A stretch of DNA of 64,000 nucleotides from Rhodocyclales bacterium (GTDB taxonomy: Bacteria; Pseudomonadota; Gammaproteobacteria; Burkholderiales; Rhodocyclaceae): positions 48,886-112,885 of the forward strand of contig JACRLX010000012.1 of the NCBI GenBank assembly GCA_016235165.1, written 5' to 3'. Positions 1 to 64,000 of this stretch are shown piece by piece (position 1 is the first letter of the stretch; each line of letters begins with the position of its first letter). The notes below the pieces were generated by a model. It searched no databases. It saw only the letters and a list, made by a program, of their open reading frames with translations, and had not been told where the DNA came from. Both the position numbers and the translations under genes were made by a program.

Positions 1-2709
<2,709 letters not shown>

Positions 2710-2719
2710 GGGCGGCCGA

Positions 2720-3094
2720 TCAGAGCGTGGCCGCGTAGGCGTCGGCGGTGAGCAGGCTGTCGAGTTCGCCGGGGTTGGATGGCTTGACGCGGAACAGCCA
2801 ACTGGCATAGGCATCGGCATTCACCGATTCCGGCGCGTCGACCGCCGCCTGGTTGGCGGCGACGACTTCGCCCGAGACCGGGGAGTAGATGTCCGAGGCG
2901 GCCTTGACCGATTCGACCACCGCGCATTCCTCGCCGGCCTTGACTACGCGGCCGACCTCCGGCAGTTCGAGGAAGACGATGTCGCCCAGCGCGCCCTGCG
3001 CATGGTCGGTGATGCCGATGGTGACGGTACCGTCGGCTTCGAGCCTGGCCCATTCGTGGGAGGCGGCGTATTTCAGGTTGGCGGGGGTGTTCAT
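2720..3094 (-). CDS. gcvH: glycine cleavage system H protein
   Basis: 124 aa, [48 protein letters not shown]...[17 protein letters not shown] (lipoyl-lysine motif). Confidence 0.97.
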
Positions 3095-3229
3095 GACTGG
3101 CTCCAGATTAGAACAAGAAAGAGTGTTCGATTAAGGGTTGCAAATACGCGCGCTGTTTAGGTACACTTCGTTCCGAAGCTGTGAGTGAAACTCGGCCCCG
3201 CGCCGTGTGAACCTTCGGGGTTCCTATAC

Positions 3230-4105
3230 TCATGGCTTTTTCCTTTTGTCCTTTCCAAAGCGCGTCTCTGCGTTCAGTGGCCGTTGGGCATTGAAGAATG
3301 TGCCGTGGCTCGGTCCGAAGTGCAGGTCGTGGATTTCACCGATCTGCGGCCAGAGCAAATTCAGGAAACGCTCTTCGTGCTTCGGAACACCTGTTTCCGG
3401 GTCGCTGCGCGGTTCGAAGAAGCGCTGCATCGCCCAAAGAAAATAATCGACGGCTTGCAGGCAGGGGTCGCTTTTCGGTGTCGATACGCGAATGCGCCAC
3501 ACGTCCTTCCCGCCGCGGGCGAAACCGTAGTTGGAGGCAAAGTCGCGCTCGGCATGGTCGAGTGCCGTCCGCAGCGCCTCATTGCGGTCACTCTGGCCGC
3601 GTCGGGCGATGCAGACTTCATAGGCGTCCGCCAAACGGTGGAACTTGCCGAACAGGGAGCGCATCAGGCCATCGTACAGTTCATTATGCTGGTATCGGTA
3701 GTTCGGTTCGGTCTGATTGCGCCGCAATACGTCCTGAACCACCTGCTCCTTGTCACAGACGACAGTATGGAAGCGAAGCGCGTTGCCTTCGGCCACCAGC
3801 AGTTTGAATACTTCATAACGCACTTCTGGCACATCGTCCTTGGCATGGAACATTGCCGCGGTCTTGTCGCGCGCCGGGTCGAATGACGGCACGTTCGCAA
3901 AGTAGGGGTTGGCGAGCAGCGCGCGGCGCAGTTCGTTCAGGCGATGCCCGAGTCCGACCGGGTCATCCACTTCCAGTTTGCCGAGAATGAAAAAGCGCGA
4001 ACATCCAGGTGTGCCGACAATGGCGCGCCGACGATTGGCAAACAGGGTCGGATCGCCGGCCTCGTCGACGAAGATTTTCAGCACATCGTTGGCGGAATTC
4101 AGCAT
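3230..4105 (-). CDS. DUF3800 domain-containing protein
   Basis: LKIFVDEAGDPTLF motif of DUF3800; probable start MLNSANDV at 4105, overlapping the 3' end of the HNH gene by 7 nt. Confidence 0.75.
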   Translation of the reverse strand: MLNSANDVLKIFVDEAGDPTLFANRRRAIVGTPGCSRFFILGKLEVDDPVGLGHRLNELRRALLANPYFANVPSFDPARDKTAAMFHAKDDVPEVRYEVFKLLVAEGNALRFHTVVCDKEQVVQDVLRRNQTEPNYRYQHNELYDGLMRSLFGKFHRLADAYEVCIARRGQSDRNEALRTALDHAERDFASNYGFARGGKDVWRIRVSTPKSDPCLQAVDYFLWAMQRFFEPRSDPETGVPKHEERFLNLLWPQIGEIHDLHFGPSHGTFFNAQRPLNAETRFGKDKRKKP

Positions 4106-4824
4106 TTGGCCTCGGCACAGAACTCGGCGAAAGGCGATTCCAGACGTCCTGGCCCATCGAGAAAGTAGCTGGCTACATCCGGTTGAAATGGCTGCGTGCG
4201 CCACTCGTCGTAGCGACCACGTAGATCCTTCTGTTTCAGATTTCCGTGACGACACAATTCAAGACTGTCTTGCACTCTGGCCTTCAGATCATCAAGGCGG
4301 TTCTGTCGTGTTTCCTGCAAGGTATCGCGGTCGAGGGTAAGAATTTCGATGGTCTTGGCGGCGCGCGGGTCCACTTCGTTTAGGTCGGCGCGCCAGCGTG
4401 CTGTCAAGTTGCCGAACTCATCGATGAAAAAGAATGACCAGACATCTTCCTCCAGCGGATTGATGATCGGCTCTCCCGGTTCGGTTTCTGGTGGAAAGCG
4501 ATCGCTCTTGTTCAGGTTGCAGATGCCACAAGTCCACAGGAAGTTTTCCCACTTCATCGCCTCCAACGGGAAGACCGCCTTGGGACGGAAGTGTTCGACC
4601 TGGGATGCCTCGCTGCCGCTGCAATACATGCAGCGTTGTCCGACACCGCTCATTGCACCAAGACTCTCCACGACGGGCTTGAACCATTTCGCCTTGCGGG
4701 CATTCCCATAGCGCCGTTCTGCCTCGTCTTTGGGATCCTCAGCGTCGGCAATAGCCCTGGATTCCTTTTCCAGCTTATTGCGGGTCGCTTGCGGCAACGC
4801 GGCCCTGGGCGGGAGGCTGCGCAT
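4099..4824 (-). CDS. HNH endonuclease, TIGR02646/PtuB-like
   Basis: CMYCSGSEASQVEHFRPKAVFPLEAMKWENFLWTCGICNLNKSDRFP: HNH with two CxxC pairs; start overlaps the ATPase stop by 1 nt (TGATG). Confidence 0.8.
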   Translation of the reverse strand: MRSLPPRAALPQATRNKLEKESRAIADAEDPKDEAERRYGNARKAKWFKPVVESLGAMSGVGQRCMYCSGSEASQVEHFRPKAVFPLEAMKWENFLWTCGICNLNKSDRFPPETEPGEPIINPLEEDVWSFFFIDEFGNLTARWRADLNEVDPRAAKTIEILTLDRDTLQETRQNRLDDLKARVQDSLELCRHGNLKQKDLRGRYDEWRTQPFQPDVASYFLDGPGRLESPFAEFCAEAKC

Positions 4825-6164
4825 CAGATGGTCTCCGGCTCGCGCTCGAAGGCCAGCGCCATTTGCTGCCGTAGATGTTCAAATTCCTTCGTTTCTGTCA
4901 TGGTGAATCGCGCCCCAGCCTTGCTCTTGGCGTTCAGTCGCTTCCATTGTTCAATTCGCTGATTGGCCCAATGGGAACGCACCGACTTCAGTCCGAAGGC
5001 CGTTCCGAGCAAGGTCTTCTCGGCCTTGCCCAGCCGAAGTTTCTCGAACTCGTCCGAGTCGAGCGGACGTGGCTCCCGATTCAGATCGCTTTGAGAGGGC
5101 AACACAAATACGCCGTTAGGGTCGGCAGCCTGTGCCACTAGCGGGCTATGGGTTGTCACCAGAAACTGCACATTGGGGAAATGCAGCTTGAGCCATTCCG
5201 GGATATCCCGCTGCCAAGCCGGGTGAAGATGGGCCTCGATTTCGTCGATCAGAACCACGCCGGGCCGCAGCACAATAGGTCTTCCCTTGCTATCTGTCCC
5301 GAACAACCCGTCTATGCCATACACCTCGAACATGCCATGCACCAAATCCAGCACGGTGGCGTAGATGCTGCGACAGCCGTCGCTGATGTCGCGCATGGGC
5401 AGTTCCAGCTTGTTCCTGTCCTCGATAAATACTTGATCCACTGTAGTGCGGCTGATTTTCATTCCATGAGGCAATAGATCGTCGCTCAATAGCGCGGTAA
5501 CGCCATCGATGAGTTGCTTTAGTTCAGTGCTTGGCGACTTCAGGAGTTGTGATTCCAGCCAACGCGAGTGATTGGTCTTCAACCAAGCCTCGCTCTCACT
5601 TAGCGCCGCATCTTCCCGAAACAAGGTGACAAAGCGACTTACCACGCCGCCCCTGGCAGCCAACATGCCTGCCTGCGTCGAGTCGCCGGACAAGCGGCGC
5701 ATGGGACCGTAGCCGGCACAGAACCAGCCTGGGGCATTCGGATTCCAAGGGCCGCGTTGAGCCGAGCTTGTCCGCTTGTTTTTGGGCAACGGGGCTGCCC
5801 GGAAAATTGGAATTTCCTCCCCCTTCTCCAATTGCCAGCGTACTTCGGCATCAAATGCCCCTCCTGGGGGCTTCCCACCGGGTTTGAATTTATCGTGGGT
5901 CTGATCCCAATCAACCTGAGTCATTGCTTTTGCCCGGTGCTCATTTCGTGCGAGCCATCCAGCAGGCGCTCTGCCAATCAACTCGTATCCTGCGTCGGGC
6001 CCCATCATCGCTAGTGCAATGCTTTTCAGTAGGGTGGATTTTCCCGATGCATTGCCTCCCACGAACACTGTCCAGCCTGCATAGCTGCTGTCCTCGCGCT
6101 GGAAGTCAAAATGCAAATCTGCAAAGCCCTTGAGGTTTTCCAGAGTGATGGATTTAACGTACAT
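4824..6164 (-). CDS. AAA family ATPase (AAA_15/AAA_21, PtuA-like)
   Basis: Walker A GGNASGKSTLLK, Walker B VVLIDEIEAHLHPAWQ, then FLVTTHSPLVAQ. Confidence 0.82.
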   Translation of the reverse strand: MYVKSITLENLKGFADLHFDFQREDSSYAGWTVFVGGNASGKSTLLKSIALAMMGPDAGYELIGRAPAGWLARNEHRAKAMTQVDWDQTHDKFKPGGKPPGGAFDAEVRWQLEKGEEIPIFRAAPLPKNKRTSSAQRGPWNPNAPGWFCAGYGPMRRLSGDSTQAGMLAARGGVVSRFVTLFREDAALSESEAWLKTNHSRWLESQLLKSPSTELKQLIDGVTALLSDDLLPHGMKISRTTVDQVFIEDRNKLELPMRDISDGCRSIYATVLDLVHGMFEVYGIDGLFGTDSKGRPIVLRPGVVLIDEIEAHLHPAWQRDIPEWLKLHFPNVQFLVTTHSPLVAQAADPNGVFVLPSQSDLNREPRPLDSDEFEKLRLGKAEKTLLGTAFGLKSVRSHWANQRIEQWKRLNAKSKAGARFTMTETKEFEHLRQQMALAFEREPETI

Positions 6165-6182
6165 GGCGGATTCCTCGTTGAT

Positions 6183-6380
6183 TCATGCGACCGTGGCGGT
6201 GGTGTCTTGGGCTGCCTGAAAGGCCCCTGGCCAACCTCCGTGGGTTTCGATGATTTGATCGATCTCCGCCATCACGCGGATGGATTTGTTGAGGGCGACG
6301 ACGATGCGCTGGTAGGTGCGAACTTTCCAGTCGGCGTCGATGTTGTCGACGATGAAGAGGTCGGAGGCCTGCTTGCTCAT
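6183..6380 (-). CDS. small hypothetical protein (65 aa) at the head of the defence-like cassette; possible gene remnant
   Basis: MSKQASDLFIVDNIDADWKVRTY...; first about 20 residues resemble, from memory, the N-terminus of PLD/SNF2-type helicases; then unrelated sequence. Confidence 0.45.
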   Translation of the reverse strand: MSKQASDLFIVDNIDADWKVRTYQRIVVALNKSIRVMAEIDQIIETHGGWPGAFQAAQDTTATVA

Positions 6381-6426
6381 GAGCGCGTCAGGTCAACTCG
6401 AACTGGATGCCGGGTAGCAATGCAGT

Positions 6427-7602
6427 TCAGAGCAGCGGCTTGCCGTTGCGGACGAATACGGGTTTGACGACCCTCGCCCTGAGGCGCTTGCCACGGACTT
6501 CGACTTCGACTTCGCTGCCGATGGCGACACCCTGCGGCAGGCGGGCGAGGGCGATGGATTTTTCGAGGGTCGGGGAAAAGCTGCCGCTGGTGGTCTCGCC
6601 TTCGCCCAGCGGGGTGATGACTTTCTGGTGGGCGCGCAGCACGCCGCGGTCGAGCAGCAGCAGGCCCTGGAACTGGTTGCGCGGCGGGAGTGCATCGGCA
6701 CCCTCGATCGCGGCCTTGCCGACGAAATCGCGGCTGGCGTCCTTGAGGTCTACGGTCCATTTGAGGCCGGCCTCGTAGGGCGAGATGTTCTCGTCCATGT
6801 CCTGGCCGTAGAGGTTCATGCCGGCTTCGAGGCGCAGCGTGTCGCGTGCGCCCAGGCCGCAGGGCTGGATGCCGGCGCCGCGCAGCTGGTACCAGACCAG
6901 GGCGGCCTCGCCGGCGGGCAGGGTGATTTCGAAACCATCCTCGCCGGTGTAGCCGGTGCGCGCGACCAGCCAGTCGGCCTCGTTGAAGCGAACTTCGGCG
7001 GCCTGGAACACGCCCAGGGCTTCGGTGGCGGCACGCAGTTCGGGGAAGGCCTTCCAGAAGCGCTCGCGCGCCTGCGGGCCCTGCACCGCGATCATGGCCA
7101 CGGCATCGACGCCGCTGTGGCGGCGTTCGTGGGCGCCTGAACCCTGGGCGGCGATGATGGCCACGGCGTCGCTGCCGCGGCGGCGACGCACTTTCAGCTT
7201 GGCATCGAAATGGGTCAGCACGCCGCGCATCCAGGTGACATCCTTTTCCGTGGTGCCGGCATTGACCACGATGCGGTAGCGCTCGGGGCCGAGGTAATAC
7301 ACGATCAGGTCGTCGATTACGCCGCCGCCCTCGTCGAGCATGCAGGAATACAGCGCCTTGCCCGGCACGGTCAGCTTGGCGACGTCGTTGGCCAGCAGTT
7401 TGCGCAGGTAGTCGCGGGCGCCGGGGCCGACGAGGTCCAGCGCGCACATGTGGGAGACGTCGAACATGCCGGCCTCGCGGCGCACGGCATGGTGCTCCTC
7501 GATCTGGGAGCCGTAATGGATGGGCATTTCCCAGCCGGAGAAATCGACCATCCTGGCGCCGGCGGCGAGATGGGAGTCGTAGAGCGGGGTGCGTAGCGGC
7601 AT
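6427..7602 (-). CDS. gcvT: glycine cleavage system aminomethyltransferase T protein
   Basis: MPLRTPLYDSHLAAGARMVDFSGWEMPIHYGSQIEEHHAVR...; preceded by glycine riboswitch. Confidence 0.96.
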   Translation of the reverse strand: MPLRTPLYDSHLAAGARMVDFSGWEMPIHYGSQIEEHHAVRREAGMFDVSHMCALDLVGPGARDYLRKLLANDVAKLTVPGKALYSCMLDEGGGVIDDLIVYYLGPERYRIVVNAGTTEKDVTWMRGVLTHFDAKLKVRRRRGSDAVAIIAAQGSGAHERRHSGVDAVAMIAVQGPQARERFWKAFPELRAATEALGVFQAAEVRFNEADWLVARTGYTGEDGFEITLPAGEAALVWYQLRGAGIQPCGLGARDTLRLEAGMNLYGQDMDENISPYEAGLKWTVDLKDASRDFVGKAAIEGADALPPRNQFQGLLLLDRGVLRAHQKVITPLGEGETTSGSFSPTLEKSIALARLPQGVAIGSEVEVEVRGKRLRARVVKPVFVRNGKPLL

Positions 7603-7654
7603 GGCGATCCTTGGACTGGCGGCGACAAGAAGGCGACGGGATACCGTCACATCC

Positions 7655-7830
7655 CCATCTGTCCTTGGCGCCTGAGAGATTTACTCCGTCGGCGGGCAGG
7701 CTTCACGCAAGCATGAGCTGCCGCTCTCCAGATTTGTGCTGCGTCGCCGGTCCGTTTGCCTGAGCGGTTCCTGGGGGTTGCGCCTTCGGCGGTGGCTGGG
7801 AAGCTGCCACGCTCTCCCGACGACCGGGGC
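7655..7830 (-). promoter_or_regulatory. tandem (two-aptamer) glycine riboswitch upstream of gcvT
   Basis: Minus strand reads GTCGGGAGAGCGTGGCAG...CGAAGGCGCAACCCCCAGGAACCGCTCAGGCAAACGGACCGGCGAC, then ATCTGGAGAGCGGCAG...ACGGAGTAAATCTCTCAGGCGCCAAGGACAGATGGGG: both aptamers have the conserved GGAGAG and CTCAGGC-CAAGGAC(A) elements. Confidence 0.92.
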
Positions 7831-7906
7831 CGATTATCCTACAAACCGCAGGGTCGGGGTTCGGCATCCGCCAGACGGGTGTTTACGGGGGCCGAAGTTT
7901 GCTGTA

Positions 7907-7922
7907 CTGTACGAAAAAACAG
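7907..7922 (+). promoter_or_regulatory. LexA (SOS) box upstream of lexA
   Basis: CTGTACGAAAAAACAG matches CTGT-N8-ACAG, 15 bp before the lexA ATG. Confidence 0.88.
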
Positions 7923-7937
7923 CCACAGGAGCAGAGC

Positions 7938-8543
7938 ATGGCCGACGACCTCACCCCACGCCAGCAGGAAATCCTCGATTTCATCCGCAACAGCATGGAA
8001 GTCTTCAGCATGCCGCCGACGCGCGCCGAGATTGCCAGTGCCTTCGGCTTCGCCTCGCCCAATGCCGCCGAAGACCACCTGCGCGCGCTGGCGAAAAAAG
8101 GCGCGATCACGCTGGAGCCGGGTTCGGCGCGCGGCATCCGCCTGGTCGAGCAGCTCGGCCTGCCGCTGATCGGCTCGGTGGCGGCCGGCAGCCCGCTGCT
8201 GGCGGTGGAAAACCGCCTCGGCAATTTCCGCATCGACCCGGCGCTGTTCCAGCCGCATGCCGATTACCTGCTGCGCGTGCGCGGCCTGTCGATGATCGAG
8301 GCCGGGATACTCGATGGCGACCTGCTCGCCGTGCATCGCACCAGCGAGGCCAGCAACGGCCAGATCGTCGTCGCCCGGCTCGGCGACGAGGTCACGGTCA
8401 AGCGTTTCAAGCGGCGCGGCAGCATGGTCGAGCTGATCGCCGAGAACCGCGATTTCGCGCCCATCCTGGTCAATACGCGCAAGGAGCCGCTGGCCATCGA
8501 AGGCGTGGCTGTAGGGCTCATCCGCGGCGGCCACGCCCTATAG
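7938..8543 (+). CDS. lexA: LexA repressor
   Basis: [51 protein letters not shown]...; S24 peptidase C-terminal domain. Confidence 0.96.
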
Positions 8544-8555
8544 ACGCTTCACGTC

Positions 8556-9305
8556 ATGAATCCCGCCCTTGCCGGGGCGCTGGAACGCGGCGAGATCCGT
8601 CGCGGCGATGCCTTCGCCGCGGTGCCAGCGCCAGCGCGGTGCGTCCCTTGGGGAACTCTTGCCAGCGGCTTTCCCGCCCTCGATGCCGATCTGCCCGGCG
8701 GCGGCTGGCCGCGCGGGGCGCTGACCGAACTCCTGGTTGAGTACGAGGGCATCGGCGAGATCGGCCTGCTGCTGCCGGCGCTGGCGGCGCTGACCGTCTC
8801 CGGCCGGACCGTCCTGTTGGTGGCGCCGCCGCATGCCGCGCATGCACCGGCCTGGGCGGCGGCCGGCGTCGAGCTCGATTGCCTGCGTCTGGTGTTTCCG
8901 CGCAGCCCGCGCGATGCGCTATGGGCCGGCGTCGAGGCCCTGCGCTGCGGCGGCGTGGCGGCGACGCTGCTGTGGCTGGATGGCTGGTTTCGCGGCGGCC
9001 TGCCGGCCAACAGCCTGCGCCGCCTGCAGGTGGCGGCGGGCGAGGGCGGCGGCGTCGCCTTCTGCTTCCGTCCCGCGCCATTCGCGGCGCAGTCCTCGCC
9101 GGCCGCCTTGCGTCTGCAATTGCAGGCCGCCGGCCGGCAATTGCGTGTGCAGCTGCTCAAGCGTCGCGGTCCGCCGGCGCGGCGGGACATCCTGCTCGAC
9201 ATCGCGCGTCCGACGCGGCTCCCGTCGGGAGTGACCCATGCTCTGGCTGGCCCTGCATTGCCCGCCGCCGGCGAGCGCCAGGAACGACGTCGCGCCGCCG
9301 CCTGA
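8556..9305 (+). CDS. imuA: translesion synthesis-associated protein ImuA (RecA/SulA-like)
   Basis: CVPWGTLASGFPALDADLPGGGWPRGALTELLVEYEGIGEIGLLLPALAALT; located between lexA and imuB. Confidence 0.88.
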   Translation: MNPALAGALERGEIRRGDAFAAVPAPARCVPWGTLASGFPALDADLPGGGWPRGALTELLVEYEGIGEIGLLLPALAALTVSGRTVLLVAPPHAAHAPAWAAAGVELDCLRLVFPRSPRDALWAGVEALRCGGVAATLLWLDGWFRGGLPANSLRRLQVAAGEGGGVAFCFRPAPFAAQSSPAALRLQLQAAGRQLRVQLLKRRGPPARRDILLDIARPTRLPSGVTHALAGPALPAAGERQERRRAAA

Positions 9306-10569
9306 CGGCGGTCTCCGCGGCGAGCTCCCTGTCGCACAGGGCGTTGCGGCGCACGCCGACGATTTCTGGCCGACCCTCGCCTGCTGGGCCGGACGCTACA
9401 CCCCGCACGTCAATCTTGCGGCCGACGCACTGCGCCTCGACATCGGCGCCAGCCTGCGCCTGTTCGGCGGCCTGGAGGCCCTGCTGGGGCAACTGCGTGC
9501 CGAACTCGCGGCGATGCGGGTGGCGGCGCAACTGGCGGTGGCGCCGACGCCCCTGGCTGCGCTCTGGCTGGCGCGCGCCGGCGACGGCACGGTCTGCGCC
9601 GATCATGAGGCACTGCGCGCGGCGCTGTCTGCGCTGCCCTTGTCCGCCTTGCAATTGCCGCCGCCGCTGGCGCGGCGCATCGAGGGCTTCGGCCTGCGCT
9701 GCCTTGGCGCCGTGCTGGCGCTGCCGCGCGCCAGCCTGGGGCGTCGGCTGGGCAAGGACTTCGTGCTCGATCTGGCCAGGGCGCTGGGCGAGCTTGCCGA
9801 TCCGCAGCCCTGTTTCGTGTTTCCCGAACGCTTCGAGCAGGAAGTGGAACTGCCGGCGCCGGTGGAGTCGGCGCCGGTACTGCTGTTTGCCGCGCGCCGC
9901 CTGATCGCGGCGCTGACGGGCTGGCTGGCGGTGCGCAATGGCGCGTTGCGCAGCATCGAACTGCGCCTGGGGCATGCGCAGGGCGCATGCACTGTCGTGC
10001 CGCTGGCGTTCAGCCAGCCGATGCATGCCGCGCCGCGCATCGAGCGCGTGCTCAAGGAGCGCCTCGACGCGCTGCGCCTGCCGGCGTCGGTGCTGAGCCT
10101 GCGCCTGTGCGCGGGAGCGAGCGAGCCGCGCTCCGGGGGCAGCCAAATGCTGTTCGAAGGCGCGGGGCAGGGACAGGAGATGCTGGCCGAATTGCTCGAT
10201 CGCCTCACCGCTCGCCTGGGGGCCGAGGCGGTGCGGGGCCTGGCCTGCCATGCCGACCATCGGCCGGAACGGGCCAGCCGCATGCCCGCGCAAATATCCG
10301 CCGCCGGGGCGCCGGAAACCGACAGCCTGCCAAGGCCTTTATGGCTGCTGGAGTCGCCCGAAGCGTTGCGCGAAGTTCGCGGCCGTCCCCGGCGTGGCAG
10401 CGAATTGCGGCTGCTGGGCGGCCCCGAACGCATCGAATCCGGCTGGTGGGATGGCGTCGATGCGCGCCGCGACTACTTCGTCGCCATCGATGGCAGGGGT
10501 ACCTGGCTGTGGATTTTCCGCGACTCCGGCGGTCCCGGCGGCTGGTTCCTGCATGGCCTGTTTTCCTGA
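9238..10569 (+). CDS. imuB: Y-family DNA polymerase-like ImuB
   Basis: MLWLALHCPP...; C-terminal GSELRLLGGPERIESGWWDGVDARRDYFVA typical of ImuB; overlaps imuA. Confidence 0.9.
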   Translation: MLWLALHCPPPASARNDVAPPPDGGLRGELPVAQGVAAHADDFWPTLACWAGRYTPHVNLAADALRLDIGASLRLFGGLEALLGQLRAELAAMRVAAQLAVAPTPLAALWLARAGDGTVCADHEALRAALSALPLSALQLPPPLARRIEGFGLRCLGAVLALPRASLGRRLGKDFVLDLARALGELADPQPCFVFPERFEQEVELPAPVESAPVLLFAARRLIAALTGWLAVRNGALRSIELRLGHAQGACTVVPLAFSQPMHAAPRIERVLKERLDALRLPASVLSLRLCAGASEPRSGGSQMLFEGAGQGQEMLAELLDRLTARLGAEAVRGLACHADHRPERASRMPAQISAAGAPETDSLPRPLWLLESPEALREVRGRPRRGSELRLLGGPERIESGWWDGVDARRDYFVAIDGRGTWLWIFRDSGGPGGWFLHGLFS

Positions 10570-10736
10570 AATCCCATCCGGCTACGTAGATACCGCAGTT
10601 TGCCGCGTAATTCACGGATAAACAGAAATTCCCGGGTTTGAGACGATGCCTCCCGCGGCGCGCCTGCGCTTGCGATTTCCGCGTTTGGCGCGACACCGGG
10701 TTTCAAAAGGGAAAGCACGATGGAAAAGGCCGCGCC

Positions 10737-13088
10737 ATGAGCGTCGACACTTCCGCCGACCAAAGGCTGGCAGGACAGCGTTCGCTCCATCTGCTGCTGT
10801 TGCTGTTCGCGGTGATGCTTCTCGCCGTCTTTGGCGGCGAACTGCTGGTCACCTACCTGCTGGAACGCCTGTTGCCGGTGGGGGTGAACGAATGGACCCG
10901 GATCCTGCTCGATGCCGGACTGCTGGCGTTGATCGTTTCCGCCGTGGTCCTGCCCTTCATGCTGCGCTTGCGGCGACTGCATCTGCGCCAGGCGCGCAAT
11001 GCCCGGCGCCTGCAATACACGCTCGACCAACATGCCATCGTCAGCATTGCCGACGCCAGCGAGCAGCGTCAGCTGCAGCAGCATCTGCTCGACGCCAGGG
11101 ACGCCGCCGAAAAGGCGGCCCGCCTCAAGAGCGATTTTCTGTCCACCATGAGCCACGAGATACGCACCCCGCTCAACGGCGTGATCGGCATGACCGACTT
11201 GCTGCTCGATACCCGGCTCGATTCCGAACAGGCGGAATTCGCGCGCATCATCAAGAGCTCGGCGGACAGCCTGATGACCATCGTCAGCGACATCCTCGAT
11301 TTCTCCAAGATCGAGGCTGGCCGCCTTGTCATCGAAGCCACCGATTTTTCGCTGCGGCAAACCGTCGAAAGTGCACTCGACGTGTTTTCGGGCAAGCGCG
11401 CCGATGGCAGCCTGCTGCTTTCCAGCTTCATCGCCCCGGATCTGCCCGATCACCTGATCGGCGACCCGACCCGTGTGCGCCAGATCCTGCTGAACTTCCT
11501 TTCCAATGCGATCAAGTTCACCGAGCGGGGCAATGTGACGGTCAGCGCGCTGGCGGCGGAAAGCGGATCGGACGCGGATGGACGGATCGTGCTGCGGCTG
11601 GCGGTCAGCGATACCGGCATCGGCATCAGCGCGCAGGACCAGGCCCGGCTGTTCCTGCCATTCTCCCAGACCGACAGTTCGACCACGCGCAAGTATGGCG
11701 GCACCGGGCTCGGCCTGTCGATTACCAGGCGTCTCGCCGAAGCCATGGGCGGACATGCCGGGGTAGCGAGCGAGCCGGGCAAGGGATCGACCTTCTGGGT
11801 CGAACTGCCGTTTGCCGTCGGCGAGGAGAAGCGGGCGGTACCCGATCCCGCGCGCTTGCTGCGCGGAAGGCGCGTGATCCTCGCCGGTGACATCCATGGC
11901 GCCGCCCCGATTTGGCGAGGCTATTTGCAGGCCTGGGGGGTCGAAACGGAATCCGTGGTCGGCCTCGCCGAACTGGAACAGCGCTTCGTTGCCGCCACCG
12001 ATGCCCGGATTCCCTACGACCTGGTGCTGGTGGCGCCTCCCCTGCGCGACGCCACCCTGCCCGCTGCGATAGCCGCGATGCACGGCGATGGCTTCGCAGT
12101 GCCGATGATCTGCTGCCAGCCGGTCTCGCGCCGCGGCGAGCGGCGGGCGCTCGATCGCCAGGGCGCGCGCGTGCTGGTCGGACCCTTGCGCCAATCCGCC
12201 CTCTATCACGCTTTGGCGGCTGAACTGGATGGCGCCACGTCACCTCGCGCGCGCCGCGCCGAGGATGTGGATGTCATCAAGGCGAAGGCGTTTTCCCGCG
12301 GCAGGGGGCAACGCGTGCTGCTGGCCGAGGACAACGCGGTGAATCAGAGGGTTGCCGTGCATATGCTGGAACGCCTCGACTATCTGGTCGATGTCGTTGC
12401 CAGCGGCGCCGAGGCGGTGGCCGCCGCTGCCAGCGGTCGCTATCGACTGGTCTTGATGGATTGCCAAATGCCCGAAATGGACGGCTTCGAAGCTGCCCGC
12501 GCGATTCGCGCCGCCGAAGCGGGCAGCGATCGACATTTGCCTATCGTCGCCATGACCGCCAACGCCCCGCAGGGCGATCGCGAGCGCTGCCTGGCCGCCG
12601 GCATGGACGACTACCTGTCCAAGCCGGTCGATGCCGCGCAGCTTGCTACCACCCTGGCGGCACGCCTGATGTTTCGGTCGCCGCTGGCGCCCGGCCTTGG
12701 CGCGCTCCCGCAAGCGGAGCCGGCAATCGCGGACGAAACTCCGGCCGACCCCATCGACTTCGCACGCCTGGACGAAATTTTCGGCGACGACCAGGACGCT
12801 ATCGAGCAATTGCTCTCGGCGCTGGCAGAGACCATGGCGAGATCGCAGCGGCGCCTTGGCGAGGCGATGCGGACTGGTGCCGCCGTGCCGGCCACGCTTG
12901 CCCACGAGTTGCGCGGATTGGCCCACAACGTGGGCGCCGAGCGTTTGGCGGAGGTGGCCAGTCGGCTCGAAGCCAGTCTTGCCACCGATGACGAAATGCT
13001 TTCCGCCGCCCTGGTTCCCGACCTGATGGCGGAATGCCAGCGCAGCATTGACTTCATTGCCAGGCGCGGCGTGCGCCAGAAAGTGTGA
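10737..13088 (+). CDS. membrane hybrid sensor histidine kinase with REC and C-terminal Hpt
   Basis: [54 protein letters not shown]...[12 protein letters not shown]-terminal [16 protein letters not shown] (Hpt). Confidence 0.9.
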
Positions 13089-13178
13089 ACATGGCTTCGC
13101 TGCTGTTTTCGATCCCCCTACGACGATGCGCCAAGCGCCGCCGAACTGCCGCAGGCGGCCTGAGATCGGGAGCTTCCC

Positions 13179-15071
13179 ATGCTTGATTCTTCCATATTCG
13201 TCGAACTCAAGGCCAGCGGCAACCTGCCGTCGCCGCGTGGTTCGGCGCTCAAGGTACTGGACCTTTGCCAGCGTGACAACCTGACGCTGCCCGAGCTGAT
13301 CCACGCGGTGCAGGTGGACCCGGCGATGGTCGGGCGCCTGCTCAAGATGGCCAACTCGGCGGCCTTCGGCAGGCCGCGCCCGGTGGTGGCACTGACGCCG
13401 GACGTGCTGATGTCGATCGGCATCCAGTCGGTGCGCCAGCTGGTGCTGGCGTTTTCGCTGGTGTCCGGCAACCGCCAGGGACAGTGCGCCGACTTCGACT
13501 ACGAGGCCTTCTGGTCGCGCTCCGCGGCCACTGGCGTTGCCATGCAGTTGCTTGGCGCAGCGACGAGGGCGGCGCCGCCCCCGGAGCTGTTCACCGTCGG
13601 CCTGTTGGCCAATGTCGGCCGCCTGGCCCTTTCCGCCATACATCCGCTGGCCTATGGCAAGCTGCTGCAACAGGTCGGCGGCAGGCTCGGCAATGGGCTG
13701 ACCGCGCTGGAGGAGCATGCCTTCGGCTACTCGCATGCCGAGGTTGCCTCGGCGATGATGCAGGATTGGGGGCTGCCGCGTTTGTTCTGCGACGCGGTAT
13801 TGCGTCACGAGCAACCCGATGCCGACGGTCCGCGGCGCGATTCGCGCAGCGCGCAACTGGTCCGCTGCATCCATCTTGCATCGCGCCTGGCGGAACTGTG
13901 CTTTGTCCAGGGCGAAGAGCGCCGTGCCGGTTTCCTGGAGCTGCTGCCGCTGGCGCACGAACTCGAAATTGCCGACGGCAATCTGGCCAAGCTCGGCGAC
14001 CAGATGCTGAGTGAATGGAAGGAGTGGAGCCAGCTGCTGGAAATCGCCGTGCGCGAAGTGACGCCCTTTACCGCGCTGAACACGGCGGTTCAGCAGGTGG
14101 GCGAGTCGGTCGGCGAATGCCGCAAGCTGTCGGTGCTGGTGATCGACGAAGACGCGGCGGCGGCGGAGCGCCTGAAACTCCTGCTGGAAAGTGGCGGGCA
14201 CCGGGTGAACCTGGCGCAGGGCGGGCACGACGGGCTGGTCGAGGTGCTTGACCGGCAGCCGCAGCTGGTGTGCGTAGACCTGTGCGCGGATCTGGACCGT
14301 GGCCTGGAACTGATCCGCACCCTGCGCCAGACGGAGCTTGGGCGCTCGGTCTATATCATGGTTCTGACCCGTCCCGACGATGACGAGCGCCTGACCATGG
14401 CACTCGAAGCCGGTGCCGACGACTACCTCGACAAGCCGGTGGTGCCCAAGCTGCTGGATGCCCGCCTGCGCGCCGGGCACCGCATGATCCGCGAACAGCA
14501 GCTGTTGCGCCTGGAACAGGAAACCCTGCGCCGGCGCCTTCTGGAACTGGCGATCACCAGCCAGCACGCGCGCGAGGCGGCGCTGACCGATGTGCTTACC
14601 GGGCTATACAATCGGCGTCATGCCATCGACCGCCTGAAACAGGAATGGGCGGCAGCGGATCGCGGCATGCGGCCCCTGGCGGTACTCATGCTGGATATCG
14701 ACTATTTCAAGGCGGTCAATGACAGCCACGGCCACGATGCCGGGGACGAGGCCCTGCGCCAGGTGGCCGATACCCTGCGCGCGATTTCCCGCATGTCGGA
14801 CGTCGTCTGTCGCTACGGCGGCGAAGAGTTCCTGGTGATTGCGCCCGATACCTCGCTGGATGGCGCGCTCCAGCTGGCCGAGCGCATGCGCTCGGCGGTG
14901 GCGCAGCGCAACTTGGCGCTGGCAACGCAATGCGTCAAGCTGACGATCAGCCTGGGCGTCGCCGTCAAGGGCGATGGCATCAGCGGCGCGGAACGCCTGC
15001 TGAAAGCGGCCGACGATGCGCTCTACCGGGCCAAGCAATATGGTCGCAACCGGGTGGAAAGCGGGCCGTGA
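13179..15071 (+). CDS. HDOD-REC-GGDEF protein (diguanylate cyclase)
   Basis: N-terminal HDOD ([30 protein letters not shown]), central REC ([19 protein letters not shown]), C-terminal [12 protein letters not shown]...[11 protein letters not shown]. Confidence 0.87.
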
Positions 15072-17446
15072 GCAACTTCTGGATGCAACTGCCGGCGAAT
15101 TTCCTCGCCTCGATCCTGTTGATCGTGACCAGCATGCTGATCGCCGGCATGCTGGTGGTGAGTTTTTTCGGCAGTCCGCTGGGTCGTTCGAAGAGCCTCG
15201 CCTACAAGGCCATGGCCATCCTGATCGCCTCCTGGGCGGTGCTGGCGTGGAAGAGCGCCAACTATTACAGCGCGCACATGTCCGAGCTTGCCTACCAGGA
15301 GGGTTATGCCCAGGCCAGCCGCCAGGTCGATGGTGTCGCCGACGAGATCGAGAACTCCCTGCGCTCCCTGCGCAACGTGCCGCGCGTGTTGTCCGGCGAA
15401 GATGCGGTGAGGCGGCAATTGCAGGCCTTCGGGCCGCACGTTGCAGCGTCCGCATTGCCCTACGAGGAACGCAAGCGGCTGTGGACCGAGGCCGGCCAAC
15501 GGTCCGGCCTGCATGCCTTCCTCGGTGCCGCCGCCGCCGGTCTTGGCGCCGAGGTGGTATGGGTGGTGAATGCCGCGGGCGATTGCATTGCCGCCAGCAA
15601 TGCCGGACGCGCCCAAAGTTTTGTCGGCGCCAACTACGCGAAGCGGGAGTACTTTCAGGATGCCAGCCGTGGGCGTCCCGGCCAGCAGTATGCCGTAGGG
15701 CTCGTGACCGGTGTCGCCGGCCTGTTCTATTCGTATCCGGTGCGCGATGCGGCGGGCGCCTTTCTCGGGGCCGTGGTGGTCAAGCGCGACATCACCGAGT
15801 TGCGCCGCTGGACGCGGCCGTATCATGCCTTCGTCACCGATAACCAGGGCGTCATCGTCCTCGCCGAGGATCGCAGCCTGGAAATGCGCAGCATGCCGGA
15901 CGCGACGGTCGGCATGATGACGCCGGAGGCGCGTCGCGATCGCTACAAATTGCACGACCTGGAACCCGCCGATGCGCATCCGGTCGAGAACGCGCGCGAA
16001 TTCGACCTGATGCGCATCGGTGATTCCAAGGTGCCGGTCATCCTGGTATCCCGTGCCGTGGCCGACGGCCAGGTCAGCATCCACCTGCCGCGGCCGCTGC
16101 CCGAATTGGCACGCATCCAGTCAGAGCGGCCGTGGATCTTTTCGCTGATCGCGGTCGCCGGCATCACCCTGATCATGGCCGTGATCGCCGTCGTGCTCTA
16201 TGTTCGCGCCAATCGCGAGGCGGCGCTGGTGGCCGAGGGCGCCAGCCGCGCCAAGAGCGATTTCCTGGCCAGCATGAGCCACGAGATTCGCACTCCGATG
16301 AACGGCGTGATCGGTCTCGCCAACCTGCTGCTCGACACACCGCTGAATCCGCAGCAACGCGAGTTTGCCCACGACATCGCGAGTTCCGGCGAATCCTTGC
16401 TGGCGATCATCAACGATATCCTCGATCTCTCGAAAATCGAGGCCGGACGCATGGAGTTCGACAGCCATCCGTTTGCGCTTTCCGCCGTGGTTGATGCGAT
16501 TGCCTCGGTGCTCAGGCATCGCGCGGCGGCCAAGGGTATAGGCTTGCACGTCGAGATCGCGCCGGAGGCGGCCGGCACTTACCTGGGCGACAGCCTGCGC
16601 CTGCGCCAGATCCTGCTCAACCTGGTCGGCAATGCCCTCAAATTCACCGATGCCGGCGAAGTTTGCGTTCGGGTTTCCCGCATCGATGCCGGCTTGCATT
16701 TCGATGTCATCGATACCGGCATCGGCATTGCGCCGGCGGTGCGCGAGCAATTGTTCTCCGAGTTCACCCAGGCCGAAGCCAGCACCGCTCGCCGCTATGG
16801 CGGCACCGGGCTGGGCCTGGCGATCAGCAAGCGCTTGGCGCAGGGCATGGGCGGCAGGATCGGCGTCGATAGCACGGAAGGGCAGGGTAGTCGCTTCTGG
16901 TTCGAGCTGCCCTTGCCGCCGGCACCCGAACAGATCGCGCTCGATCTGCCCGCGGCCGTGCCGGGCGGCCCGGTGACGGTGCCGGAACCGGCGGTCGCCG
17001 TGGTATCAGCGCCGACTTTCAGCACCTCCGCCGCTGCGGCGGACTCCGCGCGCGGCGCGACGCGCCTGTTGCTGGTCGAGGACAACAAGGTCAATCAGAA
17101 GGTGGCGCTGACCTTGCTGGCGCGTCTCGGCTATCAGGTCGATCTGGCCGAGGATGGCCGGCAGGCGGTCGAGGCCGTGCAGCGCCAGACTTATGCCCTG
17201 ATCCTGATGGACATGCAAATGCCGGTGATGGATGGCCTGGAGGCGACGCGGCGGATTCGTGCCCTGGCGACGGCCGGCCCGCGCATGCCGATCGTCGCGC
17301 TGACCGCCAACGCCATGCAATCCGACCAGGAGGCATGCCGTCAGGCCGGGATGGATGATTTCCTCGCCAAGCCTTTCGATCGCGCCGGTCTTGCGGCCTG
17401 CATCACGCGCTGGCTGGCGCGACGTTCGGAGCCCATTCCTTCGTGA
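15068..17446 (+). CDS. membrane hybrid sensor histidine kinase with periplasmic cache-like domain and REC
   Basis: GTG start overlaps previous stop; [61 protein letters not shown]...[11 protein letters not shown]. Confidence 0.9.
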
Positions 17447-17583
17447 AGCATTTCGCACTGCGTGACCGGGCCGCCCGAGCATGGAGACGAAGCTGGTCAG
17501 CTACCAGCTGTTGATCGCGCTTAGCTCGGACCCCGGCGCGACGGTGCGTGAGTCACACGGGCTATTGACCGATCGTCGGGACG

Positions 17584-17609
17584 AAAAAAAAGCCCGCCTT
17601 GCAGCGGGC
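17584..17609 (-). terminator. rho-independent terminator of the 17629-20359 operon
   Basis: Minus strand GCCCGC-TGCAAG-GCGGGC followed by TTTTTTTT. Confidence 0.85.
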
Positions 17610-17628
17610 CCTTTAACCACAAATCCGC

Positions 17629-18696
17629 TTACTTGAACTGCAGGACCAGCGGCTCCTCGACGAATGCGTGGCGCACCTGGGCATTGTCGAACATGGCGAG
17701 GCCGAAGCCGTAGCTCTTCTTCAGGTCGTTGAAGTTCACGTCGAACTTGGAGCCGGTGACCAGCTTGCGCGAGATTTCCATGGTCCACTTGCCCTTGGCC
17801 CATTTGCCGGCAAACTTGACTTCGCCGCGGTCGCCGACGAAGGGCGCAACCAGGATCGAGGAAACCTCGTCGCCCGGCTTGAACTTGCTGTCATCGAAGG
17901 CCACCTTGTCTTCGACCGGCAGCCAGTAGGTGCCGCCCTTGTTGGCCGGCTTGCCGTTCTTGTTCATGAACTCCGGCTTGCCGTTGACCAGCTTGATGTC
18001 CTCGTAGCCGCCGCCCGTCTTGGGATCGGTCTTGCGCCCGGCGCTCTTGGCCTTCTCCGGATCGAAGCGGGTGTGATCAAGATAGCCGTCGTCGATCTGG
18101 CCCAGATATCCTCCGCGCACCCACTTCATGTGCCAGAGGTCGCCCAGTTCTCCCGCTTCCTCGAGGTATTTGTTGCCATAGGGCTTGCCCGGCTCGCCGC
18201 CGTGGCAGGCGATCGCGCAGCCGAACTTGTCGAAGCCGACGATGCTGTTGTTCATGTTCCACAGTATGCCGATCTTGTCTTCGTAGTAGACATCGTTGTC
18301 GCCGCCCTTGTCTTCCGGGTCCTTCAGCTGGACCCAGGAACCATCCTTCTGCTTCTGGTAGGGGCTGCGACGCTCCGACAGCGTCGCATCATTGTAGGTC
18401 AGCAGCATGTAGAGGTTTTCCTTGTCGTAGGCCACCTGCAGGGTCGCCTCGGTCGCGCCCTTGTTGAAGTTGGCGCCCTTGACGGCCTTGAGCTTGGTCA
18501 CCGGCGCGGTCTTCCAGATCGCGTCGGAGGCCGAGCCATCGACGGCGGGGGCGGCGGCGGCCATCACGGCCGTGACGGCGATGGGTTTGTGCTCCTTCGG
18601 CTTGTCCTTCGGCGCCGGTTCCTTGGCCAGGACGGCGCCGCTTGCGGCCAGGGTCAGCGTGGCGAGAACGGCGATGGAAAGAGTTGTGCGTTTCAT
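17629..18696 (-). CDS. ethylbenzene dehydrogenase-related (EB_dh, gamma-subunit-like) periplasmic protein
   Basis: Signal peptide MKRTTLSIAVLATLTLAASGAVLA; VAYDKENLYMLLTYNDATLSERRSPY...; contains CAIACH (CX3CH). Confidence 0.78.
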   Translation of the reverse strand: MKRTTLSIAVLATLTLAASGAVLAKEPAPKDKPKEHKPIAVTAVMAAAAPAVDGSASDAIWKTAPVTKLKAVKGANFNKGATEATLQVAYDKENLYMLLTYNDATLSERRSPYQKQKDGSWVQLKDPEDKGGDNDVYYEDKIGILWNMNNSIVGFDKFGCAIACHGGEPGKPYGNKYLEEAGELGDLWHMKWVRGGYLGQIDDGYLDHTRFDPEKAKSAGRKTDPKTGGGYEDIKLVNGKPEFMNKNGKPANKGGTYWLPVEDKVAFDDSKFKPGDEVSSILVAPFVGDRGEVKFAGKWAKGKWTMEISRKLVTGSKFDVNFNDLKKSYGFGLAMFDNAQVRHAFVEEPLVLQFK

Positions 18697-18737
18697 GGTC
18701 TTACCTCCTTGATGGAAATGCAATCGGTGTAGCGAAT

Positions 18738-19352
18738 TCAGTGCTCGTGCCAGCCCGTGATCATGGTCTTGTACATCGCACCGACAGTGTTGCCGGTGCT
18801 GCCAAGGTAGATGTGGGCGATCATGAACATGACGATGGCGGCACCCGTCAGGTAGTGCAGCACGGCCACCGGCAGCAGGCCGTCCATGCCGAACAGGCGG
18901 TCGGGCGCGAATTCGGGAAACAGGAAAATCAGGCCGGTCAGCAGCAGGAGCGGCATCGCCAGGTACATGATGGCCCAGTAGATCAGCGACTGCAGGGTGT
19001 TGAAGTTGTTCTGCAGGGTTACCGGGAAGGGATGCGGCTCGCCGCGGAAGATGCCCCAGACATACCAGCGGGCCTGCTTCAGGCAGCGGTCGATCACGCC
19101 GGGCGGCTTGGGTACGTATTGCCACCAGTTGCCGGTGACGATGTTGGCGAGGGCGAAGAAGGCGTAGGCGGCCACCAGCGCGAGCCCGGCGATGTCGTGG
19201 ATGCGCGCCGCGAGCGAGAACTCGACCAGCGGCAGCTTGGGATCGGCAAAATGCAGGCTGACGCCGGTGACGGTCAGGACGATGATCAGCAGGGCATTGG
19301 TCCAGTGCCAGAGCCGGATCCACAAGGGCAGGAGATAGGTGCGCTCGCTCAT
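18738..19352 (-). CDS. cytochrome b/b6-domain (formate dehydrogenase/hydrogenase-type di-haem b) membrane protein
   Basis: MSERTYLLPLWIRLWHWTNALLIIVLTVTGVSLHF, 4-TM cytochrome b561/FdnI-like pattern. Confidence 0.85.
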   Translation of the reverse strand: MSERTYLLPLWIRLWHWTNALLIIVLTVTGVSLHFADPKLPLVEFSLAARIHDIAGLALVAAYAFFALANIVTGNWWQYVPKPPGVIDRCLKQARWYVWGIFRGEPHPFPVTLQNNFNTLQSLIYWAIMYLAMPLLLLTGLIFLFPEFAPDRLFGMDGLLPVAVLHYLTGAAIVMFMIAHIYLGSTGNTVGAMYKTMITGWHEH

Positions 19353-20359
19353 TTTGCTTGGTCCTTGTTGCGCTTCATGGCGGCCAGGGCGCGCAGCACG
19401 CCATGCGCCAGCACGCCGAGCAGGGTGGCCAGCACCAGGCCGATGATCAGGTTATCCAGCAGCGGATGCCGCGTCGCGCCGATGACATAGGAATTGGAGA
19501 GGATGACGCTGTTGGTGAAGCCGTACTTCTGCTGCTCGCCCTTGACCAGATGGCGGTAGAGCCGGGTCTTCAGCGAGCTGTTGGCCGAGTGGCAGGCCAG
19601 GCACTTCTTCTCCGCCTTTTCCTTGTTGAGGATCTCGTGCGAGAGCATCTTGCCTTCGGCGACTTCCGGCGTGTGGCATTCGATGCAGCGCACGGCATTC
19701 CAGTGTGCCTTGGCGTTGGGCAGCCAGCCGTGGATGGTATCGATGTCGGGGCGCTTCTTCTTGCCGCCCGCCAGCTTTTCGTCATCGGGGGCGAACCTGG
19801 CGAACATGGTTTCCGAGTTGTGGCATTCAAGGCAGCCGTGGTTGTCCTGGGCGACGATCTTTTCCGGATCCTTGAGGCGCTTCTGGATCACATTGACATG
19901 GACGTTATGGCAGGTGTTGCAACTGAATTTTTCCTTGAGGCCGCTGTTCTTGGCGTGCACCGAGGCGTTGAATTGCGGTTCCAGGCGCAGCGATTTCGCC
20001 GCATGGCATTCGGTGCAGGGGCTGGTGGTGGTCTTGCCGGCTTCGGCGTGCGGATACTCGGTGTAGTGGTTCTTGGCGTGGCACTGGCGGCAATCCATCA
20101 CGCCGTGGTCCGATGGGTTGAAGATCGCCGGCTCGATGTGCGATTCCTTGAGCTTCGACAGGTCGAGATCGGCGCGCGGCGGCTTCTTCACGGCGGCGGC
20201 GCTGTGGCACTCGTAGCAGGCGGCGTTGGCCTTGCGGTTGGCTTCTATCGTTGCCTGGTCGACCGGCGCGGCGTCGGCCGCCACGGCGGGCAGGCGCAAC
20301 AGTGCCAGCGATGCGCCGAGAAGTACGGCGACTAACGGCTTATTGAATGAATGGAACAC
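19349..20359 (-). CDS. multihaem (7x CxxCH) cytochrome c with C-terminal TM helix
   Basis: CYECH, CRQCH, CTECH, CNTCH, CLECH, CIECH, CLACH counted; signal peptide; stop overlaps the next gene start. Confidence 0.9.
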   Translation of the reverse strand: MFHSFNKPLVAVLLGASLALLRLPAVAADAAPVDQATIEANRKANAACYECHSAAAVKKPPRADLDLSKLKESHIEPAIFNPSDHGVMDCRQCHAKNHYTEYPHAEAGKTTTSPCTECHAAKSLRLEPQFNASVHAKNSGLKEKFSCNTCHNVHVNVIQKRLKDPEKIVAQDNHGCLECHNSETMFARFAPDDEKLAGGKKKRPDIDTIHGWLPNAKAHWNAVRCIECHTPEVAEGKMLSHEILNKEKAEKKCLACHSANSSLKTRLYRHLVKGEQQKYGFTNSVILSNSYVIGATRHPLLDNLIIGLVLATLLGVLAHGVLRALAAMKRNKDQAK

Positions 20360-20398
20360 GATGCCCCCGGTAAATTGAAACCTGCTGTCCTGATGAAC

Positions 20399-20412
20399 GC
20401 AATCCCCATGCC
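20399..20412 (-). promoter_or_regulatory. predicted sigma54 (-24/-12) promoter for the 7-haem cytochrome operon
   Basis: Minus strand GGCATGGGGATTGC matches GGCACG-N4-TTGC, GG-N10-GC spacing, 40 nt upstream of the start codon. Confidence 0.75.
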
Positions 20413-20428
20413 TGAGGCTTGCCCAAGC

Positions 20429-20441
20429 TAACTCATTGATA
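20429..20441 (-). promoter_or_regulatory. predicted IHF site
   Basis: Minus strand TATCAATGAGTTA matches WATCAANNNNTTR exactly; lies between the sigma54 promoter and the tandem palindromes. Confidence 0.55.
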
Positions 20442-20476
20442 ACAAGCCTTCAGCACTTTGATGGGAGGATCATGCC

Positions 20477-20514
20477 TGTCGCTGGACGGTGACAGTTGTC
20501 GCTAATCAGTGACA
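20477..20514 (-). promoter_or_regulatory. predicted enhancer (UAS): two tandem palindromic sites 20 bp apart
   Basis: TGTCGCTGGACGGTGACA (20477-20494) and TGTCGCTAATCAGTGACA (20497-20514), both TGTC-N9-TGACA. Confidence 0.7.
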
Positions 20515-21899
20515 ACCCCCCAGCGCTTCATCCGCACGTACAGGTTTTGCCGCGGGATGCCCGAGAGGCGCGCCGCCTCCGAGACGTTGCCCTCCGCTTT
20601 GGCAAGGATGGCACGCAGGTAATCCTGTTCGAAGCGCGCACGTGCCTCTTCGTACCCGGGAATGTCCTCGGCGCGTTGCTGCGGCTCCGCGTCTTGTTCG
20701 ATCGGGCTGCAGTCCGCCTGGGAAATGCCCGAGGGGCAAAGATGCATGACGTCCACCGGCCCGCCGGGATGCAGGGCCACCGCGCGCTCGATGCAATGCT
20801 TGAGCTGACGCACATTGCCCGGCCAGGGGCAGGCCTCCAGCGTGTCCACGGCGGCCGGTGTCAGCGGTCCGCAGGCCTTGCCGAATTTTTCGTTGAAGTG
20901 GTCGAGGAAGTGCATCGCCAGCGGCACGGTGTCGCCCTTGCGTTCGCGCAGCGGCGGCAGGCGCAGCGCGACGACGTTGATGCGATAGTAAAGGTCCTCG
21001 CGGAAGCGGCCGGCCTTGACCTCGCCGGGCAGCGGACGGTTGGTGGCGCACACCAGGCGGAAGTCGGCGTGGCGCGGCTGGGTACTGCCGATGCGGGCGC
21101 ATTGGTGGTCCTGCAGCACGCGCAGCAGGCTCGACTGGAGCTTGGGGCTCATGTCGGCGATTTCGTCGAGGAACAGCGTGCCGCCGTCGCTCTTCTCGAA
21201 GTAGCCGGCGCAGGCCGCGCTGGCGCCGGTGAAGGCGCCCTTCTCGTAGCCGAAGAGCAGGCTTTCGAGCAGCGACTCTGGCAGGCCGCCGCAATTCACT
21301 TCCATGAAGGGCCCTGTGGCGCGCGGGCTCCAGGCGTGGACCAGCTTGGCCACCAGGTCCTTGCCGGTGCCGCTTTCGCCTTCCAGCAGCAGCGTGGTGT
21401 CGAGGCCGGAGACCTGGCGCAACTGGCCCAGCATGCGCTCCATCGCCGGGCTTTGGCCGATCACGGCGGGCGTACCGTCTTCGCCCAGCCGGGCACGCAG
21501 GCCATCGATCTCGCGGTAGGCGCGGTCGAGTTCCAGCGCCTTGCCGATCACGGCCTCGAGGGATTCGAGGTCCTCGAAGGGCTTGGTCAGGTAATCGAAC
21601 ATGCCCTCGCGCACCGCTGCCACCGCATCGCGCACGTCGGCATAGCCCGTCATCAGGATGCCGACCAGGTGCGGGCGGCGGGCGCGGAACTCGCGCATCA
21701 GCTCGATGCCGTTGTCGGCCGGCAGGCGCTGGTCCATCAGCACCAGGTTGAAATCCTCGGCGGCGAACAGGCGGCGCGCCTCGGCGCCGTCCGCGGCGAG
21801 CCGGACCTCGCTGGTCTCGGCGATCAGGTGGTCGATCAGGGTGCGCGTGTAGTGGTCGTCGTCGACGACGAGAACCTTGGGGCGATGTGTGGTGGTCAT
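20502..21899 (-). CDS. sigma54-dependent response regulator (NtrC family: REC-AAA+-HTH Fis)
   Basis: REC VLVVDDDHYTRTLIDHLI; GESGTGKDLVAK; GAFTGA; EARARFEQDYLRAIL...VSEAARLSGIPRQNLYVRMKRWG. Confidence 0.93.
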   Translation of the reverse strand: MTTTHRPKVLVVDDDHYTRTLIDHLIAETSEVRLAADGAEARRLFAAEDFNLVLMDQRLPADNGIELMREFRARRPHLVGILMTGYADVRDAVAAVREGMFDYLTKPFEDLESLEAVIGKALELDRAYREIDGLRARLGEDGTPAVIGQSPAMERMLGQLRQVSGLDTTLLLEGESGTGKDLVAKLVHAWSPRATGPFMEVNCGGLPESLLESLLFGYEKGAFTGASAACAGYFEKSDGGTLFLDEIADMSPKLQSSLLRVLQDHQCARIGSTQPRHADFRLVCATNRPLPGEVKAGRFREDLYYRINVVALRLPPLRERKGDTVPLAMHFLDHFNEKFGKACGPLTPAAVDTLEACPWPGNVRQLKHCIERAVALHPGGPVDVMHLCPSGISQADCSPIEQDAEPQQRAEDIPGYEEARARFEQDYLRAILAKAEGNVSEAARLSGIPRQNLYVRMKRWGVVTD

Positions 21900-23650
21900 T
21901 GTGGCAGCCATAGGGCGAAACATGCGCCGCCTTCCGGGCGATTGGTCGCCGTGACATGCCCGTCGTGCAGCAGCGCGACATGGAGCACGACCGGCAGACC
22001 AAGGCCCGTGCCGTCGGCGCGGGTGGTGAAGAAGGGAACGAAGATCTTGTCGAGGACTTCGGGGGCGATGCCGCGCCCGCCGTCGGCGACGGAAAGCGTC
22101 CACCCGGCGCGGCCGCTCGCGGCGTCGGTCGCCGGCTCCAGGCGCAGGGTGATCGGCGCCTGCCCCTCGGTCGCCTGCGCGGCATTCAGCAGCAGGTTGA
22201 ACAGGGCATGACGGATCAGTATCGGGTCCAGCGTCAGCAGCGGCGGCTCGGTGGGCAGTTCGAGCTTCACCGGCAGGTGGTGGGGCTCGGCCTGGCGGAA
22301 CATCAGCACCGTGTCCTCGATCAGCGGCGCCATGGCGGTCGGCTTGCTCTCGAAGCAGGAGACCTTCGAGAACTCGAGCATGCGTTTGACGAAACCGCGG
22401 CAGTCTTCGCCGGCGTGGCGGATCTCGGCCAGCAGCGCGCGCGCGCGCCGCGGATCGTCGGCTTCGCGGTCGGCGAGCTGCGCCATGTTGACCACGCCGA
22501 CCAGCGGGTTGTTGAGCTGGTGGGCGATGCTGCCGACCATGGTGCCCAGCGCGGAAAGCTTTTCCACCTGCAGGATGCGCTGATGCTCGGTATCCAGGTG
22601 CAGCAGGCGGTGTTCCAGTTCGTGCTGGCGCTGGTAATCCTTCTCCACGCGCTGCAAGGCAACGTGGAACACGCCGAGCACGCCGGTGGCGAGCGCCAGC
22701 GAAAGCGCGATCACGGCCGCCATGTAACCGGTGAAGGTGGCCTCGAGCTCGGTCACGTCGCGCAGCACCGCCAGCTTGCCGATGGGATGGCCGGCGGCGT
22801 CGGCCAGCGGTACCAGGGCCATGTGCAGCGAGCGCCCGCCCTCGCTGATCCTGACGCTGCCGCCGTTGAGCAGGCGCGCGAAGGCCGGGGGATCGAGCCC
22901 GGCCGGCAGCGACGGACGCGTCTGCGCCAGGATTACGTGGCTGGGAAAGCGCTCCCACTCGCCCTGGCGCTGCATCAGCGCCTGGCCGCGCTGCCACTGG
23001 TCCTGCGCCAGGTAACGCTTGTCCACCAGCACCAGGAGGTCTACCGCCAGGTTGTCCCGTATCTCGTCGATCAAATGCTTGACCTCCTCGCCGAGCTCGA
23101 CGTAGCCGAGACTGCGGCCCGCTTCGCGCCAGGGCACCACGGTGCGCAGCGTGAGGGTGCCCAGGGGGCCGAGTTCCAGACCATGTACCGGTTCCTTGCG
23201 GCTGTGCGTCTGCAGCATCGTGGCGCGGTCGATGCGGTCGCCGAAGTCGGCCGGGGTGTGCAGGCGGTAGAGGTTGATCCGGTCCGGCCCGGTGAAGTAC
23301 AGATGGGTGATGCGGTGGTCGCGGCGCAGGGCATCGAACAGCGGCCGCGCGCTGCGTTCCAGTGCGGCGCGGTCGCCGCGGCGAAAGGCCTCGACGATCG
23401 CCGGGTTGCCGCGCATGGCATGGACCACGGCGCGCATCAGGTTGCCGTCCTTGTCCAGCTTGACGGCGAACAGCTTGGCCACCGCCTGCGCGCGTTCGGC
23501 CAGGTCGCGGTCGCGCACCTTGGCCTCCATCAGATACAACGCGCCGGCGAAGACCGCCATGATCAGGCCGATCGCCGCCGCGAACGGGCCGAGGAAGGCG
23601 GCCTTGATGCGCTTGGGCCGGTGCGGCGGAGACGGGGAGGCGGGATTCAT
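21896..23650 (-). CDS. membrane sensor histidine kinase, partner of the 20502 regulator
   Basis: Periplasmic sensor region, VEKLSALGTMVGSIAHQLNNPLVGVVNMAQ H-box, GRGIAPEVLDKIFVPFFTTRADGTGLGLPV; overlaps the RR gene start. Confidence 0.9.
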   Translation of the reverse strand: MNPASPSPPHRPKRIKAAFLGPFAAAIGLIMAVFAGALYLMEAKVRDRDLAERAQAVAKLFAVKLDKDGNLMRAVVHAMRGNPAIVEAFRRGDRAALERSARPLFDALRRDHRITHLYFTGPDRINLYRLHTPADFGDRIDRATMLQTHSRKEPVHGLELGPLGTLTLRTVVPWREAGRSLGYVELGEEVKHLIDEIRDNLAVDLLVLVDKRYLAQDQWQRGQALMQRQGEWERFPSHVILAQTRPSLPAGLDPPAFARLLNGGSVRISEGGRSLHMALVPLADAAGHPIGKLAVLRDVTELEATFTGYMAAVIALSLALATGVLGVFHVALQRVEKDYQRQHELEHRLLHLDTEHQRILQVEKLSALGTMVGSIAHQLNNPLVGVVNMAQLADREADDPRRARALLAEIRHAGEDCRGFVKRMLEFSKVSCFESKPTAMAPLIEDTVLMFRQAEPHHLPVKLELPTEPPLLTLDPILIRHALFNLLLNAAQATEGQAPITLRLEPATDAASGRAGWTLSVADGGRGIAPEVLDKIFVPFFTTRADGTGLGLPVVLHVALLHDGHVTATNRPEGGACFALWLPQ

Positions 23651-23791
23651 GGAGGCCGCAGTGTGCCCCGGACCTTGCGGGTTGGCAACCGCTGCACAAT
23701 GCCCGGTCAGGGGAACTCCGGTTGGGTATCATCCCGCCCATGACCGCGGCGTGAAGTCGCAACGCGGTTCGACATCGAGCCGGGAGCGCCC

Positions 23792-25189
23792 ATGATCCTC
23801 CGTCCGTTTGCCCCGCCGGCAACCTTTGCCGCAGCGAGTCTGGTTCTGATCGCCCTGACCGCGATCGCGACCGGCTACGTCCAGTCCAGCTTTTTCCGCG
23901 ACGCCGTAATCCAGCGCGAGGCGGTCATCGTGCGCGATTTGGCCACGGCAATCGCCGCGCGCGACCTGCGCGCCACCGATCTCGATCATCCCGGCGACCT
24001 CGAGGCGCGCAGCCATCTGCAGCGCCGCTTTGCCGTGCTGGCGGATCTCTCCGGCGTGGTGCGGATCAAGGTCTTCAATGCCGATCAGGTGGTCGTCTGG
24101 TCCGACGAAGCGGGTCTGATCGGGCGCCGGCTGGCGGAGGACAGCCACCTGACGCAGGCCATCAGCGGCGGCGTCGCGGCGGTATTCGATCCGGGCGAGC
24201 GCGCGTCGCATGCCGGCGAAGCGCTTCCGCCCCAGCCGCTGATCGAGTTCTATGTGCCCTTTTCCGTGGCCAGGCCGGGCAGCGGCGGCGACCGCGTATA
24301 CGGCGCGGTGTCGCTGTACCGCTCGGCCGAGGGCCTGACGGCCACCCTCCGACATGGCTTGCTCCTGCACTGGGCGGTCAAGGCCATCGGCGGCGCGATC
24401 CTGTTTGTCACGCTGTTCTGGCTGTTTGGTGCGGTCTATCGCCGCCAGCGCGAGGCGGAGCGCCAGTTCCGCGAACTGTCGAGCGGGCACGCGCGCATCG
24501 TGCAGATGGAAAAACTTTCGGCGATGGGCCAGATGGTCGGCGAGATTGCCCACCAGTTCAACAATCCGCTGGTCGGCGTGATCAACCTGGCGCAGCGCGC
24601 CGAGGCCCATGCCGACGATCCCGTTCGGGTGCGGGAACTGTTGGCCGAAATCCGCCGCGCCGGGGAGCATTGCAGCAGCTATGTGCAGCGCATGCTGCGC
24701 TTCACCCGCCTGGCCCGGTCCGAACCGCAACCGGTGGCGCTGGAGGCGCTGATGCGCGAGACGGCGGTGTTCTTCCGCGAGACCGTCGGCGCCACGCCCG
24801 AAGTCCTCTGCCGCAGCAATCCCGAGGCCGGTCAGGCGGCGGTCGTCACCGCCGATCCGGTACTGCTGCGCCATGCGCTGTTCAACCTGATCCAGAACGC
24901 GGCGCAGGCCGATCCGCGCGGTCCGCTGGCGGCAAGCCTCGAAGCCGCCGCGCAGGACGGCCATGCCGGATGGGAGATCGCGGTGGCGGATCGCGGACCC
25001 GGCCTGGCCGCCGAGGCCGTGCCGCATCTGTTCGAGCCGTTTTTCAGCACCCGCCCAGGGGGTACCGGCCTGGGGCTTTCGGTGGCCCGCCACATCGCCG
25101 TGCAGCACGGCGGCGAGTTGCGCGCGGAGGCCAATCCCGGCGGCGGTGCGCGCTTCGTGCTTTGGCTGCCGGCCATGGAGGCCATGTGA
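23792..25189 (+). CDS. membrane sensor histidine kinase, paralogue of 21896-23650
   Basis: [60 protein letters not shown]. Confidence 0.9.
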   Translation: MILRPFAPPATFAAASLVLIALTAIATGYVQSSFFRDAVIQREAVIVRDLATAIAARDLRATDLDHPGDLEARSHLQRRFAVLADLSGVVRIKVFNADQVVVWSDEAGLIGRRLAEDSHLTQAISGGVAAVFDPGERASHAGEALPPQPLIEFYVPFSVARPGSGGDRVYGAVSLYRSAEGLTATLRHGLLLHWAVKAIGGAILFVTLFWLFGAVYRRQREAERQFRELSSGHARIVQMEKLSAMGQMVGEIAHQFNNPLVGVINLAQRAEAHADDPVRVRELLAEIRRAGEHCSSYVQRMLRFTRLARSEPQPVALEALMRETAVFFRETVGATPEVLCRSNPEAGQAAVVTADPVLLRHALFNLIQNAAQADPRGPLAASLEAAAQDGHAGWEIAVADRGPGLAAEAVPHLFEPFFSTRPGGTGLGLSVARHIAVQHGGELRAEANPGGGARFVLWLPAMEAM

Positions 25190-26547
25190 ATCCGAAGATC
25201 CTGCTGGTCGACGACGACTCCTTCACCCAGTACCTGTTCAAGGACCTGTTGCGCGATCGCGCGGTCGAGCTGCGCGTCGCGACGAACCTGGCCCAGGCGC
25301 GCGTGGCTTTCCGGCAGGCCGACTTCAACCTGATCGTGCTCGACCAGCGGCTTCCCGACGGCAATGGCCTCGACCTGTTCGCCGAGCTGCGCCGCGAACG
25401 CTCCCACCAGGTGGCGATCCTGATCACCGGCTACGCCGAGGTGAAAGACGCCGTGCGCGCCGTGCGCGAGGGGCTGTTCGACTACCTGACCAAGCCCTTC
25501 GAGAACCCGGACGAACTCGACGCGGTCATCGTCCGCGCGCTGGAACTCGATCGCGCCTACCGGGAGATCGGCGAACTGCGTGCCACGCTGGCGCAACGCC
25601 GCGCCGGCCCGACCATCATCGGCCGCTCGGCGGCGATCGAGGGCCTGCTGCTGCAGGTGCGCCAGGTGGCGCCGCTCGATGCCACGGTACTGGTGGAGGG
25701 CGAGAGCGGGACCGGCAAGGAACTGGTGGCGCAGATGATCCACGCGCTGAGCCCGCGGGCGGGCAAGCCGCTGCTGGAAGTCAATTGCGGGGCGCTGTCG
25801 GAGGCCCTGCTCGAAAGCACGCTGTTCGGTTACGAGAAAGGCGCCTTCACCGGTGCCGCGCGCGCGACTGCCGGCGTCATCGAGGAAGCCGACGGCGGCA
25901 CGCTGTTCCTCGACGAGATCGCCGACATGAGCGCCAAGCTCCAGGCCAGCCTGCTGCGCGTGCTGCAGGAACGGCGCTTCATGCGCCTGGGTGGGGCGGC
26001 GCCGAAACACAGCGATTTTCGCCTGGTATGCGCCACCAACCGGCCGCTGGAAGAAGAAGTGCGCGCCGGCCGCTTTCGCGCCGACCTCTTCTACCGCATC
26101 AACGTCGTCGCCCTTTCCATTCCGCCGCTGCGCGAACGGCCCGAGGACGTAATGCCCCTGGCGCTGTTCTTTCTCGACCGCTTCAATCGCAAGTTCGGGC
26201 GCGAACTGGGCCCCTTCACGCCGGAGGCCGCTGCGGCGCTGGAGGCGGCGCCCTGGCCGGGCAACGTCAGGCAGCTCGAACATGCGGTCGAGCGCATGGT
26301 GGCGGTCGGCAGGGGCGGCATGATCGGCGCGGGCGAGCTCGGCAAGCTGGGTGCGCCCCCGGTTTCCTGCACCAACCAGCCGCTGCCGGGCTACCGGGAG
26401 GCCCGCGAGGCGTTCGAGCGCGACTATTTCACGCGCCTGATGGCCGAGGCGGGCGGCAAGGTCGCAGAGGCGGCACGCATCTCCGGGCTGGCGCGGCAGA
26501 ACCTCTACCCACACCTGAAGCGCCTGGCGATTGACACGGAGTCGTGA
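25186..26547 (+). CDS. sigma54-dependent response regulator, paralogue of 20502-21899
   Basis: GTG start overlaps the kinase stop; REC ILLVDDDSFTQYLFKDLL; GESGTGKELVAQ; GAFTGA; VAEAARISGLARQNLYPHLKR. Confidence 0.93.
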   Translation: MNPKILLVDDDSFTQYLFKDLLRDRAVELRVATNLAQARVAFRQADFNLIVLDQRLPDGNGLDLFAELRRERSHQVAILITGYAEVKDAVRAVREGLFDYLTKPFENPDELDAVIVRALELDRAYREIGELRATLAQRRAGPTIIGRSAAIEGLLLQVRQVAPLDATVLVEGESGTGKELVAQMIHALSPRAGKPLLEVNCGALSEALLESTLFGYEKGAFTGAARATAGVIEEADGGTLFLDEIADMSAKLQASLLRVLQERRFMRLGGAAPKHSDFRLVCATNRPLEEEVRAGRFRADLFYRINVVALSIPPLRERPEDVMPLALFFLDRFNRKFGRELGPFTPEAAAALEAAPWPGNVRQLEHAVERMVAVGRGGMIGAGELGKLGAPPVSCTNQPLPGYREAREAFERDYFTRLMAEAGGKVAEAARISGLARQNLYPHLKRLAIDTES

Positions 26548-26569
26548 CGAGTGTCATGATCTCGTGACG
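26532..26569 (+). promoter_or_regulatory. predicted enhancer (UAS): two sites 20 bp apart, same spacing as 20477-20514
   Basis: TGACACGGAGTCGTGACG (26532-26549) and TGTCATGATCTCGTGACG (26552-26569): TGWC-N9-TGACG. Confidence 0.65.
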
Positions 26570-26604
26570 TTTCCGGCAAGATCCCAGGGTCCCGCGGGCT
26601 GAGT

Positions 26605-26617
26605 CAATTCGCTGATT
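26605..26617 (-). promoter_or_regulatory. possible IHF site (one mismatch)
   Basis: CAATTCGCTGATT versus YAANNNNTTGATW, between UAS and sigma54 promoter. Confidence 0.35.
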
Positions 26618-26647
26618 CGCAAGAGAAACACGCGAGTCGGCGCGGTG

Positions 26648-26661
26648 GGCACGGCGCTTGC
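26648..26661 (+). promoter_or_regulatory. predicted sigma54 promoter of the EB_dh-like/NapC operon
   Basis: GGCACGGCGCTTGC matches GGCACG-N4-TTGC exactly, about 52 nt before the ATG at 26714. Confidence 0.82.
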
Positions 26662-26713
26662 GCTCTTCCACCTCCATCAGGGGCTATCCCTGACCCACGG
26701 GGAGGAGAAAATC

Positions 26714-28030
26714 ATGAAAGCGCACATAGCCGTTGCCGGCCTGGCCGGCCTTTGCAGCCTGTCCGGCCACGCCGCCGATCCGGCGAGAATCAACTGGGAC
26801 AGCGTGCCCAAGAGCCAGTTCACGCTGTTCTATCCCGGCCAGTCCACGCAGGAATGGATGAAGAGCGCCGCGCACAAGGCGGGCGCCACGGGCGTCAATG
26901 ACGGCAAGAACTGCCTGGAATGCCACAAGGACGAGGAAGCCGACCTGGGCAAGACCATCGTCAGCGGCAAGAAGCTGGAGCCGACGCCGGTCGCCGGCAA
27001 GCCGGGATCGGTCAACGTCACGGTACAAGCCGCCTACGACAAGGAGAACGTCTACCTGCGGGCGAGCTGGCCGACCCACGCCAAGGAGGCCGGCGTATTC
27101 CACGACTACAAGGTTTTCAAGGGCGGACAGTGGAGCACCCATTCCGCCGGGCGGACCTACAAGGATGTGCGCGAGGGCAAGGCCAAGGTGTCCTACGAGG
27201 ATCGCTTCAACGTCATGGTCGGCGACAACAAGGGCACCGTGGCCGGCTTCGAGGCCGAAGGCTGCTGGGTCACCTGCCACAACTCGATGCGCGACACGCC
27301 CAACGAGCCGACCAAAGAACAGGTCAAGGCCCACCCCGTGCTCGGCGACGCCGGGATGAAAAAGAACGACATCCGCAAATACCTGGCCGAAACGCGCAGC
27401 GCCATGGACGACCGCGGCGGCTGGGACAAGGTCAAGGACAAGGCCGCGCTCGATGCGCTGATGGCCAGGGGCGTGTTCCTCGACCTGTGGCAGGCGCGCG
27501 CCTACCGCTCACTGCCGGTCGGCAAGGCCGACGACTCCCACGTCTTCCAGTGGCGCAACTTCGACAAGGGCAAGAAGCCCTTCGATTCCAACTGGGATGG
27601 CGACAAGAAGCAGCCCAGGTTCATGTTCGATCCGGCGAAGAACTCCGGCCGCGTGGCGCTGACCGAAGCGCAGTTCCGCGACCCGAAAGCGCCGAGGCTG
27701 GACGACGGCAACAGCATTCCCTATGACGCGAGCAAGATGAAGGACGGCGACCTGCTGCCCGGCTTCATCCTCAACGCCAGGCAGGACGGCTCGGCGGCCG
27801 ACCTCAACGCCAGCGGCAAGTGGGAGAAGGGCGTGTGGACCATGATGATCTGGCGCAAGCTCAACACCGGGCAGAAGGACGACGTGGCGCTGGCGCCCGG
27901 CCAGACCTATCCGATCGGCATTGCGGTGCATGACGACGCCAGCACCACGCGCTTCCATTACGTCAGCATGCCGCTCAAGCTTTCGCTGGGCAAGAAGGAT
28001 GGGCACGTCAATGCCGTCGAACTCAAGTAA
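26714..28030 (+). CDS. ethylbenzene dehydrogenase-related haem protein with c-type haem motif
   Basis: Signal peptide; CLECH plus CWVTCH (CX3CH); VQAAYDKENVYLRASWPTHAKEAGVFHDY EB_dh-like region; KWEKGVWTMMIWRKLNTG. Confidence 0.8.
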   Translation: MKAHIAVAGLAGLCSLSGHAADPARINWDSVPKSQFTLFYPGQSTQEWMKSAAHKAGATGVNDGKNCLECHKDEEADLGKTIVSGKKLEPTPVAGKPGSVNVTVQAAYDKENVYLRASWPTHAKEAGVFHDYKVFKGGQWSTHSAGRTYKDVREGKAKVSYEDRFNVMVGDNKGTVAGFEAEGCWVTCHNSMRDTPNEPTKEQVKAHPVLGDAGMKKNDIRKYLAETRSAMDDRGGWDKVKDKAALDALMARGVFLDLWQARAYRSLPVGKADDSHVFQWRNFDKGKKPFDSNWDGDKKQPRFMFDPAKNSGRVALTEAQFRDPKAPRLDDGNSIPYDASKMKDGDLLPGFILNARQDGSAADLNASGKWEKGVWTMMIWRKLNTGQKDDVALAPGQTYPIGIAVHDDASTTRFHYVSMPLKLSLGKKDGHVNAVELK

Positions 28031-28646
28031 GGGCCCGGAGAGCGCCCCGCGCGCGCGCCGCCTGTGGGGCGCGCTGCACGACTTCTTCAGGAGCCCCTTG
28101 AACGGCCTGGTCGCCGGCGTGGCGGCCGCGGCGGCGCTGGGCGTTTCCTTCGTGGTGGCGGAAGAGCTCAACATCCGCGGCAACTCGACGGCATTCTGCG
28201 TTTCCTGCCATTCGATGGGTGCCTACGTCTATGAGGAGTTCAAGCAGTCGAAGCATTACACCAACGCCTCGGGCGCCCGTCCGGAATGCGGCCAGTGCCA
28301 CGTCGCCAAGCGTTTCTGGCCGGCGGTGTACGACCACATGATGGGCACCCATGACCTGATCTCGGAACACACCAACGATTGGAGCACGGCCGAAAAATTC
28401 GACGCCAGGCGCGCCAGGATGGCCGAGAAGGCGCGCCTCAAGATGCTTGCCGAGAACAGCCACACCTGCCGCGAATGCCACAAGATGGAAGCCATCGCAC
28501 CGACCCGCAAGCGGGGTCAGCGCGCCCATGAGGATGCGATCAAGAAGAACAGCACCAATTGCATCGCCTGCCACTACAACCTGGTGCACAAGGAGGCGCC
28601 GCTGACGGAGAAGTTCTCGCAGGCGATCAAGAGCGTCGGCGACTAG
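28011..28646 (+). CDS. NapC/NirT-type tetrahaem cytochrome c
   Basis: N-terminal TM anchor; CVSCH, CGQCH, CRECH, CIACH. Confidence 0.9.
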   Translation: MPSNSSKGPESAPRARRLWGALHDFFRSPLNGLVAGVAAAAALGVSFVVAEELNIRGNSTAFCVSCHSMGAYVYEEFKQSKHYTNASGARPECGQCHVAKRFWPAVYDHMMGTHDLISEHTNDWSTAEKFDARRARMAEKARLKMLAENSHTCRECHKMEAIAPTRKRGQRAHEDAIKKNSTNCIACHYNLVHKEAPLTEKFSQAIKSVGD

Positions 28647-28724
28647 CCCGCGCCCGCGCGTCGCCGCCGGCCGGATCGCGGCGACGTATGATCCATACTC
28701 CGTGTCCGTGGCCTTCGTGATTCG

Positions 28725-29510
28725 ATGAGCTTTCTTGCCGTTTGCCTTGCCGCGCTGCTGGCCTCGGGCCTGACCCTGTTCTCGGGCTTCGGCCTGGGCA
28801 CGATACTCACGCCGGTGTTCGCGCTGTTCTTCCCGGTGCAGGCCGCGGTCGCCATGACGGCGGTGGTGCATCTGGCCAACAACCTGTTCAAGATCGGGCT
28901 GGTCGGCCGCGACGCGGACTGGCGCGTGGTGCTGCGCTTCGGCCTGCCGGCGGCGCTGGCGGCAATCGTCGGCGCCGGCCTGCTGGGGCTGTTCGCCGGC
29001 CTGCCGGCGCTGGCGAGCTACGAGCTGGCCGGACGGCCGCACGAGCTCACGCCGGTCAAGGCGGTGATCGGCCTGCTGATCGTCGGCTTCGCCTTGCTCG
29101 AACTCTCGCCGCGCTTCGCTCGGCTTTCCTTCCCGCCGCGCTGGCTGCCGCTGGGCGGGCTGCTGTCGGGCTTCTTCGGCGGGCTGTCGGGTAACCAGGG
29201 GGCATTGCGCTCGGCCTTCCTGATCAAGGCCGGGCTGTCGAAGGAGGCCTATGTCGGCACCGGCGCGGCCTGCACGGTGCTGGTCGATGCCGTGCGGCTG
29301 GTGGTCTACGGCGCGAGCTTCCAGGCCACGGGCTGGAGCGTGCTGGCGGGAGAGGGTGGCCGGCTGGTGCTGGCCGCTTCGCTGGCCGCCTTCCTCGGCG
29401 CCTGGCTGGGCAAGAAGCTCCTGAAGAAGGTGACGCTGCGCGTCGTCGAACTCGTGGTCGCAGCGGCGATGGTCGTCATCGGCGGGGCATTGGCGGTCGG
29501 GTTGGTCTGA
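28725..29510 (+). CDS. TSUP family (TauE/SafE) membrane transporter
   Basis: 8-TM pattern, SGLTLFSGFGLGTILTPVFALFF...GLLSGFFGGLSGNQGALRSAFLIKAGL. Confidence 0.88.
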   Translation: MSFLAVCLAALLASGLTLFSGFGLGTILTPVFALFFPVQAAVAMTAVVHLANNLFKIGLVGRDADWRVVLRFGLPAALAAIVGAGLLGLFAGLPALASYELAGRPHELTPVKAVIGLLIVGFALLELSPRFARLSFPPRWLPLGGLLSGFFGGLSGNQGALRSAFLIKAGLSKEAYVGTGAACTVLVDAVRLVVYGASFQATGWSVLAGEGGRLVLAASLAAFLGAWLGKKLLKKVTLRVVELVVAAAMVVIGGALAVGLV

Positions 29511-29617
29511 AGCCCGCGGGTCTGCCGCAGGCGAAGACGTCGACGGCGTCGATGAAGGACAAGGCCGTCACGGCGGATGTCCGGGCGGTAGTGCGGCAGC
29601 CGTGACGATCTGGTAGG

Positions 29618-29633
29618 CTGTATATAAAACCAG
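29618..29633 (+). promoter_or_regulatory. LexA (SOS) box upstream of dnaE2
   Basis: CTGTATATAAAACCAG: one mismatch to CTGTATATANAAACAG, 20 bp before the ATG. Confidence 0.8.
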
Positions 29634-29653
29634 CCATCGTTCCAGCTCCCGCC

Positions 29654-32600
29654 ATGTCCGCCCTGCCGACCTACGCCGAACTCCATTGCGTTTCCAACTT
29701 CAGCTTCCTGCGCGGGGCTTCCCATACCGAGGAACTGGTGGCGCGTGCGGTCGAACTGGGCTATGCGGCGCTGGCGATCACCGACGAGTGCAGCTTTGCC
29801 GGCAGCGTGCGCGCCCACCTCGCGGCACGCGGCCAGCCGCTCAAACTGATCCACGGCACCGAATTGACCCTGGCTTGCGGCATGAAGCTGGTGCTGCTGG
29901 CCTGCAACCGCGCCGGCTATGGCAACCTCGCGGCGCTGGTGACGCTGGGGCGGCGCCGCGCGGAGAAGGGCAGCTATCACCTGACGCGCATGGATCTGGC
30001 CGGCTGGGATGGCGGCGGGGTGCCGGATTGCCTGGCCTTGTGGATTTCCGCAGCAGGGACAAGAGTCGGCGCTGGCTCGCTTTGCGCGCCTGGGACGCCG
30101 CTTCGCGGGCAGGCGACGGCGACCTGGCAGGATGAAGCGCGCTGGCTCGCCGAACATTTCCCCGGCCGCGCCTGGATTGCCTATGAGCGCCACCTGCGAC
30201 CCGACGATGGCGAGCGGCTGAGGCATTTGCGCAGCCTGGCCGCCGCCGCGCGTTTGCCGTTGGTGGCGGCCGGCGATGTGCACATGCATGTACGTTCGCG
30301 GCGGCCCTTGCAGGATGCGCTGACCGCGCTGCGCCTGAAGACCACGGTGGCCGAGGCCGGCCATGCGCTGTTCCCCAACGGCGAACGCCACCTGCGTTCG
30401 CGCCTGGCGCTCTCGCGCCTGTATCCGCCCGAGCTGCTGGCCGAGACCATGAAGCTTGCGGCGCGCTGCGAGTTCTCGCTGGCCGAACTGCGCTACGAGT
30501 ATCCCGAGGAGGTGGTTCCGTCCGGCGAGACGCCGGATTCGTGGCTGCGCCGGCTGACCGAGGGCGGCCTCGCCCGCCACTATCCGGCCGGCGTGCCGGA
30601 CAAGGTGCGCAGACAGGTGGAGCACGAACTGCGGTTGATCGCGGAGCTGGCCTATGCGCCCTACTTCCTTACCGTACATGATGTCGTTGCCTGGGCCCGG
30701 CGGCAGGGCATCCTCTGCCAGGGGCGCGGTTCGGCGGCCAACTCGGCGGTTTGCTACGCGCTTGGCATCACGGCGGTGAACCCGGCGGAAAGCGAGATGT
30801 TGTTCGAGCGCTTTGTCTCGAAGGAACGCAACGAGCCGCCCGACATCGATGTCGATTTCGAACACCAGCGGCGCGAGGAAGTGGTCCAGTACATCTACGG
30901 GAAGTACGGCCGCGAGCGCGCCGCGCTGGCCGCCGCGGTGACTTGTTATCGCACCCGCGGCGCCTTGCGTGATGCCGGTCGCGCGCTGGGTTTTCCGCTG
31001 ACGGCAATCGAGCACCTGGCGGCCAACCTGGCCTGGTGGGACCGGCGCGAGGAACTGCCGGCCCGTTTTGCCGAGGCCGGGCTCGATCCAGCCGATCCGG
31101 CGGTGCAGCGCTGGCTGGGCATCGCCGCGATGCTGGTCGGCTTCCCGCGCCACCTGTCGCAGCATGTCGGCGGCTTCGTCATCAGTCGCGGCCGGCTCGA
31201 TCGCCTGGTGCCGGTGGAGAACGCGGCCATGCCTGCGCGCACCGTGATCCAGTGGGACAAGGACGATATCGAGGCGCTGGGCCTGATGAAGGTGGACGTG
31301 CTGGCGCTGGGCATGCTCACGGCGCTGCGCCGCATGTTCGACGCCGTGACCCTGCGTCACGGTTGCCCCCTCGGCCTGGCCGAGGTGCCGCAGGGCGATG
31401 TCGCGACCTACGAAATGATTTCGCGCGCCGATACCGTCGGCGTGTTCCAGATCGAGTCGCGCGCGCAGATGGCGATGCTGCCGCGCCTCAAGCCGGCCGG
31501 CTTCTACGACCTCGTCATCGAGGTGGCGCTGGTGCGCCCGGGGCCGATCCAGGGCGGCATGGTCCATCCCTACCTGCGGCGGCGCGAAGGAAAGGAGCCG
31601 ATCCACTATTACTCGGAAGCCTTGAAAAGCGTGCTCAAGCGCACCCTGGGCGTGCCGATTTTTCAGGAGCAGGCGATGCAGATCGCCATCGTCGCCGCCG
31701 GCTTCACGCCCGGCGAGGCCGACCGGCTGCGGCGCGCCATGGCGGCGTGGAAGAAAAAGGGTGGCCTGGAACCCTTTCGCGACCGGCTGCTGGACGGCAT
31801 GCGCGAGCGTGGCTATCCCGAGGAATTCGCCGCCGCGCTTTACCGCCAGATCCAGGGTTTCGGCGATTACGGTTTTCCCGAGTCGCATGCGGCGAGCTTC
31901 GCCCTGCTGGCCTATGTTTCGGCCTGGCTCAAATGCCATGAGCCGGCGGCCTTCCTGCTCGGCCTGCTCAATGCGCAGCCCATGGGTTTCTACGGGCCGG
32001 CGCAACTGGTGCAGGATGCGCGCCGCCACGGCGTCGCGGTGAAGCCGGTCGATGTCACCGCCAGCGCCTGGGAGTGCTCACTGGAGGGCAAAGATCTTGC
32101 CACCGTGCGCCTTGGCCTGTTGCAGGTGAACGGCCTGCCCGCTGCCGCTGGCGCGCGCATCGTCGCCGCACGCGAACAGGCGCCCTTTGCCGATCTCGCC
32201 GACCTGGCGCGGCGCGCGCGGCTCGGGCAGGGCGAGCTCGACCTGCTGGCCGCCGCCGGCGCGCTGCGGCAGCTTGCCGGCCATCGCCGCCAGGCGGCCT
32301 GGGCCGCCGCCGCCGTGCCGCTGCAACGCGACCTTTTTGCCGGCATCGCGCCGCGCGAAGCGGATGTGCTGTTGCCCGCGCCGCGCGAAGGCGAGGAAAT
32401 CGTCGCCGATTACGGCAGCCTCGGTCTCACCCTTGGTCGCCATCCGCTGGCCTTGTTGCGCGGACGGCTGGCGGCGAAACGCTATCTGTCGGCGCTGGAG
32501 CTACGGCGCCAGGGCGATCGCGCCGTGGTGCGCTGCGCCGGGCTGGTTACCGGCCGCCAGCGCCCTGAAACCGCCAGCGGCGTGATCTTCGTCACCCTGG

Positions 32601-32815
32601 AAGACGAAACCGGCTGCGCCAATGTCGTGGTGTTCAACGAATTGGCGTCCCGCCAGCGCCGACTTCTGCTCGGCAGCCGCCTGCTCGGCGTGGCCGGCCA
32701 GTTGCAGGTGGAAGGCAGGGGCGAGCATGCCGTGGTGCATCTCGTCGCCAAGCGTTTGTTCGACCACAGCGGACTGCTGGGTACCTTGCTGACCCGCAGC
32801 CGGGATTTTCATTGA
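29654..32815 (+). CDS. dnaE2: error-prone DNA polymerase III alpha subunit DnaE2
   Basis: PTYAELHCVSNFSFLRGASHTEELVARAVELGYAALAITDECSFAG; C-terminus LLTRSRDFH. Confidence 0.96.
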   Translation: MSALPTYAELHCVSNFSFLRGASHTEELVARAVELGYAALAITDECSFAGSVRAHLAARGQPLKLIHGTELTLACGMKLVLLACNRAGYGNLAALVTLGRRRAEKGSYHLTRMDLAGWDGGGVPDCLALWISAAGTRVGAGSLCAPGTPLRGQATATWQDEARWLAEHFPGRAWIAYERHLRPDDGERLRHLRSLAAAARLPLVAAGDVHMHVRSRRPLQDALTALRLKTTVAEAGHALFPNGERHLRSRLALSRLYPPELLAETMKLAARCEFSLAELRYEYPEEVVPSGETPDSWLRRLTEGGLARHYPAGVPDKVRRQVEHELRLIAELAYAPYFLTVHDVVAWARRQGILCQGRGSAANSAVCYALGITAVNPAESEMLFERFVSKERNEPPDIDVDFEHQRREEVVQYIYGKYGRERAALAAAVTCYRTRGALRDAGRALGFPLTAIEHLAANLAWWDRREELPARFAEAGLDPADPAVQRWLGIAAMLVGFPRHLSQHVGGFVISRGRLDRLVPVENAAMPARTVIQWDKDDIEALGLMKVDVLALGMLTALRRMFDAVTLRHGCPLGLAEVPQGDVATYEMISRADTVGVFQIESRAQMAMLPRLKPAGFYDLVIEVALVRPGPIQGGMVHPYLRRREGKEPIHYYSEALKSVLKRTLGVPIFQEQAMQIAIVAAGFTPGEADRLRRAMAAWKKKGGLEPFRDRLLDGMRERGYPEEFAAALYRQIQGFGDYGFPESHAASFALLAYVSAWLKCHEPAAFLLGLLNAQPMGFYGPAQLVQDARRHGVAVKPVDVTASAWECSLEGKDLATVRLGLLQVNGLPAAAGARIVAAREQAPFADLADLARRARLGQGELDLLAAAGALRQLAGHRRQAAWAAAAVPLQRDLFAGIAPREADVLLPAPREGEEIVADYGSLGLTLGRHPLALLRGRLAAKRYLSALELRRQGDRAVVRCAGLVTGRQRPETASGVIFVTLEDETGCANVVVFNELASRQRRLLLGSRLLGVAGQLQVEGRGEHAVVHLVAKRLFDHSGLLGTLLTRSRDFH

Positions 32816-32858
32816 GTTCCGCCAGCACCAGAAAACAGAACGCTGGTGGTAATGATCG

Positions 32859-33599
32859 TCATCCCAATCGTGCCGCCTCCGCCGCAACGTGACCCGCAAG
32901 CGCAGTGACAAATGCCTTAAGCCCTGTCATTGACGACATCTCCGCAAACTCGCCACTCGTGGCGGCGCTGCGCTTTGATGTGATGAGACTGGCGGTCGTG
33001 TAAAGCTGTTCCTGCACAAGCTTTTGGCATAGCAGGTCGTAGCGTTCGAGATAGGACGCATTCTTGAATTCCGCAAATACCGGAAAGTGCGGCGATGAGT
33101 CCTTGACCGGCGACCTGGACTTGGCGGCATCCTCGACCATCATCAGCCAGCCGACGAACGGACGCGGCTGTTTTCCGAACGCGCCTTCGCGGTAAGCCGT
33201 CCACAGATCGTGCGCGGTGCCGATGGCCTCTTCGGTGCGGTTGTTGAAGTTGTTGCCGAACGATGGGCCGACCTGGCTCTTCAGCTCGATGGTGGCGATC
33301 AGGTTGCCCTTGTGGATGACCAGCAGATCCCAAAGTTTGGTCGGCCGGAAGTAACCCGGCAAGGTCAGCACCGTGCGTTCACGATGAATCTGCGCGTGGG
33401 CCAAGCCGTTGGCTTTGACGATGTCAATCACCAAGGCAACGAACTCATCCATGTTCTTGCCGCCGGTAACGCCTGCACGTTCGCCCCGGTCGGTTTTGCC
33501 TGATTCAATCTGTTTTGTCGACGCTGCTTTCCGCGCCTTCCAGAACGCCTTTACGGCCTTGCGGGCGCGCTTTTCGTAATCGACAAGATCAAGAGCCAT
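32859..33599 (-). CDS. type II restriction endonuclease, PaeR7I/XhoI-like
   Basis: [21 protein letters not shown]...[54 protein letters not shown], recognised as PaeR7I family. Confidence 0.85.
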
Positions 33600-35339
33600 T
33601 TATTCCCCATTGCCTCCAAGGCCGGACTTTTCCTCGTGGCTGAGCCTGTAAAGCTTGAACACGGCACGATTGCACGCCTGCATATCCCGCTTCGTGGCGG
33701 CATCGATCAGTTCAAGCCGCAATGAATCGGAAACGCTTTGCCAATGCGGGAGACGCAGGCGTCTGAGATATTGCGCCTGGAATCTCAGGAAGCCGCCGCG
33801 CATTCTGGTTGAGTAAGTCGCTACGAATAAGCGGGTAACCGCCGAGAGCATTACGGCCTGAAGCGCGCGCAAGTTCCACTGCTCGGAAGTCACGAAATAC
33901 AGATTGTGATGCGGGTACAGTTCCCCCGGTTCGAAAACAATGTGAGCCTCGCCCTTGATGTCGGGAATCAGCAGCTTCGGCTTGCTGGCAAGGGATGGAG
34001 TGATGCGATCGATGGTGCGATACCAGTTGTTCGGGGTTTTCCGCGCACAGTGCCGACCGGCAATGACATCCTTCCGCGATTCAAGATAGCGACGCAGGCG
34101 CGGGTAGTTTTGTAGATCGACCAGTCCACCCGATTCGGAGAACGGATTGATCACGCCCTTCCGCCGCCACTTCACCTCGCCGGATACGATGTCGCGAGTT
34201 GTCACCAATGGCAGCTTTCGGTCCGGTTCGACATCGAGAGTGTCGAAGTCACCGATGAAAGCCTTGTCCGCGCCGGTCGCAACACCGATACCTACCACGC
34301 AACCCGCTTCCTCGAGGCTCGGAAACTGTCGCTCAAGTCGTCGAATAAGCGCCATCTGATCGGCGGATTCGAGGAGCCATGGCTCATCGCCTTCGGTGAC
34401 TCGCGCCAGTTCACGGACGGAGCCGCAATCGTGCGGCAAGGTCTCGGCGCGCAAGGCCTCGGCCAGTTTTTTCAAGGTCGCATGCTCGATGGCGGGGCGA
34501 TGGGCAATGCGTGTCGTGCCAGGGTTATCCCGACCAATGATGGTGATCGCCGGATAGGCGATCACATCGGAATGAAAGGCACGCGTGTCCACCATGTCGA
34601 CATAGATTTTCAGATGGAACTGGTTGGCTACAAGGCTGCGCAACGGGCCACCATAGCGGTTCTTCATCCAGCGATCGGCGCAGATGAAGCCCAGACTACC
34701 GCCAACTGAAAGTGCTGAAAGCGATCGCTCGATGAAGGGAATATATAGATCGGCCCGGTCATACATTGTTTGATAGCGGCCGCGATATTCCGCGAGCAAT
34801 GGCGCCGGTATCAGTTCTTGACGCACGTAGGGCGGATTCCCCACGATGAAATCGAAATCCCGGTCGAGATGAGTCAAAAGGAAGTCGCCACGGATCAACC
34901 ATCGGTCGGCAAGCGCCGTCGCAGTTTGCCTGACCAAATCTTCCTGCAACAGTGTCGTGATTACTGCGTCACGGGTAGATTCAAATGTTCCATGGTGAAG
35001 CTCCACCGCACGAATCGTGTCGCCCAGATCATTCAGCGCATCGCGCGGACCATTTTCGATCCGCCACGCCTTTAACAGCCGCTTGATTGCGGCTAACAGA
35101 AAGTCTCCACCGCCGAATGAGGGTTCCAGGAGGCACTTCCGGGTCAGCGCCTGGTCTTCGGTATATCCGATCAGATCGAGGATGAACTCGACAACTTCGA
35201 CTTTCGTGAAGATTGCCCCTCGCGATTCCGTTCCTTCCGCAGTCGACAACTTCTCCAGTGCAGCTGCCGCCTTGGCGGAAAGCGAGCCGCTCATTCGATC
35301 ATTCAAGTCAAGATTGAATTGCCGCGATGTGAAGTTCAT
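33600..35339 (-). CDS. N6-adenine DNA methyltransferase (class I, NPPY) of the R-M system
   Basis: [38 protein letters not shown] (SAM motif); followed directly by the endonuclease gene. Confidence 0.88.
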
Positions 35340-35419
35340 GATCCCTGTGGTTTACGCTTAAGACTTCACCGGCGTCGGTTGAGTACATGGGGTAACAACG
35401 CCAATCTACTCATGAAGCA

Positions 35420-35445
35420 ATCGCTGGTTTCATTATGCCAGCGAT
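35420..35445. repeat. 8-bp perfect inverted repeat (hairpin) upstream of the methyltransferase gene
   Basis: ATCGCTGG-TTTCATTATG-CCAGCGAT. Confidence 0.6.
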
Positions 35446-35490
35446 GCACCATCGATCGCCAAAGCCCCACATTCATCATTGGGCGGCCAG

Positions 35491-35620
35491 TGGCATGATC
35501 TTCGTTGATCTGGAAGAAGGAGCTGATCCAGCCGAGGGAATGGTGCTCGTCGATTTGGCGTCTCGCCAGCGCCGACTTTTGCGCAACACGCTGCCCACCC
35601 GCAGCCGCGACTTCCACTAG
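35491..35620 (+). pseudogene. relic of a dnaE2 3' end (internally deleted)
   Basis: ASGMIFVDLEEGADPAEGMVLVDLASRQRRLLRNTLPTRSRDFH* aligns to DnaE2 ASGVIFVTLEDETGCANVVVFNELASRQRRLLLGSRLLG...LLTRSRDFH*. Confidence 0.85.
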
Positions 35621-35629
35621 ACTTCCTGC

Positions 35630-36505
35630 ATGGAACGCATCGATTTTGCCGCCGCCGACGGCTACCCACTCGCCGCCTATCGCTTCGATCCGCACGGTCC
35701 GACGCGGGGACAGGTCGCGATCGCGGCGGCGATGGCGGTGCCGCAAGCCTTCTACAGCCACTTCGCGCGCTGGCTGGCGCGGTGCGGCTATGTCGCGTGG
35801 ACCTTCGACTATCGCGGTATTGGTGAATCGCTCAAGGGCCCGCGCCGGCGGGTGAAGGCCGATCTTGCCGACTGGCTGCACAAGGACTACGACGCCTTGC
35901 TGCGGCACATCGCGGCCGGGGCGCCCGAGCAGCCGCTGATGGTCGTCGGCCACAGCTTCGGCGGCCAGGTGGTGCCCCTGCTGCCTTCGCGCGAGCGCCT
36001 CGCCGGCTTGGTGAACATCGCCGTTGGCAGCGGTTCGACGCGCCATCTGGCGCCGCGCACGAGGCGTTCGGCACCATTGTTGTGGCATGTGCTGGCGCCG
36101 ACGCTTTGCCCCTTGTTCGGTTACTTTCCCGGGTCGCGCATCGGCGTCGTCGGTGATCTGCCCACCGGCGCCATGATGCAATGGCGGCGCTGGTGCCTGA
36201 CGCCGGAATACCTGCTCAGCGGCGAGCCCGGCGCGCGCGAGGCTTATGCCACGGCAAGCTACCCGGTGCTGGCGTTGAGCTTTGCCGACGATGAGCTGTT
36301 GCACGAATCCGGCTCGCACCTGTTGCACGGCGCTTACCGCCAGGGCGGGGTGGACTATCGTTCGATCACGCCCGCCGCGCATGGCTTGCAACGCATCGGG
36401 CATTTTGGTTTTTTCAAGCCCCAGGGCGAGGCCGCCCTGTGGCCGCTGGTCACCGAATGGCTGGACCATGCCGGCGGCGCCTGGCGGCGGACCAGGGCGC
36501 CCTGA
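35630..36505 (+). CDS. alpha/beta hydrolase
   Basis: MVVGHSFGGQVVPLLP (GHSFGG nucleophile elbow); YVAWTFDYRGIGES. Confidence 0.85.
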   Translation: MERIDFAAADGYPLAAYRFDPHGPTRGQVAIAAAMAVPQAFYSHFARWLARCGYVAWTFDYRGIGESLKGPRRRVKADLADWLHKDYDALLRHIAAGAPEQPLMVVGHSFGGQVVPLLPSRERLAGLVNIAVGSGSTRHLAPRTRRSAPLLWHVLAPTLCPLFGYFPGSRIGVVGDLPTGAMMQWRRWCLTPEYLLSGEPGAREAYATASYPVLALSFADDELLHESGSHLLHGAYRQGGVDYRSITPAAHGLQRIGHFGFFKPQGEAALWPLVTEWLDHAGGAWRRTRAP

Positions 36506-36549
36506 CCGTTTCCGACGCGAAGCGAAAAGTCGGCGCTGACGATACGGCG

Positions 36550-39102
36550 CTAGCCGTCGAGCGCCCGGCGCAGATCGGCGATGGTCTGCTCCAGCTTGGC
36601 CAGCAGCAGCCGACAGCCGGCATCGATTTCCTCGGGCTTGCCTTCCTTCAGGATCAGCGCGTGCAGTTGTTTCGCGCTGTCGGCGAGTTGCGTGGCGCCG
36701 ACGCTGCCGGCCGATCCCTTCAGCGTATGCGTCAATTCCCGCAGCCCGGCCAGGTTGCCGCTGGTACGAAAGTCCTCGATGCGCGCGATGTCCTTGAGGT
36801 GGGTGTCGGCAAACAGCGCGAGGATGCGCGAATAGGTGCGCATGTCGCCGCGCACCACATCGAGGCCGCGGTCAATATCCAGGCCCGCCACCTGTTCGAG
36901 ACGGTGCCGCCACGCCACGGTGTCGCGCGGGGGCTCCGTCGCGGCAACCCGGCGCGCCGGCTCCGGGGGGGCGGCTTCATCGGATTCCCCGGCTTCGGTA
37001 GCGGTGGGCCGCTCGTCCGTTTGTGTCGGCCGCTGCGGGCTGCGCTGCAACCAGGTCAACAGCGCGGCATACAGGTCCTCGGGCTCGACCGGCTTGGCGA
37101 CGAAGTCGTCCATCCCCGCGTCGAGGCAGGCGCAGCGGTTTTCCTCGAACACATTGGCGGTCAGGGCGAGGATGGGTACGTCCCGACAGGAGCGCAGGCC
37201 ACGGATCGCACGTGTCGCTTCGAGGCCATCCAGGCGCGGCATCTGGATGTCCATCAGGATCAGCTGGTAGCGGCCCGAGGCGGCCTTGTCGATCGCATCC
37301 ATGCCGTCCACGGCGATGTCGGTATCCATGCCGGCGCCATACAGCAGTTCGAGGGCGACTTCGCGGTTGATCACGTTGTCCTCCACCAGCAGCAGCTTCG
37401 CTCCGCCGTGCTGGCGGCGCAGCTCGGCCTCGCTGCTCTCGGCGTTCAGCGTTGTGGTTTCGGGCATCACGCCGTGTCCGCGCTGCAGGCGCGCGGTGAA
37501 CCAGAAGCGGCTGCCCTGGCCGGGCCGGCTCTCGACCCCGACCTCGCCTTCCATCAGTTCGGCGAGGTGGCGGGTAATCGCCAGGCCGAGGCCCGCGCCG
37601 CCATAGCTGCGCGTGTCGGAGCCGTCGATCTGGCCAAAGGCGTGGAACAGGTTGGTCAGTTCTTCCGCGGCAACGCCGATGCCGTGGTCTTCGACTTCGA
37701 AGCGTAGCAGCAGCGTGTCGGCGAACTCCCCGATCAGCTTGACCCGCAGCTGGATACGGCCCTTTTCCGAGAACTTGATGGCGTTCGAGACGTAGTTAAA
37801 CAATGCCTGGCGCAGCCGCATCGGGTCGCCGCGCAGCCAGGGCGGAACCTGGTCGGCTTCGATGTCGAGCACCAGCTGCCGCGCCCTGGCGTCGTCAAAG
37901 GTCTGCGAGCGGACGTGGTCGAGGACTGCCGGCAGGGCAAAGTCCTTGTGATCCAGTTGCAGGGTATTGGATTCGATTTTCGAGATGTCGAGGATGTCTT
38001 CGATCACCGACAGCAGGTGGTTTGCCGCGGTATCGACCTTCGCCAGTCGCTCGGCCTGGGCTGGCGTCGGCTTGCCTCGACGCAGGAGATGGGTCAGGCC
38101 GATGATGGCGTTCATCGGCGTGCGGATTTCATGGCTGATATTGGCCAGGAAGCGGCTTTTGGCCTGGCTGGCCCGCTCCGCTGCTTCCTTGGCGGCGGCA
38201 AGCTCGGCGGTGCGTGCGACGACCTGTTCCTCGAGTTGGTCGCGATGCCGCGCCAGTTCTTCGCGGCTGGCGTCGAGCGCCGCGGTGCGCTCGGCGACCT
38301 GGTCGGTCATCTGGTTGAATTCACGCGCCAGCTCGCCAAGCTCGTCCGCGTCGCCCGCTTCGACACGGGCCGCCGCATCGCCGGTGGCCAGGCGCCGGGT
38401 GCCGGCGCGGATCTGGCTGAGGCGGCGCAGCACCAGGCGATCGATCAGCAGGCCGAGCAGCACGAACATCAGGGCGTAGGCAGGCAGGCTCCAGCCCAGG
38501 CGCTGCAACCAGCGGTCGAGGGCCACCGCGTCGTAGTGCGCGACCGGCATGCGCACGCTGATCAGGCCGCGGACCTCGCCGAGGCGGAATTCCTCTCCGC
38601 GCATGTCGCCGGCGGCGGGGGCGTACCCGTCGGCGCCATGGCAGCCCAGGCAAGGCGTCGCGATGCGCAAGGGCATGGCGTATTGCCGAAACGGATCGCC
38701 ATTGAAATCGACCACCGGCTCGATGCGTTCGCCGGCCTGGGGGTTGTCGCGAAACCACTTGATGGCGTCGAGTTCGGAACGGTCGGCCTGGTTCTCCGGA
38801 TTGCGCGGATGGTCGGAGACGGCGCGGAAATGAATCTTGCTGCCGGTCAGGCGCCCGAATTCGCGCGAGATGCGGTCCAGCGCCAGCTCCGGGGCGAATC
38901 CGGCGGGGCCGCGATTGGCGCCGACCTGTCCGTGATAGGTGAAATAGGTGGCATGCAGCAGGCCACCGATGGCGCGGGCATCGCGCCACAAGCGCTGTTC
39001 CTGTTCGCCGGCCTGGCGCCGGTATTCCAGCCCGAGGTCGAGCATCGAGACCACCCCCGCCAGGATGACGAGGGCAAACCAGATCTTTCCACGCAGGCTC
39101 AT
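36550..39102 (-). CDS. hybrid sensor kinase with DUF3365-like haem-c (CxxCH) sensor, HAMP, HisKA, HATPase, REC, Hpt
   Basis: [56 protein letters not shown]; Hpt [17 protein letters not shown]. Confidence 0.88.
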
Positions 39103-39149
39103 TTCAGCAAGACATCAAAGGCTGCCCAAGGGGCTTGAGTCTAGCGTAA

Positions 39150-42137
39150 TCAGTGCAGGTTCTTGCCGGCGGAGTAGATTGCGCCGTCATCCACCACGAC
39201 CCGGTTGGCCTGGATGTCGGCCAGCGCACTGCGTATCGTGCCGTCGGCGATCCAGTGTGCCGCATGTGGCGCGAGCAGGATTTCACGTGGCGCCATGGGG
39301 CGGGCGATGGCAAAGCCCTGGATGTAGTCGATGCCGACCTCGGCCATGGCGCGCAGGGTTGCCGCGTCCTCGACCCATTCGGCGATCGAGCGCATGCCGA
39401 GATTGCGCGAGAGGTCGCTGATCGCCTGCACGATGGAAAGGCGCGAGGGATGGCGCGCGGCCGATTCGACGATGGCGCCGTCGATCTTGATCACGTCGGC
39501 TTGCAGGTCGCACAGATACATGAAGGAGGTATAGCCGGCGCCGAAATCGTCCAGCGCCAGCTTGACGTCGAATTCGCGCAGACGCTCCAGCACACGGCGC
39601 GTCTGGTCGAAATCGCGCAGCGCGACACCCTCGGTGATTTCTGCGCAGAGCCGCGCCGCCGCGCGCGGGTGGGCGCGCAGCATGGCATAGGCATCGGCCA
39701 TGAACTGCTCGTCGTTGATCGAGGCGCCGGAAAAATTGACGGTGACGAAGCGTGTGCCGGCCAGTTGCGCCAGGTGGGTATCCAGCCATTCGAGCACCGT
39801 GCCCAGCACCCAGCGGTCGATCACGCCGACCCGGCCGTGGGCTTCGGCCACGCTGATCACGCGGCTGGCCGGCATGGTGCTGCCGTCGGGCGCGCGGGCC
39901 CGCAGCAGGACTTCGAAATCGAGGCAGCCCTGCGGGTCGTGCAGCGACATGATCGGCTGCATGGCGATGGCCAGGAATTCCGGCGCCCGCTCCGGCGTCA
40001 GGCGCGAAACCAGCACGCGCTCCTCGTCGTGTTCCTGGAAGGCCGGCGCGTCGGCGCCATAGGCGACCACATGGCCGGAAGTGGCGATGCGCTTGGCCTC
40101 GCGACAGGCGCGGTCGGCGGCGGCGATCAGGTCCGCGACCTCGATGCCGGGCGTGACTTCCACCGCGCCAAAGGAAACGCCGATGCGGAAGGCCAGCTCC
40201 TGCACGCGGAAGGGGCTGCCGTCGATCAACTCGACCAGTTCGCGGCATTTGGCGCTGGCCTCGGTCAGGGCCATGCCGCGCAACAGGATGAGGAATTCGT
40301 CGCCACCGATGCGCCCCAGCAGGTGTTCGCTGCCCAGCGATTTGTTGATCCGGTTGCACAGCTGGCGCAGCACTTCGTCGCCGGCGGTATGGCCGAACAG
40401 GTCATTCACGGTCTTGAAGCGGTCCAGGTCCATGTAGGCCAGGGTTATCGGCGACTGGTCGCCCGCCGCGCGGATCGCGCCGCGCAAGGCCTGCTCGATG
40501 GCGCGGCGCGACAGCGTGCCGGTGAGCTGGTCGTGATCGGCCAGGTACATCAGCTTGCGGTTGGCGGTGACGGCCTCGGTGATGTCCTCGATCGAGCCCT
40601 CGATCAGGCTCTCGCCGATCGAGGCGCGGGCTTCATACCAGGCGTGCTGGTCCCGCGACTGGAAACGCAACTGGCCGCGCGGGCCGTCGGCGAGCAGGCT
40701 GGACAGCGCTTCCCAGCTGCCGGGCTCGAAATAATCCTGCCAGCGCGCCTTGCCTTCCAGCACGCCCTGTCCCAGCAGGCGGCCCAGCGCCGGGTTGCCG
40801 CGCAGCAGGCGGCCGGTGGCATCGGCGGTGAAAAACGCCACCGGAACCTGGTCATAGGTTTTTTGCAGGGCCATCTCGGCGCCCTCGCGACCGGAGCGCT
40901 CGATGCGCATTTGCTCCGCCAGGGCCATCGCCACCAGCAGGCCGGAACTCAGGGCGGCGGTGACGCTGTTGACATAGGGCAAGGGGCCGGGGAGGCCGAA
41001 CATGGCCTTGATCACTTCGGCGAATCCGGCGATCGCGGTGACCACCAGCGAGCCGGCGAACCACATGGCGATGCGCGAGCGCGACACCAGCAGGATGCTG
41101 CCAAGATACCAGACGATGATGCCGTAGCCGACGAAGGAGCCGATCCACAGCATCGGAATGAAGTTGCGGTAGGGCAGCAGGAAGGCGGCCGCGAACATCG
41201 GCAGCCAGAGCAGTTCCAGGACGCGAATCGGGAGGTGTTCGCCAAGTCGCTTGAGGTCGTCCTGAAACAGGCGTGTGAAGAGGAAGGCCGTCAGCGGGAA
41301 ATTGCAGGCGAGCACGAACTTGCGTGTGCCATCGAGCCACGCCGCCGGCACCTGGTGTCCCAGCCAATGCATGTCCCAACCGGCGGAAATCGCACCGACG
41401 CGCGCGCTCACCAACAGCCAACCGGCGAATGCCAGATATACCGGCTCGCGGTTGACCAGCGCGGCCAGCAGCATGAAGATCGCCAGCACGGTCAGGCCGC
41501 CTTCGAGCAGCCCCATGTCGTTGGCGAATCCGCGTTGCGCAATGTCGAACTCGGTTGCCTGCCAGGCGGTCACTGAAAGCCGGGCCGGCCCGACGAAGGT
41601 GGCGCGGCACAGCAAGGGTACGCCGGAGAGATTTACGCCGTTGGTCGCAAACCCCGCGTTGGCCAGTATCAGTGCGTCGCTGCCGCCTGCCCGCGTCGCG
41701 CTGCCCAGCGGCTTCAGGTCGGTACCGCGCCAGCAGCTCAGGGTACGCGCGTGGCGCGACGGAAAGACCACCACCGGCGGGCCGGCGGCGTCGACTTCAA
41801 GCCTGGGCGGCGTAAAGCGGAACCAGACCGGAGCCTCGGAGAGCTGGGTGTCGAACGAGGTCGTCGGACGCGCGCCGCGGAGCGCCTCGCGTGCCGCCGC
41901 CGGTTCCATGCCGCCATCGTCGGGAATGAATGAAAGCGCGGCAAACTGCAGGTCGGGCGGGGGGCGCTGGCCGGTGCCGGATTCCCAGGCCGATAATGCG
42001 AGCAGCATCAGCGCGCCCAGGGTGAGCGGAATTACCGCGTAGGAGAGGCCGGCAAGCCAGCGCGTATTGCTGCGCACCAAGCCGCGCAGGGCCTCGCGCG
42101 ATGCGAGCAAGAGCAGGCGCCGCGTGCGGGAACTCAT
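39150..42137 (-). CDS. multi-TM PAS-GGDEF-EAL protein
   Basis: 7-TM-like N-terminal half; GRIGGDEFLILL; DFEVLLRAR (EAL-type motif); LALDDFGAGYTSFMYL. Confidence 0.87.
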   Translation of the reverse strand: MSSRTRRLLLLASREALRGLVRSNTRWLAGLSYAVIPLTLGALMLLALSAWESGTGQRPPPDLQFAALSFIPDDGGMEPAAAREALRGARPTTSFDTQLSEAPVWFRFTPPRLEVDAAGPPVVVFPSRHARTLSCWRGTDLKPLGSATRAGGSDALILANAGFATNGVNLSGVPLLCRATFVGPARLSVTAWQATEFDIAQRGFANDMGLLEGGLTVLAIFMLLAALVNREPVYLAFAGWLLVSARVGAISAGWDMHWLGHQVPAAWLDGTRKFVLACNFPLTAFLFTRLFQDDLKRLGEHLPIRVLELLWLPMFAAAFLLPYRNFIPMLWIGSFVGYGIIVWYLGSILLVSRSRIAMWFAGSLVVTAIAGFAEVIKAMFGLPGPLPYVNSVTAALSSGLLVAMALAEQMRIERSGREGAEMALQKTYDQVPVAFFTADATGRLLRGNPALGRLLGQGVLEGKARWQDYFEPGSWEALSSLLADGPRGQLRFQSRDQHAWYEARASIGESLIEGSIEDITEAVTANRKLMYLADHDQLTGTLSRRAIEQALRGAIRAAGDQSPITLAYMDLDRFKTVNDLFGHTAGDEVLRQLCNRINKSLGSEHLLGRIGGDEFLILLRGMALTEASAKCRELVELIDGSPFRVQELAFRIGVSFGAVEVTPGIEVADLIAAADRACREAKRIATSGHVVAYGADAPAFQEHDEERVLVSRLTPERAPEFLAIAMQPIMSLHDPQGCLDFEVLLRARAPDGSTMPASRVISVAEAHGRVGVIDRWVLGTVLEWLDTHLAQLAGTRFVTVNFSGASINDEQFMADAYAMLRAHPRAAARLCAEITEGVALRDFDQTRRVLERLREFDVKLALDDFGAGYTSFMYLCDLQADVIKIDGAIVESAARHPSRLSIVQAISDLSRNLGMRSIAEWVEDAATLRAMAEVGIDYIQGFAIARPMAPREILLAPHAAHWIADGTIRSALADIQANRVVVDDGAIYSAGKNLH

Positions 42138-42180
42138 TCAGACCGGTGGCGACGCGGGCCGGTCATCGGGCGCTGCGGCG

Positions 42181-42906
42181 TCAGCGCCTTTGCCGAAGCT
42201 CCGCGCGGGAGGAAGGTTCGCGGTCGCGGCGTGCCACGGGTTCGACGACCGGGAAAGGAGTCAGCTCGATGTCTGGATGATGGATGTCGAAGAACAGCGG
42301 GTACCACGGATGATTGACCTCTTTCCAGCGGTGCTTGGTCGCGACGATGTCGCAGACCATCACGCGATGCGGAATCATACCGGCGTGGGCCATCGGAATG
42401 AACTCGCCCCCCGGGAAAACGTCCTCGAAATACAACCACTGGTAGAAACGGTCCATCGGGGTGCGCGCGGCGGCGACGATACAGTCGATGCCGCCGGCTT
42501 CGCACTGGAGGAACATGGCCTTCAACAGCATCGCTTTCACCACGCGGCCCACCGCCGCCTGGCTGACAGCCAGGCGGGTCGCCTCGGTCAGCAGCATGGC
42601 GCGCAAGCGTTCGGGCAGCGCCACCGACTGTTCGACATCCAGCGGCCGCGCCTCGTTGGTTCGGTAGCGCATGCTCCCCAGCGGCATTCCGTCGAGTTTG
42701 GACAGCGCAACCAGAACGCGGCTGCTGCCATCGAGGTCGCTTTCCTCGGGGCTGGCAAATCGGGTCGCGAGTTCCGGCACGTGGCGACCGTAGGCACTGC
42801 GCCGGATGGTGACGGCCTTCGCCAGTTCCGCCTCGTCGCGTACGCAACGTATCACGAAAGGCAGGGACTCGGTGAGCCCGGATAGCGATCTGGAATTAGT
42901 ATTCAT
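42181..42906 (-). CDS. N-acyl amino acid synthase FeeM-like / PEP-CTERM-exosortase-associated acyltransferase-like
   Basis: IRCVRDEAELAKAVTIRRSAYGRHVPELATRF...LTEATRLAVSQAAVGRVVKAMLLKAMFLQCEAGGIDCIVAAARTPMDRFYQWLYF. Confidence 0.6.
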   Translation of the reverse strand: MNTNSRSLSGLTESLPFVIRCVRDEAELAKAVTIRRSAYGRHVPELATRFASPEESDLDGSSRVLVALSKLDGMPLGSMRYRTNEARPLDVEQSVALPERLRAMLLTEATRLAVSQAAVGRVVKAMLLKAMFLQCEAGGIDCIVAAARTPMDRFYQWLYFEDVFPGGEFIPMAHAGMIPHRVMVCDIVATKHRWKEVNHPWYPLFFDIHHPDIELTPFPVVEPVARRDREPSSRAELRQRR

Positions 42907-43010
42907 GGGGTCGAATATGCCTTGTTTTGTCTTGATTGACAAGTAGTTGGAAGCCAATATTGCGATGCAAGGTGAAAATTCGCCACACTTCGGGGGCGGC
43001 ACGCGCAATT

Positions 43011-43700
43011 TCAGGAGTTGCTGCGGTAACCGTAGCGTCGCGCCAGCACTTCGGGATTTGCGCCGAAGTAATGGGCCGCGCGCAGGCGCCACATCAGCAG
43101 CATGGTGCGCCAGACTCCATGCTGCTCCCAGCGTCGTGCCGAAGTCGTCACCGGCTCCGCCAGGCAAGCGGGTGCGGCTTCGCGCTTGAGCCTGGCACAG
43201 AGGCGTATGTCTTCCATCAGGGGGATGTCTTGGTAGCCACCGATGCGCTCGAACAGGTCGCGGCGCAGGAAGATGGCCTGGTCGCCGGTGGCGATGCCGG
43301 TAAGCCGGGAGCGCCAGTTCATCATTCGCTCGACAATCCGCAGCAAGGGGTGGCTGCCGTCGATCCGCACATCGAAGCGTCCCCAAAGCGCTCCGGCGTC
43401 GATTGCACCGACGATGGCGTCGAAAGCCCGCGGCGGTAGCTCGGTATCGGCGTGGAGGAAAAGCAGGATCTCGCCGTGGCTGATGGCGGCGCCGGCATTC
43501 ATCTGTCTGGCGCGGCCACATGCCGCGATCAGGACATGGTCGGCCAGCCCGGCACAGCGGGCGGCGGTGCCGTCGCGGCTGCCGCCATCGGCGACCACCA
43601 ACTCCACGCCTTGCGCCCGCAGGGCTTGCAGCGCCGCCAACCGGGCGCCAATCGCGGATGCTTCATCGAGCACCGGCAGGATGATCGACAAACGCCTCAT
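43011..43700 (-). CDS. family 2 glycosyltransferase (TIGR04283-like)
   Basis: LSIILPVLDEASAIGARLAALQAL...VELVVADGGSRDGT...GRARQMNAGAAISHGEILLFLHADTELP. Confidence 0.87.
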   Translation of the reverse strand: MRRLSIILPVLDEASAIGARLAALQALRAQGVELVVADGGSRDGTAARCAGLADHVLIAACGRARQMNAGAAISHGEILLFLHADTELPPRAFDAIVGAIDAGALWGRFDVRIDGSHPLLRIVERMMNWRSRLTGIATGDQAIFLRRDLFERIGGYQDIPLMEDIRLCARLKREAAPACLAEPVTTSARRWEQHGVWRTMLLMWRLRAAHYFGANPEVLARRYGYRSNS

Positions 43701-44305
43701 CGATCCGACCAGAGGAATTCGATCCGCGCATCGCGTCCGCAGGCTTGGCGATAAAAGCTGTAACGAACCGGATTCTTCCTGTGGTAGTCCTGGTGGTAGC
43801 CCTCGGCCGGCCAGAATTTCCATGCCGGCGCGATCTCGGTTTCGATCCGGGTGAAGCGCCCGCTTTTCAGCAGATGGTCGCGACTCGCCTCGGCGAGCTT
43901 GCGCTCCGCGTCGTTCTGGTAGTAGATGCCGCTGCGGTACTGGTTGCCCTTGTCGCAGAACTGACGGTCCTTCACCGTGGGGTCGATGTGGCGCCAGAAA
44001 TGGTCGAGCAGCTGCGCGTAGCCGAGCTTGCGCGGATCGTAGATGACGCGCACGGCTTCGGTGTGGCCGGTGCCGCCGTGCGCCACCTGTTCGTAGGTGG
44101 GGAAGGGAATTTTGCCGCCGATGTAGCCCGATTCGGCCTCGATCACGCCGGGCAGTTTTTCGAAATCGTGCTCCACGCACCAGAAGCAGCCACCGGCAAA
44201 GATGGCGGTGGCCATGCCGGGAGGTACCGGAATCGATTCCGCGCTGGCGGCGCAGCCAAGCAGACTTCCGGCCGCCAGCAAAGCCGTTGCGAGCGAGCGC
44301 TTCAT
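43697..44305 (-). CDS. msrA: peptide methionine sulfoxide reductase MsrA, exported
   Basis: Signal peptide; AIFAGGCFWCVEHDFEKLPGVIEAESGYIGG. Confidence 0.95.
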   Translation of the reverse strand: MKRSLATALLAAGSLLGCAASAESIPVPPGMATAIFAGGCFWCVEHDFEKLPGVIEAESGYIGGKIPFPTYEQVAHGGTGHTEAVRVIYDPRKLGYAQLLDHFWRHIDPTVKDRQFCDKGNQYRSGIYYQNDAERKLAEASRDHLLKSGRFTRIETEIAPAWKFWPAEGYHQDYHRKNPVRYSFYRQACGRDARIEFLWSDR

Positions 44306-44802
44306 GTGCGCAGCGCCGGCAAGGCGTCGCCGCGGGCGACGAAGCGCAGGGCGATACCGTTGTTGCAGTAGCGTTTGCCGGTGGGCTGCGGGCCGTCGCT
44401 GAAGACATGGCCCTGATGGCCGCCACAGCGCGAGCAGTGGTATTCGGTGCGCGGATAAATCAGCTTGAAATCGGTCGACGTCCCCAGCGCTCCCGGCAGG
44501 CCCTGCCAGAAACTGGGCCAGCCGGTGCCGCTTTCGTATTTGTGCGCGGCATCGAACAGGGGCAGGTTGCAGGCCGCGCAAAGGTAAGTGCCGGGCCGTT
44601 TTTCGTTGTTGAGCAGGCTGCTGCCGGCACGCTCCGTGCCGTCCTCGAACAAGACCTGGTAGGCCTCGGCCGAAAGCAGTTTCTTCCATTCGTCACGAGT
44701 CTTGCTGACGGCGAACTTTCCGTTGGCGCCCGCGGCGACGCCGGTCAGCAACGGCGTGGCAAGCAGTCCGGTGACGGTATAAAGCCAGCTGCGGCGATTC
44801 AT
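44302..44802 (-). CDS. msrB: peptide methionine sulfoxide reductase MsrB, exported
   Basis: Tat-like signal MNRRSWLYTVTG; CAACNLPLF...YESGTGWPSFW...YHCSRCGGHQGHVF...KRYCNNGIALRF. Confidence 0.95.
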   Translation of the reverse strand: MNRRSWLYTVTGLLATPLLTGVAAGANGKFAVSKTRDEWKKLLSAEAYQVLFEDGTERAGSSLLNNEKRPGTYLCAACNLPLFDAAHKYESGTGWPSFWQGLPGALGTSTDFKLIYPRTEYHCSRCGGHQGHVFSDGPQPTGKRYCNNGIALRFVARGDALPALRT

Positions 44803-44949
44803 GTGCTTCTCCTGTCGTTGGTTGACGGCGCCGGTAGCGATGGCGCTCCCCATTTGGTCGCGCCCGGCGGCTTTTCCTTACGCCAGCCGATTTCCCATGT
44901 TAGTCAGATTGCGTCAAAATGCGTTCCATTCCCAATTACGACACTGTTC

Positions 44950-45528
44950 ATGGAGCCGGACCGTCATTCCGAATTGAACGCCCTGCGCCCGGATCTGCTG
45001 CGTTTTGCGCGCTTGCAGTTGCGCGACGCCGGGGCGGCCGAGGATGCGGTGCAGGAAACCCTGCTGGCTGCGCTTGCAGGCGGCAAGAACTTCGAGCAGA
45101 GGTCCGCGTACAAGACCTGGTTGATCTCCATCCTGCGCAACAAGATCATCGACATCATTCGCAGCCAGGGCCGCGAGGCACCCCTGTCGACCCTGGCGGA
45201 CAACGATGAGGCGGAGGAGGCAATGATTGACGCCTTGTTCGAGACCGATGGTCACTGGCGCGCGGAGATGCGTCCGGCGCGCTGGGCCGACCCCGAGGCT
45301 TCACTGGAGCAGCAACAGTTCTGGCGCGTGTTCGAAGCCTGCCTCGACCACCTGCCGGAAAAAACCGCGCGCGTGTTCATGATGCGCGAGGTGCTCGGCC
45401 TCGAAACCGAGGAAATCTGTAAGGAAACCGGCATCAGCACGTCCAACTGCTGGGTGGTGTTGCATCGGGCGCGTCTGGCCCTGCGCGCCTGTCTGCAACA
45501 GGGTTGGTTTGCCGGGGCGGAGGCCTGA
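44950..45528 (+). CDS. ECF RNA polymerase sigma factor
   Basis: MEPDRHSELNALRPDLLRFARLQLRDAGAAEDAVQETLLAAL...LPEKTARVFMMREVLGLETEEICKETGISTSNCWVVLHRARLALRACL. Confidence 0.93.
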   Translation: MEPDRHSELNALRPDLLRFARLQLRDAGAAEDAVQETLLAALAGGKNFEQRSAYKTWLISILRNKIIDIIRSQGREAPLSTLADNDEAEEAMIDALFETDGHWRAEMRPARWADPEASLEQQQFWRVFEACLDHLPEKTARVFMMREVLGLETEEICKETGISTSNCWVVLHRARLALRACLQQGWFAGAEA

Positions 45529-45529
45529 G

Positions 45530-45712
45530 ATGCTGAGCTGCAAGCAGGCGACCGAGCTGATGTCGCAGGAACAGGATCGACGCCTGGGTCTCACCGAGCG
45601 CATCGGCTTGCGCCTGCATGTATTGATCTGCGATGCCTGTAGCAACTATCGGCGCCAGATGGCTTTCCTGCGCCAGGCATGCCGACGCTTCGGCAGCGGG
45701 GGGGCGCCTTGA
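45530..45712 (+). CDS. zinc-finger anti-sigma factor-like protein
   Basis: MLSCKQATELMSQEQDRRLGLTERIGLRLHVLICDACSNY (Hx3Cx2C), directly after the ECF sigma gene. Confidence 0.82.
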   Translation: MLSCKQATELMSQEQDRRLGLTERIGLRLHVLICDACSNYRRQMAFLRQACRRFGSGGAP

Positions 45713-45924
45713 ACGAGGTGCCGGAGGCAAACAGCGGTTGTCAGCGATGCGGCACGCGTTTCCGTTGCGGCATGGTCGGCGGCGATGGCGAATGCTGGTG
45801 CGCCGGGCTGCCGGCGGTGGCGGTCTTGCCGGTACCGCCGGCGGGGTCGGCCGCGTCCTGCTTCTGTCCGGCCTGTCTCGAAGCCGTGCGGGCGGAGCGG
45901 CTCGGTGCGGAGCGCCGGCAGTGA
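45709..45924 (+). CDS. cysteine-rich CWC family protein
   Basis: CQRCGTRFRCGMVGGDGECWCAGLP...CFCPACLEAV; TTG start overlaps the upstream stop. Confidence 0.7.
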   Translation: MNEVPEANSGCQRCGTRFRCGMVGGDGECWCAGLPAVAVLPVPPAGSAASCFCPACLEAVRAERLGAERRQ

Positions 45925-47777
45925 AGTTGCTGAACAAGATACTGCTGGTTTCGGCGATCATCCTGGCGGTGCTGGTGACGGTGCTGACTGTGCTTTCGGC
46001 GCTGAGCCTGCGCCAGTTCTCGATTTATACCGCCGAACGCCATGCCCGTTCGGTGGCAGAGACGGTCAAGGTCGGACTCACCGAGAGCATGATCAACGGC
46101 ACCATCAAGAAGCGCCAGCAGTTCCTCACCCGCATGTCGGGTATTCCCGGAGTCAATGAGGTTCGCGTCGCACGCGGTCCGGCGGTGGTGGCGCAGTTCG
46201 GCCCGGGTTTTGCCACCGAGGACGCTGTGCATCACGACGTCAAGCAAGTCCTGTCCAGCGGCCGGGAAATCTTCGAACTGGTTGAGGTCAACGGCGAGCT
46301 GATTTTTCATGCCGTGATTCCCTACATCGCCTCGGACCAGGGCATCCCCAACTGCCTGCAATGTCACACGGTGCGCGCCGGCACGGTATTGGGCGCGATC
46401 CAGGTCGATATTCCTTTCACCGAGGTGCGCCATCAGGGCCTCATCGCCGTTGCCCTGGTCAGCGTCGCCGTGCTGGTGGCCGCGCTGGTGGCCCTGGCCT
46501 TGTTGCGACGGATGATGGGTCCGTTGTCGGAAACCGCCAAGGCGGTACATGAGGTCACCTCGCAGGCGGTCGAAGGCGACTTCGGTGGTCGGGTGCGGCA
46601 ACGCAGCTCCGACGAGGTCGGCGACATTGCCTCGAACATCAATCGCCTGCTGGAATTCCTGCAACGCGAGGTCCGCACCATCCGCGACCGGGTCGGCGAG
46701 TTGATGAATTTCCAGGTCAAGGAGGGCGGCAACCAACTGGTGCACACCACCGAACTGGTCGAGACACTGGTCGAGGCGTCCCAGTTCAAGCAGGCGATCG
46801 AGGAAGATCAGACCAAGGCCGAAATCTACCAGCGCCTGGCCGACATGCTGAGCCGCAAATACCGGATACAGCGGTTCTCGATCTACGAGGTGGCTTCGAG
46901 CAAGAACCGCATGGCCGCGATGTCGATCGACGGCGATGCGGCGGCTACCTGCCGCTACTGCGATCCGCAGGTGATGGTGGACGCCAATTTCTGTCGCGCG
47001 CGCCGTACCGGCAAGGAGGTCAATGGGGTTGCCTTCCCCGGCTTATGCACCATGTTCCGTCCCGGCGCCGAAGGCGACACCCATGTCTGCCTGCCGATCA
47101 ACCAGTCGGGCAGCGCCGGCGCCGTGGTGCAGATCATCACCGGCGCCGATCAGGGCGACCTGGCCAGCCGTCTGGTGCCCTTTGTGAATGTCTATCTGCG
47201 CGAGGCCGGGCCGGTGCTGGAAGCCAAGCGCCTGATGGAACACCTGCGTGAAAATTCCCTGCGCGACCCGATGACCGGGCTCTACAACCGGCGTTTCCTC
47301 GAGGATTACGTCGGCGCACTGGTGTCCAGCAGCCAGCGACGCAAGGCCTCCTTCGCGGCATTGATGCTGGATCTCGATTTCTTCAAGCAGGTCAACGATA
47401 CCCACGGCCACGAAGCCGGCGACAAGGTGATCAAGACCCTGGCCGACCTGCTGGCGCGCAGCGTGCGCGGCTCCGATTTTGCCGTGCGCTATGGTGGCGA
47501 AGAGTTCCTCGTCGTTCTCGTCGATACCGGCATCGAACCGGCGTTGAAGGTCGCCGAGAAGATCCGTGCCGAAGTCGAGGCGACCAGGATCCCCCTGCCC
47601 AACGGAATTTTGCAGAAGACGATATCGATCGGCGTCGCCGAGTTCCCGGCCGATGCCGATACCTTCTGGCAGGTGGTGAAGTTCGCCGACGTCGCGCTCT
47701 ACAAGGCCAAGGCAAGTGGACGCAATCGCGTGATGCGCTTCCTGCCCGAAATGTGGGATGAAGACGGAGCCTATTGA
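45921..47777 (+). CDS. membrane diguanylate cyclase with haem-c (CxxCH) periplasmic sensor, HAMP, GGDEF
   Basis: NCLQCHTVRAGTVLGAIQVDIP; HAMP; CRYCDP...; MTGLYNRRFLEDYV...[15 protein letters not shown]. Confidence 0.88.
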   Translation: MKLLNKILLVSAIILAVLVTVLTVLSALSLRQFSIYTAERHARSVAETVKVGLTESMINGTIKKRQQFLTRMSGIPGVNEVRVARGPAVVAQFGPGFATEDAVHHDVKQVLSSGREIFELVEVNGELIFHAVIPYIASDQGIPNCLQCHTVRAGTVLGAIQVDIPFTEVRHQGLIAVALVSVAVLVAALVALALLRRMMGPLSETAKAVHEVTSQAVEGDFGGRVRQRSSDEVGDIASNINRLLEFLQREVRTIRDRVGELMNFQVKEGGNQLVHTTELVETLVEASQFKQAIEEDQTKAEIYQRLADMLSRKYRIQRFSIYEVASSKNRMAAMSIDGDAAATCRYCDPQVMVDANFCRARRTGKEVNGVAFPGLCTMFRPGAEGDTHVCLPINQSGSAGAVVQIITGADQGDLASRLVPFVNVYLREAGPVLEAKRLMEHLRENSLRDPMTGLYNRRFLEDYVGALVSSSQRRKASFAALMLDLDFFKQVNDTHGHEAGDKVIKTLADLLARSVRGSDFAVRYGGEEFLVVLVDTGIEPALKVAEKIRAEVEATRIPLPNGILQKTISIGVAEFPADADTFWQVVKFADVALYKAKASGRNRVMRFLPEMWDEDGAY

Positions 47778-47852
47778 TTGCCGCCGCGACAGGCCGGCAT
47801 ATTCAGTCAGGATGTTGCGTCGCCAGTGGCGACGGCTCGAAGGAGATCGGAC

Positions 47853-48593
47853 ATGAACACCACCAATCCAGCGTCGGACATTCACTCCCTGCGCATCGAG
47901 CTGCGGCGTCAGCTTGCCTTGCAGCGGCGCAGTTCGCTATACAACGTACTGGGCCTGGCCGCCGATTGCAGCGACGAGGCGATCGCCGGTGCGGTCGCCG
48001 GACTCACCGCCAACGGTGCGCAACCCGATGCCGAGGCCCGTTATGCGATCGAGATCCTAGGGCGGCCGCAAGCGCGCGAGGCCTTCGATCGCCAATTGCT
48101 CGATCAGTTGCGGCGGCCGCAGCCTGCGCCCCAGATCCTCGAACCGACAGCGCGACCGACGCGCTCACCCTGGGTGCTGCCGGTGACCGTGGGCATCCTC
48201 GGCCTGCTGGTGCTGGGTGGTGCCTGGCTGGGGCTCAGCGCGATGAAGGAGAATGCCGAGCGCGAGATGCGCCGGCTTGAGGTCGAGGCCAAGGCCGAGG
48301 AAGCCCGGCGCCGCGCCGAAGCCATACCCAAGGCTTCCGAGTTGATGCGCCAAGCGGCCGAAACCGCGGCCGCGGAACAGAAGCAGGATGCCGAGTTCAG
48401 GGAACGCATGGTCGAGGAATCGCGTGCCCGCGAGGAACGTTTTCGTGAAGAGCGCGAGAAGGCGTATCAGCAGGAACTGGCGCGCGAGGACAAGCGGCGG
48501 CAGGAAGCGCTGAAGGACGCCGATACCCGTGCCGCTCGCGACATGATGAATTCCCTGGGCTCGTCAGCGGCGCAAAAGGCCGCCGGCCGCTGA
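47853..48593 (+). CDS. hypothetical protein: J-like N-terminus, one TM, charged coiled-coil tail
   Basis: SLYNVLGLAADCSDEAIAGAVAGL...RYAIEILGRPQAREAFDRQLL; TM WVLPVTVGILGLLVLGGAWLGL; no HPD seen. Confidence 0.6.
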   Translation: MNTTNPASDIHSLRIELRRQLALQRRSSLYNVLGLAADCSDEAIAGAVAGLTANGAQPDAEARYAIEILGRPQAREAFDRQLLDQLRRPQPAPQILEPTARPTRSPWVLPVTVGILGLLVLGGAWLGLSAMKENAEREMRRLEVEAKAEEARRRAEAIPKASELMRQAAETAAAEQKQDAEFRERMVEESRAREERFREEREKAYQQELAREDKRRQEALKDADTRAARDMMNSLGSSAAQKAAGR

Positions 48594-48597
48594 GGTG

Positions 48598-49281
48598 CTA
48601 GCCGGCGAGCCAGCCGGGCAGCTCGGAGAGCTGGCCGATCTCCCCGTCGGGCGTCGCGGGTATTCGCTCTGGCGCCTGGCCGAAGCGGTTGCACCACAGC
48701 ACGCGGAAACCATACGCCTTGGCCGAGTGGGCGTCCCAGCCATTCGACGAGAGGAAACAGATGCGTTCGGGTGGCAGTTGCAGGTGCCGAGCGGCGAGCG
48801 CATAGACCGACGGGTGCGGCTTGAAGACGCCGACTTCCTCGACCGAAAGCACGGCGTCGAAGACGCCTTCCAGGCCGGCATTGCGGACCACGGCGGCGAG
48901 CATGGCCGGGCTGCCGTTGGAGAGGATCGCCAGCTTCAGCCCGCGCGCCTTGAGCGTGGCCAGCATGGCCGGCACGTCGGGGTAGGCGCCAAGGCGCAGG
49001 TAGAGATCCATCAGCCGCGCGCGCAAGCCAGGTTTGTCGATGTTCAGCTGCGACAAGGCGAAATCCAGGGCGTCGCCGGTAACCTGCCAGAACTCGGCGT
49101 GATGCCCGGCCAGTCCGCGCAGCCAGGTGTATTGCAGCTGTTTCAGGCGCCACAGTTCGGAGAGCTTTTGCCAATCGTCGCCGAGTTCGTCGCGCGCGCC
49201 GGCGGCGGCCGTGTTGAAGTCGAACAGCGTGCCGTAGGCGTCGAAGACGCAGGCGGCGATGTCGGGCAATGTGTCGGCCAT
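48598..49281 (-). CDS. haloacid dehalogenase type II (HAD superfamily)
   Basis: IAACVFDAYGTLFDFNTAA...LKLAILSNGSPAML...VFKPHPSVYALAARHL...FLSSNGWDAHSAKAYGF. Confidence 0.93.
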   Translation of the reverse strand: MADTLPDIAACVFDAYGTLFDFNTAAAGARDELGDDWQKLSELWRLKQLQYTWLRGLAGHHAEFWQVTGDALDFALSQLNIDKPGLRARLMDLYLRLGAYPDVPAMLATLKARGLKLAILSNGSPAMLAAVVRNAGLEGVFDAVLSVEEVGVFKPHPSVYALAARHLQLPPERICFLSSNGWDAHSAKAYGFRVLWCNRFGQAPERIPATPDGEIGQLSELPGWLAG

Positions 49282-49282
49282 G

Positions 49283-50278
49283 TCAGCTCCCGCAGGTGGG
49301 CGCGGCGGCGGTGTCCGCACCCAGTGCGCCGCCGCAGCTCGATCCCTGTCCGGCGGTGCAGCCGTAGCAGTGCTCGGCGACCCGGATCGTGCGCTGTTCG
49401 AGCGTTGCCGCGGTCGCCTCGCTGATGTGCAGGCGTCGGCTGCCATCGGCGATGGCCAGGCCGAGTTGCTGGTTGAAATCGCAGTCGTAAAGCCAGCCCT
49501 GCCAGTCTACGCTGAGCAGGCTGCGACACATCACGCCATCGAGGTTGCCGGCCTGGTGGGCGTCGCGCAGGGTTTGCAGGTAGGCATTGAACTGGCCCTT
49601 GGAAATCAGCATGCTGCCAAAGCGCTGGATCGGCATGTTGGCCAGGCTGAAAAGCTGGCTGAAGACGATGTCATGGTTCTCGCCGAGATGGCGCTTGTAG
49701 TCGGCTTCCAGCCGCGCCTGCGGGGGCGGCAGGCTGGGCCCCTGCGGGTTATAGACCAGGTTCAGCGGCAGGCCGCCATCCGCGCGGCCGTAACCCAGCC
49801 GGTTGAGGCGGCGCAGCGCGCGCAGGCTGGCGGCAAAGACGCCGCTGCCGCGCTGGCGGTCGACGTTTTCTTCCAGGTAACAAGGTAGCGAAGCGACGAT
49901 TTCGACGCGATGGGCAGCGAGGAAGTCGGCCAGGTCTTCCTGCCCGGGTTCTTCGAGGATGGTCAGGTTGCAGCGGTCGATCACGCGCAGGCCGCGCGCC
50001 CGCGCCGCAACCACCAGGGAGCGGAAATGGGGGTTGAGTTCCGGAGCCCCGCCGGTCAGATCCAGGCAGCTTACCGAAGGGCTGGCGGCAACGAAGTCGA
50101 GCACCGCGGCGATGGTCTCGGTGCTCATTTCCTCGCTGCGCTTGGGGCCGGCATTGACATGGCAGTGCAGGCAGCTCTGGTTGCAACGGTAGCCGAGGTT
50201 GAGTTGCAGGGTCTCGACGCCGCGCCGGCGCAGGGCGGGAAAGTCGGTTTCGGTCAGCAGGGGCAGGGTGGCGTGCAT
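49283..50278 (-). CDS. arsS: radical SAM protein, arsenosugar biosynthesis ArsS-like
   Basis: LQLNLGYRCNQSCLHCHVNAGPKRSEEM...LDLTGGAPELNPHFR...EHCYGCTAGQGSSCGGAL. Confidence 0.85.
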   Translation of the reverse strand: MHATLPLLTETDFPALRRRGVETLQLNLGYRCNQSCLHCHVNAGPKRSEEMSTETIAAVLDFVAASPSVSCLDLTGGAPELNPHFRSLVVAARARGLRVIDRCNLTILEEPGQEDLADFLAAHRVEIVASLPCYLEENVDRQRGSGVFAASLRALRRLNRLGYGRADGGLPLNLVYNPQGPSLPPPQARLEADYKRHLGENHDIVFSQLFSLANMPIQRFGSMLISKGQFNAYLQTLRDAHQAGNLDGVMCRSLLSVDWQGWLYDCDFNQQLGLAIADGSRRLHISEATAATLEQRTIRVAEHCYGCTAGQGSSCGGALGADTAAAPTCGS

Positions 50279-50450
50279 GGTTTTCTCCGGGGGAACCTCT
50301 GGCTTGGTCGCGCGACGCGGTACAAGCTTACATTCTGTGGTGGAAAAACTCCCCGGCGGCATGCGGCGATGGTGGTGTGCTTGAGAACCGCCGCCGGCAG
50401 CCGTTATAGTGACAGCGTAGCGGATTTCCCCCCAAGGCGGAGCATAGCGC

Positions 50451-51080
50451 ATGGACATCACCCACCTGCCGCTGGATTTCGCCGGCCTGCTGGCGCTTGC
50501 CGCCGGCCTCGGCTGGGCCGCCGGCCTGCGCCTGTACACCGTGATCTTCGTCGTCGGCCTGGCCGGCTACCTTGAAGTCGTGTTTTTGCCGCCCGGCCTG
50601 CGCTTGCTGCAACATCCGCTGGTATTCGGCGCCGCCGGCCTGATGCTGTTCATCGAGTTCTTTGCCGACAAGATTCCCTGGCTGGATTCCGCCTGGGATA
50701 CCGTGCATACCTTCATTCGCATCCCGGCCGGCGCGGCGCTGGCGGCGATGGTCTTCGGTGGTCAGGGTATCGAGTGGCAGACGGCAATGGCCGTCCTCGG
50801 CGGCACGCTGGCGGCCGGGACGCACTTCACCAAGGCCGGAGCGCGGGCGATGATCAACACCTCGCCCGAACCCTTCAGCAACATCGCTGCCTCGATCGGC
50901 GAGGATCTCGTGGTGCTGGGCGGCCTGTGGTTGATGTTCGCCCATCCCTGGATCATGCTCGGCCTGCTGGCGCTGGTGGTGGCGCTGATGCTGTGGCTGC
51001 TGCCACGCCTGTGGCGCGGTATCGCGGGCGTGGTGAGCCGCTTTGCACTGCCGCGGCCGACGGCGCGCGGACATTCCTGA
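50451..51080 (+). CDS. DUF4126 family membrane protein
   Basis: AAGLRLYTVIFVVGLAGYL...FADKIPWLDSAWDTVHTFIRIPAGAALAA. Confidence 0.85.
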   Translation: MDITHLPLDFAGLLALAAGLGWAAGLRLYTVIFVVGLAGYLEVVFLPPGLRLLQHPLVFGAAGLMLFIEFFADKIPWLDSAWDTVHTFIRIPAGAALAAMVFGGQGIEWQTAMAVLGGTLAAGTHFTKAGARAMINTSPEPFSNIAASIGEDLVVLGGLWLMFAHPWIMLGLLALVVALMLWLLPRLWRGIAGVVSRFALPRPTARGHS

Positions 51081-51112
51081 CGCCCGGTTCAACGCGGTAC
51101 GGGCGCCAAGCT

Positions 51113-51703
51113 TCATTTTCCGGACGCTGCCAAGGCGCGGGTGCGCCGCGCCTCGCCGAGTGCGCCCTTGATGCGCAGCAGGCTGCCGTCGAGCGCGGCC
51201 TGGCCCAACCACCATTGGTAGTCGGGCGACTGGTGCGCCAGCCCCAGGCGCAGGTCACGCAGATTGCCTTCGAGGGCGACGTACAGGGCCTCGATGCGGG
51301 CCAGTTCGGGTCCGCTGGTTTCCTTGCGTGCCGAGGCCAGCAAGGCGGCGGCCTCGCGCCGCTTCATCAGGCCGATCTCGATGCCGCGCTGCGCGGCCGC
51401 GTTCTGCCCCGTCGTATAACGCGGCGAATGGCAGGCGCGGCAACTGTCCTGCGCCGCTTCGCGTGCATGTTCGCGGCTGGCCTTTTTTCCGTAGTGCGGT
51501 ACCGTCGGCGTCGTCGCTTCGACGCGGTGGCAGCCGGCGCAATCGGGGGCGCGGCGACGTTCGCGCCCGGCTTCCAGCTGGAAAATGACGCCGTGCTTGG
51601 ACAGCGCCCAGCTTTTCTTCGCTCCATCCTCATGGCATTCGACGCAGGTCTTGCCGAAAGCGTGCAAGGCCGCTAGCCAGAGCAGGAGGGCGGTGCAGCG
51701 CAT
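51113..51703 (-). CDS. trihaem cytochrome c
   Basis: CVECH, CAGCH, CRACH; signal peptide; start overlaps the octahaem gene stop. Confidence 0.82.
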   Translation of the reverse strand: MRCTALLLWLAALHAFGKTCVECHEDGAKKSWALSKHGVIFQLEAGRERRRAPDCAGCHRVEATTPTVPHYGKKASREHAREAAQDSCRACHSPRYTTGQNAAAQRGIEIGLMKRREAAALLASARKETSGPELARIEALYVALEGNLRDLRLGLAHQSPDYQWWLGQAALDGSLLRIKGALGEARRTRALAASGK

Positions 51704-53046
51704 CAGTTGTGCGTCCGGTTGTGGGCCGTGTATTCGCCCTCGTTCCACAGCGGGCGCGGGTCGGGGCGTGGCTTGCCGGCGACGGCGCGGGCGCGCAGCT
51801 CGTCGGCCTGCGTGGCAATCGCCGCCTCGGCCTGGCGCAGTTGCGCGTGGCCTGCCTCGACCAGTTTGGGCGCGCCATGGGCGGCCGCCTTGTAGGCGCC
51901 GAGGTTGGCGAAGTACCACATCTCGAAGTAGTCGCGCTCGATAGTCGAGACGTTGTAAAAGCCCGAAGCCTGGCCCTCGAAGAAGCCGATGCGCTCCCTG
52001 GGCCACCAGCGCTCCATCCAGTCGGTCGGATAGGGCGGTCGCTCGCCGGCGGCGGGGTAGAAGGCCTTCTCGCTGCGCAAGTCACGCAGCCGCCGCTCCG
52101 TGCGATGCAGCCCTTGCCAGGCGCGTTCGCGTTCGCGGTCGAGCCCGACGAGCGCCGCGCGCGCCATCTCCTCGCCGTGGCAGTCGGTGCAGACATCGAG
52201 CCAGCGCTGGCGCTTGATCTTGTTCTCTGCGGTCTGCGGGTTCACCTCGCGCAGGCCGAAGCCCCAGATGGACTTGTCGGCGACGATGTGCCGGCCGTCG
52301 CGCATGTGGCAGTAGGCGCAGGTCGGCACTTTGTAGTTCCCCTTTCGCAGCGGCTTGCTCCAGTCGGTGGTGGCGGCCTCGGCGAGATACTTCCTGCCGT
52401 GGGCCGAGGCATAGAAGGCCTCGTCATCGGGATGTGGCGGCCCGGAATGGCAGGTGGTGCAGGACTCGGCGCGGCGCGCCTCGGCGGCGTCGAAGCGGTG
52501 GCGCGTGTGGCAGGAATCGCACTTGGTGGCCACCGAGTGGCATTGCACGCAGGCCGTGGTTTCGGCCTTGGGCTTGTCGGCGAAATGCTTGCTGTCGACC
52601 GCGCGCTCCATGGCCAGCGCATGACTGGGGAAGCCGTGGCGCTTCTCCTCCTGCATCGCCTCGTGCTGCGCGCGGTGGCAATTGGCGCAGACCTGGGGCG
52701 TGGGCATGCGCAAGGCGCGGTGGTTGTCGCCATGGCAGTCCGGGCAGGCCACCGGCGCGCGCTTGACGGGCTTGCTGTGGCGGCTCTCGCGCCAGTCGGC
52801 GACGATGCCGGGGGTCAGTGCCTCGTGGCAGGCGATGCATTCGGCGGCCGGAAAGCGGCCCTCGACGCTTTGCACCGGCTGGTAGAAGCGCTCCGGGTCC
52901 CAGTAACCCTGGACGGGATCGGGCTGCCATTCGCGCGAGTAGATCCCGCTCCCGGCGCCGCCCTTGCTCCAGTCCACCCAGACCATGCCGGCGGCGATGC
53001 CGGCCAGCGCGAGCAGCAGCGGCGCCAGCAGCCAGCGCGGTTGCAT
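51703..53046 (-). CDS. octahaem cytochrome c, hydroxylamine oxidoreductase (HAO)-like
   Basis: 8 CxxCH counted (CIACH, CPDCH, CANCH, CVQCH, CDSCH, CTTCH, CAYCH, CTDCH) and YNVSTIERDYFEMWYFANLGAYKAAAHG C-terminal region. Confidence 0.82.
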   Translation of the reverse strand: MQPRWLLAPLLLALAGIAAGMVWVDWSKGGAGSGIYSREWQPDPVQGYWDPERFYQPVQSVEGRFPAAECIACHEALTPGIVADWRESRHSKPVKRAPVACPDCHGDNHRALRMPTPQVCANCHRAQHEAMQEEKRHGFPSHALAMERAVDSKHFADKPKAETTACVQCHSVATKCDSCHTRHRFDAAEARRAESCTTCHSGPPHPDDEAFYASAHGRKYLAEAATTDWSKPLRKGNYKVPTCAYCHMRDGRHIVADKSIWGFGLREVNPQTAENKIKRQRWLDVCTDCHGEEMARAALVGLDRERERAWQGLHRTERRLRDLRSEKAFYPAAGERPPYPTDWMERWWPRERIGFFEGQASGFYNVSTIERDYFEMWYFANLGAYKAAAHGAPKLVEAGHAQLRQAEAAIATQADELRARAVAGKPRPDPRPLWNEGEYTAHNRTHN

Positions 53047-53234
53047 CAGGGATCCTTGCGCTGCTTCAGGACCGCGCGCACGATGCCGATGCCGACCAGC
53101 AGTAGCAGCGGCAGCAGCGTCAGGCCTGGCGGTGTGTCGGTCGTGGTGCAGATGATGTCCATGCCGACGTTGTGCACATGGGCGAAAGTCGGCGCCGAGG
53201 CGACGGCGAGCAGGGCCGCAGTGACGCGCTTCAT
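53046..53234 (-). CDS. small exported/membrane protein (62 aa)
   Basis: Signal peptide plus one TM; start and stop overlap neighbouring genes in the operon. Confidence 0.55.
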   Translation of the reverse strand: MKRVTAALLAVASAPTFAHVHNVGMDIICTTTDTPPGLTLLPLLLLVGIGIVRAVLKQRKDP

Positions 53235-55602
53235 GTTGCCAGTCCCGGTGCCATCAGCGGCGGCGGCGCGGCGCGCCAGGCCTGCCAGGTCTTCCAGCCG
53301 GCCAGCCGCTGCTGCGCCAGCACGCAGCGCGCGGCGCGGCGGCCGGCGGCGGCGGCGGTGACGATCAGGTCGGGGCCGTGGGCGGCATCGCCGCCGGCGA
53401 AGATGCGCGGGTGCGAGGTTCGGCCATGGGCATCGACCTTGATCGCGCCATACTCGGTCGCGACACCGGCGGCATCGAGCCAGCGCGGCGCCGCCGGCTG
53501 CTGGCCGAAGGCGAGGATCACCGCTTCGGCGGGAAGGCAGACCTCGCTCGCCGTGTCGCCGGCGCCGACTCTGCAGCGCACGCCACGCGCCGCGGCTTCG
53601 CCTTCGATCGCCAGCGGGACGTGCTGGAACAGGAAGCTCACGCCTTCCTCGCTCGCCGCCCGGCGCTCGTGCGGGTTGGCGCGCAGTTTTTCCGCCGTGC
53701 CGCGGTAAGCGATGGCGACGCTCGTGGCGCCGTCGCGCAGCGCCGCGCGCGCGCAGTCCATCGCCGTGTCGCCTCCTCCCAGTACCAGCACGCGCTTGCC
53801 GGCCAGGCTGCCGCCGGTTGCGCCGGCTTCGCCGCGATTGATGCGGGCGAGGAAGGACAGCGCATCGTCGACGCCGTAAAGATCTTTGCCATGCAGGCCA
53901 ATCACGCGCGGCTGGCGCGCGCCGATGCCGAGGAAAACAGCGTCGTATTCGTCACGCAGGCGCAGGAAGGCGGCCTCGTCGATTTCGGCACCGAGTTCGA
54001 AGTCGATGCCAGCCTGTTCCATGAGGATGCGACGGCGATCCAGAATGCGTTTGTCGAAGCGGAAGGGCGGCAGGCCGGTGGCCAGCATGCCGCCCACCGA
54101 CGCCTCGCGGTCATACACCGTGACCTGCCAGCCGGCGCGGTTCATCGCCTCGGCGAAGGCCAGACCCGCCGGGCCGGCGCCGATCACGGCGGCGGTTTTG
54201 TCGAGGCGTAGCTTCGGCGTCAGCGGCGGGCGCCAGCCGCGCGCCAGCGCCTCCTCGGTCACCGCATGCTCGATGGCGCCGATGGCCACCGCCGCCTCGC
54301 CCTGGCGCAGGCGGGCGCAGGAGCCTTCACACAAGCGATCCTGCGGGCACAGCGCGCCGCAGAGCTCGGCCATGGGCGAGGTGCCAGCCATGATGTTTGC
54401 GGCATCCTCGATGCGCCCCCTGGCTGCCGCCATCAGCCATTCCGGGATGTGGTTGTGCAGCGGGCAGGCGGCGCGGCAGGTGGGTTCGCCGCAGTCGAGG
54501 CAGCGTGAAGCCTGGGTCTGGATCTCGGTCAACGAGAGACGCCCGGCGCAGGAGTCGATGCGCGGTAGCTCGGGCGCGGCGACGCGGCGCAGCAGGTGGG
54601 TCGCGTCCTGGCGCAGCGCGGGGCGCAGAAAATTCCTCACGTCGCGGATCTCCAGCGCGTCGGTGGGGCAGGATACTACGCAGCGCGCGCAGCCCATGCA
54701 GTCCTCCAGTCCGGTGACGCGGCCGTGTTCCTTGCCCTGCTGCCAGACCGGGATGCCCATGTCGCAGGCCTGCTCGCAGCGGCCGCAGTCGATGCAGCGC
54801 TTGCTGTCCATCTTCAGGTCATAACAGCCGGCGTGGTTGATCAGGCCGAAAGTCGCACCGAAGGGGCAGAGGAAGCGGCAATAGGCGCGGTTGCCGACCA
54901 GCGGCGCGAGGAAGAAGGTGCCGAAGTAGGTCGTCGCGACCAGGCCGTAGAAGCCGCCGACCAGCGACAAGGTCCAGCTGTTGGGGGGGAACTGGGTCGC
55001 CACCATGATGCCGACGTAATAGGCGAAGAACAGCCACTTCAGATGGCGCAGCTTCCAGGCCAGTTCGCCGCGCGGGGTCTGTTTGCGGAAGGGGAAGCCG
55101 ACGGTTTCGCGGATGCCGACGCAGGGGCAGCCGAAGCCGCAGATCACGCGCCGGCCGAAGAGGAAGACCAGGCCCAGCACCAGGAAGAAAGTCAGCGTGC
55201 CCGGGGTGTGCAGGGAGGGGAAGACCGGCTGCGACCAGAGGTAGCCGACATGGGGCTCGACGAAGGGATACAGCCAGGGCAGCAGCCACCACAGGCCGGT
55301 CACCACGCCGACCAGGATTACCAGCCGGCGCCGGGTGTAGGCGTTTTTCTCGCTGGCGATGCGCCAGAGACCGAAGGCCAGGATGATGGCGTATTCGGTG
55401 TAGCGGTTGAGCCAGATCGGGCTGTCGAACAGATACAGCCAGGTCTCGTTGAGCCAGCCGACGAAGGCCAGGGTGAAACCGGCCAGCGCCAGCAGATGCA
55501 CCGGCCAGCCGTAGCGCGAGGGCAGCGTGTCCTGCTCGCCCGCCGCCACCGCATGCGGCGCGCGGGGGAAGGAATGCGCCGGCTCAAGCGCGAGTGTTGG
55601 CA
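53231..55602 (-). CDS. fusion: NapH/NosR-type membrane polyferredoxin + GltD-like FAD/NAD(P) oxidoreductase
   Basis: 6-TM N-terminal; CGFGCPC, CRFLCPFG; CIDCGRCEQACDMGIP, CMGCARCVVSCPTDAL; then CLDCGEPTCRAACPLHNHIPEW, AAVIGAGPAGLAFAEAM, VLVLGGGDTAMDCARAAL. Confidence 0.88.
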
Positions 55603-56594
55603 CTTGCCGTCTCCACGCGTTCGTTCCAGGCTGCGGGAAATCCGCGTTCGCGCCAGGCCAGCATGCCGCCATTGACCACGCGCAGCCTGGCGAAACCCTG
55701 GCGCGCGAGCAGGCGCGCCGCCTGGCCGGAACGCACCTGGGTGCGGCAGATCAGCACTACGCCTTCGTTGCGCCAGGGTTCCAGTTCGGCGACGCGGGCC
55801 GGCAGTTCGCCCAGCGGGATGTTCAGCGCGCCCGGCACGTGGCCGGTTTCGCCGTCGAAATCCTTGGCCTCGCGCACGTCGATGATCGGTGTGCTACCCG
55901 CGTCGCAGAGCGCCTTGGCCATCTCCGGCGTGATCAGCAGGCCGGCCTTGAACTGGCGAATCAGGCGCGGCAGGAACATCAGCGCTGCCGCCAGCGCCAG
56001 CGCCAGCAGGCCGTTCTTCACCGCCCCGGCATCGCCGGCGAGTGCCGCGCGCCCGGCCTGGCCCAGCCAGGCGTAGGCGAAGGCGCCGGGCAGCATGCAC
56101 ACGGCCGAGGCCAGCGCGTAGGCAGCGAGCGGAATGCGCGTCAGGCCCAGGGCGTAATTGACGACGTTGAACGGGAACAGCGGCACCAGGCGGACGAAGG
56201 CGACGAAGCGCCAGCCCTCGGCCTCGACACCTTCGATGAGCTGTTTCAGCCAGCCGCCGGCTTTCCTCGCCACCCAGTCGCCGGTGACATGGCGTGCGAT
56301 CAGGAAGGCCAGTACGGCGCCCAGCGTGGCGCCGGCCAGGCTGTAGAGCGCACCGCCGACCACGCCGAACAGCACGCCGGCGGCCAGCGTCAGCACCGAA
56401 CCGGGCAGGAACAGCACCGTCGCTGCCGCGTAGATGGCGACGAAGGCCAGCGGCGCCCACCATCCCGCTGCCGCCAGCCATTGCTGCAATGCCTCCTGCG
56501 AGAAGGCATCCCGGTTGGCGATGGCGATGGCCAGGCCGGCCGCAAGCGCGATGGCCAGGGCGGTGCGTGTCACTTTAGCGCGAAGAGTAGCCAT
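55584..56594 (-). CDS. VTT/DedA-family (TVP38/TMEM64) membrane protein fused to a C-terminal rhodanese domain
   Basis: FLPGSVLTLAAGVLFGVVGGALYSLAGATLGAVLAFLIARH...RLVPLFPFNVVNYALGLT; ...PIIDVREAKDFDGETGHVPGALNIPLGEL...ICRTQVRSGQAARLL. Confidence 0.88.
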   Translation of the reverse strand: MATLRAKVTRTALAIALAAGLAIAIANRDAFSQEALQQWLAAAGWWAPLAFVAIYAAATVLFLPGSVLTLAAGVLFGVVGGALYSLAGATLGAVLAFLIARHVTGDWVARKAGGWLKQLIEGVEAEGWRFVAFVRLVPLFPFNVVNYALGLTRIPLAAYALASAVCMLPGAFAYAWLGQAGRAALAGDAGAVKNGLLALALAAALMFLPRLIRQFKAGLLITPEMAKALCDAGSTPIIDVREAKDFDGETGHVPGALNIPLGELPARVAELEPWRNEGVVLICRTQVRSGQAARLLARQGFARLRVVNGGMLAWRERGFPAAWNERVETASANTRA

Positions 56595-56679
56595 TTGGCA
56601 TCGTGTCGGATATCGAGCGTAGCGAGCAAACCAGGAACCCCCCGCGAGGGGGGCGAAGGGGGGCGGGCGATTGAATAGG

Positions 56680-56726
56680 CTGACTTTCATGATGCGGGGT
56701 GATGTTTCCCGCATCATGAAAGTCAG
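56680..56726. repeat. perfect 19-bp inverted repeat with 9-nt loop
   Basis: CTGACTTTCATGATGCGGG-gtgatgttt-CCCGCATCATGAAAGTCAG; covers the stop codon of the 56723 gene. Confidence 0.9.
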
Positions 56727-57568
56727 CGGATTTCATGACCGATGGCGTAGTCGCCGCCGTCGTGGGTGACGGGGATCGCCAGCATGCCGGCGAAGCTGAC
56801 GCAGCGCGCGTCGCCGGTGAGGCCGCTGACGCCGATTTCCATGCTCTCCTGGGGCAGGCGGGCTTGCGCCCGATAGGTGCCGAACAGGCGATCCCAGATC
56901 GAAAGGTTGAAGCCGAAATTGCTGTTGGCCTCGGCATGGTCGGTCGAGTGATGCACGCGGTGCATGTCTGGCGTCACCAGCAACAGGCGCAGTGCGGCGT
57001 CGATGCCGGCAGGCAGCCTGACGTTGCCGTGGTTGAACATGGCCGTGGCGTTGAGCAGTACCTCGAACACCAGCACGGCGGCGGCTGGGGCGCCGAGCAC
57101 GGCGATCACGGCGAACTTGATCAGCATCGAGAGGATGATCTCGACCGGATGGAAACGGGCGCCGGTGCTGAGGTCGTAGTCGGGATCGGCGTGGTGCACC
57201 TGGTGCAGGCGCCAGAGCACCGGCACGGCATGGACCATCACGTGCTGCAGCCAGATGGCGAAGTCCATCGCCACCACCGCCAGCAGCAGCGCCAGCCAGC
57301 CCGGCACATCGATATTGTTGAGCAGGCCCCAGCCGCGCTGCGCGGCGAGCGCGGCGAAGGCCACTCCGGCGAAGGGGAAGAACACCCGCAGCAGCACGGT
57401 GTTGAACGCCACCAGGCCGAGGTTGGCGCTCCAGCGCTTGAGGCGGGTATGCAGCCTGGCGCGGCGCGGCGCGGCGACTTCCCAGGCGGCCATCACGGCG
57501 AAGACGCCGAGGAAGGCGGCGAGCCGGATCGCCGCTTCGTTGGCCAGCGCGAATTCGTTGAACGTCAT
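56723..57568 (-). CDS. sterol desaturase / fatty acid hydroxylase family protein
   Basis: Histidine boxes HVMVHAVPVLWRLHQVHHAD, HRVHHSTDHAEANSNFG. Confidence 0.9.
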   Translation of the reverse strand: MTFNEFALANEAAIRLAAFLGVFAVMAAWEVAAPRRARLHTRLKRWSANLGLVAFNTVLLRVFFPFAGVAFAALAAQRGWGLLNNIDVPGWLALLLAVVAMDFAIWLQHVMVHAVPVLWRLHQVHHADPDYDLSTGARFHPVEIILSMLIKFAVIAVLGAPAAAVLVFEVLLNATAMFNHGNVRLPAGIDAALRLLLVTPDMHRVHHSTDHAEANSNFGFNLSIWDRLFGTYRAQARLPQESMEIGVSGLTGDARCVSFAGMLAIPVTHDGGDYAIGHEIR

Positions 57569-57632
57569 ATGCTTCTCTCCTGTTCGGGCTTGCGTCCGCT
57601 CGGGCGGCGGGCTACAATTCAACCAGTCAACT

Positions 57633-57652
57633 ATTCAACCGATTGGTTGAAT
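57633..57652. promoter_or_regulatory. probable ArsR-family operator palindrome
   Basis: ATTCAACC-GATT-GGTTGAAT, with an upstream half-site TTCAACC, in the divergent intergenic region. Confidence 0.7.
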
Positions 57653-57672
57653 ATTACGGAGCGTCCCCCAGA

Positions 57673-58332
57673 ATGTCAACCGGAAACTTCAAGCAGGACA
57701 TCTACGAGCAGCTGGCGCGTGTGGCCAAGGCCATCGGCCACGCCAACCGGCTGGAGCTGCTGGAGTTCGTCAGCCAGGGCCCGCGCGGTGTGGATGAACT
57801 GGCAGCGATGACGAAACTGTCCGTGGCCAATGCCTCCAAGCACCTGCAGGAGCTGCGCCAGGCCGGCCTGGTCCGCGCGCGCAAGGAAGGCGTGCGGGTG
57901 TACTACGAGGTCGCCGGCCCCGACGTGGTGGATTTGCTCGGCGCCCTGGCCACGGTGGCCGAGTCGCGCGTGGCCGAGGTGGCGCAACTGCTGCGCACCT
58001 ATGTCACGGCGCGCGACGATCTGGAACCGGTGCCGGCGCGGGAACTGCTCAAGCGCGCGAAACAGGGCCTGGTCACGGTGCTCGACGTGCGCCCGCCCGA
58101 GGAATATGCCGCCGGTCACGTGCCGGGGGCGATCAACCTCACGCTGGAAACGCTTTCCGGCCACCTGCGGCGCCTGCCCAGGGGGCGCGAGGTCGTCGCT
58201 TACTGTCGCGGACCCTACTGCCTGCTCTCGGTGGATGCCGTCGCGCTGCTGCGCGAGAAGGGCTACCAGGCGCGGCGCCTGGAGGATGGCTTTCCGGAAT
58301 GGAAGGCGGCCGGGCTTCCCGTCGAAGCCTGA
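57673..58332 (+). CDS. ArsR-family transcriptional regulator fused to a rhodanese domain
   Basis: AIGHANRLELLEFVSQGPRGVDELAAMTKLSVANASKHLQELRQAGLV; rhodanese VLDVRPPEEYAAGHVPGAINL...VAYCRGPYCLLSVDAV. Confidence 0.93.
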   Translation: MSTGNFKQDIYEQLARVAKAIGHANRLELLEFVSQGPRGVDELAAMTKLSVANASKHLQELRQAGLVRARKEGVRVYYEVAGPDVVDLLGALATVAESRVAEVAQLLRTYVTARDDLEPVPARELLKRAKQGLVTVLDVRPPEEYAAGHVPGAINLTLETLSGHLRRLPRGREVVAYCRGPYCLLSVDAVALLREKGYQARRLEDGFPEWKAAGLPVEA

Positions 58333-58355
58333 GTTCGCCGGCAAGGGAGAAAATC

Positions 58356-58709
58356 ATGGCAAAGAACTTGTTCATACTCAACGATCCACCCTACGGCACC
58401 GAGCGCAGCTACAACGCGCTGCGGCTGGCGAACTCGCTGGCCAAGGCGGCCGGCGAGGAAGTGCGCGTATTTCTGATGGGCGATGCCGCCGCCTGCGCCA
58501 AAGCGGGGCAGAAGGTGCCGCAGGGCTATTACAACCTCGCCGACATGCTGGGCATGGTGGCGCGGCGCAGCACCGGGGTGGCGGTCTGCGCCACCTGCAT
58601 GGACGCGCGCGGCATCACCGAGGGCGAACTGGCCGAGGGCGCGGCGCGCGGCACCCTGGCCCAGCTCACCGAATGGACCACCTGGGCCGACAAGGTCCTG
58701 GTGTTCTGA
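58356..58709 (+). CDS. DsrE family protein
   Basis: LFILNDPPYGTERSYNALRLANSLAK...VFLMGDAAACAKAGQKVPQGYYNL...VAVCATCMDARGI. Confidence 0.88.
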   Translation: MAKNLFILNDPPYGTERSYNALRLANSLAKAAGEEVRVFLMGDAAACAKAGQKVPQGYYNLADMLGMVARRSTGVAVCATCMDARGITEGELAEGAARGTLAQLTEWTTWADKVLVF

Positions 58710-58721
58710 CGAGACCGAAGG

Positions 58722-59057
58722 GTGAGTCCGGTCAAGGTGATCTCGCAGCAGCCGCCCGGCGGGCGCTGCACTCTTTACGCCCGCTATGCTGAGGCCATCT
58801 GCGCAGCCACCGGCTGGTCGCACGCCGTCGTCCATAGCGAGAACCGTGACGCCCACGGCGTGGGTTTTCCCAGCCTGTGTATCCGCGATGTGGTGCTGCA
58901 ACCGGAGGACTTCTTCTTGCTCACGGCGGAAGACGTTTGCGGCCACCTGGAGCGCCTTGAAGTCGATTCCGTGCTGGTTCGGAACCTGCGCCCCCGGATG
59001 CAGGCCATCCTCGACGAGTTCATCGAATCGGCAGGCGTCGCGCCGGGCAAGGCGTAA
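58722..59057 (+). CDS. hypothetical protein (111 aa)
   Basis: GTG-start ORF between dsrE-like and ctaA-like genes, same strand; no recognised domain. Confidence 0.5.
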   Translation: MSPVKVISQQPPGGRCTLYARYAEAICAATGWSHAVVHSENRDAHGVGFPSLCIRDVVLQPEDFFLLTAEDVCGHLERLEVDSVLVRNLRPRMQAILDEFIESAGVAPGKA

Positions 59058-59090
59058 AGTAGCACGTTCATTCCGAACGCCTGTTTTGCC

Positions 59091-60026
59091 ATGGAAACCG
59101 ATCACGCCCGGCTGCGACGCATCCACCTGCTGGCCCTGTTGCTTGCCGCCCTGTCGCTGCTGATCGTCCTGATCAGCGCCTATATCCGCCTCAATGGCGC
59201 CGGGCTCGGTTGCTCTCCGTGGCCGGAATGCTATGGACAGATTTTGGCCGGCGGGCCGCACCCCCATGCCGGTGGCGTGCGCGTCCTGCATCGGGTCGTT
59301 GCCTCGCTGGCCTTGTTTCTCGGCTTCGGCCTGCTCTGGCAATGCCTGCGGCCGCAACCGCTGCCGGGACCGAAGGGATCTGCCACCGCATTGCTGGTCC
59401 TGATGCTCCTGCTTACGGTCGTCGGCGTGTTCAGCGCCGATCCGCACCGGGTCTGGGCCGGCGTGATCAACATGCTCGGCGGCGCGGTGCTGGTCCTGCT
59501 GTCATGGCGCACGGTACTGGCGGCAAGGATCGACAGGCCGCCAGCCGGGGTGCAAAGTGGCGCCGCGCTGGTGCATGCCGGGCTGGGTTTTCTGGTGTTC
59601 GCCCTGGTCCTCGGCGCCTTGATCGGCGCCCGTTACGCGGCCCCGGCCTGCCCGACGCTGCCCGGCTGCGCGGAAGCCGCGTGGCCGGCGGTGGATGGAC
59701 TGGCGGCGCTGAATCCGATCGCCACGGTGAATGCGCCGGCGATGCTGGGCGATGCCGGCGGCGCCGCCTTGCATCTATTGCATCGCTATTGCGCCCTCGC
59801 CACCGTGCTGCTGCTGGGGTTAGGCGCGATCCATGGTCTCGCGCGAGCCGGGGCGCGCGCAGTCGCGGCGTCGGTGCTGCTGTTGCTGCTGCTCCAGTTT
59901 GCGCTCGGGGTGCTGACTGTCCTCGGCGGCTTTGCACTCTGGCTGGCCGTTGCCCACAGCGCGGGCGCCGCCATGCTGCTGGCGGCCGGCGTGCATCTGA
60001 TGCTGCGACTGCGGGCTACGGTTTAG
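59091..60026 (+). CDS. ctaA: haem A synthase CtaA/COX15 family
   Basis: SAYIRLNGAGLGCSPWPECYGQ...VLHRVVASLALFLGFGLL...LLHRYCALATVLLLGLGA. Confidence 0.88.
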   Translation: METDHARLRRIHLLALLLAALSLLIVLISAYIRLNGAGLGCSPWPECYGQILAGGPHPHAGGVRVLHRVVASLALFLGFGLLWQCLRPQPLPGPKGSATALLVLMLLLTVVGVFSADPHRVWAGVINMLGGAVLVLLSWRTVLAARIDRPPAGVQSGAALVHAGLGFLVFALVLGALIGARYAAPACPTLPGCAEAAWPAVDGLAALNPIATVNAPAMLGDAGGAALHLLHRYCALATVLLLGLGAIHGLARAGARAVAASVLLLLLLQFALGVLTVLGGFALWLAVAHSAGAAMLLAAGVHLMLRLRATV

Positions 60027-62818
60027 GCGACGCGCATGCCGTCCCGCGCCCGCGCCAAGGCGAGGTAGTGGGCGAACTCGACGGCCGGCAGTGGCCGCGA
60101 GTAGAAATAACCCTGGGCTTCCTCGCAGTGCTGGCGGCGCAGGAAGCCGACCAGTTCTTCATCTTCCACGCCCTCGGCAAGGGTCTTCAGGTTCAGGCTC
60201 AGCGCCATCTGGATAATGGCCTTGACCATCGAGGCGTTACCCGGCTGCTTCTCGATGTCATGGACAAAGGAGCGGTCGATTTTCAGCTTATCCACCTTGA
60301 AGCGCGTCAGGTAGGAAAGGCTGGAGTAGCCGGTGCCGAAGTCGTCGATCGAGAGCATCACGCCCAGCGCCTTGAGACGCTGCACGGTTTCCAGCATTTG
60401 GTCGGTGTCGTGGATCAGGATGGATTCGGTCAGCTCCAGTTCAAGGCAGTGCGGAGGCAGGCCGGATTCCTGCAGCGCCTGGCGCACGCAGGCCTCGATG
60501 TCGCCGCGCTTGAACTGGATCGCCGAGACATTCACCGCGATGACCAGTTGCGGCAGCCCGGTCTTGCGCCAGGCCGCCGCCTGGCGGCAGGCTTCGCGCA
60601 GCACCCAGGCGCCGATCGGCACGATCAGGCCGCTTTCCTCGGCGATGGTGATGAAGTGTTCCGGCGTCAGCAGCCCTCGCTCCGGGTGGTTCCAGCGGAT
60701 CAGGGCCTCGGCGCCGATGACGCGTCCATTGGCCAGGTCGATCTGCGGCTGGTAGTGCAGGCGGAATTCGCCGCGTTCCATGGCGTGCAGCAGGCCGACG
60801 CGCACGCGCTGGTGTTCGACGGCATCGATGTTCATCTGCTCGGTGAAGAAGCTGCACGCATTGCGCCCGGTTTCCTTGGCGTGGTACATGGCAGTGTCGG
60901 CACGCTTGAGCAGCGTGTCGATGTCGTGCCCGTCGTCGGGGAACACCGCGATGCCGATCGAGCTGGAAGTAGATAGCTCGTTGCCCTCGATGTTGAAGGT
61001 CGGCGTCAGCGCTTCGAGGATCTTGTCGGTCACGGTGGTGATGCCGTCGGTGTCGTGGACGTTGCCGAGCACGATGAGGAATTCGTCGCCGCCCTGGCGG
61101 CAGATCGTGTCGCTGTCGCGGATACACAGCATCAGGCGCGAGGCGACCGCCTGTAGCAGCAGGTCGCCGACGGCGTGGCCGAAGGAATCGTTGATGGTCT
61201 TGAAATTGTCGAGATCGAGAAACATCAGTGCGGTGCGGCTGCCGGAGCGCTCGGCCAGGGCAATCGCCAGTTCCAGGCGTTCCATGGCCAGGCGGCGGTT
61301 GGGCAAGCCGGTCAGCGGATCATGGAAGGCCATGTACTCGATGCGCTCTTCCGCGCGCTTGCGGTCGCTGATGTCGAGGAAGCCGAATACATAGTGCCCG
61401 GGGCGTCGCTCGGCATCGCGGATCACCGAAACATGCAACCATGCCGGGTAGGTTTCGCCGCCGCGCCGGCGGTGCCGGACTTCACCCTGCCAATGGTCGG
61501 CATGCCGCAGGTGCTGGCCGATCATGGCGGTGAATTTCTCGTCGCCCTGCTCGTCGCCCAGCAATTGCAGGGAATGTCCGGCCACTTCCTCGGCGACATA
61601 GCCGGTCATCTCGGTGAAGGCGCGGTTGACCGAGACGATGCGCATCGAGGCGTCGGCGATGACGATGCTTTCGCAACTGCTCTCGAACACGCGGGCCGAG
61701 AGGCGCAGCTTTTCCGCGCTCTCCTTGAGCGAATTCTTCTGCTGGTTGATATGCGATTGCAACAGGTTGAAGCTGTGCAGCAGGCGTTGTATCTCCTTGC
61801 TGCCCTCGGCCAGCAGGGGTTGCAGGGGCATCTTGCCCTGCGTCATCTCGTCAAGGGTTTTCGCCGCCCGTGACAGCGGCGTCAACTGGCCGTGCAGGTA
61901 AAGCCAGAGCAGGATCGGAATGATCAGCGAGGACAGCGTGGCACCGAAGTAGATCTTGTCGCGGATCGAATTGATCGATTCGAAGGCAATGCCGGTGGGC
62001 ATGCTGGCGACCACCATCCAGCCGGGAGTGCGCATGCGGCGCGCCGAACTCAATTCCTCCTCGCCCGTCGGGCCGGGGCCGACGCCGGAACCCTCCTGCC
62101 CCTCGCGATAGCGCCCGAGCATGCCGCCGCCGTTGGCCGGCAGCGCTTGCAGCACCAGCGAGGCGTTGGTCGAGGCCAGGTAGAGCTGATCCTTGAGCGA
62201 AACGACATGCACGCTTTCCTCGGTGCGCAGCTTGCCTGCCACGACGCCGGCGAACATGTCGTCGCCGAGGATGCGCACGCTGCCGATCAGCGCCGCCGTG
62301 ACGCGGCCTTCGCCATCGCGGATCGGCGCGCCCATCAGCAGCAGCGGCTGGCGATCGACGCCGTCGCGGGACGGCGCGTCGATGGCCGGAATGCCCAGGC
62401 GGATCAGCTTGCGGAAGAATTCGCGGTGGGTGAAATCGAGTTCGTCGGTGGCGCCGAACTGCGGACTCAGCGCCAGCGTCCGACCATCGGCCGAGACCAC
62501 GCGCAGGCCGCCGCCAAAGGCCCTCTGGTGCAGGTTGCCTTCGGCCAGAAACTGGCTCAGGCGCGCCGGGCTGGCCACCCATTGCGGCTTTACCGCTTTT
62601 GCCGCCTCGGCGAGGGTGGCCAGGCGGTCGCGGGTGGCATTGTCGAGGCTGTCGGCGATGCGCTGCACGCGCGAAAACTGGTGCGCCGTCAGGGCCGCCT
62701 CGAACTCGCTGCGGACTTCCCGTTCCAGCTTGAAGGCCAATACCATCACGGTGCTGACGAACAGCAGCGCGGTAAACAGGCTGAGCTTGGATTTGAGGCT
62801 GAGCGAATGTGCGGGCAT
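60023..62818 (-). CDS. membrane sensor (cache-like)-PAS-GGDEF-EAL protein
   Basis: CRQGGDEFLIVLGN; IGAEALIRWNHPERGLL; LSIDDFGTGYSSLSYLTRF. Confidence 0.92.
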   Translation of the reverse strand: MPAHSLSLKSKLSLFTALLFVSTVMVLAFKLEREVRSEFEAALTAHQFSRVQRIADSLDNATRDRLATLAEAAKAVKPQWVASPARLSQFLAEGNLHQRAFGGGLRVVSADGRTLALSPQFGATDELDFTHREFFRKLIRLGIPAIDAPSRDGVDRQPLLLMGAPIRDGEGRVTAALIGSVRILGDDMFAGVVAGKLRTEESVHVVSLKDQLYLASTNASLVLQALPANGGGMLGRYREGQEGSGVGPGPTGEEELSSARRMRTPGWMVVASMPTGIAFESINSIRDKIYFGATLSSLIIPILLWLYLHGQLTPLSRAAKTLDEMTQGKMPLQPLLAEGSKEIQRLLHSFNLLQSHINQQKNSLKESAEKLRLSARVFESSCESIVIADASMRIVSVNRAFTEMTGYVAEEVAGHSLQLLGDEQGDEKFTAMIGQHLRHADHWQGEVRHRRRGGETYPAWLHVSVIRDAERRPGHYVFGFLDISDRKRAEERIEYMAFHDPLTGLPNRRLAMERLELAIALAERSGSRTALMFLDLDNFKTINDSFGHAVGDLLLQAVASRLMLCIRDSDTICRQGGDEFLIVLGNVHDTDGITTVTDKILEALTPTFNIEGNELSTSSSIGIAVFPDDGHDIDTLLKRADTAMYHAKETGRNACSFFTEQMNIDAVEHQRVRVGLLHAMERGEFRLHYQPQIDLANGRVIGAEALIRWNHPERGLLTPEHFITIAEESGLIVPIGAWVLREACRQAAAWRKTGLPQLVIAVNVSAIQFKRGDIEACVRQALQESGLPPHCLELELTESILIHDTDQMLETVQRLKALGVMLSIDDFGTGYSSLSYLTRFKVDKLKIDRSFVHDIEKQPGNASMVKAIIQMALSLNLKTLAEGVEDEELVGFLRRQHCEEAQGYFYSRPLPAVEFAHYLALARARDGMRVA

Positions 62819-63009
62819 GTGAACGCGGAATCATCCACCGCTGGTGGCACCTGGTCCGCAGCCTACGTTTCGAGGCCTTTCCCGCCGCGTGCAAAATTCA
62901 CGGAATTGCGCCGAAACATCATTAACTTGTCGGAAAGTGTGAAAGGTTTGGCAGGAACCGGGCCAAATCGATCAAGCGGCGAGTGCCTCTAAAATCGGTG
63001 GCGGCGCGG

Positions 63010-64000
63010 GGCCCTGAATGACTAGGGTCTGTTCTCATTTATTGAGACTCGTATAAGTAGATGACATCAGAAAGCCAGCTCAGCCTGTTTCCAGAACGCG
63101 GTGATCAATGTGGGTCGTCGCTGCATGGACTTGAGCCGATTGCGGGCGAACTGACCGACTTCGCCGATGGTGTCGAGGCTCCGTTCAGTTCTTCCAGCCA
63201 AGCGTTGAGCTTCCGGCTGCGATGGATCGCCGCGCCATCCCAGATGATCAGCAGTGGCTTTTTGATCTGACGCCTGAGCGCACCGAGAAATTCGATGATT
63301 TGCTCGGAGCGAATGGCGCCAGGAAAGAAGCGAAAGTAGAACTGCGAGAAAGACAGACCGGCAATGGCCGAGAGTTGCTTCCAGGTAAAGCTGTGCTGGA
63401 GAACCGGTGTCTGTCCGCGCAGGCTCCAGGTACGGGCAACGCTGGGCCGTTCGCTCAATCCGGATTCGTCGATGAAGACGAGGGTGCGGCCTTCGCGCTG
63501 GGCTTTTTTTTGAGCGCAGGCCAGCCGTGCCGCTTCCACCGAACAATCTCCGGCTCGTTGCGCTGGATAGCGCGCTTCTCGGGCTTCTGGCAGGAGAATC
63601 CCAGCCGGCGCAGCAGGTGCCACAAATGGCCGGTGCTGTATTCCACGCCAAACTGCTTGGTGATGACTTTGCCGATCCGTGGCAGCGTCCATAGCTCGGT
63701 CGGATACCCGGCTGCCAATGCCCCAGCCATGAGTACCTTGCCCAGCTCTCGCTCCTGCTCGGCGTCGAGTTGGCGTGGCCGGCCCAAATCACCGCGCTTG
63801 AGCGACTCCTTGCCACCCTCGGCCAGCCGCTGCTCCCAGGTCGCTACTGTTTGTCGCGCCACACCGAGTTCCCGTGCGACCTCCGACTTCGACATGCCGC
63901 TTGCCAAGAGCTTTGCGCCCTTGAGCCGGCGTTTCTCCAATGCCTTGAAATCCCGCTTGTGCTTCATCGTCGTACCCCGAAACGAACACAAGCAGATTAA
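63010..64000 (-). mobile_element. IS630-family insertion sequence, runs into the right window edge
   Basis: OrfA (63455-63991) HTH LKGAKLLASGMSKSEVARELGVARQTVATWEQRL; OrfB frame LVFIDESGLSERPSVARTW...LIIWDGAAIHRSRKLNAWLEELNG. Ends not defined. Confidence 0.8.
63067..63991 (-). pseudogene. IS630 transposase in separate frames with apparent internal deletion of the C-terminal catalytic region
   Basis: OrfA/OrfB join at an A8 run (T8 on +, about 63504-63511). After AWLEELNG the frame is lost; the C-terminus (GEVGQFARNRLKSMQRRPTLITAFWKQAELAF) is in a third frame and the NPVE-type segment is missing. Confidence 0.7.

Follow-up and report, generated by a model that had tools for sequence, protein, structure and literature searches.

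A PtuAB-DUF3800 cassette between gcvT and gcvH of a Rhodocyclales bacterium: apparent tail of a larger restriction-modification operon with a structured RNA gene at the DUF3800 3' end

Pairs of a PtuA ATPase and a PtuB HNH protein are described for Septu and as effector of retron Ec78/Eco7; for retron Eco7, PtuAB leads to the degradation of tRNA-Tyr (PMC11555353). In EcoprrI the gene of the anticodon nuclease PrrC is nested in a restriction-modification (R-M) operon (PMC3874165). Type III toxin-antitoxin systems (ToxIN) combine a nuclease with a structured RNA, and copies of the RNA are found on phages, such as the pseudo-ToxI of phage PhiTE (PMC3475682). An RNase H fold and an association with non-coding RNAs were reported for DUF3800 proteins (PMC10910872). 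They go with Cas12a2 and VI-F CRISPR loci (PMC10910872, PMC12669027), are tied to CRISPR types V-A2 and VI-F (PMC12669027) and, judging by the name of the PADLOC model DUF3800_VII, are linked to type VII retrons. DUF3800 is a widespread family without known function, also linked to orphan RNAs.

The window, a stretch of 64,000 nucleotides of a Rhodocyclales bacterium, contains a cassette between gcvT and gcvH. In a preliminary description it was regarded as a Septu variant with an extra predicted nuclease, in which all three proteins are needed. The series of open reading frames (65-aa ORF, PtuA-like ATPase, PtuB-like HNH, DUF3800) was found on the minus strand with the coordinates and overlaps given there, and the last three genes are intact. 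A structured RNA gene on the plus strand (about 3176-3238) was absent from that description. The features are as follows.

7649..7791, minus strand: glycine riboswitch upstream of gcvT (Rfam RF00504, E=9e-9 and 0.026)
6427..7650, minus strand: gcvT, host gene upstream of the cassette
6183..6380, minus strand: 65-aa ORF, in-frame deletion scar of a PLD-SNF2 helicase start and a type-ISP methylase end
4824..6164, minus strand: PtuA-like AAA/ABC ATPase, 446 aa (PADLOC PtuA1 PDLC00269, E=1e-125), catalytic motifs intact
4099..4824, minus strand: PtuB-like HNH protein, 241 aa (PADLOC PtuB1, E=5e-31), 1-nt overlap with the ATPase gene
3230..4105, minus strand: DUF3800 protein, 291 aa (Pfam PF12686, 1.3e-6, over the family cut-off), ATG start, 7-nt overlap with the HNH gene
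3235..3243, plus strand: U-run after P1 (GCTTTTTCC), terminator-like RNA end
3176..3238, plus strand: structured RNA of about 65 nt, three-way junction of P1, P2 and P3 (covariance model R1, covariation, strand test, antisense fold)
3138..3167, plus strand: putative RNA promoter, TTGCAA - 18 nt - TACACT, 8/12 matches
2720..3094, minus strand: gcvH, host gene downstream of the cassette
1..2820, minus strand: gcvP, past gcvH, open at the window edge

The ATPase and the HNH protein form a PtuA/PtuB-like pair, as had been proposed. Walker A (GGNASGKST, aa 36-44) and Walker B (VVLIDEIEAHLHP, aa 303-315) of the ATPase are intact, and its relatives with solved structures are 8ee4, 9kjx and 9e8z. The adjoining HNH protein has the CxxC...H...CxxC arrangement of PtuB with CMYC (65-68), VEHFRPK (76-82) and CGICNLNK (99-106); its matches to NCBIfam PtuB and TIGR02646 were under the cut-off. 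Overlap of both genes and strong PADLOC matches resemble Septu and the retron Ec78/Eco7 effector. In contrast to that retron, both proteins score under the NCBIfam equivalog cut-offs for retron PtuA/PtuB, and no reverse transcriptase, which together with an msr-msd RNA marks retron I-A (Ec78), is encoded between gcvT and gcvH. Furthermore, unlike Septu and retron PtuAB, the pair is placed among what remains of an R-M operon and is accompanied by DUF3800 and an RNA.

The 65-aa ORF exists as described, but as a fusion scar and not as a standalone gene; profile searches for its family gave no matches. About 22 N-terminal helicase codons are joined to about 43 C-terminal methylase codons within a short CTACC microhomology. 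Residues 1-22 match the N-terminus of a 1048-aa helicase (MATNASDLFIVDNGDADWKV), and residues 23-62 share 70% identity with the C-terminal end of a methylase (1116 aa) encoded by genome G397. The complete operon helicase-methylase-PtuA-PtuB-DUF3800 is present in a relative (L019). Comparison of these loci shows a parent layout of PLD-SNF2 helicase, type-ISP methylase/specificity protein, PtuA, PtuB and DUF3800 with a convergent RNA gene of about 65 nt at the DUF3800 3' end. On this comparison the window cassette is the tail of such a five-gene operon: one internal deletion took the first two genes, helicase and methylase, and PtuAB, DUF3800 and the RNA remain and appear intact. Pairwise dN/dS values of PtuA, PtuB and DUF3800 against relatives, where computable, are 0.065-0.14 and indicate purifying selection; therefore the genes are selected and are not chance ORFs. 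The methylase resembles type ISP and type IIG R-M enzymes in its Type_ISP_C specificity domain and Eco57I/N6 methylase. In contrast to these, helicase and methylase are separate genes in the parent operon, both lost from the window. A complete helicase-methylase pair without DUF3800 was also found (L121), hence DUF3800 is accessory. A PLD domain fused to a methylase specificity domain was considered as a working enzyme for two loci (L031, L038) and rejected; the pieces are in different frames, probably through decay. What looks like a neat defence trio can thus be all that is left of a larger operon, and naming clusters from one genome can mislead.

The predicted RNase H-like fold of DUF3800 agrees with an AF2 model (pLDDT 86), for which the top PDB matches were RNase HII. 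Its acidic motifs DEAGD (14-18), FHAKDD (86-91), D145 and D220 (invariant columns, 44 homologues) are intact. A tblastn search of plasmids with the window DUF3800 gave no matches.

Encoded on the opposite strand, the RNA gene is convergent with DUF3800 and overlaps the 3' end of that gene; the covariance-model match spans 3173-3242. Covariance model R1, which was built from 36 rows of the 54 loci compared, the window among them, matches such an RNA next to DUF3800 at 51 of the 54; for 45 the match is at E<1e-9. Compensatory changes exceed the controls: 91.3% of cells are paired (shuffled 74.9 +/- 1.1), the covariation score is 0.491 versus 0.198, and slid versions of the structure reach at most 43% pairing. 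The strand follows from the mismatches: in the sense reading 26 are A-C, equivalent to G-U on the antisense strand, versus 7 G-U (p=0.0013). An RNA on the DUF3800 strand was rejected on this asymmetry and the promoter direction. The promoter score is 8.88 versus 7.01 +/- 0.11, and a U-run is present in 32 of 50 loci. The strong covariation, the G-U signal of one strand, the U-runs and the sigma-70 promoters extend over many phyla. The promoter in the window is weak, whereas the corresponding promoters are strong in many relatives; a generic scan of the window (promoter at 9/12; terminator) reported neither the RNA promoter nor a terminator. Structured RNAs linked to DUF3800 genes are known as the Rfam motifs DUF3800-I (RF02969) and DUF3800-IX (RF02968) (PMC11701678, PMC10910872). 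The window RNA is antisense and convergent, and Rfam 15 yielded no credible family match for the window (to E=10) or five divergent loci (to E=1). DUF3800-I, sought for its orientation, was unmatched in 249 genomes and controls. Overall, the comparative data support the RNA gene well, and the function proposed for it is putative. Judged from the loci compared, this DUF3800 is constantly accompanied by the structured RNA and not by PtuAB. The locus defines a new RNA partner of DUF3800 with its strand, likely promoter and ends.

At about 24 of 53 loci, DUF3800 and the RNA lie beside or within R-M operons (types I, III and IIG/ISP); they also occur alone. Arrangements in relatives include hsdM-DUF3800-hsdS, hsdM-hsdS-DUF3800-hsdR and mod-DUF3800-res. 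With hsdM-DUF3800-hsdS and hsdS-DUF3800-hsdR these relatives resemble EcoprrI, having a nuclease gene inside the R-M operon; in the window this position is seen solely via the fusion scar. In contrast to PrrC, DUF3800 combines an RNase H-like fold with an RNA partner and occurs beside several R-M types, and the R-M core is missing from the window. For about half of the DUF3800 loci no R-M gene was seen in the flanking DNA examined. Therefore, a role as R-M guard is not general. A guard of the PrrC kind would be a nuclease kept silent by its R-M enzyme and freed through an anti-restriction factor.

Viral contigs were scanned starting from the RNA. DUF3800 adjoins it in two (L126, L135), whereas the RNA stands alone in L125, L127, L128, L130, L131, L132, L134 and L124/L133. 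Terminase or portal genes are located on two of the contigs with RNA alone (L127, L131), and in L124/L133 a distance of 177 nt separates the RNA from the gene of an RtcB RNA ligase. The sequence subtype of the window RNA was absent among the viral RNAs found. Another role is conceivable for the standalone viral RNAs, and the six viral records that were checked are possibly fragments. A nuclease with a structured RNA, of which copies are found on phages, is reminiscent of ToxIN and pseudo-ToxI. Known type III antitoxins are repeated and encoded on the strand of the toxin. In contrast to these tandem repeats upstream of the toxin, the window RNA is a single copy, downstream and on the opposite strand, and the fold of DUF3800 is RNase H-like and not that of ToxN.

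Since some phages carry the RNA alone, it is suggested that the RNA holds the third nuclease, DUF3800, in check. We consider, at a probability of roughly 0.48, that the window cassette arose by deletion from a composite anti-phage operon, with a DUF3800 nuclease held by the RNA, a fail-safe on R-M and a phage RNA as antidote. The general form, namely that DUF3800 and its antisense-encoded three-way-junction RNA are a nuclease toxin under RNA control which entered R-M operons repeatedly as a fail-safe, with free phage RNA as antidote, is held somewhat more tentatively. DUF3800 would be a toxin of RNase H fold kept inactive by the RNA, which would be transcribed from its own promoter. Once a phage shuts off transcription in the host or disables R-M, the RNA level would drop, DUF3800 would become active and the infection would be stopped. 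PtuAB may be a second effector acting separately; jointly with DUF3800 and its RNA it would serve as R-M fail-safe, like PrrC in the EcoprrI operon. Phages with the RNA only would use it as antidote, comparable to pseudo-ToxI of PhiTE. The weak promoter of the window RNA (8/12) and its deviation from the same-strand, repeated type III antitoxins speak against this mechanism. As the R-M part of the window is lost, a guard there would have nothing to guard. The phage-borne copies are natural material for testing whether the RNA is the off-switch of DUF3800, and the role of the protein, a long-open question, is now directly testable.

It is unlikely, although this leads the other readings, that DUF3800 and the RNA act together as an active ribonucleoprotein, in which the RNA would be a cofactor or would serve in recognition instead of inhibiting the protein. 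In favour of this are the tight association between a protein of nuclease fold and a conserved structured RNA, the Argonaute PIWI domains among the weak PDB fold matches of the DUF3800 model and the CRISPR loci cited above. The predicted transcript, however, extends from P1 to the U-run with hardly any unpaired ends and has no obvious guide segment, and RNA-only phages would gain nothing unless the RNA doubles as decoy. An OMEGA/TnpB-like guide RNA was rejected: the -10 element ends about 7 nt ahead of P1 and the U-run is behind P1, so that no guide space is left outside the P2 loop.

Slightly less probable is a selfish mobile module of DUF3800 and RNA which invades operon spacers with defence genes as passengers. 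The gcvT-gcvH spacer, about 12-30 nt in most genomes of the genus where it is readable, is occupied repeatedly: by the window cassette, by DUF3800 behind helicase-methylase in G397, by a solo RNA in G196 and, in the congeneric genome G404, by a lone DUF3800 that differs from this one. Further units are found between dapC and dapD and behind ugd. However, no transposase, terminal repeats or target duplication were seen, the left boundary is fixed by the helicase gene and not by DUF3800, and the repeated placement within R-M operons suggests a function. A sharp end of a mobile unit at CACAGCTT was discarded; this point is the mere end of stem P1, with the weakly conserved promoter beyond it.

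We regard it as improbable that the RNA is a mere cis element for antisense control or termination at the DUF3800 3' end, without a protein partner. The overlap with this 3' end, the promoter and the U-run would fit, but the conservation of unpaired bases and the compensatory changes, which extend across phyla, are more than antisense pairing requires, and the RNA occurs by itself in phages and in G196. About as improbable is a three-protein Septu variant, one complex of PtuA, PtuB and DUF3800 in which every member is required. The trio was indeed found in other genomes (L018-L021), and its PtuA proteins belong to two distant lineages. The genes overlap translationally in the window, L018 and L019, L020 and L021 carry the distant PtuA lineage, and all three genes are under purifying selection. 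In contrast, a PtuAB match is missing at about 49 of 54 related DUF3800 loci (PtuAB at 4/54), none of eight PtuA relatives (30-42% identity) has DUF3800 or a confident RNA match, and PtuAB is absent from the same gcv site of G397. This gene distribution lends no support to a requirement for all three proteins. Of the Septu variant first proposed, the PtuAB pair and the RNase H-like DUF3800 thus stand; DUF3800 as Septu subunit is not supported. A decaying remnant without function, as the deleted helicase and methylase and the degenerate DUF3800 of two relatives (G028, G287) might suggest, is the least probable, given three full-length proteins with intact catalytic motifs and low dN/dS and an intact RNA structure.

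The GC content of the cassette block is 56-60% versus about 68% in the flanks. The glycine riboswitch consists of one full aptamer over threshold and a second, partial aptamer. Because it is located upstream of gcvT, the inserted genes are probably under its control.

The preliminary description had proposed a Septu variant between gcvT and gcvH, in which PtuA, PtuB and a DUF3800 protein are all needed. Its four minus-strand ORFs were found again with the same coordinates and overlaps. The features in window coordinates are:

7649-7791, minus strand: glycine riboswitch before gcvT, one aptamer above threshold and a second, partial one
6183-6380, minus strand: 65-aa ORF
4824-6164, minus strand: PtuA-like ATPase
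4099-4824, minus strand: PtuB-like HNH protein
3230-4105, minus strand: DUF3800 protein
3176-3238, plus strand: candidate structured RNA of about 65 nt (stems P1, P2 and P3), overlapping the DUF3800 3' end

The inserted block has a GC content of 56-60%, compared with 68% for the background. The ATPase matched PADLOC PtuA1 (1e-125) and the HNH protein PtuB1 (5e-31), which agrees with their former assignment as a PtuA/PtuB-type pair. In contrast, both scored under the NCBIfam cut-offs for their counterparts in retron Ec78. Pfam assigns the third protein to DUF3800 (1.3e-6, exceeding the cut-off). Catalytic motifs of the cassette proteins are intact, and dN/dS of the window genes against relatives was 0.065-0.14 in the computable cases. 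As the riboswitch precedes gcvT, it probably makes transcription of the inserted defence genes responsive to glycine.

Comparison with related loci identifies the 65-aa ORF as a deletion scar. Its first ~22 residues correspond to the start of a G397-type helicase and its last ~43 to the end of a G397-type methylase; the in-frame junction falls in a short microhomology, CTACC. The informative relatives are:

G397 (L013, also fetched as L026; same bacterial family): same gcvT-gcvH site with 1048-aa PLD-SNF2 helicase, 1116-aa methylase with type ISP specificity domain and DUF3800 (76% identity to the window); PtuAB absent from the insert
L019 (Hydrogenophilales genome): five consecutive genes, helicase, methylase, PtuA (88% identity to the window), PtuB (70%) and DUF3800 (78%)
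L018 (genome G366): same trio at another location, beside ABC-transporter genes; the contig stops within PtuA
L020 and L021: the slot ahead of DUF3800 holds a distant PtuAB pair (29%); in L020 the helicase is reduced to 79 codons, followed by type I methylase and restriction subunit

From the scar in the window and the five genes in a row in L019, the trio is therefore the tail end of a five-gene operon. The restriction-modification (R-M) core is gone from the window; PtuAB, DUF3800 and the RNA remain. Apart from the window, PtuAB was located ahead of DUF3800 in four (L018-L021) of the 54 DUF3800 loci surveyed in bacterial genomes. PtuB accompanies all eight PtuA relatives examined at 30-42% identity, but none has DUF3800 or a confident RNA match. 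Thus, the trio does recur, but not as a constant unit. One complete helicase-methylase pair (L121) has neither DUF3800 nor the RNA. Due to this pair and the rare pairing of PtuAB with DUF3800, we regard the two as separate accessory modules. In L024 the slot between methylase end and DUF3800 (227-2704) is filled by two genes without any Pfam match; therefore other unknown effectors may use it.

A conserved element was detected directly at the DUF3800 3' end in nearly every locus. It folds as a three-way junction (alignment of 36 sequences): 91.3% of cells pair, compared with 74.9 ± 1.1% in shuffles, which lose the relatedness of the sequences, and at most 43% in slid versions, which keep it. 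The covariation score was 0.491 vs 0.198 ± 0.015. The covariance model matched the RNA in 51 of the 54 loci (E<1e-9 in 45); since most of these also built the model (36 rows, window among them), independent support comes from loci outside the model and from RNA-first searches. The window's genome contains one copy. At family level 6 of 399 genomes carry the RNA; at phylum level it is 1 of 249, the window's own. L034 carries a tandem pair (10846-10925 and 10989-11070) behind a single DUF3800 gene. In L014 (G028, 6579-7394) DUF3800 is N-terminally truncated with the RNA intact, and in L016 (G287, 7039-7752) a decayed methylase-DUF3800 fusion adjoins lexA.

Three lines of evidence point to an RNA gene encoded opposite DUF3800, i.e. 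on the plus strand of the window. Read as sense, the mismatches are 26 A-C and 7 G-U, read as antisense 26 G-U and 7 A-C (p=0.0013, leaving out the pair beside the junction; 18 vs 6, p=0.02, once similar rows were thinned out). A sigma-70-like promoter lies just upstream on the antisense strand (mean best score 8.88/12 vs 7.01 ± 0.11 shuffled), with the -10 at near-constant distance in most loci; L039 and L047 have TTGACA-17-TATAAT. The window promoter, TTGCAA-18-TACACT, reaches only 8/12 and was missed by a generic scan. A U-run follows P1 at the antisense end in 32/50 loci and in 0/50 shuffled controls; read from the plus strand, P1 of the window forms an uninterrupted helix.

Viral contigs (IMG/VR) were searched with a pattern for the RNA core, blind to DUF3800. 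All ten loci found were confirmed by the covariance model (E 5e-17 to 3e-7). L126 has a DUF3800 gene (1.2e-14) about 100 nt ahead of the RNA. A second pattern led to L135, with DUF3800 (1e-95), and to L134, without DUF3800 within the DNA examined. For L125, L127, L128, L130, L131 and L132 a search whose control matched in 5/14 genomes detected no DUF3800 match anywhere in the 8-60 kb records, possibly fragments; a DUF3800 remnant beside the RNA was not found either. L129, where the RNA is at the contig end, was left out of this judgement. By comparison, the copies in these six records are standalone phage-contig RNAs; among the viral contigs checked for hosts and hallmark genes, which were some only, terminase genes are present in L127 and L131, the latter also having a portal gene. 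Promoters score 11/12 in L129 and L132 and 10/12 in L127, and L134 has TTGACA-17-TATACT, as expected if several standalone copies are expressed. On two small viral contigs the RNA (L124, 2537-2605; L133, 2701-2769) has an RtcB RNA ligase gene at a distance of 177 nt. The L130 copy (3133-3213) lies directly ahead of type I hsdM and hsdS.

R-M genes were found beside DUF3800 in about 24 of 53 loci and the other half show none, with seeds drawn from the same loci and too little flanking DNA in several others. By Pfam they are type I (N6_Mtase/HsdM_N, Methylase_S, HSDR_N), type III-like (N6_N4_Mtase, ResIII with RE_endonuc) or type ISP/IIG. DUF3800 is flanked by hsdM and hsdS in L043 and by hsdS and hsdR in L055, whereas in L045 its flanking genes encode a methylase and Res. 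The comparison indicates a partial association, common to about half of the loci and not universal.

The AF2 model of DUF3800 (mean pLDDT 86.3, 44-sequence alignment) had RNase HII as best fold match (E 1.7e-4, modest TM-scores of about 0.3-0.5), followed by weak matches to Argonaute PIWI domains. It is consistent with the published RNase H fold (PMC10910872), as assumed in the preliminary description. Invariant residues include D14, E15, H87, K89, D90, D91, D145 and D220.

We propose that DUF3800 may be a nuclease kept off by the RNA. Upon infection the RNA would be lost and DUF3800 unleashed; PtuAB would be a second effector, and phages could counter DUF3800 using the RNA. Precedents are PrrC in EcoprrI (PMC3874165), PtuAB of retron Eco7, which degrades tRNA-Tyr (PMC11555353), and phage pseudo-ToxI RNA (PMC3475682). 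Many of the loci compared come from metagenome-assembled genomes. Alternatively, the RNA could be a guide or cofactor of DUF3800. However, the predicted transcript offers no space for a guide and the RNA is present on phages lacking DUF3800; hence, the inhibitor is the preferred reading.

Putative ncRNAs were linked to DUF3800 earlier (PMC10910872), and Rfam 15 contains such families, e.g. RF02969 and RF02968 (PMC11701678). These are also tied to DUF3800, but no Rfam family credibly matched the RNA in the window or the related loci tested. In the literature searched, no paper joining Septu and DUF3800 was found and a single one, on another subject, on DUF3800 together with R-M. This is weak evidence for novelty, because subscription papers were mostly outside the search.

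Two further gcvT-gcvH sites were observed. L078 (G196, another genus) has a solo RNA without DUF3800 (7960-8029). The 902-nt spacer of L099 (G404, same genus), with no match to the RNA model or Rfam, contains a different, lone DUF3800 gene and then repeated GGGTAGTCCCA. For DUF3800 genes, the gcvT-gcvH spacer thus seems to be a hotspot.
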